This document shows, in pieces, positions 1-64,000 of a stretch of 64,000 nt of DNA. Both the position numbers and the translations under genes were made by a program. The number at the start of each line of letters is the position of its first letter. Position 1 is the first letter of the stretch. The stretch comes from Leptolyngbya subtilissima AS-A7 (GTDB lineage Bacteria; Cyanobacteriota; Cyanobacteriia; Phormidesmidales; Phormidesmidaceae): contig NZ_JAMPKY010000013.1 in assembly GCF_039962255.1 (NCBI RefSeq), forward strand, positions 62,001-126,000, given 5' to 3'. The notes below the pieces were generated by a model. The model did no database searches. It worked only from the letters and a program-made list of their open reading frames with translations, and was not told the origin of the DNA.

Positions 1-13
1 ACCCCCTACCCGT

Positions 14-1363
14 CTACTCGATATAGCCGGTATGACGCATGAACCGTTCAGCGACGGTTTGCGACTGGGCGATCGCTTGGTCAACCGAGACCTGATCAGC
101 TAGGGCTGAGGCCATGCGCTGGCCGACTTGGGTGCCGATTGCCTGAAACTCAGGGATATCGACGTACTGCACGCCTTTGTAGGGGGTGGGCAGTGGGGAT
201 GGGTTGGTGATATCAGCTGCCTGGATGGAATCCAGCACGATTTTTGCAAAGGGGGCGGCTGCTTGATAGTCAGGGTTCTCGTAGGTGGAGGTGCGGGTGC
301 CGGGGGGTACTGAGACCCAGCCGTATTCGTCCGCTACCAGCTGCACGTACTCCTTGGAGGTGGCCCAGGCGACGAAGCGCTCGGCGGCCTCGGGCGACTG
401 GGATGTGGCTGGAATTGCTAGCGCCCAAGACCACAACCAGTTAGAGCCGTTGGGGTAAGACTCGACTGGGGCGCGGGCAAAGCCGAGGCGATCGGCCACC
501 TGCGACTGCTCAGGGTTCGAGAGCAGCCCGGCAGCGACGGTGGCATCGATCCACATGCCGCACTTGCCGGTGGAGAACAGGGCCAAGTTTTCGTTAAAGC
601 CGTTGGAACTGGCTCCGGGCGGCCCGTACTGGTTCATCACATCAACGTAATAATTGACGGCGTTTTGCCACTCGGGGCTGTCGATGGTGGGCTGCCAGTC
701 CATGTCGAACCAGCGGCCGCCGAAGGTGTTGACCAGGGTGGTGAGAAAGGCCATATTCTCGCCCCAGCCCGGCTTGCCCCGCAGGCAAATGCCGTAGACG
801 CCGTTGGTTGGGTCGTGCACCTGGCTGGCCCACTCGCCCACCTGGGCATAGGTGGGGTTGGGGGGCACCGTAATGCCCGCCTTGTCAAACAGGTCGGTGC
901 GGTAGTAAAGCATCGAGCTTTCGCCGTAGAAGGGCACCGCATAGAGGTTGTCTTCGTAGGAAAGCCCGGTGCGAATCGGGTCGATCAGGTCGTCAACGTC
1001 GTACTCGGCGGGCAGCCCGTCGAGCGATCGCAGCCAGCCCCGCCTGGCCCAGATTGGCGTTTCGTAGGACCCAATCGTCAATACATCGAACTGACCGCCC
1101 TGGCTGGCCACATCGGTGGTGGTGCGCTGGCGCAGAATGTTTTCCTCTAGCACCACCCAGCGCAGCTCGATATCGGGGTTGTCGGCTTCGAAATGGCTCG
1201 ACAGGTCTTGCATCACCACCATGTCGCCGTTGTTGACGGTGGCGATGGTTAGACGAGTGCGGTCCCCGGCCTGGGGGCCTGCTGAACAGGCATTGACCAG
1301 CTGCACCAGCAGCAGGCCAATGAGGAATGCTGCCAGCATTCGGGCTCGGCGAAATAAGCGCAT
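14..1363 (-). CDS. ABC transporter substrate-binding lipoprotein (sugar/polyol)
   Basis: This is the extracytoplasmic binding protein of an ABC importer, probably for a sugar or polyol. Residues 1-26 form a lipoprotein signal (Arg-rich start, hydrophobic stretch, lipobox ending LVNAC with the lipidated Cys26). The rest has the family-1 solute-binding layout, with FDVLTIGSYETPIW and a middle YAVPFYGESSMLYYRTDLF segment typical of mannitol/sorbitol-type binding proteins. Its 449 residues suit the family. The start is supported by GAGGAG seven bases upstream. The permease and ATPase genes would lie to the left, outside the window. It is divergent from the SDR gene, which fits a shared polyol pathway. 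The substrate is inferred, not shown. Confidence 0.85.
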   Translation of the reverse strand: MRLFRRARMLAAFLIGLLLVQLVNACSAGPQAGDRTRLTIATVNNGDMVVMQDLSSHFEADNPDIELRWVVLEENILRQRTTTDVASQGGQFDVLTIGSYETPIWARRGWLRSLDGLPAEYDVDDLIDPIRTGLSYEDNLYAVPFYGESSMLYYRTDLFDKAGITVPPNPTYAQVGEWASQVHDPTNGVYGICLRGKPGWGENMAFLTTLVNTFGGRWFDMDWQPTIDSPEWQNAVNYYVDVMNQYGPPGASSNGFNENLALFSTGKCGMWIDATVAAGLLSNPEQSQVADRLGFARAPVESYPNGSNWLWSWALAIPATSQSPEAAERFVAWATSKEYVQLVADEYGWVSVPPGTRTSTYENPDYQAAAPFAKIVLDSIQAADITNPSPLPTPYKGVQYVDIPEFQAIGTQVGQRMASALADQVSVDQAIAQSQTVAERFMRHTGYIE

Positions 1364-1529
1364 CGCACGGCTCCTCGAATTGCTAAAAAATAAACTAAAT
1401 TGAACTTATGCTCTAGTCATGGGCAAAAGCCCAATAATGGAATCATACTGATGTCGCTTCCCAGGGGCGAGGCGTTCAGTAGTATTCGCAACAATTCTTG
1501 ATTGCAGTTCTAATCTTGAGGCCACCTGT
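1364..1529. promoter_or_regulatory. Divergent promoter region of the polyol cluster
   Basis: This 166-bp gap separates the binding-protein gene (leftward) from the SDR gene (rightward), so it must hold both promoters. I see ribosome-binding sites on both sides (GAGGAG for the left gene, GAGG for the right gene) and an A+T-rich stretch near 1383-1405. I could not identify a convincing operator for the SorC-type regulator encoded downstream, although this is the natural place for one. Confidence 0.4.
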
Positions 1530-2330
1530 ATGAGCGCGACGGCAACCTACGATTTCCAGGGCAAAACCATTCTGATTACTGGTGGGGCGGGGGAAATTGG
1601 CAAAGCTACCGCTCACCGATTTGCCGCCAACGGAGCAACAATTGTGTTGCTAGATATTAACGAGATGAGGCTGGCCGAGGTCGCCCAGGGGCTAAAAGAC
1701 TATGGCAATCCTGTGTACACCGTTCGCTGCGATGTCACCGATGCCCAGGAGGTGGCCGACATGATTGCGATCGCCGTTGAGCAGGTGGGTCAGCTCGACT
1801 ATGTGTTTAACAATGCCGGCTACCAGGGTGCGTTTGCCAAGACCGATGAATATCCTGAGGAAGACTTCCAGAAGGTGATCGACATCAACGTGGTCGGTGT
1901 GTTTCACATTCTCAAGGCCGCTGCCCAGCACTTGCGGAAGGCGGGCGGGGCGATCGTCAACATGGCTAGCCACGCCGGGGTAGATGGGCCGCCCAACATG
2001 CTGGCCTACGCCGCCTCAAAGTTTGCGGTGGTTGGCATGACCCAGACCGCTGCCAAAGACCTAGCCCCTTATGGTATTCGCGTTAACGCTCTGTCACCGT
2101 CGCTAGTTGGCCCCGGCTTCATGTGGACTCGGCAGACTGAACTACAGGCGGGGGTAGGATCGCAGTACTTTGACGCCGACCCCAAAGTGGTCGAGCAGCA
2201 GATGATCAACTTGGTGCCGCTGCGCCGGTTGGGTCGGTTGGAAGAAGTTGCCAACGGAGTTGCTTTTTTAATGAGTGATGAGGCTAGCTATATTACTGGC
2301 TTCAATTTGGATATTACGGGAGGACAATAG
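1530..2330 (+). CDS. SDR-family NAD(P)-dependent oxidoreductase
   Basis: A classical short-chain dehydrogenase of 266 residues. The cofactor site is ITGGAGEIGKATA (residues 15-27), NNAGYQG follows the fourth strand, a Ser in MASHAG precedes the catalytic YAASK, and the C-terminus ends in ITGFNLDITGGQ. Acidic residue Asp40 after the second strand (LLDIN) suggests NAD rather than NADP. Start ATG has GAGG eight bases upstream. It lies between a sugar-binding protein gene and a SorC regulator plus PfkB kinase, so a polyol (for example sorbitol or xylitol) dehydrogenase role is a reasonable inference; the exact substrate cannot be read from the sequence. Confidence 0.88.
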   Translation: MSATATYDFQGKTILITGGAGEIGKATAHRFAANGATIVLLDINEMRLAEVAQGLKDYGNPVYTVRCDVTDAQEVADMIAIAVEQVGQLDYVFNNAGYQGAFAKTDEYPEEDFQKVIDINVVGVFHILKAAAQHLRKAGGAIVNMASHAGVDGPPNMLAYAASKFAVVGMTQTAAKDLAPYGIRVNALSPSLVGPGFMWTRQTELQAGVGSQYFDADPKVVEQQMINLVPLRRLGRLEEVANGVAFLMSDEASYITGFNLDITGGQ

Positions 2331-2434
2331 AATTGAGCAAATATTCTCTAGCGGACGATATGCTCAATCATTCTTTGGGTAGATCTTTAATCAAATAAAA
2401 TCCTTCTTTAGGCAGTGGTGGATGAGGTGACCAG

Positions 2435-3424
2435 ATGGGAGACATGTATGCGGAGAAACGCGATGGTCGGAGACCGGCCCAGCAGGGCCATCGTAGGCTT
2501 GACCTAGCGGCCCACGCCGCCTGGCTCTACTACATTGCCGGTAATACCCAGGAGGAAATTGCCGCTAAACTCAACGTGTCGCGGCAGGCAGCCCAGCGCT
2601 TGGTGGCCTTGGCCGTCAGCGAAAAGCTGATCAAATTTCGCCTCGACCATCCCCTCAGCCACTGCATCGCCCTGGCCGAGGCCCTGCGGGATCGGTTCGC
2701 TCTATCGATGTGTGAAGTCGTGCCCGACCCCGCCGTCGGTGGCGACCTCTACAACGGCTTGGGCGTCTGCGCGGCGACTTACCTGGAAACCTATCTTGTT
2801 GCCAGAACCCCTTCTATTCTGGCCTTTAGCTCGGGGCGCACCCTGCGGGCCATGGTGGATCAAATTCCCTCAATGGATCAGCCTCAGCACAAGATTGTCT
2901 CGATTGTGGGCAACATGTCGCACTGCGGTCTGGCCGGTCGCCATGAGGTGGTCATGCATTTGTCTGATCGGGTGGGGTCGCAGACCTATCCGGTGCCCAC
3001 TCCAGCGGTGGCCACCAGCGTGGAGGAGCGCGACCTGCTGCAAACCCAGCGATCGTTTCTGGCGGTTAAGGCCCTGGCGGAGCAGGCGAAGGTTACTTTT
3101 GTTGGCGTTAGTCACATCGCCTGGAACGCGCCCCTGCACGAGGACGGCTTTATCAACGATGCCGAACTGACCGAGTTAATTGAGCTGGGGGCTGTGGGCG
3201 AAATTGCGGGTTGGGCGTTCAACTCCCAGGGAAAGTTGCTGCAAGCAGGTACCAACAGCCGAGTTGCGGGTGTGCCCCTAGAGCAACCAGCCCGGCGTCT
3301 GATCATCGGCGTTGCTGGGGGGCTTCGCAAAGCCGAGGCCATTCGCGCGGCCCTACAAGGTCGGCTGATTAGCGGGTTGATTGCCGATGAAGCCGCCGCC
3401 ACAGCGATTTTGATGAAGGGATAG
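2435..3424 (+). CDS. SorC/DeoR-type sugar-binding transcriptional regulator
   Basis: The protein (329 residues) has an N-terminal helix-turn-helix around residues 25-60 (YIAGNTQEEIAAKLNVSRQ is the recognisable core) followed by the C-terminal sugar-phosphate sensor domain of SorC regulators (FSSGRTLRAMVDQIP, IVGNMS, and the closing GVAGGLRKAEAIRAALQGR). Such proteins control polyol or sugar operons in response to a phosphorylated intermediate. It sits between the SDR gene and the PfkB kinase gene, all in one direction with 104- and 63-bp gaps, so it probably regulates this cluster. ATG 2435 has a GAGGTGA ribosome-binding site seven bases upstream. Confidence 0.85.
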   Translation: MGDMYAEKRDGRRPAQQGHRRLDLAAHAAWLYYIAGNTQEEIAAKLNVSRQAAQRLVALAVSEKLIKFRLDHPLSHCIALAEALRDRFALSMCEVVPDPAVGGDLYNGLGVCAATYLETYLVARTPSILAFSSGRTLRAMVDQIPSMDQPQHKIVSIVGNMSHCGLAGRHEVVMHLSDRVGSQTYPVPTPAVATSVEERDLLQTQRSFLAVKALAEQAKVTFVGVSHIAWNAPLHEDGFINDAELTELIELGAVGEIAGWAFNSQGKLLQAGTNSRVAGVPLEQPARRLIIGVAGGLRKAEAIRAALQGRLISGLIADEAAATAILMKG

Positions 3425-3487
3425 CTGTTATCGACCCGAGATCGGCTAGCTCGGACAAATGGGTTTAGAGCGATTTAGGAGAAAACC

Positions 3488-4468
3488 ATGACCGAGCCCG
3501 TGATTTGTTTAGGAGAATGCTTAGTCGATCGCCTGTTTGAGGTCGGTGAAACCCCTGGGGCAGCCTCAAGCCAGGGCATCGATTATCCCGGTGGAGCGCC
3601 GGCTAACGTGGCCTCTGCGATCGCTAAACTCGGCACCCCCACCCGCCTAGTCAGCGCTCTGGGCGAGGATGACCTGGGCGATTGGCTAATTGAGGTCTTG
3701 CAGGAGCAGGGGGTGGCATGCCAGATTCAGCGGGTGGCCGATATGCCTACCCGCACGGTGCTGGTGCAGCGGGATGAAACGGGCGATCGCCAGTTTATCG
3801 GCTTTAGCGCCCCCGACCCCGCTGCCTTTGCCGATGCCTACCTTACCCCCGACTGGATAGATACCGTCGATTTTAGCGGGGTAAAGTATAAAGTGATGGG
3901 GACGCTGGGCTTGGCTTACCCCACCACCGCCAGCGCCATGGAGCGAGCGCGGGATAAGGCCCAGCAGGCCGGGGCCAAAATTGTGATCGATCTAAACTGG
4001 CGGCCAGTGTTTTGGCCTGAGGTAGAACTCGCACCACCCAAAATTCGGGAATTTTTGCAGATCGCCGATCTGCTCAAGCTCTCTAAGGAAGAAGCTCAAT
4101 GGCTGTTGGATACGGATTCCGCTGCTGAGATCTGCCAGCAGTTCCCCCAGTGTGAGGCCGTGCTGCTCACCGACGGGGGCAACGGCAGCACCTGCGCCAC
4201 GAAACAGCACAGCGTCTCACTCCCGGCCTTTGATGTCAGCAGCAAAGATACCACCGGGGCGGGGGATGCCTTCCTGGCCGGAATTCTTCATCAGCTTTGC
4301 CAGCGGGGATGGAATGTTTGGCAAGACCCAGCTGAGATTAAAGCGGTTTTGCGCTACGCCAGCGCGGTAGGGGCACTGACGACGTTGAAACCGGGGGCGA
4401 TTGCCGCCCAGCCCACTCCCCAGGAGGTCGATGCCTTTTTACACCAACAGGCCGCTGCCTCTAGCTAA
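3488..4468 (+). CDS. PfkB-family carbohydrate kinase (fructokinase-like)
   Basis: A 326-residue ribokinase/PfkB kinase that would phosphorylate a ketose or similar sugar with ATP. Signature 1 is seen as GGAPANVASAIAKLG (residues 36-50) and signature 2 as DTTGAGDAFLAGIL near residue 258, where the Asp of GAGD is the catalytic base. The ATG start has AGGAG at a good distance. It is the last gene of the rightward group SDR - regulator - kinase, and together with the SDR could convert a polyol to a ketose phosphate. Fructose is the likeliest substrate by similarity, but this is inference. Confidence 0.85.
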   Translation: MTEPVICLGECLVDRLFEVGETPGAASSQGIDYPGGAPANVASAIAKLGTPTRLVSALGEDDLGDWLIEVLQEQGVACQIQRVADMPTRTVLVQRDETGDRQFIGFSAPDPAAFADAYLTPDWIDTVDFSGVKYKVMGTLGLAYPTTASAMERARDKAQQAGAKIVIDLNWRPVFWPEVELAPPKIREFLQIADLLKLSKEEAQWLLDTDSAAEICQQFPQCEAVLLTDGGNGSTCATKQHSVSLPAFDVSSKDTTGAGDAFLAGILHQLCQRGWNVWQDPAEIKAVLRYASAVGALTTLKPGAIAAQPTPQEVDAFLHQQAAASS

Positions 4469-4503
4469 AAAATCTGAAATTCCGCTTCAAAACCCGCATC
4501 TCC

Positions 4504-4531
4504 GTAGGGGCATAGCATGCTATGCCCCTAC
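4504..4531. repeat. Perfect 28-bp palindrome, REP-like family copy 1
   Basis: Two 14-base arms, the left one GTAGGGGCATAGCA, make a perfect palindrome between the convergent kinase and dioxygenase genes. It may act as a bidirectional terminator. Related palindromes lie at 47732-47764, 59969-59996 and 60201-60226; the outer arm GTAGGGGCA is shared and the inner bases differ in a paired way. Confidence 0.8.
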
Positions 4532-4566
4532 AACTTAGAGGTCATTAAAAGGAGCTGGACTGCCGA

Positions 4567-5343
4567 TCAGGTTAGCTCCAGCCCAATCTCAAAATGTCCG
4601 GTGTAGCCCTCCCCAGCTTGGGTGAGGGAGAGCATGAGCTGATCGCCACCGCTGCGAAAGATACCGTCATTCTGATTACTGGTAGTGCGCTGGCCTCTAG
4701 CGTTATAGGGGGCCTGGGCGTAGATGCGATCGCTCAAAGCATCGTCAAAATAAAGCTGTGAGGTAAATTCATAGCCCTGATTTGCGGCAGTATTGCTGCG
4801 AATTTTGAAGTGAATATGTACAGCCCGGCCCGGATACCAACCTGGGTAAATGGTGGTGAACTCAACCGTGCCGTCAGCGTTGGTGACTTGGGACCCGCGC
4901 AAAAACTTTTGGCCTAGGGTGTTGGCTCTGCGATCGGCTACATCTGAATAGGCTCCCGTGGCATCGCAGTGCCAGACGTCTACCATTGCGCCTGCCAGCG
5001 GCACACAGGCATTAGCACCTACTTGGGAAACGCGAAATTGCAGCGTTAGGGGAACACCCGGTTTCACGGTGCCAGTCGTCGGGTCAGAGCGAATATCAGA
5101 GCGATTTAGCGCTTCATCAACAAAATAGGGGCCTTCGGTCTGCTGAGGGCGTACGGTGCAGGCAGGCTGCGCTGCCGCTGCCTCGGTCGGGGTTTGGGCT
5201 ACGGTACTGCTCAGTTCAGCCGAGGCCGAGGGCTTGCGGAAGCAGCCGAATAGCGAAACCATCAAGGTGCCACCGATGAAGCCTAGGGCATCGCGACGCT
5301 TGAGGCTGAGGCCATCCGTTCCGGATACATATTGTCTTGGCAT
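4567..5343 (-). CDS. Exported intradiol ring-cleavage dioxygenase-like protein
   Basis: The mature part resembles the beta-fold of protocatechuate 3,4-dioxygenase/intradiol dioxygenases: TEGPYFVDEALNRSDIR, DVWHCDATGAYSDV, then YPGWYPGRAVHIHFK. These hold the usual iron ligands Tyr (in GAYS or GWYPGR) and two His (HIHFK). I place the start at the ATG at 5343 because the protein then begins with a twin-arginine-like export signal (KRRDALGFIGG) ending in a Cys of LFGCF that could be lipidated. Exported members act on unknown aromatic or other substrates. It is convergent with the kinase and upstream of nothing obvious in the pathway; its link with the sugar cluster is only positional. Confidence 0.8.
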   Translation of the reverse strand: MPRQYVSGTDGLSLKRRDALGFIGGTLMVSLFGCFRKPSASAELSSTVAQTPTEAAAAQPACTVRPQQTEGPYFVDEALNRSDIRSDPTTGTVKPGVPLTLQFRVSQVGANACVPLAGAMVDVWHCDATGAYSDVADRRANTLGQKFLRGSQVTNADGTVEFTTIYPGWYPGRAVHIHFKIRSNTAANQGYEFTSQLYFDDALSDRIYAQAPYNARGQRTTSNQNDGIFRSGGDQLMLSLTQAGEGYTGHFEIGLELT

Positions 5344-5436
5344 TAGGTTAGGGGCATTGGTACATCGACAGCTTCCATTGGGCCAAACCAAAATGACGGT
5401 TTACCCTAAACTTGCATTACAGCGTTGTCATCATCC

Positions 5437-6903
5437 CTACCTCACCACTTTGAGCGACTCGTAAAGTGGGGTGTATCGTTCAAATGCCGCCTCATAGGCT
5501 GCGTGCTTTTGGGGCTGCACCGCCTCGATCGCCTCAGGCAGCATGTCAAACGCCTCCGCCAGTGACGGATAGGCCCCTACCCCCACCATCGCCAAAATCG
5601 CCGCTCCATAGGCCGCTCCCTCCTCGGCTTTAGGCGCGACCAGTTCGGTGTGCAGTACATCCGCTAGTAGGTGGAACCAGAGGGGCGATCGCACCCCACC
5701 CCCCGTTGCCAGTAGCTGATTCACCGGAGAAATTTCCTGAATTACCTCTAGGGCTGCCCGCAAGCTAAAGGCCACCCCCTCCAGCACTGCTCGAATCAGG
5801 TCGCCCTGGGTGTGGGCCAGCGACAAATTCACCCAAGCCCCCCGCGTGTCGGGGTCGAGGTAGGGGCTGCGCTCGCCCGCCAGGTGAGGCAAAAACAGCA
5901 CGCCCCGCGCCCCCGGTTCAGATTTTTCGGCCAGAGCCATCAGGTCGGCAAAGGCGATGTCGGGAGCAAAGGTGTCGCGGTACCAGCGCAGGGCCCCCCC
6001 CGCCGCTAGCGTTACCCCTAGCAGGTGGTAGCCGCCATCGGCATGGCAAAACAGGTGCACCCGCCCTTGGGGGTCGGGGGTGGGAACATCGCAGGGGGCA
6101 AAAATCACCCCCGACGTGCCGATGCTGAGGCTGCCCCGCTTCAGATTGCGGTCTGAAATTCCTAAACCAATGGCCGCTGCGGCATTGTCACCGCCCCCCG
6201 CTACCACGGGCAGTCCTGCCGGGAGTCCTGTCCGCTCAGCCAGTTCCTGCTTTAGCCGTCCAGCGATCGCGGTTGATTCGACCACGGTAGGGAACAGGTC
6301 GGGGCTAATATCGAGAGCAGTAAGGATGTCCTGATCCCACTGCCGGCTGGCCAGGTTTAGACAGCCAATGCCAGAGGCATCAGAGGGTTCCGTCACCGCT
6401 TCGCCAGTTAGCATATAGCCGAGGTAGTCCTTAGGCAGCAGAATTTGTCGCACCTGCTCGTAGGCCTGGGGTTCCTCCTTACGTAGCCACACCAGTTTCG
6501 GCAGCTGAAACCCGGTAATCGCTGGATTGCCCGTCCGCTGAATCAGGTCTGAGCGGGACACCGCTGCCTCAATCTCCGCCACGGCAGCCCCCGTGCGCTG
6601 GTCATTCCAGAGAATTGCTGGGCGAATCACCTTGCCCGCCCCATCGAGCGGTACCATGCCGTGCATTTGCCCTGACAGCCCTAGGGCGATCGCTCGCTGC
6701 CCCTCAATCTGTCCGGCTACCTCACTTAGAGCCGTCAAACTAGCCTCGACCCAGTCGGCAGGCTGCTGCTCCGTCCAGCCGGGGTGTGGCGTCAGCAGAG
6801 GATAACTCTGGGTTGTTTGGGCAACCACTTGGCCTTGCAGATTGACGGCGATCGCCCGCACCCCGCCGGTTCCCAAGTCTAAACCAATGACTACGTCTGC
6901 CAA
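5437..6903 (-). CDS. xylB: Xylulokinase (FGGY family)
   Basis: A 488-residue FGGY sugar kinase phosphorylating D-xylulose to xylulose 5-phosphate. The N-terminal phosphate-binding loop is [12 protein letters not shown] (residues 7-18). [10 protein letters not shown] is typical of XylB, and [13 protein letters not shown] carries the catalytic Asp. Length matches the family. The start codon is TTG, chosen because GGGGAGG lies just upstream and the reading begins MADVVIGLD. Product would enter the pentose phosphate pathway. It lies 15 bp downstream of the NDH-2 gene on the same strand and may be co-transcribed with it. With the SDR and binding protein it suggests xylitol/arabitol or sorbitol use. 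Confidence 0.9.
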
Positions 6904-6918
6904 TTCAGCCTCCCCTGT

Positions 6919-8319
6919 CTACGATTCTGCAATGACCGGTGCCTTGAATTCCCCTGAGCTGCGCTCTGGCGCATCATGCCGCTCAACCCGCTGGGGCTCT
7001 TGATCCACAACCATCGGCTCATCCAGACGGCTCTCTTCCCAGGTAATCAGCCGTGACCCGCCCTTGCGAGTGAAATAGCTCCACAACCACTGGATCATCA
7101 CCACCAGCTTGTTGTCAAACTCAATTAGGTAATAGATGTGCACAAAAATCCAGATCAGCCAGGCGGGGAAGCCCCACAGCTTGAACCGTCCCATATTCAC
7201 CACCGCCGCGTGATGGCCGATCACCGCCAGGCTGCCCACGTCGTCGTAGTGGAAGGGAGGCATCTCTTTCCCTTGAAGCCGCTGCTGAATCAGCTTGGCG
7301 ATGTAGGCCCCTTGCTGCATTGCCACGGGTGCGACGCCGGGCAGGGGCTGCTCGCCTTGGTGGGCAAAGTGCGCTAAATCTCCCACCACAAAAATGTTCG
7401 GCTGCTCGGGCAGGCTTAGATCAGGATTCACAATCACTCGACCTGAGCGATCGAGCTGGGCCCCGGCCCGAGCAGCCAGCACCTTGCCCAGTCCAGAAGC
7501 CCTTACTCCAGCGGCCCAGAGAATGGTTTTGGCCCGCACCTGCTCTGTCTGCTCGCCCTGACGTACCGTCACTACATCGTCCTCGATGTCGGTTACTAGT
7601 GACTGGGTGCGCACTGTCACGCCTAGATCCTTCAGCGATGCGGCGGCTTTGGCCGACAGGTCAGCGGGGTAGGGCGGCAGTACGCGATCGAGCCCTTCCA
7701 GCAGCAAAATGCGGGCTTCGGTGGTGTCAATGTGGTGAAATTCGTCCTTAAGCGTGTGAAAAGCCAGTTCGGCTAAGGCCCCAGCCAGTTCCACACCGGT
7801 TGGCCCACCACCTACCACTACAAATGTCAGCCAGGCCCGCCGCCGCTCTGGATCTGACTCTTTTTCAGCCGCTTCAAACGCCCCAAAAATTCGTTTCCGC
7901 ATTTCTAAGGCATCTTCAAGGGTCTTAAGCCCCGGTGCGGCGTCCTCCCATTGGTCATGGCCGAAGTAGTGGTGGCTAACGCCCGTGGCCACAATCAGCG
8001 TGTCGTAGGGCAGAGTTGTATGGTTTAGTGTCACCTGCTGCTGCTGGGGGTCAACATCAATCACCGCATCCATCAGCACTCTGACATGGCGGTAAGCACT
8101 CAAAATAGTTCGCAAGGGGGATGAAATATCCCCGGGCGACAGCTTGCCAGTGGCAACTTGATAGAGCAGCGGTTGAAACAGGTGAAAATTTCGTTTGTCA
8201 ATTAACGTGACTTCAACGTGTTGAGACTTTCCCAAGGCTTTAGCGGCATAAAGCCCGCCAAACCCTCCTCCAACAATCACAACCCGGTGAGGCTTGGTCT
8301 CAATAGCGGTATTTTTCAT
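6919..8319 (-). CDS. ndbA: Type II NADH dehydrogenase (NDH-2)
   Basis: A 466-residue FAD protein that would oxidise NAD(P)H and reduce quinone at the membrane without pumping protons. The FAD site is VGGGFGGLYAAKAL (residues 16-29) and the second dinucleotide site is VVVGGGPTGVELAGAL (about 168-183). AAGVRASGL and VVGDLAHF are further family motifs. A hydrophobic C-terminal segment (LWGFPAWLIWIFVHIYYL, about residue 380-400) suits membrane attachment. GGAG eight bases before ATG supports the start. The symbol is by similarity with cyanobacterial ndb genes; which paralogue is not certain. It precedes xylB in the same direction. Confidence 0.85.
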   Translation of the reverse strand: MKNTAIETKPHRVVIVGGGFGGLYAAKALGKSQHVEVTLIDKRNFHLFQPLLYQVATGKLSPGDISSPLRTILSAYRHVRVLMDAVIDVDPQQQQVTLNHTTLPYDTLIVATGVSHHYFGHDQWEDAAPGLKTLEDALEMRKRIFGAFEAAEKESDPERRRAWLTFVVVGGGPTGVELAGALAELAFHTLKDEFHHIDTTEARILLLEGLDRVLPPYPADLSAKAAASLKDLGVTVRTQSLVTDIEDDVVTVRQGEQTEQVRAKTILWAAGVRASGLGKVLAARAGAQLDRSGRVIVNPDLSLPEQPNIFVVGDLAHFAHQGEQPLPGVAPVAMQQGAYIAKLIQQRLQGKEMPPFHYDDVGSLAVIGHHAAVVNMGRFKLWGFPAWLIWIFVHIYYLIEFDNKLVVMIQWLWSYFTRKGGSRLITWEESRLDEPMVVDQEPQRVERHDAPERSSGEFKAPVIAES

Positions 8320-9009
8320 GGAACTCGCTCCATCTTAAATAGTCTCTGCTGAAGATCGCTGGGGAGAATCTCGCTGTTTTAGGCTGTTTCAACACAGCGC
8401 GCGATCGCTCTATTGGACAAACTATGTCAGCCGATTTTTAGAAAATGTAGCTGGCTCTATCAACCGAAAGACATAGCTAATCGCTGCTTTGCCAAAAAGC
8501 TGTGGTCCAAATTAGCGCTGATTAGCTTCAGTTTAAGTATTCAAAAGGGACTTGTGGGTTCTCAATCTTCCATCACAGTTCTCAATCCAGTAAAGACGTT
8601 TTTAATCCCTGCTTTTCGTTGGCAACTGCAGTAGTAGACCCATTCGTCTGCCCTGAGGTAGGTTTAGCGACGGCGGTTTGGCCCTACCGCTCTAGGTGTG
8701 GCTAAACCGCTGCCGTGAACGGACTAACTCCACCCGCGGCTAGACGTTGCCCTCGGTTCAGATACCTAAGCTGAAGACAGCTCTTGGCAACAAATCTGCA
8801 AGCTTCAGCCTGTGGCCCCGACCAGTTAGCAGGCGGTGTAACCAACGCATCCGCAACGGCTAGCACAGCCCGTCAAATTGAGTGAATGGATGCTGATTGT
8901 GCTTAGCACGACTGAGGATGTGCTGCCTTAATTTCATGGGCAGAATTTGGCTGAGAGCGGTGGAAATCTAGAACCGACAGGCAAAACCTTAACCCGCAGG
9001 AGAAATAGC
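8320..9009. other. Intergenic region without a recognisable gene
   Basis: This 690-bp gap lies upstream of both the NDH-2 gene (leftward) and the PfpI gene (rightward). It must contain their promoters. I see an imperfect inverted repeat around 8666-8726 (GCGGTTTGGCC against GGCTAAACCGC) but no coding sequence I can support. Confidence 0.4.
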
Positions 9010-9579
9010 ATGGCCCAAGAACTTAAAAACCGCAAAGTGGCAATCTTAGCCACCGATGGATTTGAGCAAGTTGAGCTAACCGAGCCCAAACAGGCCCTCG
9101 AGCAAGCCGGTGCCCAAGTCCATGTGATCGCCCCTGAGGGTGACTCCATTCAAGGATGGAATCACCACGACAAAGGCGACACAGTGCCGGTCGATCGCAC
9201 CCTTGATCAGGTTCAGCCCAGCGATTACGACGCTCTCGTCCTGCCCGGTGGGGTGCTGAATCCCGACCAGCTGAGAACTAACGAGCAGGCGGTTCAGTTT
9301 ATCAAAGCGTTCTTTGCCGATAGCAAACCCGTAGCGGCAATTTGTCACGGGCCTTGGACGCTGATTGAAGCCGATGTGGTCAAGGGTCGCACCGTCACCT
9401 CCTGGCCGTCTCTAAAGACCGACCTCAGCAATGCCGGTGCCACCTGGGTTGATCAAGAGGTGGTCGTCGATCAGGGGTTAGTTACCAGCCGCAATCCTCA
9501 CGATTTGCCCGCCTTCAACAGCAAAATCGTGGAGGAATTTTGTGAGGGCAAACACGTGGCCCAAGCCCAAGCCGTTTAG
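9010..9579 (+). CDS. DJ-1/PfpI-family type 1 glutamine amidotransferase-like protein
   Basis: A 189-residue PfpI/YhbO-like protein. Members act on glyoxal-type damage or as chaperones in stress. The nucleophile elbow is AAICHGPWTL with catalytic Cys at about residue 114, and the acidic partner is in DGFEQVEL near residue 18-25. The ATG at 9010 is preceded by CAGGAGAAATAG, a good ribosome-binding site, so I prefer it over an upstream in-frame start. It stands alone, followed by a strong hairpin and then the left edge of the proposed genomic island. Confidence 0.9.
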   Translation: MAQELKNRKVAILATDGFEQVELTEPKQALEQAGAQVHVIAPEGDSIQGWNHHDKGDTVPVDRTLDQVQPSDYDALVLPGGVLNPDQLRTNEQAVQFIKAFFADSKPVAAICHGPWTLIEADVVKGRTVTSWPSLKTDLSNAGATWVDQEVVVDQGLVTSRNPHDLPAFNSKIVEEFCEGKHVAQAQAV

Positions 9580-9648
9580 TCCAACTTTAATCCTTAAGCT
9601 CTATCCGGCTGGTTTCTGCTTCCTGCTGAACGCAAAACGTTGCTTGTT

Positions 9649-9694
9649 CTCGACTGATGCTCCTAAAGCGAACTCCCCGCTAGCATCAGTCGAG
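9649..9694. terminator. Strong hairpin after the PfpI gene
   Basis: Arms CTCGACTGATGCT and AGCATCAGTCGAG (13 bp, perfect) enclose a 20-base loop, 70 bp after the PfpI stop. There is no T-run, so it is not a classical intrinsic terminator. It could stop or stabilise the upstream mRNA. Confidence 0.5.
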
Positions 9695-9768
9695 ACGATG
9701 ACCCCGTAGGCGATTCAGCGGGGCTTAACGGTCCAGACCGGGCTGATCTACAAAATCAAGCTTTGCAA

Positions 9769-9824
9769 CGGAGAGGGAGGCATTCGAACCCTCGCTGGGT
9801 TCCCCCAAAGCAGTTTTCGAGACT
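9769..9824 (-). repeat. Partial tRNA-Ser copy (3' half), putative island attachment site
   Basis: These 56 bases repeat 31685-31740, the part of tRNA-Ser(CGA) from the anticodon loop to the discriminator base, with 53 identities and the same orientation. One change breaks the T-stem, so it is not a working tRNA. A 3'-half tRNA copy downstream of an intact tRNA is the usual trace of an integrase-driven insertion; the broken integrase near 31 kb supports this reading. Confidence 0.85.
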
Positions 9825-10099
9825 GAAGTATTAATGTCTAAAACGCTTTGAAATCAAAAGGTTTGGCGTTCAACTATTTTAAACGATCTAATTTTGAATT
9901 AAAACTGTCTCTGCCCCCAACTTGGCTAAAGATATATCTTGAGCTTTAGGGTGGTTAAGACAATGGCCTATTTTTCAGATTTGCTTATATTTGGAAATGT
10001 GCCATTGCAATGGTGAGGTCAGTTAAAGCTCACGGCATATTAGGGCGATCGCCTCTCGCACCATTGCTCTTCTATTGTTGGCCGTGCCAGGATACCAGC

Positions 10100-11005
10100 C
10101 TAGCTATGTAACAACGATAGATGGACTAGAAGGGGAGTCACTATCGCCAGGTAAAGAGGTACTGCAGCGGAGATAAAGCTAATAACAAAGCGGGTGTCGA
10201 GATCGTTCTCTTGGGCAAAGAGTAGGGTTAGCAGGCTAGGGGGTAGGGCTGCTCCAGCGAGGACAGCGGCTTGCTCCACGCCCTGAAGACCGAAGGCTTG
10301 GGTAACTGCCCAGCCCAAGCTTAACCCGCAGCCAATCTTGGCTAGCACCAGGAGGGCATAACGCCCCACAGATGCAAGTTGAACCTGAAACTCCATTCCC
10401 AGTAGCAGGAGCACCAGCAGTAAAAAGCTCCCCTCGGCAATATTTAGTAGGCCCAGAAGCACCTCATTCATCCAACCCAAAGCATTGAGTAGTAGACCCA
10501 GCACAATGGCCCAGAAGAAAGGCGTTTGGGCCAGCTTCAGAGCTACCGCCCGGCCTGTGACCTCAGCACGGCCAAACCAGGCAGAGAGGCAGTAGACCAC
10601 CGTGAACAGATAGATAGCCTGGGCTAGGTCGAACAACACAATTCGACTGAGGCCCAGATCGCCAAAGGTGAGCAGCATGATGGGATACCCTACCGCACCG
10701 CCCTCAAAGGTGGGAAAGGTGGTCATCAGAGCCCCAGCCTTTGGTTTGTCCCACTTGAACCACCAAACTCCAGAGAAGGCGATCGCCGTCAGGCCCACCA
10801 CTACGACTAAGGCAGACAGCGGCAGGTAGATAAGTTCTGGGGCAAAGGTGACGGTGGCCAGCGCCCGCAGAATCACCGCTGGAAGCACCAGTGTAGTCAG
10901 CAGCTTGCCAATGGTTTTGGCATCACCAGAGTGCAGCACCCCAGCCCGCCTCAGCCCAAACCCCAGGCAAGCCACCAGGATCATGGGCAGGAGTTGAATT
11001 AGCAT
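10100..11005 (-). CDS. AEC-family (auxin efflux carrier-like) transporter
   Basis: A very hydrophobic protein of about 301 residues with roughly ten membrane segments in two five-helix halves, as in the AEC/bile-acid-sodium symporter fold. Recognisable stretches are LVACLGFGLRRAGVL near the N-terminus, FPTFEGGAVGYPIM in the middle, and ALPPSLLTLLFAQEN near the C-terminus. Members export organic anions or auxin-like compounds; no substrate can be assigned. I use the ATG at 11005; a GTG two codons upstream is equally possible. It is the first intact gene inside the proposed island. Confidence 0.8.
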   Translation of the reverse strand: MLIQLLPMILVACLGFGLRRAGVLHSGDAKTIGKLLTTLVLPAVILRALATVTFAPELIYLPLSALVVVVGLTAIAFSGVWWFKWDKPKAGALMTTFPTFEGGAVGYPIMLLTFGDLGLSRIVLFDLAQAIYLFTVVYCLSAWFGRAEVTGRAVALKLAQTPFFWAIVLGLLLNALGWMNEVLLGLLNIAEGSFLLLVLLLLGMEFQVQLASVGRYALLVLAKIGCGLSLGWAVTQAFGLQGVEQAAVLAGAALPPSLLTLLFAQENDLDTRFVISFISAAVPLYLAIVTPLLVHLSLLHS

Positions 11006-11087
11006 CGGCACTAAATTGATGATGGTGAGCCTTGGGGGTGGCCTGCGGCTGGTAGCTTAAGAGCTAGAACTGCCCCAAGAAGAATCG

Positions 11088-11407
11088 ATGGCCATTTCCT
11101 TCGACCGAGCCGCTGACTTCTACGACAATACCCGCACCCTGGCTCTAGAAGTGTCTGAACGGCTTACGGTTGAGATTTTAAGGCTGGGGCAGGTTACCCC
11201 AAATACAACCTTCTTTAGCCTGGTATCGGCACCGAGTGCATTGCTCTGCCCATAGTTGAGCGGGGCTATGCCTACACCGGGGTCGATATTTCAGAGGCGA
11301 CAATGGGCAAGCTCAGGCAAAAGTTTGAGGGCAAGGCCCATCGACTGATGCTGGTCGATGCTGATGCAATCGCTGTACCCTTCATTGAAGAAGATAAAAA
11401 TGGGTAG
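11088..11407 (+). pseudogene. Broken class I SAM-dependent methyltransferase
   Basis: From ATG 11088 the reading gives MAISFDRAADFYDNTR, the usual start of small methyltransferases, but it runs into a stop at about 11255. After a frame change near 11218 the sequence continues as GIGTECIALPIVERG and GVDISEATMGKLR, which are the SAM-binding motif I and the acidic motif II of the family, and stops at 11407. About 105 codons remain of a normal 250, so the gene is both frameshifted and truncated at the 3' end. Confidence 0.7.
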
Positions 11408-11487
11408 CGTTTTAGGGGTCAAGGATTTAATTTAACGTCGAGGTAGTAGTTTCCCGCCTTTCTTGAGTCTGTGGAGACAAAGCCGCT

Positions 11488-12294
11488 ATGGACATTCAAA
11501 CAATTCAGGGCAACTCCGCCAGCATGCTTGGACTAGCAGTACAGCAGACTATGGAGTCGGGCTGTGTTGATCTGGCTTGGCAAGCTGGTGTCAATTACTT
11601 CTTTTCCTATGGCATCGGAAATAGCCCTATTGTCAATGATTTGAAGCAGCTATTACGGCGGCATAGAGAGTCCGTCATTGTGGCTACAGGGAGCGAGAAG
11701 CGAGAGATTAGCCATTGGCAAGAGTACGTTGAGCAGGTACAGCAGACCCTTGATATCGACACAATAGACGTGCTCTTTGCCGAATATGTCTCCCCTACCG
11801 ATGATTGGCAGCAGGTAAAGGCCTTGGCGGATCAGCTCTATCGTTGGAAATCTGAGGGGGTAATTCGGTATGTGGGCATCACAACCCATAATCGAGCGAT
11901 CGCCCAGCAGCTTATCCAAGAATCTCTCTGTGATGTTCTAATGCATCGCTACAACATGGCTCACCGTAAGGCTGAAGAAACCGTGTTTCCCATGGCAGAG
12001 GCCGCTAAAATCCCGGTCGTCGCCTTTACAAGCACTCGTTGGGGAACGCTCCTTCAAAAACCTACAGACTGGCCTACTGCCCCGCCAACAGTTTCTGATT
12101 GTTATCGCTTTGGATTGTACCAACCCGCTATTCGGTTAGTGCTAACGGCCCCCAAAACCCCCAAGACATTGGAAGACAATCTTGCTGCTCTCACATCTCC
12201 ACCAATGTCTGAGCACGAAGTTATGCACTGGCGACAGTTTGGAGATTTGGTCTATGGCAGTGGCCAGGATAGTTTTGAAACGAGCTGGCCATAG
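11488..12294 (+). CDS. Divergent aldo/keto reductase-like protein
   Basis: A 268-residue protein with an aldo/keto reductase barrel: GVNYFFSYGIGNSP corresponds to the region of the catalytic Tyr, IDTIDVLFAEYV to the strand before the active-site loop, SEGVIRYVGITTHN to the conserved G-x-S-N/T-H segment, and CDVLMHRYNMAHRK to the Asn/Gln cofactor region. The usual Asp of the FDTA motif is not present and the protein is shorter than typical (about 300-330), so activity is doubtful. Start ATG 11488 gives the expected N-terminus. It may be a degenerate or specialised member; the substrate is unknown. Confidence 0.65.
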   Translation: MDIQTIQGNSASMLGLAVQQTMESGCVDLAWQAGVNYFFSYGIGNSPIVNDLKQLLRRHRESVIVATGSEKREISHWQEYVEQVQQTLDIDTIDVLFAEYVSPTDDWQQVKALADQLYRWKSEGVIRYVGITTHNRAIAQQLIQESLCDVLMHRYNMAHRKAEETVFPMAEAAKIPVVAFTSTRWGTLLQKPTDWPTAPPTVSDCYRFGLYQPAIRLVLTAPKTPKTLEDNLAALTSPPMSEHEVMHWRQFGDLVYGSGQDSFETSWP

Positions 12295-12344
12295 TTGAAC
12301 CTCTTCTAAAGAGAATTGCTGCGAGTAGATGATTTGATAGGAAG

Positions 12345-12890
12345 CTAATGCTTGGTGGCGAGGCTGGCCAAATCAAGCTGAATCTTCGTGTCTATCAAAA
12401 CGGTCTCACTTAGGGCTATACGCTCTCCAGTGATCCATACATCTTGGGGCTGGAACCGATAGAGCCGTCGAGGGGAGGGGGCGAGGTAATCAACAGGCGA
12501 TCGCTGCTGGCCCTTAGCTGCCCGCTTTAGCAGAAGGGGAATCACCCAATCCACATCCTCTGCTTCTACTTCAGCCGCAGTGCCAGAGAGATAAAGCCCT
12601 TGGCCTTTGCCCTCTTCCCGATCCGTACTGTAGATAGCGATCGCAGCCCGACCCTGGTTGGCATAGAGGTTTTGAGAGTGCTGGGCCACCATTGCTGAAG
12701 ACCAGTACAGGTTCCAGTCAGAATCGTAGGTGAAGAAGAGTGGGGAGACCCAGGGCAAGCCATCGGGGGAACTGGTGGAGAGGGTGCCGTAGATAGTGCC
12801 CTCAAGGATTTTTCGTGCCCTGATGATTACCTCTGGAGTTTGACCATCAACAGTATTGACCCAGCCGTTCTCAGCTGTAGCGATAGACAT
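12345..12890 (-). CDS. Pyridoxamine 5'-phosphate oxidase-family FMN-binding protein
   Basis: The 181-residue protein has the split-barrel flavin fold: YGTLSTSSPDGLPWVSPL (about residues 35-52), LYWSSAMVAQHSQN, AAIAIYSTD, and a C-terminal LYRFQPQDVWIT. Such small PPOX-like proteins bind FMN or F420 and reduce or bind various compounds; true PdxH proteins are longer and conserve more phosphate-binding residues, so I do not call it pdxH. AGAAGG nine bases before ATG supports the start. It is convergent with the aldo/keto reductase-like gene. Confidence 0.75.
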   Translation of the reverse strand: MSIATAENGWVNTVDGQTPEVIIRARKILEGTIYGTLSTSSPDGLPWVSPLFFTYDSDWNLYWSSAMVAQHSQNLYANQGRAAIAIYSTDREEGKGQGLYLSGTAAEVEAEDVDWVIPLLLKRAAKGQQRSPVDYLAPSPRRLYRFQPQDVWITGERIALSETVLIDTKIQLDLASLATKH

Positions 12891-13436
12891 AGTTTGCGGC
12901 CTTCTGGCAATAGCTCTATTCAGAATAAAGCGCTTTGCTGGCTCATGGGCTGAACCTCATAGCCCTCACTAATCCGTAAATTGGGTTGCTGACTAGCGGC
13001 TACTGCAAGGCGATCGCTGCCGATGGTACCTATCGCGGGCAAAGAGGGGCCAGCACTGAGCGGGGCGACAACGATGCCATCAGCCGCTATATCGACAATC
13101 AGCGCATGGAAAAGCTTCTGAAGCCGTTCATTGAGAAGATTCAGGGTGAGGCAAAAAAGCCGAGCCCCCAGCCATATTGGGGCATGCTGACAGAAGTGCT
13201 TTGTATGGAAACTAATCATCAAGTAAGCACAGAAGATAATCTCCCATAGATGCTCGATACTGGGGTAATCCGTCAAGCGAAAGTTGGCCTAGCCCAACTC
13301 GTTTTCACCTAACGGCTTGAGAGGCAATATGAGGGACAATCATTGATCCTACCCTCTTGAAACTTTTCCTTTTTCACTTGAATTTTCCTGCAGTAACTGA
13401 AGGAGAATTATTAGACAATTGAAAACAACAATAGAT

Positions 13437-13646
13437 TTAGCGAACAACTGAATTACGCCAAGACATCAAGATAACAATCAGAAGTAACGCTTGAATAAAC
13501 CAGGGAGCTAGAGTAAGACTTGCGAGCAAACTTAGAAGCGATACAATTGCGGCAAATATCCTGACCATCTCTTCCTGTGCCATTTTCCTGAGATACAGGG
13601 CAAAACAGGCGATCGCAAGTGAGGTTATAAGCGGAGTAAGCACCAT
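13437..13646 (-). CDS. Small two-helix membrane protein, unknown function
   Basis: Sixty-nine residues with two predicted membrane helices: residues 1-20 (ITSLAIACFALYL) and about 30-62 (IVSLLSLLASLTLAP then ALLLIVILMSW), joined by a charged loop RKMAQEEMVR, and a positive C-terminus. I recognise no family. The composition is protein-like and the frame lacks rare features, but the ribosome-binding site is weak and no neighbour helps with function. Confidence 0.45.
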   Translation of the reverse strand: MVLTPLITSLAIACFALYLRKMAQEEMVRIFAAIVSLLSLLASLTLAPWFIQALLLIVILMSWRNSVVR

Positions 13647-14860
13647 GACAAACTAATCAATGACGAAATTTTTTTTTGCGGCATGTGAAAGAGAGGAGCA
13701 AAAGCCAACTGTTGATAGATATCTCAAACTAGTAAGCACATTCTGGAAGGCTCTCTTGTTGAGCCTCCACATCGCGCAAAGCAAATTGGCCGTGATGTAA
13801 GTGGTATTAACTCAGTAAAAAAAGAGTCAACGCAGAAGCAGAAAGAAGAATATTGAGCGCATAAAACTGAAGTTGCATGAATACCCATGCAACTTTTCGA
13901 ATCCAACGAATGGATTACGAATCCAACCTAAATAGATTCCCAATAAAAACTGTAGGACAATCATCTTCAGGTTGATAAACTGAAGTAACTATCCTTGTCT
14001 TTCAACTAGGATCTGAAGCGGCTGTCAATTTATAGCAAAAACTTGGTGGGGTTCAAGTCGCACAGTGTTGCCACAGCGAAGCGATTACAGCAACTTCTGC
14101 TTGACTGTTCTTTCCCAGTGCCGAGCGGCAAAGTGATCAAAGTTTGAATTTGCAACTGCTTTTTCAGCAGACTTTAAGTGTCGATGAACGTTGGCATTCA
14201 TTTTCCTAACAGGCTTAGTGGTTAACTCAGGTAAACATTTTTAGTATACCATGATACGGTTTGCAATTGATTTTTAAACAGCAATTAGTATGCCATCCGC
14301 CATAAATGAGTGATCGGGATTAGATTAATCTCAATGCTGAGCATTAGAAAAATAAATGTATTGACCCCAAAGTCAGCATATTTCCAAAAACTCAGCAGAG
14401 TATGAATGGCACCAATTCAACCCCCATGGCTTTGACTATACAGGGTCCGATTGGAAAGGCTACCTGACCGAGATAGGCCAGCGATACCCGATGAAGTGGG
14501 CCAGCCTAGGATGCAGCAATTGAGCCTGCTGTAGTGCGATTCAGAGTGGTTAGCGCAATTTTGAGAGCATTTCTGAGAACGCTTTTTTGAGCATTGCCCA
14601 AATGTACTGGGCAAAGCGTTGTGAACTGTTGAACGGTGGAATCACAATCCACTTATCCGCTGCAGCTAGGGTTGACGCCTAGTGCCCTAGCTACTCAACC
14701 AATCTCAAATGACCGCACAACGGAATCAGGGTCGCGATCGCACGTGGAGTCATCAGTGAAATGAAGCGATCGAACACTTCAGGGAATACTTGGACCATCT
14801 ACCCCTCAAGGACAGGCTTGCAAGGCTGACCATCCTACAAATCCAGAACCCTATTTAGCC
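13647..14860. other. Gene-poor 1.2-kb region within the island
   Basis: No reading frame here looks like a protein. It is noticeably richer in A+T than the flanks. The only structure I can support is a perfect 10-bp hairpin at 13870-13895 (AAGTTGCATG, loop AATACC, CATGCAACTT, then TT), which could be a terminator. It probably represents decayed island DNA. Confidence 0.5.
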
Positions 14861-15031
14861 ATGATCCGGAAGACGCTCAATGTATTTTTCCCGCTAGCGA
14901 GCGGAGTCATTTTGTTCCTGCTGGCGAAAGAAGCTTTCAATGCTGCCTTTCCTTTTGCCCTGCCAGCCTCAGTAATCCTGGGGCTAGCAGGCACACTCTC
15001 TGTCCTTTACGCTTTGGCGCAAATCAAATGA
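14861..15031 (+). CDS. Small membrane protein overlapping the SPFH gene
   Basis: Fifty-six residues: a short basic start (MIRKTLN), a first hydrophobic helix (VFFPLASGVILFLLA), a loop, and a second helix (ALPASVILGLAGTLSVLYAL). Its stop overlaps the ATG of the next gene in the arrangement ATGA, so translation of the two is likely coupled. I recognise no family. The overlap, the two clean helices and the use of ordinary codons make it a probable real gene, perhaps a membrane partner of the SPFH lipoprotein. Confidence 0.65.
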   Translation: MIRKTLNVFFPLASGVILFLLAKEAFNAAFPFALPASVILGLAGTLSVLYALAQIK

Positions 15032-15855
15032 AGACCAAGACCCTTGGAATCTCGATTGTTCTTTTTGCCACTCTTCTCGGCGGCTGCGCTACCGTCCCTC
15101 CCGGCAATGTTGGGGTGAAGGTCTACCAGGCAGGCGGCAAGCGTGGTCAGATGGAAACCCTTGAGGTGGGGCGCTACGGTGTCAACCCGGTGACCGAGGA
15201 CATCTACAACTTCCCCACCTACCGCCAGAACCTGGTTTGGGAGCGCAGCGACAACCCTGACCAGAATGAGCAGATTACCCTCAACTCATCTGAGGGCGCT
15301 AGCTTCACGGCAGACGTGGCTATCTCCTACAGCTTCGCCCCCGACAAGGCCGAGCAAATCTTTTCTGAGTTTCGCCAGTCCCCTGAAATGATTGCTGATG
15401 TCTACGTTCGACGCATGGTGCAGGACTCCTTCAACCGAGTCGGCTCCACCATGAAAGCAATCGAAATCTACGGAGAGCAGAAAAGCCTGTTCCTCGATAC
15501 CGTCCTCAAGGAGATTCAGTCCGACCTAGATCCCCTCGGCTTCCAGGTCCACTCCATCAGCTTTGTCTCCCTCCGTCCAGACGCAGAGCTACAGGCTGCC
15601 ATCAACTCTGTCATCACCGCCAAGCAGGAGGCTGAGCGGGCGCGACAGGAAGTAGAGAAGGCGAAGGCCAACGGTGAGGCAACGGTCGCCACCGCCCGCG
15701 CCCAGGCCGAAGCTAACCGCCTTCAGCAAGAGTCCATCTCCGCCGAACTACTCCAGCAACGTGCAATCGAAAAGTGGAACGGGGTTCTCCCTCAAGTGAC
15801 GGGGGAAACCGTCCCGTTTATCAACCTCCAGCAACCCGCTCCGCCCGCCCAGTAG
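15028..15855 (+). CDS. SPFH/prohibitin-like lipoprotein
   Basis: A 275-residue protein. Residues 1-20 are a lipoprotein signal ending in LLGGC (Cys20). An SPFH domain follows (PPGNVGVKVYQAG, then FPTYRQNLVWER, ISYSFAPDKAEQIF, and VQDSFNRVGS), and residues about 190-240 form a charged coiled coil (KQEAERARQEVEKAKANGEA). SPFH proteins oligomerise on membranes and organise proteases or microdomains. Most are anchored by a helix, so a lipid anchor is unusual; similar small ones occur in phages and mobile DNA. It is translationally coupled to the small membrane gene before it. Confidence 0.85.
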   Translation: MKTKTLGISIVLFATLLGGCATVPPGNVGVKVYQAGGKRGQMETLEVGRYGVNPVTEDIYNFPTYRQNLVWERSDNPDQNEQITLNSSEGASFTADVAISYSFAPDKAEQIFSEFRQSPEMIADVYVRRMVQDSFNRVGSTMKAIEIYGEQKSLFLDTVLKEIQSDLDPLGFQVHSISFVSLRPDAELQAAINSVITAKQEAERARQEVEKAKANGEATVATARAQAEANRLQQESISAELLQQRAIEKWNGVLPQVTGETVPFINLQQPAPPAQ

Positions 15856-16076
15856 CCTGCACCGCGATCGCACATAAACGGTTCAAGCATCGCGGTCAGT
15901 GATCAGCACCGACCAAAATAAATCCCACCGGCCAGTGCAGCCAGTGGGAAATTCTCAGGATGTATCACAAATATGCTGAGCCTAGATTGCCCCGATTGGT
16001 CGAGGCCCGCGCAGGGGTAGCTGGATGGCTTAGCTGTGGCTTTGGAGTGGGTTGAGTAGTTGCGCCGGTGGGACAG

Positions 16077-16331
16077 CTAATACCTAGCAAGGGTATCCTG
16101 CTCTTGCTGTTGCATCAATCCCTCGGACTCTCGCTCAAGCCCATCTGCATAGCGCTGGTTTGACAAGTCGTGAAGATACGCACAACCCAGTGCGGCGGCA
16201 GAAAAGACTCCTACTATCGTCCACTAGACCACCAACTCTACAGTGCCTGTCACTTGTGCTCCACAAGTAGGGCACGGCTTCGCTTTGCTGCTCACGTCGC
16301 GGCCGCATTCCTTGCACTTGATAGCTGCCAT
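16077..16331 (-). pseudogene. Zinc-ribbon membrane protein gene interrupted by an amber stop
   Basis: Reading from ATG at 16331: MAAIKCKECGRDVSSKAKPC is followed by PTCGAQV, a classic CxxC-x10-CxxC zinc ribbon (Cys6, 9, 20, 23). At codon 36 (16224-16226) there is TAG. The same frame then continues without interruption through a hydrophobic helix (WTIVGVFSAAALGCAYL) and a charged tail (ERESEGLMQQQEQD) to a stop at 16077. Zinc-ribbon plus membrane helix proteins of this size are common, so the TAG is most simply a nonsense mutation in an otherwise intact gene. Confidence 0.75.
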
Positions 16332-16432
16332 CACATCGACCGCCATAACACCGCTGCAAGTTTAGCCTCAGGCAAATGCGATCGCCAGCCGCCAAAATTT
16401 TGGCCGAATAGCTGCTCGGAGAGGCAGCTCGG

Positions 16433-16467
16433 CTCATTCAAAGTCGATATTTCAAAAACCTGGTTGA
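16433..16467 (+). repeat. Island repeat A, copy 1
   Basis: This 35-bp segment (core GTCGATATTTCA) is repeated at 28543-28577 with 29 identities. Both lie inside the proposed island in intergenic DNA, 10-12 kb apart, in the same orientation. It could mark a mobile segment or recombination of a shared ancestral flank. Confidence 0.6.
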
Positions 16468-16744
16468 GTCTAACAACTAAAGTCGGCGGCTGTACCCATT
16501 TGCATTGAAGACAGAGGTCTCTCATTAATCCGCTGCATTGACTGGTTGTCTTAATACCACCTTTGATCACTCCAACTCCTTATCTCGAAACACTTCACCG
16601 ATCGTCCCTAATCCCCTATCTTCAGCATCATGGTCTGGAACGGTTGTAACTTAGTGGCGATCGCGTCAGAACACAGTCCAAACCGATTGCCACTGAGTAT
16701 GTTTTGGATAAGCGCGATCGCTGACTCAGAATCTTAGTATCGCA

Positions 16745-16773
16745 TTGACATATATCCGCTGCGGATATAGTAT
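16745..16773 (+). promoter_or_regulatory. Promoter with palindromic operator before the PadR gene
   Basis: TTGACA at 16745-16750 is followed at 17 bp by TAGTAT (16768-16773; TATAGT at 16766 is the alternative). Between them lies a palindrome with 9-base arms, TATATCCGC and GCGGATATA, around one T (16751-16769). Its position over the promoter is what autorepression by the PadR protein would need. The gene starts only six bases after the -10 box, so if this is the true promoter the transcript is nearly leaderless. Confidence 0.65.
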
Positions 16774-16778
16774 GAAGC

Positions 16779-17144
16779 ATGGCTAAAAAGAATACAACCC
16801 ATAAACCCCTTACTCCAGCAGTGTTTTATATCCTTCTTGCACTCTCCACACAGGAGAGCCATGGCTATGAAATCATGAAGCGGGTCGAGTCGGATTCACA
16901 GGGAAAGGTAAAGATGGGGCCTGGAACGCTCTACGGCTCGATTGGTCGCATGATCAAGGCGGGGTTGATAGGTGAGAGCGATAAAAAGATAGACCCAACA
17001 ATGGACGACGAGCGGCGGATCTATTACAAAATCACCGGGCTCGGTAAAAAAGCACTCGCTGCGGAATTGGAGCGATACAGCGAAATTTTGATGGTTGCTC
17101 AACAAAAGCGAATCTTTCCGAATACTTTTGCGTATGACATCTGA
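16779..17144 (+). CDS. PadR-family transcriptional regulator
   Basis: A 121-residue PadR repressor. The winged helix is clear: FYILLALSTQESHGYEIMKR then GTLYGSIGRMIKAGLI, and RIYYKITGLGKKALAAEL for the wing and last helix. Members dimerise and respond to small hydrophobic or antimicrobial molecules. It begins right after a promoter with a perfect palindrome and overlaps the following membrane-protein gene by 11 bp, the usual two-gene PadR operon. What it senses cannot be told. Confidence 0.92.
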   Translation: MAKKNTTHKPLTPAVFYILLALSTQESHGYEIMKRVESDSQGKVKMGPGTLYGSIGRMIKAGLIGESDKKIDPTMDDERRIYYKITGLGKKALAAELERYSEILMVAQQKRIFPNTFAYDI

Positions 17145-17907
17145 ACGCTTAATACGACGATACCGAAACTGGTATTCAAAACTGCTTCGTCTCTACTCAA
17201 AGCCGTACTATGAGCGCTTCGGTGAGGAAATGAAGCAAACTTTCACTGATATTCTCCGAGAGCGTGCCCAGGAAAGACGAGGGTTATTGGGTTGCGCTCT
17301 TTGGATGTTCATTGAAACATTTGCAGGAATTATGAGAGAGAACATAACAAATATCATTATGCAAAACAAAAACGTTATTTACCTTGCGCTCGGAACAGCA
17401 TCCATATTGCTGCTGCCCTTGTTAGCGATGCTGTTTACCGATCAAGTAGTCTGGGACCTGAGCGACTTCATTGTTGCCGGTGCCCTCATCTTTGGTACGG
17501 GTCTTGCTTATGAACTGGTAGCGAAGAAAGGGGGCACTATGGCGTACCGAGTAGCTGTCGGTATTGCCCTTGCGGCAGCGTTCCTGCTCGTCTGGATGAA
17601 CCTTGCCGTTGGGATCATCGGGTCTGAGGACAACCCCGTTAACCTGATGTATTTCGGAGTGCTCGCCATTGGAATCCTTGGTGCCACCATGGCGCGTTTT
17701 CGGCCACAGGGAATGGCACGCACGTTAATTACAACAGCACTCGCTCAGGCATTGGTTCCTGTGATCGCACTGATCATCAACAAGCCTCAGGTGACCTCGG
17801 TAGAAGCATCCATGGGTGTGTTAGGTGTACTGGGTCTGAACGCGTTTTTCGTCATGATGTTTATCGGATCAGCTTTGCTGTTTCGGCGTTCCAGAATCAG
17901 GCTATGA
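17134..17907 (+). CDS. Membrane protein of the PadR operon
   Basis: Starting at ATG 17134 (inside the end of the padR gene) gives a 257-residue protein. Residues 1-55 are soluble and basic (LIRRYRNWYSKLLRLYSKPY, then FGEEMKQTFTDILRE), resembling the short permease-prefix domain seen in PadR-linked genes. About six membrane helices follow (for example YLALGTASILLLPLLAML and AVGIALAAAFLLVWMNL). No transporter family is recognisable. The coupled arrangement with padR suggests a membrane-stress or export function controlled by it. Confidence 0.75.
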   Translation: MTSERLIRRYRNWYSKLLRLYSKPYYERFGEEMKQTFTDILRERAQERRGLLGCALWMFIETFAGIMRENITNIIMQNKNVIYLALGTASILLLPLLAMLFTDQVVWDLSDFIVAGALIFGTGLAYELVAKKGGTMAYRVAVGIALAAAFLLVWMNLAVGIIGSEDNPVNLMYFGVLAIGILGATMARFRPQGMARTLITTALAQALVPVIALIINKPQVTSVEASMGVLGVLGLNAFFVMMFIGSALLFRRSRIRL

Positions 17908-18509
17908 ATTGGAGCTCAGGTGTGGTTAAACTCAGCGGAATGAATGGCTGCTCCGCTGAAGTCGCGAAAGTAATCACGACTTTGGAGCCCGAGCGAGGCT
18001 TGCGGGTAAGCTCAAAAGCACCAAAAATTCGTGTTAATCCCGTTGGCTGCCTTGTGATGTAATCCTGCACAAGGCTAATAAATTGTCTCCTGACTTGCTC
18101 GCAAGCCTGCGACCTTTCATCTACTGATACGTTGTTTTGCACCAGCACCTCTGCGAGAACACCACTATCGGTGTGTTACTGATAAGACTGCCAAGTTTCA
18201 TCAACCTGCACTCCAAGTCGAATGTCACTCAATGCAATGGTTGCGTGTCCTCATCAGATAACGCTTCTGGCTGCGGCTACAAAAGAATTTGTAATCCCAA
18301 AAGTAACTCCGTTAGTCCGATGCACCAAAATGGTTATACTGCCTCTCAGCCGATGTATTCAACTTAGTCAGAGTACTAGCACGGTAGGATTTAGAGCTGA
18401 TCGCGCGCGTCATCGACAATGCCTCCGACGGCAGCTCCAGCGGCCTGATGTGCGACAGTAGTACGACGGTTTGAGAACGCAAAAACGACTGCTTGCGCTC
18501 CCATATCCC
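17908..18509. other. Intergenic region without a supported gene
   Basis: About 600 bp between the PadR operon and the convergent TPR gene. Short open frames exist on both strands but none has a ribosome-binding site, domain or convincing composition. I see no strong hairpin or repeat. Confidence 0.4.
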
Positions 18510-20246
18510 TCATTCCTCTGAGGAGATAGACTGAGTCGCTTGTAGAGCTTGTACCAACACCTCAGCTGCTCGTTCACGATCGGAGGTGCCAAACAGCCCA
18601 ACAATCCTATCCTGCGTCCGCGTCACGAACCGCCGTATCCCATGTGCCTCAGCCGGTGGCTCAGTATAGGCACGAGCGATCGCAATCAACGCCTGTGCGC
18701 GATCGACCGGCTCGACAATCAATTGCGCCGTTTGCAAAGCAGCATCAAACTGCCCTTGCTGAGCAAATCCTTGCACCACTGAGGGTAGGAGCCATTCGAT
18801 GCCTTCACTTTGAGCCAGTTCCATTGCCTGCTCCGGTTGCCCAGCCGCAGCATAGCCCTGCACGATGTCTGGCATAAATCCCTCTAGCTTGCCGGTTTGA
18901 ACGAGCTGCAATGCCTGCTCAGGCTGGCCTGCATCGAGATACCCAACTGCCACTTCTGACAAAATGCCTTTGACCTGCTGTGCCTGAACAACCTGCCACG
19001 CCTGATCTAGCTGCTCTTCTTGCAAATAGTGTCTGACGATGCCGATCATCGCACCGTTACGGTTAGGGTTAGACTCCGCTAGTTTGACTGCCTCGTCTAA
19101 ATTACCTGCTGCAGCATAAGCGATCGCAATGTCTCCCAACGCCCCCTGCCGCTCGCTGACCGGCTGGATTTCCTCGACAATTTGCATGGCTCGCTCGAAG
19201 TCGCCAATTTTGGCATGGCCAACGGCTACTCGACCCAGTGCATCCGCATCGGCTCGACCTCGCAAGGCATTAGCGGGGGCGATGGCTTTCCCAACCTGAT
19301 GGGCCTCTTCCAGTGTCGCCACGGCTTTGTCGTTTAGACCTACCTGCTGGTAAAGGAGCGCCGCATCGACAAATTGAATCACTTTATCGAGGGGAAGCGG
19401 GGCAGTAGGAAGGTTACGGATTTTGGGAAGGGTTTGATCAAGAACCGCGATCGCCCGATCGTTTGCGCCTAACTCCGTAAACTGTCGTGCCGTCCAAAGC
19501 AGAGCACTTCCCTGCAACGAAGCCCTTTCGGGGTTGTCGGTCTCCACAGTTTCCGCGCTCAGAATGGCCTGTTCTAGCACTATCTTTGCAGGTTCAGGAT
19601 GCCCTGCTAGAGCTAGATTCATGCCCATCATGTTCAACGTTTGCGTTTGGTAGTAGGCATCGTCAATCGTTTGTGGCTGGCCGAGCGCTTCCTTAATCGT
19701 TTGTGTCTGGGCGATCGCTTCCTTTAGTAACTCGTCCGCTCGCCAAGATTGTCCTACGTCCAACAAATCAGCTGCAATCTCCGACAGGGCAAGTGGGGCT
19801 CCCATCCCGCTGGCTAGCGCGATCGCTAACTCAAACTGGCCCTCATCGGACAATTCCACAGCCCGGTTCATCAACGATTCGGTCGGAGAGGTGGCACTGC
19901 CACTACATCCGGTTGCCTCTTGGGCACGGGCAGTTTCAATGGCCTCTGTAACCTGTCGCTTGCCTTCTGTCTCCTGCCCAATCAGCCAGTAGCTACCCGC
20001 TACCTTGGCTAGAGAATTTGCTTTGAAGCAGGGTTGCATCGCCGCTGCTGCTTCCAGGGCCTGCTCAGAAATAGTGGCTGCCTGTTGCGAATCACCCAGC
20101 TTTGCATATTGAAAGGCGATGTCTGATAGCAATCTGGCTTGCAGATCCGGAGCGGGTAGGGCAAATGCTTGTTTCGGTGTAAGTATTCCAAGAGCGGGTA
20201 GGGCGGCCAGGAGGAGAAGTTTGGCACAGAGCACGTTAGATTTCAT
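18510..20246 (-). CDS. Exported TPR-like repeat protein
   Basis: A 578-residue protein with a signal peptide of about 30 residues (LLLLAALPALGILTPKQAFA). The rest is a series of 30-40 residue helical repeats with the tetratricopeptide pattern, for example IAVGHAKIGDFERAMQIVEE-like units, AIAYAAAGNLDEAVKLAES, GYLDAGQPEQALQLVQTG and GYAAAGQPEQAMELAQSEG. At least ten units are visible. Such solenoids are scaffolds for protein contacts in the periplasm or outer membrane. No enzymatic domain is present. The next gene in the same direction, 20315-20680 upstream, may share its promoter. Confidence 0.8.
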   Translation of the reverse strand: MKSNVLCAKLLLLAALPALGILTPKQAFALPAPDLQARLLSDIAFQYAKLGDSQQAATISEQALEAAAAMQPCFKANSLAKVAGSYWLIGQETEGKRQVTEAIETARAQEATGCSGSATSPTESLMNRAVELSDEGQFELAIALASGMGAPLALSEIAADLLDVGQSWRADELLKEAIAQTQTIKEALGQPQTIDDAYYQTQTLNMMGMNLALAGHPEPAKIVLEQAILSAETVETDNPERASLQGSALLWTARQFTELGANDRAIAVLDQTLPKIRNLPTAPLPLDKVIQFVDAALLYQQVGLNDKAVATLEEAHQVGKAIAPANALRGRADADALGRVAVGHAKIGDFERAMQIVEEIQPVSERQGALGDIAIAYAAAGNLDEAVKLAESNPNRNGAMIGIVRHYLQEEQLDQAWQVVQAQQVKGILSEVAVGYLDAGQPEQALQLVQTGKLEGFMPDIVQGYAAAGQPEQAMELAQSEGIEWLLPSVVQGFAQQGQFDAALQTAQLIVEPVDRAQALIAIARAYTEPPAEAHGIRRFVTRTQDRIVGLFGTSDRERAAEVLVQALQATQSISSEE

Positions 20247-20314
20247 AGTGACTCGATAGAGCTAGGAAGTTTGAGTAAGAGGCTGTTATCTGAAAATGCA
20301 CCCTTGATACTGAA

Positions 20315-20680
20315 TTAGGTTCGAAACGGCGAAAAAAGCCATTTAAGCAACCTTTGAAACAGCCATGGGATGAGACTGTAAAAAGCAACATTGAGGGCAA
20401 ATGCCTCAAGATTTGCATAGAAATAATCTTCTGGCCCGACCTTACCCCAGCCACTTGTAGGGGAATTAGCCTCCGTATCTTGAACAAACGGCAAAGGGAA
20501 GCCTGCCTGCTGCTCACCAAACATGCACTGTCCAATTTGGCAGGATTGAGCATCTCTGCAAAGTGTTTCACAATGAGCAGGTTGCTTGTAGCGCAAAGAG
20601 GCGATCGTCAACCCCATTGCCATCAAGATGCTCAGGCTAATCTTGATTCCTCTATGAGCTAAAGAATCACTGCTTGTCAT
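20315..20680 (-). CDS. Conserved-looking membrane protein of unknown function
   Basis: From ATG 20680 the protein has 121 residues: an N-terminal hydrophobic helix (ISLSILMAMGLTIASL), an exported-looking segment with four Cys (CETLCRDAQSCQIGQC), a motif GFPLPFVQD followed by SPTSGWGKVGPED, and a C-terminal helix (FALNVAFYSLIPWLF). The Cys cluster and the SPT-GWGK-GPED pattern look like a conserved cyanobacterial family without a known role. The start is uncertain because no ribosome-binding site is clear; a longer form from 20758 is possible. Confidence 0.55.
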   Translation of the reverse strand: MTSSDSLAHRGIKISLSILMAMGLTIASLRYKQPAHCETLCRDAQSCQIGQCMFGEQQAGFPLPFVQDTEANSPTSGWGKVGPEDYFYANLEAFALNVAFYSLIPWLFQRLLKWLFSPFRT

Positions 20681-21020
20681 TAGGAACTGACTGAGGATGC
20701 GATCCCGATATGGATAGCTTAGGACTACGAAACCTAAGCGAACCTGATCTACCCTCAACTCTGAATGAGTTTTTATTTTGGATGATTAATTTAAGAAGTT
20801 TTGCCAAGCAAGAGATGGAAACATTGACGACAGCGGCATGCATCGGTTCCCACTGTCCCTCTCTAGGAACCCTAACCGCTTCCCCCTGCCATAATGCACT
20901 TGCCGTCAAAGCCCTTAAGCATTGGCTCAAACCTTGAGCAGTTTGTAGAGCACCGGAATCAACGTCGCAGTCACAATTTGGCCATCCTTGGCCCGCAGGG
21001 TGGCTCAAAATGCGGCATTT

Positions 21021-21165
21021 AGAAGACGCTGCATTGCGTATCGTCGACGTCAGAATCTTTATGCCAAAACTCGGGCAGGGTTGCAGCGCAGCTTAGATGT
21101 TTAGTGGTTCATCTACAATTAGGTCAGACCGCACTGGTGATTAGGTAAACGGACAACCTTGGCAA
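21021..21165 (+). pseudogene. IS transposase C-terminal remnant
   Basis: One frame reads RRCIAYRRRQNLYAKTRAGL then QRSLDV, stop, WFIYN, stop, VRPHW, stop, LGKRTT. This follows the C-terminus of cyanobacterial IS1-like transposases (Y-RRRQNLYAK, LQR-LDV, HNWVRPHW-LGK-TT) with three in-frame stops. Only the last 45-50 codons are recognisable; the rest of the element is gone or unrecognisable between 20700 and 21020. It is one of several dead mobile sequences in the island. Confidence 0.6.
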
Positions 21166-21367
21166 TAACGATAGGTCTCTGCTCTCGCCCCTTATCAACC
21201 CAGGAAATCTTTGTATGAGAAAGGTTCTATGTATCTCCTCTTGACGAACCAGTGTCCGATAAACTTGTTTCCTTAAAGTACCTTTTCTAGCCTTGTTTGT
21301 CTTAGTAACTCCGCAGTACGGTTGAAGCGTCAGCGATAATCTTCTCCCTCTCTCCCTTAGAAAGCAA

Positions 21368-22036
21368 ATGCTTCTACCCTCCCTGCGCTTCACCCAACTG
21401 TTACTGTTGTTGATCACCCTACCGCTAGCGCTTCTGACACCTGTTGCTATGCCACTTGCAAGAGCGCAAGAAACTCCGAGCGAAATTGACCCGACTAGCT
21501 TTCAACGTGATGAAGAAGCTGAGCGTCTCTTATATCAGGGTTATGATCAGTTTAAGACCGATCAATATCAGGAAGCCCTGCAATCGTTTCAAGCTGCTTT
21601 AGAACGTTTTCGTCAGAATGGCGATCGCTACCAAGAAGCACATGCACTGTTTGGTCTTGGCCTTGCTTACGATTATATGGGGCAGCTTGAGCAAGCCATT
21701 GAGTCCTACCAGCAAGCCCTACAACTTTACCGAGAAACCAGCAATTACAACTGGGAAGTGTGGTCGCTCAATCGCGAGGGGGAAATGTGGTCGCTTATAT
21801 CGATTGCAAAGGTGCTGATTGCTCAGAATCAAACTGACTTGGCAATTGACTATCTCAGGCAGTCTGTTGAAGTGTTTGCGGCAATCCGCGATGAATTGAT
21901 GGCTCGGAATGTATACATACCTTCTAATTTTGATTCACTCAAAGAGCCTTACCACTGCTACGCCAAGCTGCTAAGACAGCAAAATCGCCCTCAAGAAGCG
22001 CAACAGGTGCTTGATTTGGTCAGGGAAGTGGAATAA
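21368..22036 (+). CDS. Exported TPR protein, lacks a CHAT domain
   Basis: A 222-residue protein: signal peptide of about 33 residues (LLLLLITLPLALLTPVAM...ARAQ), then TPR units (ERLLYQGYDQFKTDQYQEAL, GLAYDYMGQLEQAIESYQQAL, and LIAQNQTDLAIDYLRQSVEV). The end, PYHCYAKLLRQQNRPQEAQQ then VLDLVREVE, matches the segment that in many cyanobacterial proteins precedes a CHAT protease domain. Here a stop follows directly, so either the gene lost its CHAT part or it is a free-standing repeat protein. No CHAT remnant is visible downstream. Confidence 0.7.
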   Translation: MLLPSLRFTQLLLLLITLPLALLTPVAMPLARAQETPSEIDPTSFQRDEEAERLLYQGYDQFKTDQYQEALQSFQAALERFRQNGDRYQEAHALFGLGLAYDYMGQLEQAIESYQQALQLYRETSNYNWEVWSLNREGEMWSLISIAKVLIAQNQTDLAIDYLRQSVEVFAAIRDELMARNVYIPSNFDSLKEPYHCYAKLLRQQNRPQEAQQVLDLVREVE

Positions 22037-22187
22037 AGAATCAGCGATCGAGCTTAATGATATGACCCTAAGCGTACTACGGGAAACCCGCATTCTCTCG
22101 TTGACTGGTTGTGGCAATAACACATAGGCTAGCTGCGCGCACAGGCAACCATACCGGCTCCAGAAATGCCTGTATAGCTCATGAGAA

Positions 22188-22877
22188 CTAAGTGGACTCA
22201 AGTCGCAGCTTCGCTACTTTAAGGCTATCTGTTTGAGGCCAAAAGCCGCTAGCATAGAGCGCCGCCTGGGTACGATCGCGCAGCTGCAGCTGGCTCAGAA
22301 TACTGGTGACGTGATTGCGCACTGTGCGCTCAGAAATGTAGAGCGTCTGGGCAATTTCGCGATTGCTGAGGCCGTTGCTAATCAGCTTCAGCACCTCCTG
22401 CTCACGGGGCGACAGCCCCTCTAGCTCAGGGGGAATCAGTTCGGCGGGGGCCGCAGGGAACTGAGTTTTTTCGAACAGCCCTGGCCCCATGTGGGTGTAG
22501 CCCTGGTGCACGGCGCGAATTGCGATCGCTAGCTGATCCACAGGGGTCTGCTTCAACAGGTAGCCCTTGGCTCCATAGCGCATGGCCTGCTGCACATATT
22601 CGTCATCGTCGAAGGTGGTGAGCACCAAAATCTTTACCCCCGGAAAGTCGTCGCAGATCTGACGAGTAGCGGCGACGCCATCCACCTGGGGCATGCGCAC
22701 ATCCATCAGCACCACGTCGGGTTGGCGGGAAGTGGCGTAGAGGGCAGCGACCTGATCGACAGCCTGCTGACCGTTTTCGGCCATGCCGACCACGGTGAGG
22801 TCGGGTTGAGCCTCTAGGAGGTTGGTTAAGCCCTGGCGGATGATGGTTTGGTCGTCGACGAGGAGGAGGCGGATCAT
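22188..22877 (-). CDS. NarL/LuxR-family response regulator
   Basis: From ATG 22877 the 229-residue protein has a receiver domain (LLLVDDQTIIRQGLTNLLEA; phospho-acceptor Asp in VVLMDVRMPQVDG; Lys in GYLLKQTP) and a C-terminal LuxR-type helix-turn-helix (LSPREQEVLKLISNGLSNRE then IAQTLYISERTVRNHV). Phosphorylation would come from the kinase encoded 59 bp upstream. The pair is divergent from a MacAB-like export cluster, which it may control. A longer start at 22991 would add an unlikely 38-residue leader overlapping the kinase gene. Confidence 0.9.
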   Translation of the reverse strand: MIRLLLVDDQTIIRQGLTNLLEAQPDLTVVGMAENGQQAVDQVAALYATSRQPDVVLMDVRMPQVDGVAATRQICDDFPGVKILVLTTFDDDEYVQQAMRYGAKGYLLKQTPVDQLAIAIRAVHQGYTHMGPGLFEKTQFPAAPAELIPPELEGLSPREQEVLKLISNGLSNREIAQTLYISERTVRNHVTSILSQLQLRDRTQAALYASGFWPQTDSLKVAKLRLEST

Positions 22878-22936
22878 AGGTGGGGGAGTGAGGGGTGGAT
22901 TGAGTAGGGGCAGTCGCGATAGCACTGCACCGATCC

Positions 22937-24235
22937 TTAGGCGGGATAGTCGATCGCCATAGGCAGCGGCAGAATTACGCTGATGCGGCAACCTTCGTGG
23001 GGGGCACTCCAGATTTGGCAGGTGCCGCTGAGGGCGATCGCTCGTTCGCGCATGCCTCGCAGGCCGAAGCCTGTGGTGTTTTTGCTGGGATCAAAGCCCT
23101 GGCCGTTGTCGAGCACCTGGAGGTAAACGCGGCTGGGCTTGGCCCCCAACTTGACCTGCACAGTGGTGGCTTGGCTGTGCTTGACCACATTGGTAATCGC
23201 CTCTTGCACAATGCGAAACAGGGCCAGCGTGATGTCGTCGGGCAGGGGTTCGGGCAGCTCGACCGAGCAGTCTGAGGTGATGCGGGCCGATTGGCACAGC
23301 TCGTTGACTAAAAGGGGTACGGCGATCGCCAGCGATTGCCCCTGTAAAGGGTTGTTGCGCAGGGCTGAAACCGACTTTGACACATCCCGCAGGGTTTGAT
23401 AGGCCGAGTCTTTGGCGTTGGTGAGGTAGCTACGGGACTGGTCGGCTTGGGCGGGTAGGTAGAGCAGGGCATTCTCTAGCAGAATGGTTTGGGCGGTTAG
23501 CGCATGGCCTAGGGAATCGTGGATTTCGCGGGCGATGCGGTTGCGCTCTTGCAGGGTGGCCTGGTTTTCGATTTGGGCGGCGTAGCGACGGAGCTGTTCG
23601 TGGGCGACGGCTAGCTCCTGCTGACTTTGATACACCGACAGCAGCGCATTCACCAGCAGTGACACAAACACCAGCACCAAGCCAAACACAAACATGGCGT
23701 TGGTTTGAAACACATTGATGCACATCTGGTCGGGGGGAAAGCCCACCTGCTGCAAGAGATCTTCGTGGATGGGAATGCCGCGATAGGCGATCGCCGCCGC
23801 GCCGTGAAAGAGAAAAATAATGGCTACCACCCCCACCTGGCCCCAGGTTTTGAACCGCTGGCAGCTGCGCACCACAACCACCAGACCCAGCAGCGGCAAA
23901 ATGCGCATCATAGCGGGCACATGGGTCGTGGCTAGAGCCAACAGCAGCAGCAACCCTAGCTCCATGGTTGTGTAGAGCAGTTTGTGCGATCGCTGCACCG
24001 GTTGCCACAGCCCCACACCGCCCAGCAGGGCAATGATTAGCAGCTCTAGCCAGGCCACCCCCATTCCAAAGGCCACGCCAAAGGAGGGCAGGGTTAAGCA
24101 GACGGCAATGCCCAGCAGCACCCACTCGACGTAGAGCAGTTGGCGCCGTGGTGAGGAATGGCTGAGGTCAGCCCCAAAGGATGACGCATTCTGGGGGTCG
24201 GGCTTCAACGCGCTGAGGAACTCAGATTTCACCAA
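22937..24235 (-). CDS. Membrane sensor histidine kinase (HisKA_3 type)
   Basis: A 432-residue kinase. Residues about 30-215 contain five or six membrane helices. The dimerisation domain holds the phospho-accepting His in REIHDSLGHALTAQT. The ATP-binding domain has AITNVVKHSQA (N box) and LDNGQGFDPSKN, with GFGLRGMRERA. This is the DesK/LiaS-like class that pairs with NarL-type regulators, as here with the gene just downstream. Such pairs next to ABC/HlyD exporters often sense envelope stress or antimicrobial compounds; the signal is not visible. Confidence 0.9.
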   Translation of the reverse strand: MVKSEFLSALKPDPQNASSFGADLSHSSPRRQLLYVEWVLLGIAVCLTLPSFGVAFGMGVAWLELLIIALLGGVGLWQPVQRSHKLLYTTMELGLLLLLALATTHVPAMMRILPLLGLVVVVRSCQRFKTWGQVGVVAIIFLFHGAAAIAYRGIPIHEDLLQQVGFPPDQMCINVFQTNAMFVFGLVLVFVSLLVNALLSVYQSQQELAVAHEQLRRYAAQIENQATLQERNRIAREIHDSLGHALTAQTILLENALLYLPAQADQSRSYLTNAKDSAYQTLRDVSKSVSALRNNPLQGQSLAIAVPLLVNELCQSARITSDCSVELPEPLPDDITLALFRIVQEAITNVVKHSQATTVQVKLGAKPSRVYLQVLDNGQGFDPSKNTTGFGLRGMRERAIALSGTCQIWSAPHEGCRISVILPLPMAIDYPA

Positions 24236-24556
24236 GGTTTGCTCCCAAACCAGCTAGCTGCCTCCCACTGTACAGGTCGCAAATGGCTGTGACCAGGGGC
24301 TAACCTCCCACTGCGGCCCGGCTTCAGTAGGACAAATCTCCTACCTCTGAGTCACTCTCACAGCGACATTTGCCCTAACAGGTTTGGGAGCTTTGCTTCA
24401 GGCGTGGGTTAAGGCCAGCTCCTTAGGATGGGGCTAACCCAACTGAGTTGGTTGTGTGTTCCATCTTTTCACTCCCTATCACCACTCTCGCTTCCCGTGG
24501 TCCCACTGTTGGGGCTAAGGGAAGCTTTCCTCACTACGGTTGCAGCTAGAGAACCT
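24236..24556. promoter_or_regulatory. Divergent region between the two-component system and the exporter genes
   Basis: This 320-bp segment separates the kinase gene (leftward) from the HlyD-type gene (rightward) and should hold both promoters and any binding site for the response regulator. I see no convincing repeat or palindrome. An in-frame extension of the HlyD gene to 24428 is possible but would place an odd leader before the membrane helix. Confidence 0.35.
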
Positions 24557-25945
24557 ATGGCAAAGCATTTTTCAACTACCCCGGTAGCGGAGGAGCGATC
24601 GCCCGATGCCGATTCTGTAGATGTGGGGGCAAAGCCAAGGCGCTGGCTGCGCTGGCCCCTGTGGCTTTGGCTGCTGGGCTTGCTAGGCTTGCTGGGGCTG
24701 GTGCCGATTGTCGGCCCGCGGGTGGGGCTGTTGCCACCGCCTTCTCAACACCCGGCGACCAGTAGTGATCTCAATGCCTTGACCCAGCCGGTCGAAACCG
24801 CTGCGGTGACGGTGCGAGTAGAGGGGCGGGGCAGCGTGGTGGCGGTGACTACGGTGAATCTGAGCCCCAAGACCGCAGGCCGATTGGAGGCGCTCTATGT
24901 AGATCAGGGGGCCATAGTAGCGGCGGGGCAGGTGCTAGCCCGCATGGAGGTAGGCACGCTGGAGGCTGAGCTGGCCCAGCGTCGCGCCCAGCTAGCCCAG
25001 GCTGAGGCTGAATACAATCGCACCGTAGCAGGCAATCGGCCCGAGGCAATTCGTCGGGCTGAGTCGCAGGTGGCCTCAGCCCAGTCGCAGGTGGCGTTGG
25101 CAATAAGTCAGCGCGATCGCTTTCGTGACCTGGCAGCCCAGGGGGCAATTCCTCAAAACGAGCTAGATCAGTACGAAACTGAGGCCCGTAGCGCTGAGGC
25201 CAGTCTGAATGAAGCGCAGCAGCAGCTGGCCGAAACCGCTAGCGGCGCTCGCCCGGAAGAGATTGAGGCGGCGGCGGCGGCGGTGGCAGCAGCCAGGGCT
25301 CAGGTCGAGATTATTCAAACTCAGCTGGGTGAGGCGACGATTCGGGCTCCGTTTGGTGGGGTGGTGACGCAGACCTATGCAACGGTGGGGGCGATCGTGA
25401 CACCGACAACCAGCGCTTCGGCGACGGCTTCGGCGACCTCGAGCTCAATTTTGGCCCTGTCTTCGGGGCTGGAGGTTGAGGTTGAGGTGGCAGAGGCGAG
25501 CATTGGTCAGGTGGCGGTAGGGCAAACGGTGGAGATTGTGGCGGATGCTTTTCCGCAGGAGTCTTTTAGCGGCCAGGTGAAGCGGATTGCGCCGGAGGCG
25601 CTGATTGAAAATAATGTGACGGTGTTTCAGGTGACGGTAGAACTGCAGACGGGACTGGATCGGCTGCGGTCGGGGATGACGGTGGCGGCGACGTTTGTGG
25701 GTGAGACGGTGGCGGAGGCGCTGCTGGTGCCGACGGTGGCGATCGCGACTGAGGATGGCCAGCTGGGGGTGCGGGTGGCGGATGGGTTGGGCAATCCGGT
25801 TTTTCGGCCAGTGACGGTGGGGCTGACGCAGGGGGGAAAGACGCAGATTTTGACGGGGGTGGAGGGGGGCGATCGCGTTTTTCTGGATATGCCAAGGGAG
25901 GAGGGGGGAGCGCCGTTTAGTCCGCCGTCGCCGCCGCCGGGTTGA
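24557..25945 (+). CDS. Periplasmic adaptor (HlyD/MacA-type) of an exporter
   Basis: With ATG 24557 the protein has 462 residues: cytoplasmic tail, one membrane helix (WPLWLWLLGLLGLLGLV), a barrel-sandwich/lipoyl half (SPKTAGRLEALYVDQGAIV), a long coiled coil rich in Glu, Gln, Ala and Arg, the second lipoyl half (IRAPFGGVVTQTYATVGAIV), a beta-barrel (ASIGQVAVGQTVEIV) and a C-terminal membrane-proximal domain. It bridges an inner-membrane pump and an outer-membrane channel. The next genes encode a MacB-type permease and a separate, broken ATPase, so this would be a MacA-like partner. Confidence 0.85.
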   Translation: MAKHFSTTPVAEERSPDADSVDVGAKPRRWLRWPLWLWLLGLLGLLGLVPIVGPRVGLLPPPSQHPATSSDLNALTQPVETAAVTVRVEGRGSVVAVTTVNLSPKTAGRLEALYVDQGAIVAAGQVLARMEVGTLEAELAQRRAQLAQAEAEYNRTVAGNRPEAIRRAESQVASAQSQVALAISQRDRFRDLAAQGAIPQNELDQYETEARSAEASLNEAQQQLAETASGARPEEIEAAAAAVAAARAQVEIIQTQLGEATIRAPFGGVVTQTYATVGAIVTPTTSASATASATSSSILALSSGLEVEVEVAEASIGQVAVGQTVEIVADAFPQESFSGQVKRIAPEALIENNVTVFQVTVELQTGLDRLRSGMTVAATFVGETVAEALLVPTVAIATEDGQLGVRVADGLGNPVFRPVTVGLTQGGKTQILTGVEGGDRVFLDMPREEGGAPFSPPSPPPG

Positions 25946-26210
25946 GGCGGCGAGCAATTGAGGTCAAGAGCCAAGTCTGCCGCTGGGGCCATTTCGCAGG
26001 CCCCAGTCCCCCATCGAGCAGGACGTTCCGTCGTCCTGCACCTCACGGAAAAGATGGGCTAATCATCGGTTTAAACCTCCGTTCTGCGAATGAATCTGTG
26101 GGCAACTGCGATTGACCTCATCTCATATCCCCATCTTTCTCATCACCCTAGCCACCTTATCCCCTACTGCCTACCCTCCCACCCGCCTACTCATCCACCC
26201 ATCTACCCCT

Positions 26211-27440
26211 ATGTCTCTCAACCTTCTTGAAAACGCCACGATGGCTGTCAAAGCCCTGAACGCTAACCGGATGCGCAGCGGCTTGACGATGCTTGGCATT
26301 GTGATTGGCAATGCGTCGGTGATTGCGATGGTGGCGGTGGGGCAGGGGGCGCAGAGTTTTGTGACGCGGCAGTTTGAGGCGTTGGGGACGAATGTGCTGT
26401 TTGTGACGCCGGGGGATGCGCAGCGGGGGCCGCAGGCGGGGGTGGCGCGAGCCGATACGCTGACGCTGGCGGATGCGGAGGCGATCGCGGCGGAAGTCTT
26501 AGCTATCCAGGCGGTGTCGCCGGAGAAGAGTGAGCGGCTGCGGGTAACCCAGGGTGCGGCTGAGACCCAGGCCAATGTGATTGGCACTACGGCAGATTAC
26601 CCGGTGGTGAGGAATGTGACGGTGGATCGGGGACGATTTTTGCACCCCGTGGATGCCCAGGGGGGCTTAACAGCGGCGGTGTTGGGCAGCGAGGCAGCGA
26701 AGATTTTATTTGGCAGCCAAGACCCGCTCAATCAACGGGTTCGCATTGATGGAGTGGGCTTTACGGTGGTGGGGGTAGCGGCGGCGCGGGGGGCATCCTT
26801 TGGTCAAAACCAGGATGAGGCGATTTATATTCCCATTGAGGCGATGGTGAGCCAGATTACGGGGCTGGAGGTAGGCCAAACCAGCCCCACGGTGCAGACG
26901 ATCGCCGTGTCGGCCCGCAGCGAGGCCGATACCAGTGCCGCACAGTACCAAATTACAAATCTGCTGCGTCTGCACCATGAGCTGCGCGATCGCGACGACG
27001 ACTTTACGGTGCAGAGCCAGCAAGAATTGCTGTCTACGGCGGCCAGTGTATCCGATATTTTGGTGCTGTTGCTGGGGTTTACGGCCAGCATTTCGCTGCT
27101 GGTGGGGGGCATTGGCATTATGAACATCATGCTGGTGTCGGTCACCGAGCGGACCCAGGAGATTGGTCTGCGCAAGGCGATCGGGGCCAAGGGCGCAGAC
27201 CTAATGGCTCAATTCACCATCGAAGCGGTAATTTTGGCGGTTACGGGCGGGCTGGTGGGCGTGGTGTTTGGCGCTGGCGGCGTGGGGCTGGTGGCGCTGC
27301 TGAGCCCGCTGGAGGCAACGGTGAGCTGGGTGGCGATCGCCCTTTCCTTTTCGGTCTCTGGCGGTATTGGCCTGGTGTTTGGCATTTTGCCCGCCCGCCG
27401 CGCCGCCCAGCTCGACCCCATCGTTGCCCTGCGGAGCTAA
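26211..27440 (+). CDS. MacB/FtsX-type ABC transporter permease
   Basis: From ATG 26211, 409 residues. A first helix region contains NANRMRSGLTMLGIVIGNAS, the hallmark of MacB-family permeases; a periplasmic domain follows (about 60-270), then three helices (VLLLGFTASISLLVGGIGIM with NIMLVSVTERTQEIGLRKAI as the coupling segment, and two more). It ends RAAQLDPIVALRS as in the family. In MacB of enterobacteria the ATPase is fused; here it is the next gene, four bases away, and that gene is broken, so the permease may have no working motor. Confidence 0.88.
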   Translation: MSLNLLENATMAVKALNANRMRSGLTMLGIVIGNASVIAMVAVGQGAQSFVTRQFEALGTNVLFVTPGDAQRGPQAGVARADTLTLADAEAIAAEVLAIQAVSPEKSERLRVTQGAAETQANVIGTTADYPVVRNVTVDRGRFLHPVDAQGGLTAAVLGSEAAKILFGSQDPLNQRVRIDGVGFTVVGVAAARGASFGQNQDEAIYIPIEAMVSQITGLEVGQTSPTVQTIAVSARSEADTSAAQYQITNLLRLHHELRDRDDDFTVQSQQELLSTAASVSDILVLLLGFTASISLLVGGIGIMNIMLVSVTERTQEIGLRKAIGAKGADLMAQFTIEAVILAVTGGLVGVVFGAGGVGLVALLSPLEATVSWVAIALSFSVSGGIGLVFGILPARRAAQLDPIVALRS

Positions 27441-27443
27441 ACC

Positions 27444-28186
27444 ATGGCCCTGATCGAACTCGATCGCGTCAGCAAAACCTACAGCAGCGGCGAACTCGCT
27501 GTCCACGCCCTGCACCCCACCAGCCTCACCATTCAAGCGGGTGAATACTGCGCCATTGTGGGGCCATCGGGATCGAGCAAATCGACCGCCATGGCCATTC
27601 TTGGCTGCCTCGATCGCCCCACTGCGGGTACTTACCGACTCGACGGCCACCCGGTAAACAGCCTGGGAGCAAACGTCCTGGCCGAGATCCGCAACCGCAC
27701 CCTGGGCTTTGTGTTTCAGCAGTTTCACCTGCTGCCCCAGCTCAGCGCCCTAGAGAATGTGATGTTGCCCATGGTCTACGCCAACCTGCCCAAAGCCAAA
27801 CGCAGGGCGCGCGCCACCCGCGCTCTGCAAAGAGTCGGCCTCGGAACCGCCTCCACAACCGCCCCAACCAGCTCTCCGGCGGTCAGCAGCAAAGAGTTGC
27901 GATCGCCCGCGCCATTGTCAACCGCCCTAAACTCCTGCTTGCCGACGAACCCACCGGCGCCCTCGACTCCCAAACCAGCCAAAGCGTGATGGCCATCTTC
28001 GCCGACCTCAACCGCGACGGCATGACGGTCATTATGGTCACCCACGATCGCGAAGTGGCCGAGCAGTGCGATCGCACCATCACCTTCCGCGATGGCCAGA
28101 TCATTGCCGACTCCCACTCCCCAGCCCCCTCACCCAATAGCTCCATCAGAGATACCAACCAACTCATTCGCAAAACAGAGGTTTGA
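27444..28186 (+). pseudogene. Frameshifted ABC ATPase of the MacB-like exporter
   Basis: The first frame gives an ABC ATPase N-terminus (MALIELDRVSKTYSSGELAV, Walker A region [12 protein letters not shown]-loop [11 protein letters not shown]) up to residue 134. Near 27846 one base is missing; in the next frame the protein continues exactly as expected ([41 protein letters not shown]) to the stop at 28186. Walker A also has Ser where a Gly of GSGKST is normal. The frameshift separates Walker A from Walker B. It may be a real loss or a one-base sequence error; the Walker A change argues for real decay. Confidence 0.85.
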
Positions 28187-28428
28187 ACCGATGATCAGCC
28201 CATTCTTTCCATTAAATGTAGTGGCTCGCGAACAATAACCTCATACTCGCAAACGGCTTGATTTTGATCTGAGATTAAATGCCAATAGTTGGGCCGTTAT
28301 GCCTACAATAAATGGCAATGAGCTCAAATTATTTGCAAGCCCCTCACAAACGGTATGTTTGGCTCAGATTAAATAGAAATGGCTCGAAGCCTTTTATGGA
28401 GTGCGATTTGGCCACTAAATCTTTGGAT

Positions 28429-28451
28429 GGCTAGCTGCGCGCGCAGGCAAC
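28429..28451 (+). repeat. Island repeat B, copy 2 (copy 1 at 22127-22149)
   Basis: The 23 bases starting GGCTAGCTGCGCGC and ending CAGGCAAC occur here and at 22127-22149 with a single difference, same orientation. Both copies are intergenic and inside the island, about 6.3 kb apart, flanking the two-component/exporter group. Confidence 0.6.
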
Positions 28452-28542
28452 TGCTCAACCCGCAGGTCTTCAACAGGCTAGCCGATTGAGCACTCAATTT
28501 GATCGATAATCACCTCAGCTACCTCCCTGCATTGTCGTTCTG

Positions 28543-28577
28543 CCCATTCAAGGTCGATATTTCAGGAAACCGGTTGA
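28543..28577 (+). repeat. Island repeat A, copy 2
   Basis: Second copy of the 35-bp segment at 16433-16467 (29 identities). It ends ten bases before the putative attC site. Confidence 0.6.
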
Positions 28578-28587
28578 TCGCAGGAGG

Positions 28588-28674
28588 TATAACGATCGCG
28601 CTTGCCGGACGTAAACAACCCCGGCGACTCTGCTGATCCTATTAGTGCGTTCCGGTGCGGCAGGTTTGTTAGCT
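28588..28674 (+). other. Possible attC-like recombination site
   Basis: The stretch starts TATAAC and ends GTTAGCT, which pair like the outer boxes of an integron attC site. Inside, GCCGGACGT on the left pairs with CGTTCCGGT on the right, with one unpaired extra base, as in attC inner boxes. Length (87 bp) is in the attC range. It lies on the cassette side of an integron-integrase remnant at 30440-30659. The match is imperfect, so this is a candidate only. Confidence 0.35.
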
Positions 28675-28689
28675 AGAAATTACAAAATG

Positions 28690-29058
28690 CTAATCGCTAT
28701 CTAACGATTGCAGTTCAATACTTAAATCTCCTCTAATAAGGTCAATACGGTTTCGTTGCAGTGATCGAAGCCCAATTAGCTCAAAGATCATGAAACCGAA
28801 AACGGCTACTGCTCCAATCACTAGCCAAACCGCAATAGACGTAATTTGTTTTGTATAACCAACAACGCAAACATATAGCCCGATTCCTAAAACACACAAG
28901 CCCAAAATTCTGAGCGCTTCTTCAGTCGAATAACCAAGCAAAGATACAGTAGTATTCATAAACACGGTGGAGAGTAATCTTGCTGCGATCGTCAATACTG
29001 CTCCATAAATAAAGCAAACAACACTGTCAACGAGAAGAGTTGTTCTGAGCGACGGCAT
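28690..29058 (-). CDS. Four-helix small membrane protein, unknown
   Basis: From ATG 29058 (preceded by GGAGT at seven bases) the protein has 122 residues and four membrane helices (LLVDSVVCFIYGAVLTIAA, LLGYST then ILGLCVLGIGLYVCVVGY, IAVWLVIGAVAVFGFMIF). The tail is acidic. No family is recognised with certainty; the layout resembles small integral proteins of unknown role. It lies just inside the possible attC site and could be an integron-type cassette gene. Confidence 0.65.
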   Translation of the reverse strand: MPSLRTTLLVDSVVCFIYGAVLTIAARLLSTVFMNTTVSLLGYSTEEALRILGLCVLGIGLYVCVVGYTKQITSIAVWLVIGAVAVFGFMIFELIGLRSLQRNRIDLIRGDLSIELQSLDSD

Positions 29059-29348
29059 AAGCGAACTCCTTTCCAGTTTCTTAGCTGTCAGGATTGTTAC
29101 TAATCCACTGTCTATCAAAAATTATAGCTTGTAGCAGTTTTCTGCCTTAACAAGTAATTCTAAAGCCATGTTTCACATAGCTATCGAAGCTATTTAACAA
29201 CTGAGATGAGCGGCACCAGATAGTCTCGGCTGCACGATCAAAATCTCTCGATCGCCCGCTTTATCAATTGGCTAGCTGGATACCACCACCAATAAATCTC
29301 AACGACTCGAACGTTCGCCATTACGAAAGTCAAAGAAAGCTTAGGCCT

Positions 29349-29726
29349 TCAAACCATCGCGGTAACACTGCCACCAACAATCTGCCAACCGCTTTTGCCG
29401 CCACGCCAAACTCTCATGTAGCGGTAATCACCTGAGAAAGCATTTCCTAAATACGTGCCGCTCAAGAAAACGTGAACCGACGCAAGAGCAATGTGTTCGC
29501 TCAAAACTCGTATTTCTAGCTCTTTAGGCACAAATTCGTGAAACTGAGTGCCACCAGTACGGTGCAAATCTAAATCCATCGCTTTAGTTGCTAGTTCACC
29601 AGTTGGCCCAGCGAAAAGCAGGTCATTAGCAATGAGCGCATCTAATTCAGATACGTCAGAAGCTGACATTGCGGTGTAAAGCCGCGCCTCACACTCGCGA
29701 ATTTGGGTTTCGATTTCTGGATTCAT
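29349..29726 (-). CDS. NTF2-like (DUF4440) protein
   Basis: Starting at ATG 29726 gives 125 residues with the cone fold of the NTF2/SnoaL superfamily: IETQIRECEARLYTAMSASD then VSELDALIANDLLFAGPTGE (N-terminal helix and first strand), LEIRVLSEHIALASVHVFLS, and YRYMRVWRGGKSGWQIVGGS. DUF4440 members are small stand-alone proteins, often enzymes or binding proteins of unknown ligand, and are frequent in integron cassettes and islands. An upstream in-frame start at 29777 would add 17 residues with no support. Confidence 0.75.
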   Translation of the reverse strand: MNPEIETQIRECEARLYTAMSASDVSELDALIANDLLFAGPTGELATKAMDLDLHRTGGTQFHEFVPKELEIRVLSEHIALASVHVFLSGTYLGNAFSGDYRYMRVWRGGKSGWQIVGGSVTAMV

Positions 29727-29780
29727 ATAGTTAGCGCAAAAAGGCACCGCCCGGCTTCCTGACATTTGCTGACTCAAAGA

Positions 29781-30257
29781 TTACCTTTGGCCGCGCACAA
29801 CTTGCTCTTCTGGTGGTGCACCTAGGAAGACGACGCGCACCTGTTGGGGCTGAAAAATCCCAGGGACACTAACTTGCGCCGTCGCTTGCGGGATAGCGAC
29901 ACAGCGGGTAAGGGCGGAGTCAGGATTGTTGGCATTCAGTGCAGTCACATAGATGGTGGCGCGGCGTCCGAGCACCTCGCTGTACGACAAAACAGGCAGC
30001 AGTGAGTCGAGGCAGCCATTCAGGGTGAACTGAAGCGAAACCCGCGTTTCTGACCCCGTGACGTTATCGGCAATGGGAATGCGGACAGCTTGGATTTCGG
30101 TAATTCGACCTCCAATCGCCGTCAAGCTTTCAGTGCGAGCCGGAACCGGAATTGCTTGAGCAGTAGTGGTCGCGATTGTGGTTAAGGCTGCTGTGATGGA
30201 AAAAATTCGAGCGACCCTAAGCACCAGACAAGAACTGTAAGACGTGGAGAAACTCAT
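29781..30257 (-). CDS. Exported protein of unknown function
   Basis: From ATG 30257 the protein has 158 residues with a probable signal peptide (ARIFSITAALTTIATTTAQA) and a beta-rich secreted part (ETRVSLQFTLNGCLDSLLPV, RRATIYVTALNANN, VRVVFLGAPPEEQ). No family is recognised. The start is uncertain: its first codons overlap the 3' end of an IS4-type transposase remnant read in another frame, so the native promoter and start may have been replaced when the IS inserted. Confidence 0.55.
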   Translation of the reverse strand: MSFSTSYSSCLVLRVARIFSITAALTTIATTTAQAIPVPARTESLTAIGGRITEIQAVRIPIADNVTGSETRVSLQFTLNGCLDSLLPVLSYSEVLGRRATIYVTALNANNPDSALTRCVAIPQATAQVSVPGIFQPQQVRVVFLGAPPEEQVVRGQR

Positions 30258-30439
30258 CGGTTTTTTGTTCAAGATTAAGCACGATGTTTCTAAGATAGTC
30301 AAGCCGTAGCGAAACATGCTCTTGGCTGTGCGCCCATGCTTTTTGAGCTTCAACGGCTTGAGGTGATGGAGCCACTCGCCCGTCAAGATTATCCAACACA
30401 ACGCCAGCGAGAGCAAGGCTAAGAGCTCACTTAAGCGCT
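30217..30439 (-). pseudogene. IS4-family transposase C-terminal remnant
   Basis: In one frame the sequence reads [16 protein letters not shown], then [18 protein letters not shown] and MFRYGL; in a second frame it continues LDYLRNIVLNLEQKTDEFLH and stops at 30217. This is the C-terminal end of an IS4-type transposase as found in cyanobacteria (GEW-H--KP-K-KKHGR, S-FRYGLDYLR-ILLNL), with one frameshift near 30300. It abuts the integron-integrase fragment, suggesting that this IS cut off the 5' half of that gene. Confidence 0.7.
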
Positions 30440-30659
30440 CACCATCAAAAAGCGGTCAAACAAGCGGGGAGTTATGCGGGGATTCAGAAACGGGTCGGAT
30501 GTCATACGTTTCGCTACAGTTTTGCTACCCATCTGTTACAAAATGGCTACGACATTCCTACCGTGCAGGAACTCCTAGGCCACAAGAATGTGAAAACTAT
30601 GATGGATTTACACCCCTGTGCTGAATCGGGGTGGTCGCGGGGTTGTCAGTCCGTTAGAT
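30440..30659 (+). pseudogene. intI: Integron integrase (IntI-type) C-terminal fragment
   Basis: The frame from 30440 reads [20 protein letters not shown] then [20 protein letters not shown] and [13 protein letters not shown]. These are the C-terminal catalytic boxes of tyrosine recombinases (His-x-x-Arg; LLGH), with wording closest to integron integrases ([24 protein letters not shown]). After one extra base near 30600 the end continues as [18 protein letters not shown], the typical IntI end, where Tyr is the nucleophile. The 5' two thirds are absent, replaced by an IS4 remnant. The fragment is divergent from the genes on its left, as intI is from its cassettes. Confidence 0.75.
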
Positions 30660-30662
30660 GGA

Positions 30663-31535
30663 TTAAGGGTTTTGTGCCCACCTACGACGGCGATGGGGGA
30701 TTTTTCGTCTTTGGGGTTGCACAAGTTTGCCCCTACCTGTTCTCCCATCTGCTGGTTGTCTCTGCCCCAATACGAATTTGGGAAACACCACCTCAGCTAT
30801 GTTGAACTGCGATCGCCACCTGTCCGGCAGCGGCCAAACATCACGGCGGTCCGTATTGCTGTCGTCCAGAATTGATGTCTTGCCAGTGTCAACAGCAATG
30901 CCTTTGGTGTTGGCAATCCTAAAACCTCGTGGGGGCATAGGCCATAGGTAGCCATCAGCCCATAGACCCACTTCCATCCAGGGTTAGCAATCGCGGCCCA
31001 GATGGTCTCTATTTCGCCATCGCTAGGCACATTGTCAAGGCTTAGGTGACCTTTGACACCGCTGAAATTCACCGCTAAGCCTGCAAACGAAGCGACTTGC
31101 TCAAAGGCGATATCAATCATCGCGACGGCCCTTTGTATCTATTTTGGAGCGCTCTGTATGTGGCTGAGCAGCAGTTTTCGGGAGGTTTATCAGGTAGCGA
31201 CTCTAAACGCTCTCGGTAATTCTTACGATAGGTGCTGGTACTGACCTCGGCTACCTTAACTTCCGCATACTCTTTACCCTAGTCGGCTGCACTCAACTAT
31301 CTGAGCTGCCCCCACCTTTCTCCCGGTCGGCCCAGGTGAATCGTTCCATATTCAGGTCAGACTCAAAGTGGTGGGCTTTGGCTGTAGCCACTTTTACACC
31401 GTCAGGGTTAGTAAACCCCGAGTGAGATCGTAGTCTACTTATTGCCTCGGCCCTCACCAAGACATTTGGCTGAGAGCCCCGTAAGACTAGCTTGCGTCCT
31501 CGCTGTAGTCCTCGCTTGATTCGGTTTAGCACCTA
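30663..31535 (-). pseudogene. Decayed cyanobacterial tyrosine integrase next to tRNA-Ser
   Basis: Parts of one integrase lie in several minus-strand frames: N-terminal RGRKLVLRGSQPNVLVRAE and NPDGVKVATAKA (31290-31535); core-binding STSTYRKNYRERLESLPDKP (about 31200-31270); then AFEQVASFAGLAVNFSGVKG, NPGWKWVYGLMATYG and HEV (30900-31120); and [20 protein letters not shown] (30750-30870). This order matches the cyanobacterial site-specific integrase family. At least three frame changes make it non-functional. Its place 150 bp from the tRNA-Ser 3' end, pointing away, is what an integrative element needs. Confidence 0.75.
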
Positions 31536-31684
31536 GTTTGTTTGTTCTATAGTCTGTCAATGCGGTTCATGGAAAAAAATGATCTAAATTTTCCACGCAG
31601 TTATGGCATTGGGGTCAAAAAAACTGCCCTAACTGCTGGGGAGTCGCAGCTAGGGTTTATGGCTGAAAGCCTTGAGCCACGGTA

Positions 31685-31769
31685 CGGAGAGGGAGGGATT
31701 CGAACCCTCGTTGGGTTTCCCCAAAGCAGTTTTCGAGACTGCCGCATTCAACCACTCTGCCACCTCTCC
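31685..31769 (-). tRNA. tRNA-Ser (CGA)
   Basis: An 85-nt type II tRNA on the minus strand. The acceptor stem pairs GGAGAGG (31763-31769) with CCTCTCC (31686-31692); discriminator G. Anticodon CGA at 31733-31735 in the loop CTCGAAA, the long variable arm of serine tRNAs, and T-loop TTCGAAT. CCA is not encoded. Its 3' half is copied at 9769-9824. Confidence 0.95.
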
Positions 31770-31951
31770 AAAGGGGCGTTGCTATTCTACCGCTGAATCG
31801 GGTCCATAGACGACCCAGAGCCGAAAACCCGCAGAAACCTGTCGGCGAAGCGAGTTTTTGGGGGTGAGCTATCTAGACCTGTGCCCTTTGCAGGGGTACC
31901 GCAATCCGGGAAGATGAAGTAGCTCCGTTACGCCCCCGCTCACTCACTGCC

Positions 31952-33256
31952 ATGGTGCCTGGTCTAACCGACGATTCGCTAGCTGAAAAACTCATAGACC
32001 TGGCCCTTAAACGGGGAGCCGACGCGGCGGAGGTGCTGCAATCGCGATCGCGATCGCGTCCCGTCTTTTTTGAAGCCAATCGTCTCAAACAGCTTGAAAC
32101 CTCCGCTGCTCTGGGCACAGCCCTGCGCCTGTGGATCAATGGTCGGCCTGGGCTGGCGGTGGCCTACGGCAATGTTGACCCCGAAGCCATTATTGATAAG
32201 GCCATGGCGATCAGCGCCCTCAACGACCCTGAAAACATTGACCTGGTCGCAGGCAACAGCCGCCACTACCCCGATATGGGCCAAGAGGTGCCTGTGGAGC
32301 AGCTGATCGAGTGGGGACAGGCGATGATCGATCGCATACGCAGCGCCTACCCCGAGGTGATCTGCGGCGTGGATGTGGAGTGTGATGTAGAAACCACCCG
32401 CATTCTCAACACCAAAGGGCTCGACTGCCACTACAGCGACGCCACCCTGAGCAGCTACCTGTCGGCCGATTGGGTGCGGGGCGATGACTTTTTGAGCGTG
32501 AGCGATGGTCAAACCCAGCGCGATCGCCTAGAGGTGGATACTTTGACCGACCAGGTGTTGCAGCGGCTAGCCTGGGCTGAGGAATCCGCCGAGGTTAGTA
32601 CCGGACGCATGCCGGTGATTTTTACCGCCAAAGCCGCCGATATGATCTGGGGCACGCTGCAATCGGCCCTCAGCGGCAAGCGAGTGGTGGAGCGATCGTC
32701 TCCCTGGAGCAGCGCTTTGGGCGAGCAGATGACCTCGCCGCGCGTGACGCTGCTGCAAGATCCGGAGGCGGGGCCGTTTAGCTGCCCCTTCGACGATGAG
32801 GGTACCCCCACCCAGCGGCTGGTGTTTATCGACCGGGGAGTGGTGACGTTGTTTTACTGCGATCGCGCTGTCGGTCGCACCCTGGGGGCTGGCTCCACGG
32901 GCAATGGCTTTCGGCCTGGGTTGGGCAGCTACCCAACTCCCAGTCTTTACAACACCCTCGTTGAACCGGGTACGCGATCTTTAGAAGCACTCATTGCCAG
33001 CATTGACAACGGGGTGTTGGTTGACCAAATTTTGGGCGGTGACCCCGGCATTGCGGGCGATTTTTCGGTCAACATTGACTTGGGCTACCGCATTCACCGG
33101 GGCAAGTTGGTGGGCCGCGTCAAAGACACCATGGTGGCAGGCAATGTCTACACCGCGCTCAAGGACAACGTGGAGCTGGGCAGCGACGGCGACTGGAATG
33201 GCTCCTGCTACACGCCTTCGGTACTGCTGGATGGGTTGTCAATTACTAGTGGTTGA
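31952..33256 (+). CDS. tldE: TldD/PmbA-family protein, TldE type
   Basis: A 434-residue protein of the TldD/PmbA family. The N-terminal segment AEKLIDLALKRGADAAEVLQ and the C-terminal GDPGIAGDFSVNIDLGYRIH then GKLVGRVKDTMVAGNVYTAL are characteristic. The family metal motif HExxxH of TldD is absent, so this is the non-catalytic TldE/PmbA partner of the heterodimeric peptidase, which trims modified peptides. The tldD partner is not in the window. Its 3' end overlaps the convergent nei gene by 11 bp. Confidence 0.88.
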   Translation: MVPGLTDDSLAEKLIDLALKRGADAAEVLQSRSRSRPVFFEANRLKQLETSAALGTALRLWINGRPGLAVAYGNVDPEAIIDKAMAISALNDPENIDLVAGNSRHYPDMGQEVPVEQLIEWGQAMIDRIRSAYPEVICGVDVECDVETTRILNTKGLDCHYSDATLSSYLSADWVRGDDFLSVSDGQTQRDRLEVDTLTDQVLQRLAWAEESAEVSTGRMPVIFTAKAADMIWGTLQSALSGKRVVERSSPWSSALGEQMTSPRVTLLQDPEAGPFSCPFDDEGTPTQRLVFIDRGVVTLFYCDRAVGRTLGAGSTGNGFRPGLGSYPTPSLYNTLVEPGTRSLEALIASIDNGVLVDQILGGDPGIAGDFSVNIDLGYRIHRGKLVGRVKDTMVAGNVYTALKDNVELGSDGDWNGSCYTPSVLLDGLSITSG

Positions 33257-34073
33257 TCGGCTGACACTGCGGACAGACATAGCAGCGTCGCCCACCGATC
33301 ATGATCTTGGCGATGGTGTTACCGCAGCGGTGGCAGGGTTTGCCCTGGCGGCCAAAGGCCCAGTGGCGGTAGTCGCGGCGGCGGTAGCCGGTTTGCTTGA
33401 GGTGTGTAGCTAGGGCCAAATCATTGGTAATGCCGTTGTGCCGGTATGACTGCTGAGGCAGGGCCAGAGCGGCTGCGGCAAAAGCGGCAATTTGCTCAGC
33501 AGTGCAGTCTACGGGCCGCTGGCTGGGGTGAATGCCCGCTACGTAGAGAATTTCGGTGCGCAGATAGTTGCCGATGCCGCCGAGGAAGCCTTGGTCGAGC
33601 AGCAGGGTGGCAAACTGGCGGCGGCGAAAGGGAGTGCTCAGGGTGCGTTCTGCTACCTCTGCTGGAGTGAGGGCGGTATCGAGGGTGTCGGGGCCAAGTT
33701 TGGCGATGTAGGGATGGGCGGGCACAGCCTCAGCCGTCAGCACCTCAATGTCTGAAGCACTATAGAGTAGCGCCCACCGCTGGGGGGTATGCACCGCAAA
33801 CCGCAGCTGGCGACGGGTGGCGGGGATGGCGTTGGGCTTGCAGATTACCCAAATGCCGTAGAGCTGGTTGTGGCTATAGACCCCCAGCCCGTTGTCGAAG
33901 TAGGTGACCATGGCTTTGCCGTAGGGCTTTACCGCCGTCACCGTGCGGCCAATCAGCTCTTCCTCGTAGGGTTTGAGGTGGTCGAAGGCAAAGAACACAT
34001 CATTGGCGATGTGGCCTGCGATCGCCCGATGGAGCCTGTCGGCCGCCCGGCGAATTTCGGGACCTTCGGGCAT
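33246..34073 (-). CDS. nei: Endonuclease VIII-like DNA glycosylase
   Basis: A 275-residue Fpg/Nei glycosylase-lyase that excises oxidised bases, mainly pyrimidines. The N-terminus PEGPEIRRAADRLHRA carries the catalytic Pro and Glu and, with PEIRRA, is of the Nei type rather than MutM. The helix-two-turn-helix segment is FLGGIGNYLRTEILYVAGIH, and the C-terminal zinc finger is CHRCGN then CYVCPQC. It lies seven bases after the TPR gene on the same strand and is likely co-transcribed. Confidence 0.9.
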   Translation of the reverse strand: MPEGPEIRRAADRLHRAIAGHIANDVFFAFDHLKPYEEELIGRTVTAVKPYGKAMVTYFDNGLGVYSHNQLYGIWVICKPNAIPATRRQLRFAVHTPQRWALLYSASDIEVLTAEAVPAHPYIAKLGPDTLDTALTPAEVAERTLSTPFRRRQFATLLLDQGFLGGIGNYLRTEILYVAGIHPSQRPVDCTAEQIAAFAAAALALPQQSYRHNGITNDLALATHLKQTGYRRRDYRHWAFGRQGKPCHRCGNTIAKIMIGGRRCYVCPQCQPINH

Positions 34074-34079
34074 GGGCTA

Positions 34080-35252
34080 CTACTCGTAGCCCCAAAAGGC
34101 CATCAGCTCACGGGCGCGGGCTGCCCCTTCTGTATTGCCCTGGCGGGAATATAAAATTGCCGCCAGCTCCAGGTTCGAGAGCGCCTGGGCCTCCAGCCCC
34201 TGCCCGTGGAGCGCCAATCCCAGGTTATAAAAGGCGGCTGGGTCACTGGGTAGAGCATCGACCACCTTACGGTAGGAGAGCACTGCCTGAAGGTACTGCT
34301 CCCGTTCGAGCAGCAGTTCGCCCAGCAGGGCATGAGCGGCAACTATCTCGGGGTCGAGGCGTACCGCCCGCACCAGGTAGTCAAAGGCGGCCTCGCGATC
34401 GCCCTGTTGGTAGAGCACGTAACCCATCTGGTGCTGGGCATTGGCGTTTTGGGGCTCTACCCGCAGCGCTTCACGCAGGTTTTTGGTCGCCTCGGGGTAG
34501 TTTTCTTGCAGTATGTAGATGTTGGCCACACTGACGTGAAGATCCCCATCGTTGGGGTTAGAGCGCAGCCCCTCGTTTAAGTAGGTCAGGGCTTGGTCAT
34601 AGTCCTCTTGCTGAATGTAGAGCGACCCCAGCGCCGCGTATACCTGGGCGTTGCCGGGGGCAATGCGGGCCAGATTTTGGTAGGTGGTCAACGCCCCATC
34701 GTAGTCGCTGCGCTCGATTTGAATGCCGCCAATCCCCAAGTGGGCGTTGACCTCACGGGGATTGCTGCTGAGAATGCCCTGGTATGTCTCTAGCGCATCG
34801 TCAAGCTGGCCGTTTTTGTACTGGCTGTGGGCTAGACCGTAGCGAAAAGCCAGGTTACTGCCGTCAAGGGCGATCGCGCTTTGGTAAGCATCGATCGCCT
34901 CGCCGTAGTTTTCCTGCTGCACGTAGAGGTAGCCAATACCCGAAAACAGCCGAGGGTTGCGGCTGTCAATGGCGGCTGCCTGCTGATAAGCTGCGATCGC
35001 CCCGGCATAGTCGCGGGCCGTTACCTTAGCCTGGCCCTGACGCAGCAGTTCATCTACCTGCTCTTGCTGGGCGGCGCTGAGGCCGTTACTGCTTTGTGCC
35101 AGCCACAGGGGCGGCACCGGTTCAGGAACCTGCCCAAAATCGTTTAAAGCTTGGGAAGGCGGCGCTGGAGCATCAGCTTGAGCATTGGGAATGACTACCC
35201 CACTGCCCATGAGCCCGCACAAAATAGCGATCGCCGCGTGACTGCGTTTCAC
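34080..35252 (-). CDS. Exported tetratricopeptide repeat protein
   Basis: A 390-residue protein with a signal peptide (residues 1-26, ending NAQA-DA) and a linker, then about eight canonical TPR units, for example AKVTARDYAGAIAAYQQAAA, YLYVQQENYGEAIDAYQSAI, LYIQQEDYDQALTYLNEGLR and IYILQENYPEATKNLREALR. These are exact 34-residue repeats with the conserved W/L-G-Y-A-P positions. A periplasmic scaffold role is likely. It lies just upstream of nei with a seven-base gap. Confidence 0.85.
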   Translation of the reverse strand: MKRSHAAIAILCGLMGSGVVIPNAQADAPAPPSQALNDFGQVPEPVPPLWLAQSSNGLSAAQQEQVDELLRQGQAKVTARDYAGAIAAYQQAAAIDSRNPRLFSGIGYLYVQQENYGEAIDAYQSAIALDGSNLAFRYGLAHSQYKNGQLDDALETYQGILSSNPREVNAHLGIGGIQIERSDYDGALTTYQNLARIAPGNAQVYAALGSLYIQQEDYDQALTYLNEGLRSNPNDGDLHVSVANIYILQENYPEATKNLREALRVEPQNANAQHQMGYVLYQQGDREAAFDYLVRAVRLDPEIVAAHALLGELLLEREQYLQAVLSYRKVVDALPSDPAAFYNLGLALHGQGLEAQALSNLELAAILYSRQGNTEGAARARELMAFWGYE

Positions 35253-35469
35253 AGGAAACTCTCCTTACTGGTAAGCCAAATCGTTAAGGGTCCATTCCAT
35301 ATATTACAACTTGCCAACCGCTGTAAAGAATGGTCACTGTCGCACCGCCAGCCTCGGGTGATCCCGTAGCATTTAAGTATCAGGGTACACCAAATAACTC
35401 AGCCCTGACCCGCTACAAGCATCGCTACAATCGCCTACATCAATATCCTTAAGCCGCGAGGTGCCAGTC

Positions 35470-35637
35470 ATGAAAGGTCTGAATCTCTCAGTATTTGGCT
35501 ACTTTTTTGATGGGTTAATGCAATATTTTGCCGAGCCCGTTAGCAGAATATTTGGCCCCGACGATGACAACTATCCCAGAACTGGGGTGCAGCCCTTTGA
35601 TGGCGACGCCTACGCCGAAACGGTCGAAACCCTCTAG
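35470..35637 (+). CDS. Small acidic protein, 55 residues
   Basis: From ATG 35470: a hydrophobic/aromatic N-terminal half (LNLSVFGYFFDGLMQYFAEP) and an acidic C-terminal half (IFGPDDDNYPRTGVQPFDGD). The codon pattern is coding-like, the frame is clean and a strong hairpin follows 34 bp later. Similar short proteins with FDGLMQYF and GPDDD-YP-TGVQPF appear to me to be conserved in filamentous cyanobacteria, but I cannot confirm this. Function unknown. Confidence 0.6.
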   Translation: MKGLNLSVFGYFFDGLMQYFAEPVSRIFGPDDDNYPRTGVQPFDGDAYAETVETL

Positions 35638-35671
35638 AAAAACATGGTTTTTTACAACTCATTTCCTACCC

Positions 35672-35704
35672 AAAGCCCGCTTGCTAAGGCAGTAAGCGGG
35701 CTTT
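35672..35704 (+). terminator. Hairpin terminator after the 55-residue gene
   Basis: Arms AAAGCCCGCTT and AAGCGGGCTTT (11 bp, perfect) around an 11-base loop, ending in CTTTAGCGTTT. Good candidate for an intrinsic terminator of the small gene. Confidence 0.75.
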
Positions 35705-35981
35705 AGCGTTTAGGGATTAAGCAGCTAGCTAGAATGTCCTTGCAGGAGTATCCCCACACTAGAACTTAGTAGATTAATGAGCGATAGGTGTGCAAGGAAA
35801 TTGGCTTGCTACCGGATTTAGCGGCTTACTTTTAGACGTTTGCCCCAACACCGATCCGAAATAAACTTACCGGCCCATCCACTCATTTTCCCCTTCATCC
35901 CACTTCATCAGCGCCCAAAACCGTTTGTTTGGTACAAAAGCCTGGCTTTTTTGTTCCGCGATCGCTCTACTACTCTGCCAA

Positions 35982-36190
35982 AAACCCGGTTTCTTCCGCG
36001 GGTTGCCAAGGTTTACCGCCATAGGTACAGAAACCCGGTTTCTTGTAGTGGGTGGGCGGCGGGTTACGGCGGGGCAGGGGTGGTGAGTTAGGTGCGCAGT
36101 CTCGGACCGCTTAACCCACCCTATGGATCATTAAGACCACCCTCACCCATCCACCCCCTACCCATCCACCCACCCACTCCATTCCCCCTT
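35982..36190. repeat. AAACCCGGTTT repeats and a CCCATCCACC tract before the transketolase gene
   Basis: The palindrome AGAAACCCGGTTTCT occurs at 36029-36043 and its core at 35982-35994. From 36118 to 36190 the plus strand is a low-complexity CACCC/CATCC series, similar to 26140-26210 upstream of the permease gene. No gene is present in 35705-36351; it is the leader and promoter region of the transketolase-like gene. Confidence 0.55.
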
Positions 36191-36351
36191 AACCAACTCT
36201 TACCGAATAAAACTTCACAGCCTTGCCAGAGTATTGAATGATAGAGGTAGTGGATTTTTGCTATCCAAACTTGAGCGGTGGACTTGCTCACTATAAAAAA
36301 ACCTTGCTTTGCTCCACGCTTCTCTCTCACCAGCCTATAGGACGAAACACT

Positions 36352-38253
36352 ATGACAAGCTTTCCCATTGACCTAGGCGCATACCAGCGAATTTCCCTCG
36401 ATGCGTCTAACCCCACCCTCACCGACGAGCAGCGCAGTGCCCTCAAGGCCAACATTCAGCTGTGTCGGGATGCGATCGTGTTCTTCACCGCCACGGGTGC
36501 AGCGCGGGGCGTGGGCGGTCACACCGGCGGCCCCTACGACACAGTGCCCGAGGTGATGATTCTCGATGCGCTGTTTCGCGGTGCGGGCGACAAGTATGTG
36601 CCGATTTTCTTTGACGAAGCGGGCCACCGGGTGGCGACCCAGTATCTAATGTCGGTGATCAACGGCGACATGCCCGCCGAAGACCTGATGCACTACCGCG
36701 AAGCTCACTCCAAACTGCCCGGCCACCCCGAACTGGGGCTCACCCCCGGGGTTAAATTTAGCTCTGGGCGGCTAGGTCACATGTGGCCCTACGTCAACGG
36801 TGTAGCCCTGGCCAACCCCGGCAAAGTTGCCTTCTGCCTCGGTTCCGACGGCTCCCAGCAGGAGGGCAACGACGCCGAGGCGGCCCGCTTTGCGGTGGCC
36901 AACCACGTCAACGTCAAGCTGCTGATCGACGACAACGACGTTACCATTGCCGGTCACCCCTCTAGCTACATGGGCGGCTTCAGCGTCAAGAAAACTCTTG
37001 AGGGCCACGGCCTGACCGTGCTCGAAGGCGACGGCGAAGACATCGACAGCCTCTACGCCAACATCTGCAAGGCGATCAACACCCCCGGCCCCGTGGCGGT
37101 GGTTAACAAGCGGGCCATGGCGGTCGGCATCGAGGGCATTGAGGGCAGCACCCACGGCCACGATGTGATCTCGGTGAAGGCGGCGATCGCCTACCTCACC
37201 GCCAAAGGCCACACCGCCGCCGTGGAGATCCTCGAAGGCATTACTGCCCCCAAAAATACCTACGAGTTTCGGGGTTGCAGCAAAGTTGTGGGGGCCAACC
37301 GCAACGTGTTTGGCGATGCCATGGTAGAAGTGTTGGGCAAACTGGACGAAGCCACCCGCAAGGACAGCGTGCTAGTGGTCGACAGCGACCTGGAGGGGTC
37401 CTGCGGCCTGGCCCAGATTCGCAAGGCATACCCCGAAGTCTTCATCAGCGGCGGCATTCAAGAGCGGGGCAACCTGTCGGCGGCGGCGGGCTTTGGCATG
37501 GCCGAGGGCAAGCAGGGCGTCTTCGCTACCTTTGCAGCCTTCCTCGAGATGTGCATCTCTGAAATCACTATGGCGCGGTTGAACCGGTCTAATCTGCTGT
37601 GCCACTTCTCCCACTCCGGCATCGATGACATGGCCGACAATACCTGCCACTTCGGCGTTAACAACTTCTTTGCCGACAATGGCCTGGCGGACGGCTATGA
37701 AACCCGCCTCTACTTTCCCGCCGATCCCAACCAGATGAAAGCCTGCGTCAACAAGGTGTTCCACGACCCCGGTTTGCGCTTTATCTTCTCGACCCGCTCG
37801 AAGGTGCCGATGATCCTCGACACTGAGGGCAACGAGATGTTTGGCGGCGACTACACCTTCACCCCCTGCAAGGATGAGGTGATCCGCGAGGGCACGGCGG
37901 GCTACATCGTCACCTTTGGCGACTCGCTCTATCGCGCCCTCGATGCCGTCGAGCGGCTGAAGCAGGAGGGCATCGACGTGGGCCTGATCAACAAGTCTAC
38001 CCTTAACGTGATCGATGAAGAGACCATGGCCAAGGTGGGCAAGGCCCCCTTTGTGCTGGTGACCGAGGCCTTTAACCGCAAGACTGGCCTAGGCAGCCGC
38101 TTTGGCTCTTGGCTGATGGAACGGGGCTACACGCCCAAGTTTGCCTTTATGGGTACCAACCACGAGGGCAGCGGCGGCCTGTGGGAGCAGTTTATTCACC
38201 AGAGCATTGACCCCGATGGCATTATGGCCAAAGTGAAGGAACTGGTGGGTTAG
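36352..38253 (+). CDS. Transketolase-like thiamine-diphosphate enzyme
   Basis: With ATG 36352 the protein has 633 residues. The N-terminal half binds the diphosphate of ThDP (GHTGGPYDTVPE, and LGSDGSQQEGNDAEAARFAV with the Mg-binding Asp/Asn), the middle pyrimidine domain has FISGGIQERGNLSAAAGFGM (Glu that activates the cofactor) and the C-terminal domain YIVTFGDSLYRALDAVERLK. Domain order is that of transketolase, but sequence features such as CRDAIVFFTATGAARGVGGH differ from the main TktA, so it may be a paralogue with another ketose or a dihydroxyacetone-type substrate. A terminator follows. Confidence 0.8.
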   Translation: MTSFPIDLGAYQRISLDASNPTLTDEQRSALKANIQLCRDAIVFFTATGAARGVGGHTGGPYDTVPEVMILDALFRGAGDKYVPIFFDEAGHRVATQYLMSVINGDMPAEDLMHYREAHSKLPGHPELGLTPGVKFSSGRLGHMWPYVNGVALANPGKVAFCLGSDGSQQEGNDAEAARFAVANHVNVKLLIDDNDVTIAGHPSSYMGGFSVKKTLEGHGLTVLEGDGEDIDSLYANICKAINTPGPVAVVNKRAMAVGIEGIEGSTHGHDVISVKAAIAYLTAKGHTAAVEILEGITAPKNTYEFRGCSKVVGANRNVFGDAMVEVLGKLDEATRKDSVLVVDSDLEGSCGLAQIRKAYPEVFISGGIQERGNLSAAAGFGMAEGKQGVFATFAAFLEMCISEITMARLNRSNLLCHFSHSGIDDMADNTCHFGVNNFFADNGLADGYETRLYFPADPNQMKACVNKVFHDPGLRFIFSTRSKVPMILDTEGNEMFGGDYTFTPCKDEVIREGTAGYIVTFGDSLYRALDAVERLKQEGIDVGLINKSTLNVIDEETMAKVGKAPFVLVTEAFNRKTGLGSRFGSWLMERGYTPKFAFMGTNHEGSGGLWEQFIHQSIDPDGIMAKVKELVG

Positions 38254-38285
38254 ATCCCCTTGTCCCCTTTTTTAGGGGATGCCAG

Positions 38286-38313
38286 AACCCCGGTTTCTTA
38301 GGGAGCCGGGGTT
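38286..38313 (+). terminator. Intrinsic terminator after the transketolase gene
   Basis: AACCCCGG and CCGGGGTT pair around a 12-base loop and are followed by TTGTG, about 30 bp after the stop codon. Confidence 0.75.
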
Positions 38314-38358
38314 TTGTGCGATCGCAGCCCACTGAATTTGCTGGGGAAGTTATCGGCG

Positions 38359-39405
38359 ATGAAAGTTGATGTATTTAAGATCGCCCAGAGTGGCCCCGAC
38401 GACCTGAGCGGTCTAGCCGCACTGGTGCAGCAAGGAACCTTAGACCCCAAAACCATTGTGGCGATTTTGGGTAAAACCGAGGGCAACGGCTGCGTGAATG
38501 ATTTCACCCGTGGGTTTGCGGTAGCCACCTTGAAGGGATACCTGAGGGGGCTGATGGGCGATGAGCTGCTCGACCAGGTGGTGTTTGTGATGTCGGGAGG
38601 CACTGAGGGAGTGCTAAGCCCTCACATGACAGTGTTTACCCGCCAGCCCCTCGCTCTGGCGGAACCGACTCAGACCGGACTGGCCCTGGGGATTTGCCAC
38701 ACCCGCGACTTCTCGACCGATGAAATTGGCACGTTGACGATGGTGGAGGTGGTGGCGGCGGGAGTAGAACGAGCGATCGCCGCCGCTGGCCTCACCGCCG
38801 AGGCGGTTCATTTTGTGCAAATTAAATGCCCGCTGATCACAGCGGCTCGCTACACCCAGGCCGCTATTACTCAGGACAGCTATAAATCGATGGCTTACTC
38901 TCGGGGAGCCTCGGCCCTCGGGGTCGCTCTGGCCTTGGGCGAAGTGCAGCGAGGCGATCTCACCGCCGCCGACATTTGTCACAACTACCGCCTCTATTCC
39001 TCAGTGGCTTCGACCTCGGCGGGGGTCGAGCTGCAAAACTGCGAAATTCTAGTGCTGGGCAATGCTCCCCAGTCCCATAGCCGCTACCGTATCGGCCACA
39101 GCGTCATGGCCCACGCCCTTGATATTGCCGCTATCAACCGAGCCATCCACAGCGCTGGGGGAGTGGGCGAAGGCGGCCAGATCGTGAATGTATTTGTCAA
39201 AGCCGAGGCCGACCCCTCGGGGCAGCTGCTCGGACACCGCCACACTATGCTCGACGACTCTGATATCAATCACACCCGGATGGCTAGGGCGGTAGTGGGG
39301 GCTGCGATCGCCGCCGTTGTGCAAGACCCGATGATCTATGTGTCAGGCGGCAGCGAGCACCAGGGGCCGTCGGGGGGCGGTCCGATTGCCGTCATCGTTG
39401 TATAA
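38359..39405 (+). CDS. Ring-opening amidohydrolase (cyanuric acid hydrolase/barbiturase family)
   Basis: A 348-residue protein of the rare three-fold-symmetric 'toblerone' family that opens cyanuric acid or barbituric acid rings. Each third has its Ser-Lys pair region: GKTEGNGCVNDFTRGFA with MSGGTEGVLSPHM; HFVQIKCPLIT with YSRGASALGVALALGEVQ; VFVKAEADPSGQLLGHRHTM then VSGGSEHQGPSGGGPIAVIV. Length is typical (350-370). ATG 38359 is preferred to an upstream in-frame codon in the terminator. Cyanobacterial members often act on cyclic amides from pyrimidine breakdown; the true substrate is unknown. Confidence 0.88.
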   Translation: MKVDVFKIAQSGPDDLSGLAALVQQGTLDPKTIVAILGKTEGNGCVNDFTRGFAVATLKGYLRGLMGDELLDQVVFVMSGGTEGVLSPHMTVFTRQPLALAEPTQTGLALGICHTRDFSTDEIGTLTMVEVVAAGVERAIAAAGLTAEAVHFVQIKCPLITAARYTQAAITQDSYKSMAYSRGASALGVALALGEVQRGDLTAADICHNYRLYSSVASTSAGVELQNCEILVLGNAPQSHSRYRIGHSVMAHALDIAAINRAIHSAGGVGEGGQIVNVFVKAEADPSGQLLGHRHTMLDDSDINHTRMARAVVGAAIAAVVQDPMIYVSGGSEHQGPSGGGPIAVIVV

Positions 39406-39447
39406 CGTAGACATAACCAAGAGTCTTGGCTTAGAGAGGGTAGTCTC

Positions 39448-40005
39448 ATGGTGAACACCGAGCGGGAGAAGATGCTGGCGCATGAGCTCTACCGAGGGGC
39501 AGACCCCGAGCTAGTCGCAATGCGGCGGCAGACTCAAGAAAAGCTGTATCGGTTTAACCATGCTCTGCCAGCAGAGCTTGAGGTTCGGCAGGAGGTAGTG
39601 CGATCGCTCTTTCACACCATTGGCCCCAACTTCGAGATTACTCCGCCCTTTTTCTGTGACTACGGTGACCACATTCGAGCCGGCAAAAACCTTTACCTCA
39701 ACACCAACTGCACCATTCTTGACTGCAACTGGGTAACGCTGGGAGATGATGTAATGCTTGCGCCCAATGTGCAGATCTACACGGCCTACCATCCTGTTGA
39801 CCCAGCGGTACGGCTGAGTGGGTTAGAGATGGCAGCTCCCATTATGATTGGCAGTAATGTATGGCTAGGTGGCGGTGTGATTGTTTGCCCAGGGGTGACG
39901 ATTGGTGACAATACAACGATTGGTGCAGGCAGTGTAGTGACAAAATCTATTCCCGCAGATGTAGTTGCGGTAGGCAATCCTTGCCGAATTTTACGCAAAG
40001 TTTAG
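39448..40005 (+). CDS. maa: Maltose/galactoside O-acetyltransferase
   Basis: A 185-residue left-handed beta-helix acetyltransferase (LacA/Maa family). N-terminal KMLAHELYRGADPEL is the family helix; hexapeptide repeats follow (CDYGDHIRAGKNLYLNTNC, DDVMLAPNVQIYTAYHPVD with catalytic His, IGSNVWLGGGVIVCPGVTIG, and GAGSVVTKSIPADVVAVGNP). It transfers acetyl groups from acetyl-CoA to sugars. It lies 42 bp after the amidohydrolase gene in the same direction. Confidence 0.9.
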   Translation: MVNTEREKMLAHELYRGADPELVAMRRQTQEKLYRFNHALPAELEVRQEVVRSLFHTIGPNFEITPPFFCDYGDHIRAGKNLYLNTNCTILDCNWVTLGDDVMLAPNVQIYTAYHPVDPAVRLSGLEMAAPIMIGSNVWLGGGVIVCPGVTIGDNTTIGAGSVVTKSIPADVVAVGNPCRILRKV

Positions 40006-40177
40006 AATTGCGCAACTATATCATTATTGGTTGAATTATTGCGGTCGATTGCAACAAGTTGCCTGACTTTTTCTGATATTTATCTTCTTGAAATCTTAGC
40101 TATCCTGCCTAACCTATGACGCTCTCCACAGTGGGATGGGAACACTAAAGACCACCGATTGATTGCGGGTTTGAGCT

Positions 40178-42394
40178 ATGGGATTTTCTGCCTCTAAGAC
40201 TTGCGCTTGTCAGAGTATTGGTCGATGTCAGGCTGGAGAGGCAGGTCGACTTTTTCTGTGGTTTCCAGTTCCCCATACGTTAGCGAAAGTCATTCCTTTT
40301 CTAAAACAAGAATCGCTCGAATTTGAGCTAATGCAGGAGCGGCCGGGTTTGACCATAGCCTGCAAATCTGGCCAAGCCCAGAATGTTGCCCAAAGATTGG
40401 CTCAGCTAGTAGCACCGAGAGAACTAAAAGAAACCCAAGTTCTATTTGTTCGGGGTGCGGTGCAGCCCCAGCTGCAAGATTTTAGCGACATTTCCTCCCT
40501 ACAGCGTTTTATCAAGATCAGTCAATCCGATTGGCTAGTGGATATGTTGACTAGCGATCGCATCACCAGCCATTTTCAACCAATTGTTTCCATTGACGAC
40601 ACAGCTCAAATCTATGGGTATGAATCCCTTTTGCGTGGGCTAGATGAACAGGGTAATTTGGTTATGCCAAGTTCCATTTTTGAGCTGGCAACCGAAGCGG
40701 GTTTGTTGCCGCAGCTAGACCGGGTGGCTCGCCTTAGCGCCATTAATCAAGCGAGTCAGCACAACTTGACGGGGCGTATTTTTATTAACTTTTCCCCCAC
40801 AGCGCTGTATGACCCAGTGTCTTGCCTGCGGAGCACAGTAGACGCCATTGATAGAGCTGGCATTCGCCACGACCAGGTTGTGTTCGAAGTTGTTGAGTCA
40901 GACAATCCTCAAGATTTAGACCACCTCAAAACCGTATTGAGATATTACCGAGATGCTGGTTTTGCCGTGGCCCTAGACGATTTGGGGTCTGGGTATTCTG
41001 GTCTGAACCTGCTCCATCAGCTACGTCCCGATTTCGTCAAGCTCGATATGGAGCTAATTCGAAACGTTCACCTTGACGTTTATAAAGCTTCCATTACTGA
41101 AAAGCTTTTAGAAATCGCGCAAAAACTGAATATTAAAACCGTTGCGGAAGGGATCGAATGCATTGAAGAGCTGAACTGGTTGCAGGAACGGGGTGCTACC
41201 TTCGCCCAGGGCTATCTGATTGCTAAACCCGCTGCTACACCGGCTAAAACGACGCCACGCTTCAACGCAAAAGCGGTGGCGCTCACCCCAGCGCCTTTGC
41301 AGCCAACGATGCAAAAAGTACAGCACCAAACTGCACCTGAGCGCATTGTTGCGGCCGTGACTCAACACATTCGACAATCGCTGAAGTTAGATGAGATTCT
41401 CCAAACTACAGCAGATGAAGTTCGACAGCTGTTTGAGGTCGATCGAGTCGTAATCTATCGGTTTGAACCTGACTGGAGCGGGTTAGTGGCGGTAGAGTCT
41501 TTGGCAGAGGGGTGCCCATCCATCTTAGGTTTCCATGTCATGGATACCTGCTTTAAGACGACCCACGCAGCCTACTACCAGCAGGGCAACACCCGGGCGA
41601 TCGAAGACATTGAAACGGCAGGGCTGATGTCGTGCCATATTGAACTGCTTCAAAGCCTGAATATTCGAGCGAATTTGATTGTGCCTATCCTGCAAAAAGA
41701 GCGGCTGTGGGGGCTTTTAATTGCCCACCAGTGCAACGAGACGCGCCAGTGGCAGCAGTCGGAGGTCAATTTACTTTATCAACTCGCTGGGCAAGCGGCG
41801 ATCGCCATTCAGCAAGCGGAGCTATATCACCAGCTGCAAACCGCTAATCAAGAGCTTCATCGCTTGGCTTCGGTAGATGGGTTAACCCAGCTGGCCAACC
41901 GTCGCTGCTTCGACGCTCGGCTGAGTGCAGAATGGCAACGGCTGGCCCGAGAGCAGTCTCCCCTATCTTTAATTTTGTGTGATGTAGACTGCTTCAAACT
42001 CTACAACGACACCCATGGCCACCTAGCTGGAGACGATGCTCTGCGGCAGGTAGCCAAAGCCATTGTGCAGGCGTCTAGGCGTCCATCCGATTTGGCAGCC
42101 CGCTACGGTGGCGAAGAGTTTGCGATTATTCTGCCAAATACCACCGCCGAGGGGGCGATCGCCGTGGTCGAAGCAATTCAGGCTAATTTGGCGGCTCTAC
42201 AACTGTCCCCTCCTCAATCTCAGACCAGTGACCTGGTGACGCTTAGCTTTGGCGTAGCAACTGTTGTGCCGCAGAGCCAGCTGTCGTCTGCAACGTTGAT
42301 CGCTACCGCTGATCAAGGGCTTTATCGAGCAAAAGCCCGAGGGAAAAACTGTGTGGTGCAGGTGAGCTATGGAGAAATAGCGACGTCATCCTAA
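40178..42394 (+). CDS. EAL - cyanobacteriochrome GAF - GGDEF protein (light-controlled c-di-GMP enzyme)
   Basis: A 738-residue protein. The EAL phosphodiesterase domain (about 128-350) keeps catalytic residues: YGYESLLRG, INFSPTAL, VFEVVES, LDDLGSGYSGL, FVKLD, AEGIE and QGYLIAKP. A GAF domain (about 385-560) has DTCF (Cys458) and SCHIELL (Cys486-His487), which are the second-Cys DXCF motif and chromophore-binding Cys-His of cyanobacteriochromes. The GGDEF domain (about 575-738) has GGEEF (644-648) and an inhibitory site RPSD just before. This order equals the C-terminal half of Cph2. Probably light sets the balance of cyclic-di-GMP synthesis and breakdown. The N-terminus has three Cys and no known domain. 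Confidence 0.85.
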   Translation: MGFSASKTCACQSIGRCQAGEAGRLFLWFPVPHTLAKVIPFLKQESLEFELMQERPGLTIACKSGQAQNVAQRLAQLVAPRELKETQVLFVRGAVQPQLQDFSDISSLQRFIKISQSDWLVDMLTSDRITSHFQPIVSIDDTAQIYGYESLLRGLDEQGNLVMPSSIFELATEAGLLPQLDRVARLSAINQASQHNLTGRIFINFSPTALYDPVSCLRSTVDAIDRAGIRHDQVVFEVVESDNPQDLDHLKTVLRYYRDAGFAVALDDLGSGYSGLNLLHQLRPDFVKLDMELIRNVHLDVYKASITEKLLEIAQKLNIKTVAEGIECIEELNWLQERGATFAQGYLIAKPAATPAKTTPRFNAKAVALTPAPLQPTMQKVQHQTAPERIVAAVTQHIRQSLKLDEILQTTADEVRQLFEVDRVVIYRFEPDWSGLVAVESLAEGCPSILGFHVMDTCFKTTHAAYYQQGNTRAIEDIETAGLMSCHIELLQSLNIRANLIVPILQKERLWGLLIAHQCNETRQWQQSEVNLLYQLAGQAAIAIQQAELYHQLQTANQELHRLASVDGLTQLANRRCFDARLSAEWQRLAREQSPLSLILCDVDCFKLYNDTHGHLAGDDALRQVAKAIVQASRRPSDLAARYGGEEFAIILPNTTAEGAIAVVEAIQANLAALQLSPPQSQTSDLVTLSFGVATVVPQSQLSSATLIATADQGLYRAKARGKNCVVQVSYGEIATSS

Positions 42395-42717
42395 CAATTT
42401 ACCGTTGTCAGGGCTGCGGTGCGAAGTAGCCAGATATAGCTACCTCACCTGAAGGTATTGACCGAAACGGCGATCGCGCTTTTGCGCCACTAGCCCTGAC
42501 TTGGAGATTACGCTAAATCCTGCTTGGCTACCCCCGATTCAGAAGGGCGAATGCAATAGAGTCTCCGGCTCGGCTATGCCTACGCCTCTACGGTTTGGCC
42601 TCTTGGGAATCGGGGTTGTTTGATTTGTATTTGGTACTAGACCCCGCTGAGCCTGCGCCTCGGGAACTCGGGAAGCGATCGCTGGTCAAAGAAACTGCGC
42701 AGCACGGTGAACTGTTG

Positions 42718-43323
42718 ATGAGATTAGTTTTACGCTGTTCTGTCCAGGAGGCTGAAAGTATTGCCAGGGGACTTTTTGCACTGGCCACTGCTGGTTTATT
42801 GGCAGGGGTTTGGTGGCTCTGGTACGCAGATAACTGGGGCCTAACGCCAGCGCGCGCCGCCCAGCGAGACGGTTTTTGTGACAACGCCCCGGTGACTAAA
42901 ACCCAACGGCAAACAGCCACCACAGCAATTGTGGTCTGTCAGGGGTTGCCAGGTTCCTTAGACGGTGGGCATGTAGCGGTATGGCGGTTGCCTTGGAGAC
43001 TGTGGTGGGCCTCTCCCCAGGGAGCAAACTTTAGCTATCGCCCACCCGACGCCATTTCAACCGAGCGGGTAGACTACGTTCACTATGGCCCTACTCAAAG
43101 TGCCTACACCTCGCTAATTTTGCTGGGCCGAAGCCGTTCTTCGGACGTGGCGGCTGTAGAAGCCCGCTTGAGCGATGGTAGAACGCTAAAAAATGAAGTA
43201 ACTGACGGATTATTTATCTTTGATGCGCCCATTCAGGCCGTAGGGGTCAAAGTCGATGAGCTAAAGCTCATAGGCCACAATAACCAGGTCGTGCAGCGCA
43301 TTGAAGTAAAACCGGGTTACTGA
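42718..43323 (+). CDS. Membrane-anchored protein of unknown function
   Basis: From ATG 42718 the protein has 201 residues: one N-terminal membrane helix (GLFALATAGLLAGVWWLWYA), then a periplasmic part with Cys in RDGFCDNAPV and VVCQGLPGSLDG, WRLWWASPQGANFSYRPPD, and a beta-rich C-terminal domain (AAVEARLSDGRTLKNEVTDG, VQRIEVKPGY). No family recognised. The start could be up to 41 codons earlier (42595), but that stretch looks non-coding. Confidence 0.55.
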   Translation: MRLVLRCSVQEAESIARGLFALATAGLLAGVWWLWYADNWGLTPARAAQRDGFCDNAPVTKTQRQTATTAIVVCQGLPGSLDGGHVAVWRLPWRLWWASPQGANFSYRPPDAISTERVDYVHYGPTQSAYTSLILLGRSRSSDVAAVEARLSDGRTLKNEVTDGLFIFDAPIQAVGVKVDELKLIGHNNQVVQRIEVKPGY

Positions 43324-43361
43324 GCATTGACCGCTCTGGAAAATGCCCAACTTTAAGGAAC

Positions 43362-43739
43362 TCAGGGCTTCTGATAGCTGATCACGCGCACCGATGCCGC
43401 TGATGGTTCTTCGCTGAAGACCAGCACCCCTTCAGCTTGGGAGCGGGCAGGGATGAAGTCGAAGGTGGTGTTGGCCACTTCTTCCGGGCTGGTGGTTTCT
43501 AAGGTACCTTCAACCGTGACTTCGGCGGCGGTGGCGTCGCCTTCGTTGGTGATGGTAATGGGTAGGTAATAGTGGTCCTGGGCGGGCCGTACTTCACCCG
43601 GTTCCACCGTAAATTCGGCAGGTTTCGTCGATGGTTGAAGCCATAGCGAAGCCACCGTAGCAACTACCGCCGACAGCAACGTGAGGGAAATGCCGAGGGA
43701 AAACCATTCGGCTCGATTGCGGGTGGGCTTTTCAGACAT
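43362..43739 (-). CDS. TIGR02588-like single-helix protein
   Basis: From ATG 43739, 125 residues: a cytoplasmic start, one membrane helix (LGISLTLLSAVVATVASLWL), then an exported beta-sandwich (HYYLPITITNEGDATAAEVT, TTFDFIPARSQAEGVLVFSE). This matches the small family found beside TIGR02587 membrane proteins in cyanobacteria and some proteobacteria. Function unknown. It follows the larger membrane gene by 13 bp. Confidence 0.8.
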   Translation of the reverse strand: MSEKPTRNRAEWFSLGISLTLLSAVVATVASLWLQPSTKPAEFTVEPGEVRPAQDHYYLPITITNEGDATAAEVTVEGTLETTSPEEVANTTFDFIPARSQAEGVLVFSEEPSAASVRVISYQKP

Positions 43740-43752
43740 GGAGTTTGAGGAG

Positions 43753-44610
43753 TTAGACAGCCAGACGGCCGGCCGCACCGCCAATGGTGCAGGGCAGGCC
43801 CAATACGATGATATAGCTCACCCACTGATTAATTGGGTCGCCCACGCGAATGACCTGAAACAGCCACAGCATGAGTGTTGCAGCGGCCAGCGCAATTAGG
43901 TAAGCGGCCACAGTCTCGCTAATTGGTTTTTGAAACAAGCCGGACTGCGCTCGTCGCTGCCGCTGAGCGCCAAAATTGGCCTCAAACACAATGATGTAGG
44001 ACAGCAGCAGCGAACTGGCCATAATCAGCAGCAGGCGCGTGGGCTCTAGAGAGCTGGAAATCATGGGGATTTCATCGGTAGGCGCGATCGAGGAGCCAAC
44101 GACGATCGCGCCTAGGAGGGCGGCCCCGGCATCCGATAGCGTGCTGCGCAAGGGGTGGTCACGCTTTTGGGCGGATTCATCACCGTCATCGCCGCCGGTT
44201 CTAAGCAGAAGGTTGTTGGCAATGCCAACCCCGATTGAAAAGGGCAGCGACAAGGTGATCAGTCGGCCCATGATGGCGTCTATGCCGGTCTCAATGTGAA
44301 GAATGTCGAGCAACGTCAGACTGAGGGTGGCGGTGAACAGGGCGATCGCCAGCCCCTCGGCACTTTCGACCAAAATCTGGGTGCGGCTACGGGGCTGCTC
44401 AGCGCGAAATCCGCCTTTGATATTCAGCAGCACCAAGGCCAGGTAGGCCATACCCAAAATCAGCATCATACGCGGCGGCGAGGTGAAGTTGCCCTTCCAC
44501 CACACCTCCATGGTGTAGAGGAAGGGGGCACCAAACAAAAATGCCCCGGCAATGCCGCGCATCAAATCGCTAAATTCTGTTTGCCAGTCCTGGATCTTGA
44601 TTCGTACCAT
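43753..44610 (-). CDS. TIGR02587-like integral membrane protein
   Basis: A 285-residue protein with about eight membrane helices (GAFLFGAPFLYTMEVWW, MMLILGMAYLALVLLNI, GLAIALFTATLSLTLLDIL, LIALAAATLMLWLFQVI and others). WKGNFTSPPRMM and ALLGAIVVGSSIAPTDEIPM are family-like stretches. It is the constant partner of the TIGR02588 protein. No function is established; the pair is sometimes placed with stress or ion-related genes. Confidence 0.82.
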   Translation of the reverse strand: MVRIKIQDWQTEFSDLMRGIAGAFLFGAPFLYTMEVWWKGNFTSPPRMMLILGMAYLALVLLNIKGGFRAEQPRSRTQILVESAEGLAIALFTATLSLTLLDILHIETGIDAIMGRLITLSLPFSIGVGIANNLLLRTGGDDGDESAQKRDHPLRSTLSDAGAALLGAIVVGSSIAPTDEIPMISSSLEPTRLLLIMASSLLLSYIIVFEANFGAQRQRRAQSGLFQKPISETVAAYLIALAAATLMLWLFQVIRVGDPINQWVSYIIVLGLPCTIGGAAGRLAV

Positions 44611-44677
44611 GCCATCTTTTGCTGAGGTTGCCCTTAATTTTGGCAGATTCTGGCACCGCTAGATGCCGAAGCCAGTT

Positions 44678-45625
44678 CTAAAGGTGCTTGAAGCTGAAAC
44701 GCAGGGCCGCCACCTGCGATCGCTCAGGCATTGATGGCTGTGCCCCCGGCACCATGACCGCCGCCGCAGCCACAGCGTTGGCGAACTGTACGGCTTCCTC
44801 CAGATCCATCGCTTCAGCCAGGCCAACGGCCAGGCCACCGTTAAAGGCATCCCCAGCCGCAACAGTATCGACCGCCGTCACCGGCAGAGCTGGCTGGTGA
44901 AAGGTGCGATGGTTTTCGGCGACTACAACACCCTGGTCGCCCAGCTTGACGATGGCGATCGCGACGCCGCGTTGCACTAGCTGCTGAGCTGCTTCGGTGG
45001 CGGTAGCGACATCGGCCACGGCCAGCCCAGTGAGGTGACTGGCTTCGACCTGGTTAGGGGTAAGAATATCCACAGTTCTAAGAAACTCTGGCGGGAGGTC
45101 AGTGCGGGCGGGAGCCGGATCGACAATTACCAGTGCCCCCTGAGCTTTAGCGGCCTTGGCGGCGACCATGACCAGCGGCAGTGGTACCTCAAACTGAAGC
45201 AGCACTAGATCGCCGGGCCGCAGCTGGGTTGTGAGGCGATCGACATCCCCGTCGCTGATTTGGCCATTGGCACCAGGTATGACCACAATGGTGTTTTGAC
45301 CAGCGCTATCGACCGCGATCGCCGCCACCCCCGTCGATACCTCCCCGTCAACTGCCACCCCGCTGGCATCGACCCCAGCATTCTGCAAACCTTGAATGAG
45401 TTGACGGCCAAAGTCATCGTCGCCGACTCGACCGACCATTCTTGTCGCTGCTCCCAGCCGCACCGCCGCCACCGCCTGGTTGGCCCCCTTGCCGCCGGGG
45501 AGCGTCTCAAACTGGGTGCCCAAAATAGTTTCCCCCGGCTGGGGTAGGTGGGGCGATCGGCAGACCAGATCCATATTCAGGCTGCCAAACACGTAAATGG
45601 TCTTGGGCGATGGGTTAAGGGTCAT
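44678..45625 (-). CDS. rbsK: Ribokinase
   Basis: A 315-residue PfkB-family kinase converting ribose to ribose 5-phosphate. FGSLNMDLVCRSPHLPQPGE is the ribokinase N-terminus; LPGGKGANQAVAAVRLG is signature 1; DTVAAGDAFNGGLAVGLA is signature 2 with the catalytic Asp. AAG replaces the usual GAG of GAGDAF. It is separated by small genes from a CNT-type nucleoside transporter (46230-47645), so it could serve ribose released from imported nucleosides. Confidence 0.9.
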   Translation of the reverse strand: MTLNPSPKTIYVFGSLNMDLVCRSPHLPQPGETILGTQFETLPGGKGANQAVAAVRLGAATRMVGRVGDDDFGRQLIQGLQNAGVDASGVAVDGEVSTGVAAIAVDSAGQNTIVVIPGANGQISDGDVDRLTTQLRPGDLVLLQFEVPLPLVMVAAKAAKAQGALVIVDPAPARTDLPPEFLRTVDILTPNQVEASHLTGLAVADVATATEAAQQLVQRGVAIAIVKLGDQGVVVAENHRTFHQPALPVTAVDTVAAGDAFNGGLAVGLAEAMDLEEAVQFANAVAAAAVMVPGAQPSMPERSQVAALRFSFKHL

Positions 45626-45714
45626 CAGTAACGGGCGCTTAAACAGTTAACCGTTCGAACGGTGGAGCGTTTCAACCCAGGTAGGAGAACGGATTTGGCT
45701 GCTGCCAAAACCTC

Positions 45715-45987
45715 TTAAAACAGTTCCCTATCGTCGTCATCGTCAAGGGTGCTGTAGGGCGATGGGGGGCGATCGCTGCTCCAGGCCCACCAGGGGGTGG
45801 CGCACTCGCCGCAGTGATAAAACTCTTGCCATTTGCGGCGGTGGTCGGCTCCGTAGACGGGCGATCGGCGGTTGATCCAAACGGCTTTAGCCTGGCGGCT
45901 CTCGGCCCCACACTGGGGGCAGCAAAACTCGCTGGCGTGGGTGGCAGACTCGGCCCAGTCGGGCGAAAAAGGGGAAAAAGCTTCCAT
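45715..45987 (-). CDS. Small zinc-ribbon-like protein
   Basis: Ninety residues with two CxxC pairs (FCCPQCGAESRQAKAVWINR and YHCGECATPWWAWSSD) that could bind one zinc ion, aromatic residues between them, and a strongly acidic tail (TLDDDDDRELF). The family is not known to me by function; similar proteins occur in cyanobacteria. Confidence 0.65.
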   Translation of the reverse strand: MEAFSPFSPDWAESATHASEFCCPQCGAESRQAKAVWINRRSPVYGADHRRKWQEFYHCGECATPWWAWSSDRPPSPYSTLDDDDDRELF

Positions 45988-46229
45988 AGGGTGGAGCGGG
46001 GGGTCAGTTCTATTATGAGCCAGTCGAAGGATGGTTTGAGGCTTATGGTCTAAGGTCTACGGTTCAAGGTTTATGGTTCTAGGCAAAACCGTGGACCGTG
46101 AGCCTGTTACCTTACAGTTGGCATCTATCCCAGGGTTAAGTTCTAGAACAAGCCGCTTCGCTAGCGACGATCTTCGGCATAATCGGTGGCAGGCTCGCCA
46201 ATTTTGGGCCAAAAGGAGAATGGCACCGC

Positions 46230-47645
46230 ATGGCACTGCGTTTGATTTCGCTGCTAGGGATTTTTGGCCTTTGCTTTATTGCCTGGCTAGGTTCAGAAGA
46301 TCGGCGGCGGGTACCGTGGAAGGTAATTGGCTGGGGCATTGCCATTCAGCTGTTAGTGGGGTTACTGGTGTTTTTGCTGCCCTTTACCCGCTCGGTAGTG
46401 GTCTGGCTCAGCTCTATTCTCAACGCCCTAATCGATGCGTCTGATGCTGGGGCTCGGTTTTTGTTTGGCCCCATTTTTGTGCCCGACTTTAACCAAACCG
46501 TTGGCCCTGCTGGAGCTGGACGCTGGATTGCTCGTGCTCTGACGCCGCCCTTTACCGCCGTGCCGGGCGATCGCTTGGGAACCGACAACCTCAACCTGGG
46601 CTACATTTTCGCATTCAGGTCGCTGCCCCAGGTGGTGTTTTTTGCCTCCATTTTTGCGCTGCTGTATAACTTGGGCGTGGTGCAGCCAATTGTGCGAGTG
46701 TTTGCCCGCTTCTTTCGCTGGGCGATGAATATCAGCGGAGCCGAGGCCCTGGCGGGGGCGGCGAATATTTTTGTCGGCATTGAGTCGGCGATCGCCATCA
46801 AACCTTTCTTGGAGCGCATGACCCGCAGCGAGCTGTGCGCTGTGTTGGCGGGCTGTTTTGGCTCTATTGCCTCCACGGTGCTGGGCCTCTACGCCGGCTA
46901 TCTGCGGCCCATTTTTCCATCGATTGCGGGCCACCTGATGTCGGCCTCGGTACTGACAATTCCAGCCTGTTTTGTGATGGCTAAAATTTTGGTACCCGAG
47001 CGAGAGGTGCCCGACACCCTAGGCAAGGTGCCCGCCGTCGACTTGGCCGACGACGAGCAGCAAAGCCCAATGGATAGCCTGATTTTGGGTGCCCTCGACG
47101 GCGTCAAAATGGCGGTGGGCATTGTTGCCGCCCTAATCGCCATTCTGGGGCTGATCGCCCTGCTCAATTTGCTCTTTGCCCAACTAGCCAGCCTGTCCAC
47201 CAGCGAGTTTGCTCTCTGGCGCGTCATCGGTCAGGTGTTTAGCGTGATCACGCTGCAGAACATTATGGGGGTGCTGTTTTTGCCCCTCACCTTTCTCACC
47301 GGAGTTTCCCTTGATTGGCAAGAGCTGTGGCTGTCGTCGCAGCTGATTGGGCGACGGTTTTTAGAAACAGCGATCCCGCCTTATATCGGCCTAGCCAATG
47401 CTGCTGCCGAGGGTACGCTGAGCGATCGCGCCCTGGTGATTGTTAGCTACGCCCTCTGCGGCTTTGCCCACCTGCCCTCGGTGGGCATCTTTGTCGGCGG
47501 TCTCTCGACCTTGGTACCCTCCCGCCGCAAAGACATTAGCGAAGTTGCCTGGAAAGCGCTGTGGGCGGGCACCCTTGCCACGCTGATGACCGGCTGCGTG
47601 GCGGGCATCTTTTTCTACGAAGGCGCGGCAGTGCTGGGTCGGTAA
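46230..47645 (+). CDS. Concentrative nucleoside transporter (NupC/CNT family)
   Basis: A 471-residue membrane protein. It has the CNT core: FAFRSLPQVVFFASIFALLY, SGAEALAGAANIFVGIESAI then AIKPFLERMTRSELCAVLAG, STVLGLYAGYLRPIFPSIAG, SASVLTIPACFVMAKI, and YALCGFAHLPSVGIFVGGLS. These hold the nucleoside-binding residues (GxxxxF-G-ES and the SxGxxLG-like turn). It imports nucleosides with Na+ or H+. Length is normal. AGGAG lies a little far upstream of the ATG. Followed by a palindromic repeat. Confidence 0.9.
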   Translation: MALRLISLLGIFGLCFIAWLGSEDRRRVPWKVIGWGIAIQLLVGLLVFLLPFTRSVVVWLSSILNALIDASDAGARFLFGPIFVPDFNQTVGPAGAGRWIARALTPPFTAVPGDRLGTDNLNLGYIFAFRSLPQVVFFASIFALLYNLGVVQPIVRVFARFFRWAMNISGAEALAGAANIFVGIESAIAIKPFLERMTRSELCAVLAGCFGSIASTVLGLYAGYLRPIFPSIAGHLMSASVLTIPACFVMAKILVPEREVPDTLGKVPAVDLADDEQQSPMDSLILGALDGVKMAVGIVAALIAILGLIALLNLLFAQLASLSTSEFALWRVIGQVFSVITLQNIMGVLFLPLTFLTGVSLDWQELWLSSQLIGRRFLETAIPPYIGLANAAAEGTLSDRALVIVSYALCGFAHLPSVGIFVGGLSTLVPSRRKDISEVAWKALWAGTLATLMTGCVAGIFFYEGAAVLGR

Positions 47646-47731
47646 GAGGCTTCAGTTTTCAGCAGATGACCGTCCGCCTTGGTGTCTAATACGAAATCTG
47701 CCTTGAGAAACCCCGGCTCAAAATAGAGATC

Positions 47732-47764
47732 TTGTAGGGGCATTGCAGTGCAATGCCCCTACAA
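47732..47764. repeat. Perfect 33-bp palindrome, REP-like family copy 2
   Basis: Arms of 16 bases (TTGTAGGGGCATTGCA on the left) around a single G, between the convergent transporter and gamma-glutamyltransferase genes. Possible bidirectional terminator. Confidence 0.8.
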
Positions 47765-47824
47765 ACCGGGTGTAACTGAATAGGATTCGGTATAAACCCG
47801 TAATAGGTTAGTCTTGACCAAGCC

Positions 47825-49417
47825 TTAGAGGCCTGCGATCGCTCCCTCACTGCGGCGATCGCAGCCGCCCAGCAGCCCATCTGGATTCACCTGAATGGCG
47901 TGGGCGTGGCCCATTTGCTCGGCCCATGCAGGAGCCTCGGTGACCTGATGTCCTCGCTGCTCTAGGGCTTGGCGAACTTCAGCAGGAATCCAATTTTCCA
48001 TTGCCAGTTGGGTAGAGGCCTCGCCCCAGGTGCGACCCCACAGCCAGCGAGGCAGATCGATCGCCGCCTGGGGAGAATAGCCAAAGTCCAACATTCTAGT
48101 CAGTAGCGCCAGCTGGGTCTGAGGCTGGCCCTCGCCGCCCATGGTGCCCAGCACTAAGTAGGGCTTGCCGTCGTTGAGCACTAGACCGGGCATGAGGGTG
48201 TGAAAGGGACGCTTGCCGGGTTCTAGAGCGTTGGGGTGGTCGGGGTCAAGGGAAAACAGCGAGCCTCGATTTTGCAGGGGAAAGCCCAGCTCAGGCGGCA
48301 CTACCCCCGACCCAAAGTCGAAGTACAGGCTTTGAATCGTCGATACGGCATTGCCCTCACTGTCTACTACGGCGAGGTAAACAGTGTCGCCGCCGATCTC
48401 CGGAGTCGGGTAGCCTTGGGCCACGGCCATACTCAGCCGAGCTCGGCGGCGATCGCCATAGGGTTTCGAGATCAGCTCTCCTAGCGGAATGTCGGTAAAG
48501 TCGGGGTCACTCAGCCAGCGATCGCGATCGGCAAAGGCCAGCTTGGTAGCCTCTACCAGCAGATGGTAATAGTCGGTGGTGCCGTGGCCGATGGTGTGCA
48601 GGTTAAACCCCTCCAGCACATTCAGCATTTGCAACACCGTAAACCCTTGGGTGTTGGGGGGCAGCTGGCACACCTGGTGGCCCCGATAGGTGGTGCTGAT
48701 CGGCTCTACCCAGGTAGCGCTGTGGTGAGCGAAGTCGTCGCGGGTCAGCCAGCCGCCCAGAGCGCTCAGGTAGTCTAGGGTCTGCGCGGCGATTTCTCCC
48801 TGGTAAAAATCTTGGGAACCAGCGACGGCTAGGCGGCGTAGGGTTTTTCCCATCGGTAGGTTAGTCACTTGCAACCCAGCAGTCGGCACCTCACCTCCCG
48901 GCAAAAAGGGATTTTTCTCGCCGCCGTAGGCCCGGAGAAACTCAGCGTTGGCCCGCGTCCAGCGAGCCTGGGATTTGGAGCAGGGATAGCCCTGTTCGGC
49001 TAGGGCGATCGCGGGCTGAAGCAGGTCAGCCCAGGGCAGACGGCCAAAACGCTGGTGCATTTCGCCCCAGGCTGAGACACCCCCCGGCACTGTGATTACT
49101 GCCTGGGGGCCGCGCTGAGGAATGGCAGTTAGACCTAAGGATGTGAAGCGATCGCGATCGCAGCTCGCTCCCGCCCTGCCCGAGCCATTGAGACCGTAGA
49201 GCTGGCCTGAGCTAGCCTGGTAGCCCAGCCAAAAGCCATCGCCGCCCAGCCCGGTCATGGCGGGGTAGACCACCGATAGGGCCGCTTGGGTGGCGATCGC
49301 CGCATCGACTGCGTTGCCCCCCTGACTGAGCACGTTGAGGCCAGCGGTGGAGGCCAGGTAGTGGGGGCAGACCACCATCGCGGAAGGGGTAGCAGATGGG
49401 GCAGAGACTAGAGCCAT
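47825..49417 (-). CDS. ggt: Gamma-glutamyltransferase-family protein
   Basis: A 530-residue Ntn-hydrolase precursor. LASTAGLNVLSQGGNAVDAA and SVVYPAMTGLGGDGFWLGYQ are the N-terminal signature, and GGDTVYLAVVDSEGNAVSTI places the autoprocessing Thr (in GGDT) about residue 342, with SLYFDFGSGVVPPELGF after it. LGTMGGEGQPQTQLALLTR is close to the family end. It would cleave glutathione or related gamma-glutamyl compounds. No signal peptide is visible, so it may be cytoplasmic, unlike classical Ggt. Confidence 0.88.
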   Translation of the reverse strand: MALVSAPSATPSAMVVCPHYLASTAGLNVLSQGGNAVDAAIATQAALSVVYPAMTGLGGDGFWLGYQASSGQLYGLNGSGRAGASCDRDRFTSLGLTAIPQRGPQAVITVPGGVSAWGEMHQRFGRLPWADLLQPAIALAEQGYPCSKSQARWTRANAEFLRAYGGEKNPFLPGGEVPTAGLQVTNLPMGKTLRRLAVAGSQDFYQGEIAAQTLDYLSALGGWLTRDDFAHHSATWVEPISTTYRGHQVCQLPPNTQGFTVLQMLNVLEGFNLHTIGHGTTDYYHLLVEATKLAFADRDRWLSDPDFTDIPLGELISKPYGDRRRARLSMAVAQGYPTPEIGGDTVYLAVVDSEGNAVSTIQSLYFDFGSGVVPPELGFPLQNRGSLFSLDPDHPNALEPGKRPFHTLMPGLVLNDGKPYLVLGTMGGEGQPQTQLALLTRMLDFGYSPQAAIDLPRWLWGRTWGEASTQLAMENWIPAEVRQALEQRGHQVTEAPAWAEQMGHAHAIQVNPDGLLGGCDRRSEGAIAGL

Positions 49418-49557
49418 AGCTAACTCAGGACTACATCAGCGTTGGGCCTAGAAGATTAGCATTTTTGCGGTGCACGGGTTCTGGGCGTTTATCGTCGGCC
49501 CCATCGTGCTGTCGGTGATGTCTACTGCGTTGAACAACTTTTTTGTCGGTCGGGCTC

Positions 49558-50574
49558 TCAAGCCTCGGGCCAAAGAGCTCGCAGGATAGGGGTAGTGCTA
49601 ACAGCGCCTGGGTTAACCGATTGCCCAGGGCTAGGGGGCATCACGTAGATAGCCTGGTACTGGTTGCGGCCTTGGGCCTTGGCCTGGTAGAGGGCCTGAT
49701 CGGCGGTAAACACCAAGTCAGAGGGCAAATAATCGGCCATGGGTAACACGTTGGCAACACCGCAGCTAATTGTGACGATCGCGCTGGGGGCTGTGTTGTG
49801 GGGCAATCCCCGTTGCTGAACCGCTGTCACCAGCCGCTGGCTGATGACGGTTGCCCCCTCCAAAGTGGTGTTGGGCAAAATAATGGCAAACTCTTCACCG
49901 CCGTAGCGGGTAACAATGTCGGCTGGGCGGCTAATGCACTGGCTGAGGGTTTTGGCCACTTCTTGAAGACAGCGATCGCCTGCCTGATGCCCATAGTGGT
50001 CGTTGTAGTCTTTGAAATGGTCAATGTCGCAGATCACCAGCGACAGCGACAGGTGTTCGCGCACACCCCGACCCCACTCCTGCAAGAGATATTCGTCAAA
50101 GCGGCGGCGGTTGGCCACCTGGGTGAGGCTGTCGATCATCGTCAGCTGCTGGAGCTGGTAGTTGGCCTCCCGCAGCTGAATCTCTAAGCGGTGCTGCAAA
50201 ATTAGCCGCCGCACCCGCTGGCGCAGCACTGCCCAGTTAATCGGCTTGGTGACATAGTCGACCACCCCAATTTCAAACGCCTGATCTACCGATTTTTCGT
50301 CCTCTAGGCCGGTAATCATCAGCACCGGTGCCAGGTTGCCCTGGGTTAAATCCTGTAGTCGTCGGCAGACCTCAAAGCCGTCTACCACCGGCATCAACGC
50401 GTCCAGCAGCACCAGATCGGGCACGTGATAAAAGTACAGGTTTAGGGCCGCTTCTCCATGGGCAGCTTCGATCACCTGGTAGCCCTCGCGCTCCAGATAG
50501 CGGGTCAGCATATGGCGGATAAACGGGTCATCGTCGGCTACCAAAATTACCGCTGAATCAGAATTGACTGGCAT
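49558..50574 (-). CDS. REC-GGDEF response regulator (diguanylate cyclase)
   Basis: A 338-residue protein: receiver domain (VILVADDDPFIRHMLTRYLE; acceptor Asp in LVLLDALMPVVDG; Lys in VTKPIN), then a GGDEF domain with RYGGEEFAIILPN, the active-site motif, and an inhibitory I-site RPAD five residues earlier. It should make cyclic-di-GMP when phosphorylated. It overlaps the upstream LOV-kinase gene by 17 bp on the same strand, so the kinase is its probable phospho-donor. Confidence 0.92.
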   Translation of the reverse strand: MPVNSDSAVILVADDDPFIRHMLTRYLEREGYQVIEAAHGEAALNLYFYHVPDLVLLDALMPVVDGFEVCRRLQDLTQGNLAPVLMITGLEDEKSVDQAFEIGVVDYVTKPINWAVLRQRVRRLILQHRLEIQLREANYQLQQLTMIDSLTQVANRRRFDEYLLQEWGRGVREHLSLSLVICDIDHFKDYNDHYGHQAGDRCLQEVAKTLSQCISRPADIVTRYGGEEFAIILPNTTLEGATVISQRLVTAVQQRGLPHNTAPSAIVTISCGVANVLPMADYLPSDLVFTADQALYQAKAQGRNQYQAIYVMPPSPGQSVNPGAVSTTPILRALWPEA

Positions 50575-53449
50575 GGTTGGTGACCTCCTGGGAAACCAAG
50601 GCAGACTGTAGGGCCGTTTTGACCTCAGCTAGAGCGTAGTGAATTGATTCCACCTGGTCAGCGACGAGCGGACTGGGGGCCTGGCGTAGGGCCGCTTCTA
50701 AATCTCGGCAGAGGACCGCGAGGTGGTCGGCACTCACGGAGGCGCTGCTCGACTTGAGGGTGTGGGCAGCCCGTTGCAGGGTGAGCCAGTCGTGCTGAGC
50801 CAGGGCAGCGAGCATGTCGGCCATGAGCTGGTCGGCACTCCCAAGGTAGCTGACAATCAGGTCGGCCATAAAGCTAGGGTCGCCGCCTACGGTGGTGGCA
50901 AAGGTGTGTAGTGCCATCAAATCGACCGCGAGGGCGGTGAGGGGGGCACCAGCCTCTAACACCCGAACGAGCTCCTCCAGGCGAATGGGTTTGCTGATGT
51001 AGTCATCCATGCCGGCCTGGAGACACTGTTCGCGATCGCCCTGCATGGCGTTGGCGGTGACGGCTACCAAGCGGGGGCGGCGGGTGGGCCAGCGCTGCAC
51101 GATCTGTCGGGCGGCGGCGAGGCCGTCCATTTCAGGCATTTGCACATCCATCAGCACCAGATCGTAGGGCTGCTGTTCGAGGGCGTCCAGCACCTCGTAA
51201 CCGTTGGCGGCTACATCGGCCCGGTAGCCCAGGTGCCGCAAAATTTGCAGGGCTACCTTTTGGTTCACTACATTATCTTCGGCTAGCAAAATTCGCTGAG
51301 GGCACCGCCGCCCCAGGTCGACGTCCATCAGAGCCGGTCGGGGGCGCGGCGATACACGCACGGCCTCTGGCTGTTCGGCCAGGGCAGCGGCCAGAGCGGC
51401 CATCAGCTGGTTCTGCTTGACGGGTTTGGTCAGGTAGGCAGCAAACAGGCCCTGCTGGGCAATGCTGTGGTGCCAGCCCAGAGAGGTCAGCATCACCAGG
51501 GGCAGCGATCGCTCCATAGACCGCTGGTGCAGGGCCTCGGCTAGAGCCAGACCGTCCATGCCCGGCATCTGCATATCTAAAATGGCTAGGTCAAAGCGCT
51601 GGGTCTCTAGGGCCTCTAAGGCGGCCAAGCCTGAGTCTACAGTCACCACAGCCATACCCCATCCCTGAAGCTGAAGCTGAAGAATTTTGCGGTTGGTAGC
51701 ATTGTCGTCTACCACCAGCAGATGACGGCCCTGGAGACTGTGGGCAGGGGGCGACCCGACCAGCCGCGGCGGTTGCGGATCAAGGGTGGCCTGCAGGGTG
51801 AAGTAAAAGGTTGACCCCTGACCCTCAACACTTTCTACCCAGAGCGTGCCCCCCATTAGTTCGCACAGCCGCTTGCTAATGGCCAGGCCCAGGCCGGTGC
51901 CGCCAAACTGCCGGGTGGTAGAGGCATCCACCTGGCTAAAGGGTTGGAACAGGCGGTGCAGACGAGCCGCCGGAATGCCAATGCCGGTATCTTTGACCGC
52001 CACTTGCAGGGTGACTTGGTCGCTGGTGGTCTGCGGTTGAGCCTGGACTGAAACAATCACTTCCCCATGGGGGGTGAACTTGATGGCGTTGTTGACCAAG
52101 TTGACGAGCACCTGACGCAGGCGGCTGACATCGCCCATCAGGTGTTGGGGTACCTGGGGAGGCAGCAGGTAGGCTAGCTCTAAGCCTTTCCCAGAAGCTT
52201 TAGCGGCCAGCAAATCCATGGCTTCTTCTAGGCAGGTGCGCAGGTTAAAGGGCTGGGTTTCTAGATCGAGCTTGCCCGACTCAATTTTTGAAAAGTCGAG
52301 GATGTCGTTAATGATGGTCAGCAGCGCATCGCTGGCGTTGCGAGTGGTTTCGACAAAGTCGCGCTGCTGGTCAGTGAGGGGGGTGTCAAGCAGCAGGCCG
52401 GTCATGCCGATCACGGCGTTCATGGGCGTGCGAATTTCGTGGCTCATCATGGCTAGAAACTCGCTTTTGGCCTGGTTGGCGGCCTCAGCGGCGCAGCGGG
52501 CCTGGTCGAGGTCTTGCAAGTGCTGGTGCAGCTGGGCTTCGGCAAGCTTGCGATCGCTAATGTCGGTCTGAATGCCCACAAAGTGAGTCAGCTGGCCGTG
52601 GGGGTCGTAAATCGGTGAAATACTGAGCTGGTTCCAGTATTGTTGGCCATCCTTGCGGTAGTTGATTGCCTCTATAGTGCAACCTTGGCCGCTGGCCATG
52701 GCTTGACGCAGGGTTTCTAGGCCAGATTGATCATGCTTGCCCCCCTGCAAAAAGCGGCAGTTGCGCCCCAGGGCTTCGGCGGCGGAGTAGCTAGTGATGC
52801 GCTCAAAGGCGGGGTTAACGTAAATTACTGGATTGTCGGGCTGGCGGGCATCGGTAATCACGATGCCGTTGCTGCTGGCGGCGATCGCCCGCTCTTGCAG
52901 GCGCAGGGTTTCCCGCAGTCGCTGACGCTCTAGGTCAGCCTGCTGAATCTGTTCGATCTGGTGGTGCAGATCGAGCTGGGCCACCACCTGGGCAGCCAGT
53001 ATTTCTAGGGCCTGCCGCTGCAAGGCGGTAAGGGTGCGAGGTACATGGTCAACCACGCAGAGGGTGCCGAGGGCGTAGCCATCGGTGGTGATCAGCGGCA
53101 TACCGGCGTAGAAGCGCAGATTCAACTCCCCAGTGACTAGGGGGTTATCAAAGAAACGTTTGTCTTCTAGGGCATTAGGCACCTCCATTAACTTCGGCTG
53201 CAAAATGGCGTAGGCGCAAAAAGCCACATCGCGGGTAGTTTCGGGTACAGCAACGCAGCCCACGCGGGCTTTGAACCACTGGCGATGCTGGTCGATGAGG
53301 CTAACCAGGGCGATGGGCACATCACACACCATTGCCGCTAGTCGAGTCAGATTGTCGAAGCCCTCGGCGGGGGGCGTGTCGAGAATGTGATAGTCGTGCA
53401 GCGCCTGCAAACGACAGGCTTCGTTGATGGGTAGGAGTGCAGGTTGCAT
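50558..53449 (-). CDS. GAF-LOV hybrid histidine kinase (blue-light sensor)
   Basis: From ATG 53449, 963 residues. A GAF domain (about 15-160) is followed by a PAS domain of LOV type (about 185-300): VNPAFERITSYSAAEALGRN then CRFLQGG gives the LOV core GRNCRFLQ with photo-adduct Cys231, and NYRKDGQQYWNQLSISPIYD and HFVGIQTDIS complete it. The kinase core has His337 (MMSHEIRTPMNAVIGM) and ATP-binding motifs (LVNNAIKFTPHGE, GTGLGLAIS). Two receiver domains (LAILDMQMPGMDG; LVLMDVQMPEMDG) and a C-terminal Hpt domain (AAHTLKSSSASVSA) follow. The start at 53524 is less likely. Output is the overlapping REC-GGDEF gene. Confidence 0.9.
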   Translation of the reverse strand: MQPALLPINEACRLQALHDYHILDTPPAEGFDNLTRLAAMVCDVPIALVSLIDQHRQWFKARVGCVAVPETTRDVAFCAYAILQPKLMEVPNALEDKRFFDNPLVTGELNLRFYAGMPLITTDGYALGTLCVVDHVPRTLTALQRQALEILAAQVVAQLDLHHQIEQIQQADLERQRLRETLRLQERAIAASSNGIVITDARQPDNPVIYVNPAFERITSYSAAEALGRNCRFLQGGKHDQSGLETLRQAMASGQGCTIEAINYRKDGQQYWNQLSISPIYDPHGQLTHFVGIQTDISDRKLAEAQLHQHLQDLDQARCAAEAANQAKSEFLAMMSHEIRTPMNAVIGMTGLLLDTPLTDQQRDFVETTRNASDALLTIINDILDFSKIESGKLDLETQPFNLRTCLEEAMDLLAAKASGKGLELAYLLPPQVPQHLMGDVSRLRQVLVNLVNNAIKFTPHGEVIVSVQAQPQTTSDQVTLQVAVKDTGIGIPAARLHRLFQPFSQVDASTTRQFGGTGLGLAISKRLCELMGGTLWVESVEGQGSTFYFTLQATLDPQPPRLVGSPPAHSLQGRHLLVVDDNATNRKILQLQLQGWGMAVVTVDSGLAALEALETQRFDLAILDMQMPGMDGLALAEALHQRSMERSLPLVMLTSLGWHHSIAQQGLFAAYLTKPVKQNQLMAALAAALAEQPEAVRVSPRPRPALMDVDLGRRCPQRILLAEDNVVNQKVALQILRHLGYRADVAANGYEVLDALEQQPYDLVLMDVQMPEMDGLAAARQIVQRWPTRRPRLVAVTANAMQGDREQCLQAGMDDYISKPIRLEELVRVLEAGAPLTALAVDLMALHTFATTVGGDPSFMADLIVSYLGSADQLMADMLAALAQHDWLTLQRAAHTLKSSSASVSADHLAVLCRDLEAALRQAPSPLVADQVESIHYALAEVKTALQSALVSQEVTNHASQF

Positions 53450-53869
53450 AGACCATGGCCCTTCAGAACAAAGACTCAGGGCGAGGCTGGTCTCGCAACC
53501 ACACCCCACTGAGGGAAGCGACATATCCTTCAGAGTACCCAGTTGGATGTATTAGGTTTTACCATTTTGGCTGGATCGGGGTCGGCAAAGATACTGAGCT
53601 GGGCAGTTGTCTATGCTCGTCCAAAGCTGAATTTGCTCAATGCTCAAGGCTAGCGACTGGCGCTGGGCCTGTTGCCAGGAGATTTCTCACTGCTGCGGAG
53701 TTGGGAGCCGAGATTGTGAGAACGGAGGTGGGCGGGGCGATCGCTCCTAATTCCAACCGGTGGGAACCTTAAATTCAGGGATTTATGGAGCAATCGAACT
53801 GCATCGCTGCGGTTGAGTTAGCTGTTGGATGCCCGGGTGCGTCTGGAGAGTTTTTTCTGAGGACTGGTG
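53450..53869. other. Promoter region of the LOV-kinase operon
   Basis: About 420 bp between divergent genes. Apart from the expected promoters I see no gene, repeat or strong hairpin. Confidence 0.4.
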
Positions 53870-54343
53870 ATGAAACTCAACAATTCTGTCCCCATTGGCA
53901 GCGACAATCTGCTGGCTCGCATGGCTCCCGAAATAGCCGCGACCTTTAGCCCTGCTCAAATTCAAGCGTTGCAGGCAGCGCTAACACCGCGCCGCCATGC
54001 AATCAATATTCGTTTATCGGTGCCGTTGGGCATAACGCGGGTTTACTTAGTGCTGCTGGCCGGTACCGAAGGGCGATCGGAATCTCGCCGTCGTCACGAG
54101 GCCGCTCAGCACCCTTTGTGGACGCCGATAAATTTGCTGGTAATAGCTAGCACTATGGGCCTAGGCATTTTCGCGCTGCTGGCCATGTTACAGATTACCA
54201 ACGCCGATTTACCTGCAGTCTTTAATCCCAAGGCGGCCCCAGCAGGTATTCCTTTCAAAGCAGACCGCACCAGTTGTGAAGAGAGTGGTCGTACCTGGCA
54301 AGAGGGCGACTGTCTTGACTTTGGCCACGACCCCACCTTCTAA
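53870..54343 (+). CDS. Membrane protein of unknown function
   Basis: From ATG 53870 (GAGGA eight bases upstream), 157 residues. The N-terminal part is soluble (AATFSPAQIQALQAALTPRR, HAINIRLSVPLGITRVYLVL), then a basic stretch EGRSESRRRHEAA, one membrane helix (LLVIASTMGLGIFALLAML), and a C-terminal exported tail with two Cys (TSCEESGRTWQEGDCLDFGH) that could form a disulphide. It resembles conserved cyanobacterial proteins of unknown role. Confidence 0.65.
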   Translation: MKLNNSVPIGSDNLLARMAPEIAATFSPAQIQALQAALTPRRHAINIRLSVPLGITRVYLVLLAGTEGRSESRRRHEAAQHPLWTPINLLVIASTMGLGIFALLAMLQITNADLPAVFNPKAAPAGIPFKADRTSCEESGRTWQEGDCLDFGHDPTF

Positions 54344-54376
54344 AGTAACGGCAGGTCAAAGCTAAATTCTGTTTAA

Positions 54377-54416
54377 GGTTGCTCTAGAGACTGATAACTC
54401 ACTCCCTAGAGCAACC
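54377..54416. terminator. Bidirectional terminator between convergent genes
   Basis: GGTTGCTCTAG pairs with CTAGAGCAACC (11 bp), followed on the plus strand by CCTACTTTTTAA. It lies between the stops of the 53870 and 54432 genes. Confidence 0.8.
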
Positions 54417-54431
54417 CCTACTTTTTAACGG

Positions 54432-55067
54432 CTACATGTCTGCCGGTGGCTGAGAATTGGTTGTGGCGTAGTCAGGCAGCATGGCGTTGGCCATTTCGTA
54501 GTGCTCTTCAATGCTGGGCAACAGCTGTGAAGCGTAAGCAATCAAGCTCGGTGACTCACCTTGTGCCACTTCAGTGCGGTACAGCGAGATCGCCTTTAGA
54601 TGAGCATTTGCCTGTACGCCAACATAAGCTTGATCAAACTCAGCACCAGAAAGCTGGGTCAGCTGTGCTGCGATCGCCTGATCAAGCGGATCAACGCGCT
54701 CGCTGGGCAGCTCAAAGCCTTGCTCAGAGGCCTGTTGAGTAAGAACTTCATTAGCGCGAGTGTGCTCATCAATCATGCGCTGAGCATACTGACGAATCGC
54801 TTGATCTTGGGATTTCTCTAGCGCCAGGCGGGAGGTGTCAATTTCAGCATTGTTGCCCTGGTAAGCGAGCTTGAAAAATTCCTGATCCACCGTTGTGACA
54901 GCCGCCCTTTGAGCGCCTTGGGAGGTCTGCTCAGCCGGGGTAGAGGTACCTGTCTGGCTGATGCGCGTGGTTTCAGCAAAACTCGGTAACGCTACCAGAG
55001 ATGCGATCGCGGCAGCACCAGCAGCGCCCATCAAACGCTGGGTCAAACTGTAATTTAGTCGAGTCAT
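54432..55067 (-). CDS. DUF4142 protein, exported
   Basis: A 211-residue protein with a signal peptide (MGAAGAAAIASLVALPSFA, cut about residue 31) and a ferritin-like four-helix DUF4142 domain: FKLAYQGNNAEIDTSRLALE then KSQDQAIRQYAQRMIDEHTR and QAYVGVQANAHLKAISLYRT. DUF4142 proteins are periplasmic or outer-membrane associated and often lie with stress genes. The next genes on this strand (DUF2267 and small membrane proteins) fit a stress-response neighbourhood. Confidence 0.85.
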   Translation of the reverse strand: MTRLNYSLTQRLMGAAGAAAIASLVALPSFAETTRISQTGTSTPAEQTSQGAQRAAVTTVDQEFFKLAYQGNNAEIDTSRLALEKSQDQAIRQYAQRMIDEHTRANEVLTQQASEQGFELPSERVDPLDQAIAAQLTQLSGAEFDQAYVGVQANAHLKAISLYRTEVAQGESPSLIAYASQLLPSIEEHYEMANAMLPDYATTNSQPPADM

Positions 55068-55247
55068 GGTCTTAGATCTCCTGTTCCTGCTTAGTCTGCT
55101 CTGTGGTTAATTACTAACCATTGCTTCAGCGTAGAAGCCCACTTCAAGAGAGCCGTCTGTCACAGGGTCCATTAACGCCGCCTGAAGAGTTGATCTAAAC
55201 CCAGAGATGACTAAGCAGAAAAGAAACGGAAACCGCGATCGCAGAAA

Positions 55248-55667
55248 TTAGGCCGCCTGCCACATCTCAGAAATTTTGCCGGGCAGAAATTCAGCCACTT
55301 CTTGAACCCGCTCCTGGGACAACTCGTCCTTAGTGGCAGAAAAGACGGCAGTGATAATTGTTTCTGCATCGGCTCCTGGCAGGTTGCCTTCCTGCCGTAG
55401 GCGCACTAAAAAGTTGTCGGGGCTAATATGCAAATTGGGGCGAATATGGCTGAGAAAGCTCACCAGGGGATTGGTATCTTCCCACAGATCTTCCACCTTG
55501 TCGGGAGCATTATCGTCTAGCTCATCGGCAACGCGATCGATCGCTTCATTGCTCATCACATCTCGCATGGTCCGATACACCACTTCCGTGGCGTTGCGGG
55601 CTTCCTTTAAATCCTTCAGGTTGCCTTTTGTTCTAACTTTCTCTAAAAAGTCCTGGTATGTTTCCAT
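55248..55667 (-). CDS. DUF2267 domain protein
   Basis: With ATG 55667 (GGAG seven bases upstream) the protein has 139 residues: METYQDFLEKVRTKGNLKDL, EVVYRTMRDVMSNEAIDRVA, EDLWEDTNPLVSFLSHIRPN, LPGADAETIITAVFSATKDE and ELSQERVQEVAEFLPGKISE. This is the all-helical DUF2267 fold, usually one or two copies per protein, found with stress and chaperone-like genes. Function unknown. Confidence 0.85.
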   Translation of the reverse strand: METYQDFLEKVRTKGNLKDLKEARNATEVVYRTMRDVMSNEAIDRVADELDDNAPDKVEDLWEDTNPLVSFLSHIRPNLHISPDNFLVRLRQEGNLPGADAETIITAVFSATKDELSQERVQEVAEFLPGKISEMWQAA

Positions 55668-55892
55668 AAGAATCTCCATGAGTTTTTGTTTGAACGCCTT
55701 AGATCCAACCCATAGCAACTGCTATGGATCAGTAATGTAGTAAAGCATTCCCAGGCAGCTAAAAACTAGCCAGAATCATTTGCTGATACAATGACACATT
55801 TACCACTTCGAAGGCAGCAAACTGGCGTCGCAAGCTACAGAACAATCTCCGGCATCTTAAAGGTTTGATAGGCAAAAGGGGTCTACCGCAGG

Positions 55893-56102
55893 CTAGAAGG
55901 CCAGCGAAAACGTTGTGTTATTGGTGGGTTTTGGCTCAAGATGAGGGTAGGCAGCTACCTTGTGAACAGGGAGAGTTTCTAGCTCAAGCGCGCTACCTAA
56001 TTGGGCATTAACCCTGGTCGCTCTAGCGCTAAATTTTCTTTTAGCGGTGAATACAAAATACTCTTTAGAGACATCAATGGGCTGACTGTAACCGGTGGCC
56101 AT
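55893..56102 (-). CDS. Short protein overlapping the upstream membrane gene
   Basis: Sixty-nine residues (start MATGYSQPIDVSKEYFVFTA) without a known domain. It overlaps the end of the 56074-56538 gene by 29 bp on the same strand, which is the only support. Composition is ordinary. It may be a real small protein or a chance frame. Confidence 0.35.
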   Translation of the reverse strand: MATGYSQPIDVSKEYFVFTAKRKFSARATRVNAQLGSALELETLPVHKVAAYPHLEPKPTNNTTFSLAF

Positions 56103-56538
56103 GATTATGCGGTTCTTTAACCCATTGATAAGTTACTAGGTTAAGCAGTAACCCGATCAAAAATAGAAATGCCATTAGGGCTACTTGGTACCAGGCTATG
56201 GGCAGAATAGTCAGATCAACTATTAAGTGAGCTATGTTGAGCACTGAATAAATTAGTGTTAGCCAAAAGTGACCTATCCGATACCATCGTGAATCAAGTA
56301 GGCAGGTACCGGTGATGGCTATTAGCGGCATCGTAAAGAATGCCAGCATCAGCCACAAAATAGGAGAAATTTCGCCAATGTCGGTAGCCACGTGGCCGTG
56401 GGGTGCTAGCACGCTCAGGCCATGGAACAACGGCATGAGTGCTAGCTGAGTGTGAAAAAGTGTGCCCAGCAAAAACACCGTCCACAGGGCAATAATTTTG
56501 ACGGCAAACGATGGTTGTTCCTTTGGTTTGAGCATCAC
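56074..56538 (-). CDS. Four-helix membrane protein of unknown function
   Basis: 154 residues with four membrane helices (IIALWTVFLLGTLFHTQLAL, LWLMLAFFTMPLIAITGTCL, FWLTLIYSVLNIAHLIVDLT, VALMAFLFLIGLLLNLVTYQ) and His residues near the membrane faces (LFHTQ, LAPHGHVATD, PHNHGHR). I recognise a DUF-like family of bacterial membrane proteins but cannot name a function. It is directly upstream of the 69-residue frame and downstream of the 75-residue repeat protein. Confidence 0.7.
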   Translation of the reverse strand: MMLKPKEQPSFAVKIIALWTVFLLGTLFHTQLALMPLFHGLSVLAPHGHVATDIGEISPILWLMLAFFTMPLIAITGTCLLDSRWYRIGHFWLTLIYSVLNIAHLIVDLTILPIAWYQVALMAFLFLIGLLLNLVTYQWVKEPHNHGHRLQSAH

Positions 56539-56559
56539 TTTGCCTCTATCACTAAAACG

Positions 56560-56787
56560 TTAGGGCTCGTGCACCTCTTCTTCGCTGCGCTCTAGCAGGG
56601 TGTCTGCGGTGTGGTCTTGGTGGTGGCGTTGCTTGGCCATGGCCTGACGAGCTTTTTCCTCTACTGATGCAGCGGGTGATTCGTGGAGTTCGCCATCGGT
56701 GCGGCTGAGCAAGTTGTCGTGGTTGTGGTCGACGTGCTGACGCTGTTGAGCCAGTCGTTCACGGGCCTGGTCGTCTGACTTATCCAT
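56560..56787 (-). CDS. Small hydrophilic protein made of an internal duplication
   Basis: Seventy-five residues in two similar halves: QRQHVDHNHDNLLSRTDGEL-HE and KQRHHQDHTADTLLERSEEE-VHE, each preceded by R/Q-x-x-x-A-x. Rich in His, Asp, Glu and Gln, without hydrophobic core; probably disordered or helical. His-rich repeats may bind metal, but this is speculation. It lies 21 bp before the membrane gene on the same strand, so it is probably co-transcribed. Confidence 0.65.
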   Translation of the reverse strand: MDKSDDQARERLAQQRQHVDHNHDNLLSRTDGELHESPAASVEEKARQAMAKQRHHQDHTADTLLERSEEEVHEP

Positions 56788-57057
56788 AAAAGCTGTTCTC
56801 TTCAGAAAGTATGCGCTGCGGAGATGGAGCGCGATCGCTAGTGACCATCGCCCCTGTACTAATTTTCCAAGTTATTGATGGACGAGCGATCGCCCCTGAC
56901 ACGATTGTTTAGCCTTCTCAATCGCCCGCAATCTCTTCTGAGAGTGTTCTTGCAACACCAGGCAGAGTCCACCTATAACTAGGGCATTGCTTGAGCGGGA
57001 ATACCTTGTGCAATGAGCAATGTCCAGCCGAAAGCCAACGCTGTCGAGGGTTCAGGC

Positions 57058-57363
57058 TTACGGCACCGATGCTGTGGCAACAGCACTCTCAGACCCAACC
57101 GGGCGAATCACCAGCGTATTGAATAGGCTAATGTCGGTCCCCTCAGGAACCGATAGATCGAAGGCTCCACTGGTTTGTGGCAGCGGCCCCAGAGCAATGG
57201 GGCGTTTAGCCATATTGCCGTTAATGGTTAAGAACGCCTCCAACGCCTCCCCTTCGGCAGCGGTGGTAAAATCCTTTAGCGATAGGGTGATGCTGCTGCC
57301 CACAATGGCAGCTCCTACATAACCGCTAGCGGTGTGGCTGTCTGTCCCAACGACGCTGCCCAT
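57058..57363 (-). CDS. Small beta-rich protein, possibly DM13-like
   Basis: 101 residues, mostly strands: VGSSITLSLKDFTTAAEGEA, LEAFLTINGNMAKRPIALGP, and SGAFDLSVPEGTDISLFNTL then VIRPVGSESAVATASV. The last part follows the pattern of DM13/anti-sigma C-terminal-like beta sandwiches (ypVP.gtdls.fntvvI.p), but the match is weak. No signal peptide is apparent. Function unknown. Confidence 0.5.
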   Translation of the reverse strand: MGSVVGTDSHTASGYVGAAIVGSSITLSLKDFTTAAEGEALEAFLTINGNMAKRPIALGPLPQTSGAFDLSVPEGTDISLFNTLVIRPVGSESAVATASVP

Positions 57364-57871
57364 AGCCTATCTTCCTTGCTCTAAAACGCCCGGCCATCAT
57401 TGTAGAAAGAATCGGCTCTAACTTTGCCGCTGACTTTTGGCTATTTGAGGGCAAGACTGTAGCGGGTCAAACGGCGTTAGCCCTGGGACGCTGCTTGGGA
57501 TTAAACCGGTGCGATTTGTGGAGCGTAAAGCCTAAGGCATCCCAAAAACAGGAACCGAATCGGAACGAGTATCTTGGGGGCGATCGCTGTCGGCAAATGA
57601 TGGGTTTTCCCCACTCATTCCAGCCCCAATGGCGGCTATCCTGGGAAAAGAACTCAGTAATCGATCTCCCCCCTTTCACGGATGTGTCAGGGGGTTTTAC
57701 AATAGTTCATATTAGGTGTTGTTGCCTCGGCCCCAGCTCAGACTCCCCGTCATGGTCTCGTGATAGAGTTTTCTGTTGTCAAGGCTACCAAATCGACAAC
57801 CCAGACCCCGTCTGAGTAACCCATGAAGATGGTCACCAGCGGTCCATCGCCCAGAATCCGGAGAAGCAGTT
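57364..57871. other. Leader and promoter region of the EF-G gene
   Basis: This 508-bp gap between divergent genes shows no supported coding region. GGAGAAG six bases before the EF-G ATG is its ribosome-binding site. Confidence 0.45.
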
Positions 57872-59965
57872 ATGGCTAAAGACATCACCCGTTATCGCAA
57901 TATTGGTATCTTCGCCCACGTAGACGCGGGCAAGACCACCACCACCGAGCGCATCCTCGCTCTCACCGGTCGCATCCACAAAATCGGTGAGGTTCACGAT
58001 GGTGCCGCCACCACCGACTTCATGGAGCAAGAGCAAGAACGGGGGATCACGATTCAGTCGGCGGCCACCACCTGCTTCTGGAAAGAGCACCAGCTCAACA
58101 TCATCGACACTCCGGGCCACGTTGACTTCACCATTGAGGTGTATCGCTCCCTCAAAGTGCTTGATGGCGGCATTGGTGTTTTCTGCGGCTCTGGCGGTGT
58201 AGAACCTCAGTCTGAGACCAACTGGCGCTACGCCAACGACTCCAAGGTAGCTCGGGTCATCTACGTCAACAAGCTCGATCGCACCGGCGCTGACTTCTTC
58301 CGAGTAATCAAGCAAGTTGACGGCATTCTGGCGGCCAAGCCCCTGGTGATGGTGCTGCCCATTGGCACCGAAACCGAATTTGTAGGCGTGGTTGACCTGC
58401 TCACCCGCAAGGCCTGGGTGTGGGATGAGTCGGGCAAGCCTGAGAACTACACCATTCAAGAAGTTCCCGAGGACATGAAGGATCAGGTCGAAGAATACCG
58501 CGAGGCGCTGATCGAGCTGGCCGTCGAGCAAGACGACGACATTCTCAATAAGTATCTTGAGGGTGAAGAGATCTCCATTGATGAGATCAAGTCCTGCATT
58601 CGCAAGGGCACCCGCGAGCTGGCCTTCTTCCCCACCTACTGCGGCTCCTCCTTTAAGAACAAAGGGGTACAGCTGGTGCTAGATGCGGTAGTTGACTACC
58701 TGCCCAACCCCCTCGAAGTGCCTGCCCAGCCCGAAGTCGACCTCGAGGGTAACCCCACCGGCAAACTGGCTCATGCCGATGCCGAGAAGCCCCTGCGGGC
58801 ACTGGCGTTCAAAATCATGGACGACCGCTTTGGCGCGCTCACCTTCACCCGCATCTACTCGGGTCACCTGAAGAAGGGTGACACCATTCTCGACACGGCC
58901 ACCGGCAAGACCGAGCGCATCAGCCGCCTGGTCGAAATGCACGCCAACGATCGCGAAGAAGTGGACTCGGCCCAGGCCGGTGACATCGTGGCGCTGATCG
59001 GTATGAAGAACGTGCAGACCGGCCACACCCTTTGCGACCCCAAAGATCCCGCTACCCTGGAACCCATGGTCTTCCCCGACCCGGTGATCTCCATCGCGGT
59101 GTATCCCAAGAAAAAGGGCGACAACGAGAAGATGGGTATGGCGATCAGCAAGATGGTGGCCGAAGATCCCTCCTTCCAGGTGGAAACCGACGAAGAGAGC
59201 GGCGAAGTCATCCTCAAGGGCATGGGCGAACTGCACCTCGACATTAAGGTCGACATTCTCAAGCGCACCCACGGCGTCGAAGTCGAAGTGGGCAAGCCCC
59301 AGGTGGCTTACCGCGAGGCGATCACCAAGCGCCTGGCCGACAGCTACACCCACAAGAAGCAGTCGGGTGGTTCGGGTCAGTACGCCAAGATTGACTATGT
59401 GATCGAGCCGGGCGAAACCAGTACTGGCTTCCAGTTTGAGTCGGCGGTGACCGGTGGTAACGTACCTCGGGAATTTTGGCCGGCTGTGCAAAAGGGCTTT
59501 GCCACCAGCGTTGACCGTGGCCCTCTGGCGGGTTACCCAGTGGTTGACCTCAAGGTCACCCTCACCGATGGCGGCTTCCACGCGGTTGACTCGTCGGCGA
59601 TCGCCTTCGAAATCGCCGCCAAAGCGGCCTACCGTCAGTCGCTACCCAAGGCTGGTCCCCAGCTGCTGGAGCCGATCATGAAGGTCGACGTGTTCACCCC
59701 CGACGACTACATGGGCGACGTCATCGGTGACCTCAACCGTCGCCGTGGCATGATCAAGTCCCAAGATCCCGCCGCTACCGGCGTTCGGGTGAAGGCTGAT
59801 GTGCCCCTGAGCGAAATGTTTGGCTACATTGGCGACCTGCGCACCATGACCTCGGGTCGTGGCCAGTTCTCCATGGAGTTCTCTCACTACGCCCCCTGCC
59901 CCAGCAATGTGGCCGAGGAAGTGATCAAGGAAGCCAAGGAGCGTCAGGCGGCTGCCGCTAAATAG
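57872..59965 (+). CDS. fusA: Elongation factor G paralogue
   Basis: A 697-residue translational GTPase. G1 [14 protein letters not shown]2 [11 protein letters not shown]3 [10 protein letters not shown]4 NKLDRTGAD and the five EF-G domains up to [20 protein letters not shown] are complete. Wording such as [20 protein letters not shown] then [20 protein letters not shown] is that of the extra cyanobacterial EF-G (like Synechocystis sll1098), not of the EF-G in the ribosomal operon (which has NKMDR). It is alone here, with no rps or tuf genes. A palindrome and a strong terminator follow. Gene symbol follows common annotation; fusB would be as fitting. Confidence 0.92.
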
Positions 59966-59968
59966 GCA

Positions 59969-59996
59969 GTAGGGGCACAGCATGCTGTGCCCCTAC
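59969..59996. repeat. Perfect 28-bp palindrome, REP-like family copy 3
   Basis: Arms of 14 bases (left GTAGGGGCACAGCA), three bases after the EF-G stop. Compared with copy 1, position 11 and its pairing partner both changed, so the pairing is kept. Confidence 0.8.
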
Positions 59997-60009
59997 CTCT
60001 TCGGATAGT

Positions 60010-60044
60010 AAAACGCCCCGGTCAGAGTCTGGCCGGGGCGTTTT
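60010..60044 (+). terminator. Intrinsic terminator of the EF-G gene
   Basis: AAAACGCCCCGG pairs with CCGGGGCGTTTT (12 bp), loop of 11 bases, then GTGTTT. A textbook GC stem with T-rich tail; the A-run at the left makes it usable from the other strand too. Confidence 0.9.
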
Positions 60045-60200
60045 GTGTTTGGGTATTGGCGTTGCTGAGTTCTGGGATGAACCGACCTGATTCGCCCTCT
60101 CCCTAGCCCTCTCCTAAGGGGAGAGGGAACAGGATTTTCGGCTCCCTTCTCCTTTGGAAGAAGGGCAATTCATTACATTCAGCAACGCTGGGGTATTTAG

Positions 60201-60226
60201 GTAGGGGCAAACGCCGTTTGCCCCCA
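60201..60226. repeat. Imperfect palindrome, REP-like family copy 4
   Basis: GTAGGGGCAAACG against CGTTTGCCCCCAG around one C, with the first ten inner pairs intact. Just after the stop of the por gene on the other strand. Confidence 0.65.
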
Positions 60227-60239
60227 GGCGTCTGCCCTC

Positions 60240-61286
<1,047 letters not shown>

Positions 61287-61332
61287 TTAAGGATTGCATA
61301 CGCATTGCAGCACTGTCTTAACGTTTTTTGAG

Positions 61333-61421
61333 GTGTTGTTACATAGGGTATAGGGTTTAAGGGTGTAGGGTTCAAGGCTGAGCATCGAACCTCATACCCG
61401 ATACCCTGAACCTTAGGCTCC
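61333..61421. repeat. TAGGGTT-type low-complexity tract with inverted halves
   Basis: The left part repeats AGGGTATAGGG, TTTAAGGGTG and TAGGGTTCAAGG; the right part contains GAACCTC, ATACCCGATACCC and TGAACCTTA, i.e. the opposite strand of a similar series. It lies between the por promoter and the phosphohexomutase 3' end. A related tract is at 46049-46080. Confidence 0.55.
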
Positions 61422-61428
61422 TCTCCAC

Positions 61429-62892
61429 CTAGGTAAACGAACTCGCCCAATCCTTCGCCCAGTGCAGATGCTTGTGCACCTCATCGAGGGTTTTGGCTTC
61501 GCTGTAGAGGCGCAGCACGGGTTCGGTACCGCTAAAGCGGATCAGCAGCCAGCTGTCGTCGGCGAGGGTGAGTTTGTAGCCGTCGATGTCGAGAATGTGG
61601 GTGACGGCTTTGCCGGCGACTTCGGCGGGGGGAGCGGTGGCGAGGGCGTCGAGCAGCTTGGCCTGCACTGCCATGCTGGGCAGGGGCAGATCGATGCGAT
61701 CGTATTCGGAGAAGTAGCCGGTTTTCTCTTGCAGGCTGCGGTAGTAGTCGCTGAGGTCGAGGCCGGAGGCGACTACGGCTTCTAATACATAGAGGGCCGA
61801 CATCAGGGCGTCGCGCTCGGGGATGTGATGGCCGTAGCCGATGCCGCCAGACTCTTCGCCGCCCAGCAGCACTTTGGCATCCTGCATGCGATCGGCGATG
61901 TATTTGTAGCCGACGGGGGTTTGGTACAGCTCCAAGCCGTTGAGCTTGGCCACGGCAGGGATCAGGTTGGAGCCGCTGATGGTTTTGACGATTTCGCCGC
62001 TGTAGCCCCGGCGCGACTTGAGGTGGTCGATCAGAATGGGGATGAGGATTTGAGAGCTGAGGAAATTGCCTTGGCCGTCGACGGCGGCGATGCGATCGCT
62101 ATCGCCATCAAACACCAGACCCACTTTGACGCTTTCTTTGGCGGGATACTCTTTGACGGTCTCTAGCATTTCGCCCAGGTACTTGGGCAGGGGCTCGGGC
62201 GGGTTGCCGCCAAACAGCGGGTCGGCCTCGCTGTGCAGCTCATGAATGCTGCCTTCGCCCAGCAGCCGGGGCAGCCCACCGCTGGCAGAGCCGTACATAA
62301 CATCGGCAAACACGGTGAGCTTGCCGCTGGAGATGGCGGTCTGAATGGCGGCGACATCGACCTCGGCCTGGAGGGCGGTGCAGTAGTCAGGCCAGGGGTC
62401 GAAGGTTTCGATCTGGCCGGGTTTGCCGAGGGGGGCGGGGGGATTGGGCAGCAGCGCCTCGACCTGTTTGGTCACCTCGGGGGAAACTGAGCCGCCAAAG
62501 GCTCCTTTAATTTTGAGCCCGGAGTAGGTGGGGGGGTTGTGGCTGGCGGTAATGACGACCGCCCCGAGCAGGGTCTGGTGTTTGGCGGCGTAGCTAAAGG
62601 CGGGGGTGGGGGCGTAGTCTTGGGAGAGCAGCACGTCGAAGCCCTGGGCAGCAATCGCCTCAGCGGCGGTGCGGGCAAACTCGGCGGCGAGAAAGCGGCG
62701 ATCGTAGCCGACGGCGATGGTGCGGCTGCCGGTTTCGGCCCCAAAGCACTGGTGCAGCACGTGGGCCGACACTGCCGCCACCTGAGCGACGCGCTCAAAG
62801 GTGAAGTCGGCGGCGATAATGCCGCGCCAGCCATCGGTGCCAAATTTGATGGGCTTCGGCGTAGCTGGAATGGGGCCTGAGGGTGCTGCCAT
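61429..62892 (-). CDS. Phosphoglucomutase/phosphomannomutase-family enzyme
   Basis: With ATG 62892, 487 residues. FGTDGWRGIIAADFTFERVA is the N-terminal segment, VVITASHNPPTYSGLKIKGA holds the phosphoserine, GLVFDGDSDRIAAVDGQGNF the Mg-binding Asp triplet, LLGGEESGGIGYGHHIPERD the sugar-binding loop, and LIRFSGTEPVLRLYSEA the phosphate loop. It interconverts hexose 1- and 6-phosphates for glycogen and wall sugars. A TTG four codons upstream is the alternative start, but GGA eight bases before the ATG favours 62892. Confidence 0.92.
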   Translation of the reverse strand: MAAPSGPIPATPKPIKFGTDGWRGIIAADFTFERVAQVAAVSAHVLHQCFGAETGSRTIAVGYDRRFLAAEFARTAAEAIAAQGFDVLLSQDYAPTPAFSYAAKHQTLLGAVVITASHNPPTYSGLKIKGAFGGSVSPEVTKQVEALLPNPPAPLGKPGQIETFDPWPDYCTALQAEVDVAAIQTAISSGKLTVFADVMYGSASGGLPRLLGEGSIHELHSEADPLFGGNPPEPLPKYLGEMLETVKEYPAKESVKVGLVFDGDSDRIAAVDGQGNFLSSQILIPILIDHLKSRRGYSGEIVKTISGSNLIPAVAKLNGLELYQTPVGYKYIADRMQDAKVLLGGEESGGIGYGHHIPERDALMSALYVLEAVVASGLDLSDYYRSLQEKTGYFSEYDRIDLPLPSMAVQAKLLDALATAPPAEVAGKAVTHILDIDGYKLTLADDSWLLIRFSGTEPVLRLYSEAKTLDEVHKHLHWAKDWASSFT

Positions 62893-63255
62893 AGCAGATT
62901 CCAAATGTCGGGGGATAAAGAGCAGATTTTCTCTGAGTTTACCCGCTTAATTCGGCGGTGACACGGCTAGGGCGACGGCACTACGCACAATTTACCCAAC
63001 CGGCTGGTTTTGCCGAAAAGTCTAAAAGATTGGCGAATTCTCCTGATGCGATCGCGGCTTGGGCGCAAATGCTAGGTGCGTTGCGGGATGGTGCAGCTAC
63101 TTTAGGGGAGCGAGGGCCAGCTGGGGCTCGTGGCGCGGCGGATAATTGGGGCTGGGTTGTAGGATGGCGCAGGCTTTAGATGCTGCGAATCGCTGCTGCT
63201 AACCTAAATTTTGCCAACGGTGGGGGGCTGTCGTGTTACCCTAGTTGAGTAAAAA
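62893..63255. other. Intergenic region before tRNA-Pro
   Basis: About 360 bp. It contains the promoter of the phosphohexomutase gene (leftward) and of the tRNA. A 73-codon plus-strand frame exists but has no ribosome-binding site or recognisable features. Confidence 0.4.
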
Positions 63256-63329
63256 CGGGATGTAGCGCAGCTTGGTAGCGCACTTCGTTCGGGACGAAGG
63301 GGCCGTGGGTTCGAATCCCGCCATCCCGA
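63256..63329 (+). tRNA. tRNA-Pro (CGG)
   Basis: A 74-nt tRNA. Acceptor CGGGATG pairs with CATCCCG, discriminator A; anticodon stem CTTCG/CGAAG with loop TTCGGGA gives anticodon CGG at 63290-63292; T-loop TTCGAAT. CCA is not encoded. Its 3' end is the apparent target of a nearby CRISPR-type spacer (63436-63457). Confidence 0.96.
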
Positions 63330-63355
63330 TTAATGTCGAGTAACGGTTTAGTTAT

Positions 63356-63434
63356 TGTACGTTCCGGGACTATTTGTCATCGTTCCGGAATTAGTGTCAC
63401 TGTTCCAGAATTAGTGTCGTTCACCCGTACATCA
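63356..63434 (+). mobile_element. Putative end of a CRISPR-associated (Tn7-like, type V-K-like) transposon
   Basis: Four units start with TGT: TGTACGTTCCGGGACTATT at 63356, TGTCATCGTTCCGGAATTAG at 63375, TGTCACTGTTCCAGAATTAG at 63395 and TGTCGTTCACCC at 63415, spaced 19, 20 and 20 bp. Terminal TGTAC followed by 20-bp repeats with TGTC is the pattern I know from transposase-binding sites at type V-K CAST ends. It begins 26 bp after tRNA-Pro. The target duplication would be GTTAT (63351-63355). The element would run rightward beyond 64000; no transposase gene is visible here, so the class is inferred. Confidence 0.65.
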
Positions 63435-63435
63435 C

Positions 63436-63470
63436 TTAATCGAGATGGCGGGATTCGTTTCAATCCATGC
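63436..63470 (-). CRISPR. Isolated partial repeat with a tRNA-Pro-matching (homing) spacer
   Basis: On the minus strand GCATGGATTGAAAC (63457-63470), which resembles the 3' end of the array repeat (CATGAGGATTGAAAC), is followed by a spacer. Counting the last C of the repeat, CGAATCCCGCCATC, T, CGATTAA matches tRNA-Pro 63312-63333 at 21 of 22 positions. The target is preceded by GGTT (63308-63311), which fits the GTN-type PAM known for Cas12k. A short tRNA-matching spacer outside the main array is the arrangement known as a homing spacer in type V-K CASTs. Confidence 0.75.
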
Positions 63471-63597
63471 TCTTAAATAATAGTTCAAATAAACTATCGA
63501 GGTCGTGTTTGTTATTCAAGACCGTTGATTTCCTTACTTACGAGCTGTGGAAGCTAAGGACGACGGCTCCTACCTGGTTGTCCATGAATATGCGACC

Positions 63598-63858
63598 AGT
63601 TTGACCTTTATAGGCTGTAGATGCCTAGTGCGACATTCTTAGCGCTACCAATCCGCCACGATCTTTCTAAGTATGTTTCAATTCTCATTGGCTGTAGAAG
63701 CCCAGTGCGACGAGGATGGCGATGGCGGCTATCAATTTGCCTACGAATGGGTTCAATCTTCATGGGCTGTAGAAGCCCAGTGCGACGAGCACGTCAAAGC
63801 CGCCTGCGTAAAGTTTATGGAGTTTCAATCCTCATGGGCTGTAGAAGCCCAGTGCGAC
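63598..63858 (-). CRISPR. CRISPR array, four 37-bp repeats and three spacers
   Basis: Repeats at 63675-63711, 63750-63786 and 63822-63858 start G-TTCAAT (plus strand) and end CCAGTGCGAC; inside is a stem TGGGCT/AGCCCA. A degenerate copy lies at 63598-63634. Spacers are 40, 38 and 35 bp. The minus-strand repeat ends ATTGAAAC, so transcription is leftward, the leader is right of 63858 and the degenerate repeat is leader-distal as expected. No cas gene is in the window. The subtype cannot be fixed from the repeat alone. Confidence 0.92.
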
Positions 63859-64000
63859 GGCACCCAATCACAGGCCTTGGTTCGTAGGCCATATGGCTCC
63901 TTTGATCGCGAACCTACCTTTTTGCAGCCTATTTAACTCGCCAAAGTCTTCCGTATAGCATTTGAATGCCAATCGGGAAGGCTTTCAGGCTGCGCGAACC
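63859..64000. other. Leader side of the CRISPR array
   Basis: The last 142 bp contain no further repeat. If the array is of type V-K this is where a tracrRNA and then cas12k would begin on the minus strand. I see an inverted pair GGTTCG (63879-63884) and CGAACC (63909-63914) but no clear anti-repeat. Confidence 0.35.

Follow-up and report, generated by a model that had tools for sequence, protein, structure and literature searches.

A cyanobacterial EAL-GAF-GGDEF protein with a predicted DXCF cyanobacteriochrome sensor: probably a light-colour-controlled cyclic-di-GMP enzyme, seemingly of separate origin from Cph2

The window analysed in this study is a stretch of 64,000 nucleotides from Leptolyngbya subtilissima AS-A7 (contig NZ_JAMPKY010000013.1, positions 62,001 to 126,000), and it carries an open reading frame of 2,217 bp (40178-42394, +) that opens with ATG and encodes 738 amino acids. 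The start codon is nearly fixed, since the stop-to-stop frame comprises just 739 codons. Pfam places an EAL domain at residues 120-351, a GAF domain at 404-544 and a GGDEF domain at 564-724, all well over cut-off. A preliminary description had reported an independent gene with the GAF domain between EAL and GGDEF, and the reading frame, its translation and the Pfam order bear this out, together with its coordinates and residue numbers. The features of the gene are as follows.

40178-42394, + strand: whole gene, N-EAL-GAF(CBCR)-GGDEF protein of 738 aa (ORF, translation, Pfam)
40202-40228, + strand: N-terminal cysteine motif CACQSIGRC, with Cys9, Cys11 and Cys17 (family alignment)
40241-40465, + strand: N-terminal domain, aa 22-96, predicted ferredoxin-like alpha/beta fold, includes Cys62 (structure model)
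40535-41230, + strand: EAL phosphodiesterase domain, aa 120-351, with E149, N204, E237, D267, D268, K288, E324 and Q344 (Pfam, alignment)
41246-41332, + strand: linker, aa 357-385, fast-evolving and of low model confidence (model, dN/dS)
41333-41857, + strand: predicted cyanobacteriochrome GAF region, aa 386-560, Pfam GAF 404-544 (Pfam, TePixJ alignment)
41543-41554, + strand: DTCF motif, second cysteine Cys458 at 41549-41551 (sequence, family alignment)
41633-41638, + strand: predicted canonical bilin-attachment site, Cys486-His487 (sequence, family alignment)
41756-41872, + strand: long GAF-to-GGDEF helix, aa 527-565 in the model (structure model)
41867-42349, + strand: GGDEF diguanylate cyclase domain, aa 564-724 (Pfam, WspR alignment)
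42080-42091, + strand: RPSD, possible RxxD product-inhibition (I) site (sequence)
42107-42121, + strand: GGEEF active-site motif (WspR alignment, family alignment)

A structure model of the full protein is of moderate confidence (pLDDT 74, pTM 0.56); a single continuous helix leads from GAF into GGDEF (aa 527-565), and the EAL-GAF linker has low confidence. The matches listed in a fold search with the full-length model were EAL and GGDEF chains.

The gene is preceded by transketolase-like, AtzD/TrzD-type amidohydrolase and maltose-acetyltransferase-like genes and followed by a DUF2391 gene, a pfkB-type kinase gene and a nucleoside transporter gene. The transketolase-like gene, the acetyltransferase-like gene, the gene described here and the reading frames at 43362 and 43753 keep the same order in all eight long-form loci examined from Nodosilinea-like strains; the gene for the ring-opening amidohydrolase (38314-39405, +), which adjoins the transketolase-like gene, is found in three of these eight loci, as is the reading frame at 42595. 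At the 13 further loci examined, none of the genes that flank this one in the window was found. The neighbours are metabolic or of no assigned function, and nothing in them points to an operon that includes the sensor gene.

Selection was estimated against a set of ten relatives, of which two (L060, L072) gave no row, one (L087) gave no ratio and one (L009) had too few changes, leaving six usable pairs (L010, L011, L014, L015, L017 and L018). Across these pairs dN/dS was 0.02-0.05 in the GAF, 0.045-0.06 in the EAL, 0.04-0.11 in the N-terminal domain, 0.07-0.14 in the GGDEF and 0.3-0.5 in the linker. The dN of the GAF was the lowest of all domains in six of eight pairs and tied in two (L009, L014), and by ratio the N-terminal domain and EAL fall slightly below the GAF in L015. 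Since the GAF ratios are this low in six pairs and the five-gene order is kept in 8/8 loci, the gene is real beyond chance.

The class of the GAF domain was judged from its cysteines and their surroundings, using a family alignment from which 15 of 112 sequences with identical ends were dropped, leaving 97 rows (66 long forms and 31 short forms). D456-T457-C458-F459 and S485-C486-H487 both lie inside the GAF. In a phmmer search of PDB sequences with a longer query, photoreceptor GAFs led the matches, with 6oap the best (E 8.8e-53); we take these leading entries to be cyanobacteriochromes, in line with papers on TePixJ. The preliminary description had proposed Cys458 and Cys486 as the cysteine pair of a DXCF-class cyanobacteriochrome, to be checked by alignment with characterised members, and that alignment agrees with it: against TePixJ (3vv4, E 4.9e-31; also 2m7u and 4fof/4glq) DTCF pairs with DPCF and C486-H487 with C-H, without gaps. 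The spacing from Cys458 to Cys486 is 28 residues, equal to that of TePixJ and the same in 66/66 long-form relatives. Both cysteines are kept in 64 of the 66 long rows (Cys458 in 64, Cys486 in 65, the following His in 65), the exceptions to the motifs being L088 (DTGF), L050 (CY) and L141, which has lost both cysteines. Cysteine conservation by itself proves little, because other GAF cysteines are conserved too (Cys519 in 66/66 and Cys446 in 56/66 long rows); it is the position of the two cysteines and their match to TePixJ that carry the assignment made here from sequence.

The preliminary description had staked its reading on the surrounding bilin-pocket residues, and for the most part it holds on this point. 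Equivalents of TePixJ Asp492 (D456), Cys494, Phe495, Cys522, His523 (the last two numbers counted on from Cys494) and the histidine of AHQ are kept, while T462, H463 and L490 stand where TePixJ has H498, W499 and Q526; at the W499 position His (33) and Arg (27) account for 60 of the 66 long rows. In the TePixJ crystal the B-ring propionate is described as contacting H498 and W499, and the chromophore as twisting towards Q526 and D492 (PMC6955287). A broken pocket had also been considered on account of the change from TePixJ Arg507 to Asn471, and was dropped: the propionate is described as held by H498 and W499, and the Arg507 contact as coming from a symmetry-related molecule (PMC6955287). The replacements at T462, H463 and L490 are not considered class-defining for DXCF cyanobacteriochromes. 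Typical DXCF GAFs are described as binding phycoviolobilin (PVB) made from phycocyanobilin (PCB) and as photoconverting between blue and green (PMC11284453). With the equivalents of H498, W499 and Q526 replaced, the colours may differ here. Judged by its sequence, the GAF is a DXCF cyanobacteriochrome whose pocket has its own tuning, with colours that cannot be read from the residues.

These three replacements, together with the existence of a relative with neither cysteine (L141), could also be read as signs of a degenerate or non-photochromic GAF, which would either bind bilin in a locked state or use its cysteines for redox sensing. We regard this as improbable, given that both cysteines are kept in nearly all long forms at an invariant spacing and that in none of the eight pairs does another domain have a lower dN than the GAF.

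Both enzyme domains have intact motifs, as the preliminary description had stated of their catalytic residues. The EAL aligns with a cyclic-dinucleotide phosphodiesterase of known structure (6ifq, E 3.8e-49), and all of its set of metal- and substrate-binding residues (E149, N204, E237, D267, D268, K288, E324 and Q344), which we take to be catalytic, is present; the set is kept in 66/66 long and 31/31 short relatives except for two gaps at E149 (64 long rows with E149, two with a gap). The GGDEF aligns with WspR (3i5a, E 3.4e-48) and has GGEEF together with D602 and D604, presumably the metal-binding aspartates of diguanylate cyclases; among the 66 long rows GGEEF is departed from only in L141 (RYSGGEF) and L140 (gap). 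An RxxD sequence (RPSD) stands five residues ahead of GGEEF, an arrangement that we assume to be that of the product-inhibition site, and is intact in only 32 of the 66 long rows. The best PDB sequence match of the EAL is a stand-alone EAL protein of Vibrio cholerae (6ifq, 6ij2), with 38% identity in structural alignment, and the NCBIfam RimA model NF052265 comes second in its list at 187.5 bits, below its cut-off of 430 bits. Unlike the window protein, the V. cholerae protein and RimA-type EAL proteins are described as having no GAF or GGDEF.

The 119 residues that precede the EAL are of a less familiar kind. Residues 1-125 gave no Pfam match up to E 1, and the N-terminal domain gave no match better than E 0.79 among PDB sequences and none at E 0.001 in Foldseek (best E 0.019, UreE). 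Modelled alone, residues 22-96 adopt a ferredoxin-like fold with the order beta-alpha-beta-beta-alpha-beta (pLDDT 79), and VIA-align Z scores reach at most 8.2 (PII-like and other small alpha/beta folds), which is not above the usual level for matchless models; the cysteine motif lies mostly within the first 16 residues, where the model has low confidence. An identity with a known sensor was accordingly rejected, there being no significant Pfam, PDB sequence or Foldseek match. The cysteines are nevertheless old in the family: Cys9 is present in 92 of 97 rows (four gaps, one Gln), Cys11 and Cys17 each in 62 and Cys62 in 63 of the 66 long rows, and in those distant short forms that were inspected the motif reads CxRC. 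A BLAST search with the window's N-terminal domain missed L137 and the partial L138, L140 and L141; L024, the same protein as L137, does align. The suggestion in the preliminary description that this N-terminus is new to the gene thus fails, given the 92/97 relatives with Cys9 and the existence of an N-EAL family (N-terminal domain and EAL) that lacks GAF-GGDEF.

A domain with four such cysteines invites the speculation of a switch with two inputs, in which the GAF would read light colour and the N-terminal domain (Cys9, Cys11, Cys17 and Cys62) would be a redox or metal sensor gating the EAL. We think this unlikely. If it were true, the cell would compare light with its redox or metal state within one molecule, and in relatives that have no light half the phosphodiesterase would answer to the second input only. 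As part of the same idea, the EAL, whose nearest solved structure by sequence is titled 'versatile', might cut another cyclic dinucleotide.

We propose instead that the protein is probably a light-colour-controlled cyclic-di-GMP enzyme; its architecture, both cysteines, the intact catalytic motifs and strong selection on the GAF support this reading, and the light control we infer from them. The GAF would bind phycocyanobilin at Cys486, with probable isomerisation to phycoviolobilin, and in the dark state Cys458 would make a second bond, to the bilin's C10, so that this form absorbs blue. Blue light would break the Cys458 bond to yield a longer-wave and probably green-absorbing form, and green light would reverse the change. 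The signal would run along the helix of residues 527-565 to the GGDEF, most likely with more cyclic-di-GMP synthesis in blue, and the N-terminal EAL would break the signal molecule down, whether constitutively or, on the pattern of SesC, more strongly in the green state. Against the mechanism stand the long forms L088, without the second cysteine, and L141, without both.

The expected direction follows known proteins. SesC (Tlr0911) of Thermosynechococcus is reported to respond to blue light with raised diguanylate cyclase (DGC) and lowered phosphodiesterase (PDE) activity and to green light with raised PDE and lowered DGC (PMC8846402, PMC9090330, PMC5871770), and blue-induced cyclic-di-GMP synthesis is likewise reported for SesA and Cph2 (PMC8846402, PMC5812497). 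By analogy with these three, blue should favour synthesis and green breakdown in the window protein. SesC, as described, resembles it in having a cyanobacteriochrome GAF with both GGDEF and EAL, so similar behaviour would be expected, but SesC is longer: about 3,400 bp are described as deleted inside the sesC reading frame, against 2,217 bp for the whole gene here. SesA, in which one cyanobacteriochrome GAF is fused to a GGDEF, shares the DXCF-GAF-GGDEF module and, as described, has no EAL. The TePixJ GAF (3vv4, 4glq) has both cysteines and the Asp492 and His523 equivalents in common with that of the window protein, and differs at H498/W499/Q526 (T462/H463/L490).

How far light reaches through the molecule is a separate matter. 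We have good confidence that the GGDEF would be under light control, given the continuous GAF-GGDEF helix of the model, and less for the EAL, whose linker to the GAF is modelled with low confidence. Because this linker is also fast-evolving, tight light control of the EAL is argued against, and since relatives without the sensor half survive, the N-EAL part can work without light. Light may thus drive the GGDEF half only, with the N-EAL part an independent phosphodiesterase, constitutive or regulated through its N-terminus, and the whole protein a cyclase with a built-in sink. This reading, which gains from the linker, from a helix that reaches the GGDEF only and from the occurrence of the N-EAL part alone in many genomes, deserves serious attention, though we rather doubt it: SesC, a protein with both activities, is controlled in both directions, and dimerisation through GAF-GGDEF could still gate the EAL.

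The preliminary description had equated the layout with the end of Cph2. The order EAL-cyanobacteriochrome-GGDEF is indeed that of the Cph2 C-terminus, but the equation does not extend to descent. The comparison was made with two proteins (L028, L025) standing in for Cph2 and called Cph2-like for their layout GGDEF-EAL-GAF-GGDEF. Their GAF-GGDEF parts are 48% and 50% identical to that of the window protein, and their EALs about 30%, as against 58-65% for the stand-alone N-EALs of a divergent short clade. When 74 EAL domains were placed in a tree, the 52 from the family all grouped in a single clade (support 100/97, branch 2.44) that contains neither the EALs of the two Cph2-like proteins nor 19 other rows from the window's own genome; one more own-genome row (L178) adjoins the family, with a very long branch (2.9) and an unsure placement. 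The GAF-GGDEF tree comprises 32 of the 44 hits found at E 1e-20, the 12 whose alignments were shorter than 300 residues (L027 among them) having been excluded, and it unites 16 sampled family rows in a clade (100/99) that excludes the two Cph2-like rows.

As both clades exclude the Cph2-like rows, the family seems, from these sequences, to have arisen apart from Cph2, by the joining of an N-EAL protein to a cyanobacteriochrome-GGDEF module, rather than as a Cph2 tail. That the window gene is a Cph2 fragment, the end of Cph2 minus its phytochrome half, would account for the shared domain order and is nonetheless very improbable. The EAL tree rejects it, the GAF-GGDEF clade speaks against it, and the N-terminal domain neither matches Pfam nor is modelled as a GGDEF. 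The window protein also differs from Cph2 in having neither the N-terminal GAF-GAF (GAF-PHY) module nor the first GGDEF, and by its sequence it is not a member of Cph2.

The closest outsiders to the window's GAF-GGDEF part are 58% identical to it, among them an Aphanothece protein of 697 aa with four CBS stretches, GAF and GGDEF, and two others equally close (G169, 1,600 aa; G390:C85, 1,141 aa). In the GAF-GGDEF tree the Aphanothece protein is the nearest outsider; the GAF-GGDEF half may stem from a SesA-like or from a Cph2-like source. At the Aphanothece locus (L116, 3666-7029) a CBS-GAF(DTCF)-GGDEF frame lies divergent to a stand-alone N-EAL gene, 94 bases apart, a single case, which suggestively places the two halves side by side.

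The family is widespread, occurring in Nodosilinea-like strains, Nostoc and others. In a search of 57 genomes, 26 of them of the window's genus (its own included), 11 of these 26 had the full protein, three the N-EAL part alone and one a GAF-GGDEF match only; the remaining 11 gave no match at E 1e-100, some of the assemblies being incomplete. Across 388 genomes of the class the N-EAL part occurs in 51 (E 1e-60), 23 of which have it in a reading frame of at least 689 aa, and in these same 23 genomes the GAF-GGDEF part is present too, with an identity of at least 68%. Among the best 80 of 92 loci in a scan of named genomes, the long form was seen in Nostoc, Calothrix, Chlorogloeopsis, Mojavia and others, and the short form in Microcoleus, Tychonema, Kamptonema and two Archangium (myxobacteria). 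An origin of the fusion inside the window's genus was rejected, as this wider distribution shows it to be older. The Archangium N-EAL genes (L135, L136; 6001-7071) are 51-52% identical to the window's, N-terminal domain included, and nest in the EAL tree within a clade of cyanobacterial short forms, possibly through gene transfer. The row L141 (3-1676), with EQHF and PHH in place of the bilin cysteine motifs and RYSGGEF, comes from a contig labelled Thermosynechococcus, a label that is doubtful for an assembly of 4.4 Mb.

The labels long and short require five changes on the EAL tree, and a topology in which the long rows stay united is rejected (p-AU 0.0018), a test that does not tell gains from losses. 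At one locus (L059) the start of a GGDEF, NGLTQVANRRCFDEVL, begins near 2667 in a different reading frame, where a shortened N-EAL gene ends; this decayed start therefore demonstrates one loss of the light half, and is the sole direct case. Remnants of the GGDEF half were sought in 34 short-form loci and L209, and besides L059 only two gave matches, which are an intact neighbour gene (L116) and a separate GGDEF gene (L126); a second match in L059 sits, by eye, in a separate kinase-like gene. In the window's genus the three short forms lie away from the window's locus, and so did not arise by simple truncation there: in G011 the short gene is at C7:1274669 and the acetyltransferase gene at C7:363164, in G003 and G023 the two are on different contigs, and of the nine other window neighbours that were tested, not one turned up near the short form (L209, L070, L080). 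It is possible that these short forms have moved or are a second copy.

A review of the literature on EAL-GAF-GGDEF proteins in cyanobacteria found no publication on this family in titles or the openings of abstracts; one paper deals with the complete set of 16 cyclic-di-GMP enzymes in Anabaena PCC 7120 (PMC13075795). If our reading is right, different EAL proteins gave rise to the EAL-cyanobacteriochrome-GGDEF arrangement at least twice, and Nostoc and other filamentous cyanobacteria commonly carry the version derived from N-EAL. Relatives that have the light half and relatives that lack it would allow a light-controlled phosphodiesterase to be compared with its light-independent counterpart in nature, and the compact form of 738 aa would be a candidate for optogenetic control of cyclic-di-GMP.

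The source genome (G000, 5.66 Mb) has 21 EAL-domain matches over cut-off, a rich cyclic-di-GMP network. A second cyclic-di-GMP gene lies in the window itself, 7 kb from the EAL-GAF-GGDEF gene: at 49558-53524 (-) the gene for a GGDEF response regulator (338 aa) overlaps the end of one for a hybrid histidine kinase of 988 aa with PAS, HisKA, two receivers and Hpt.
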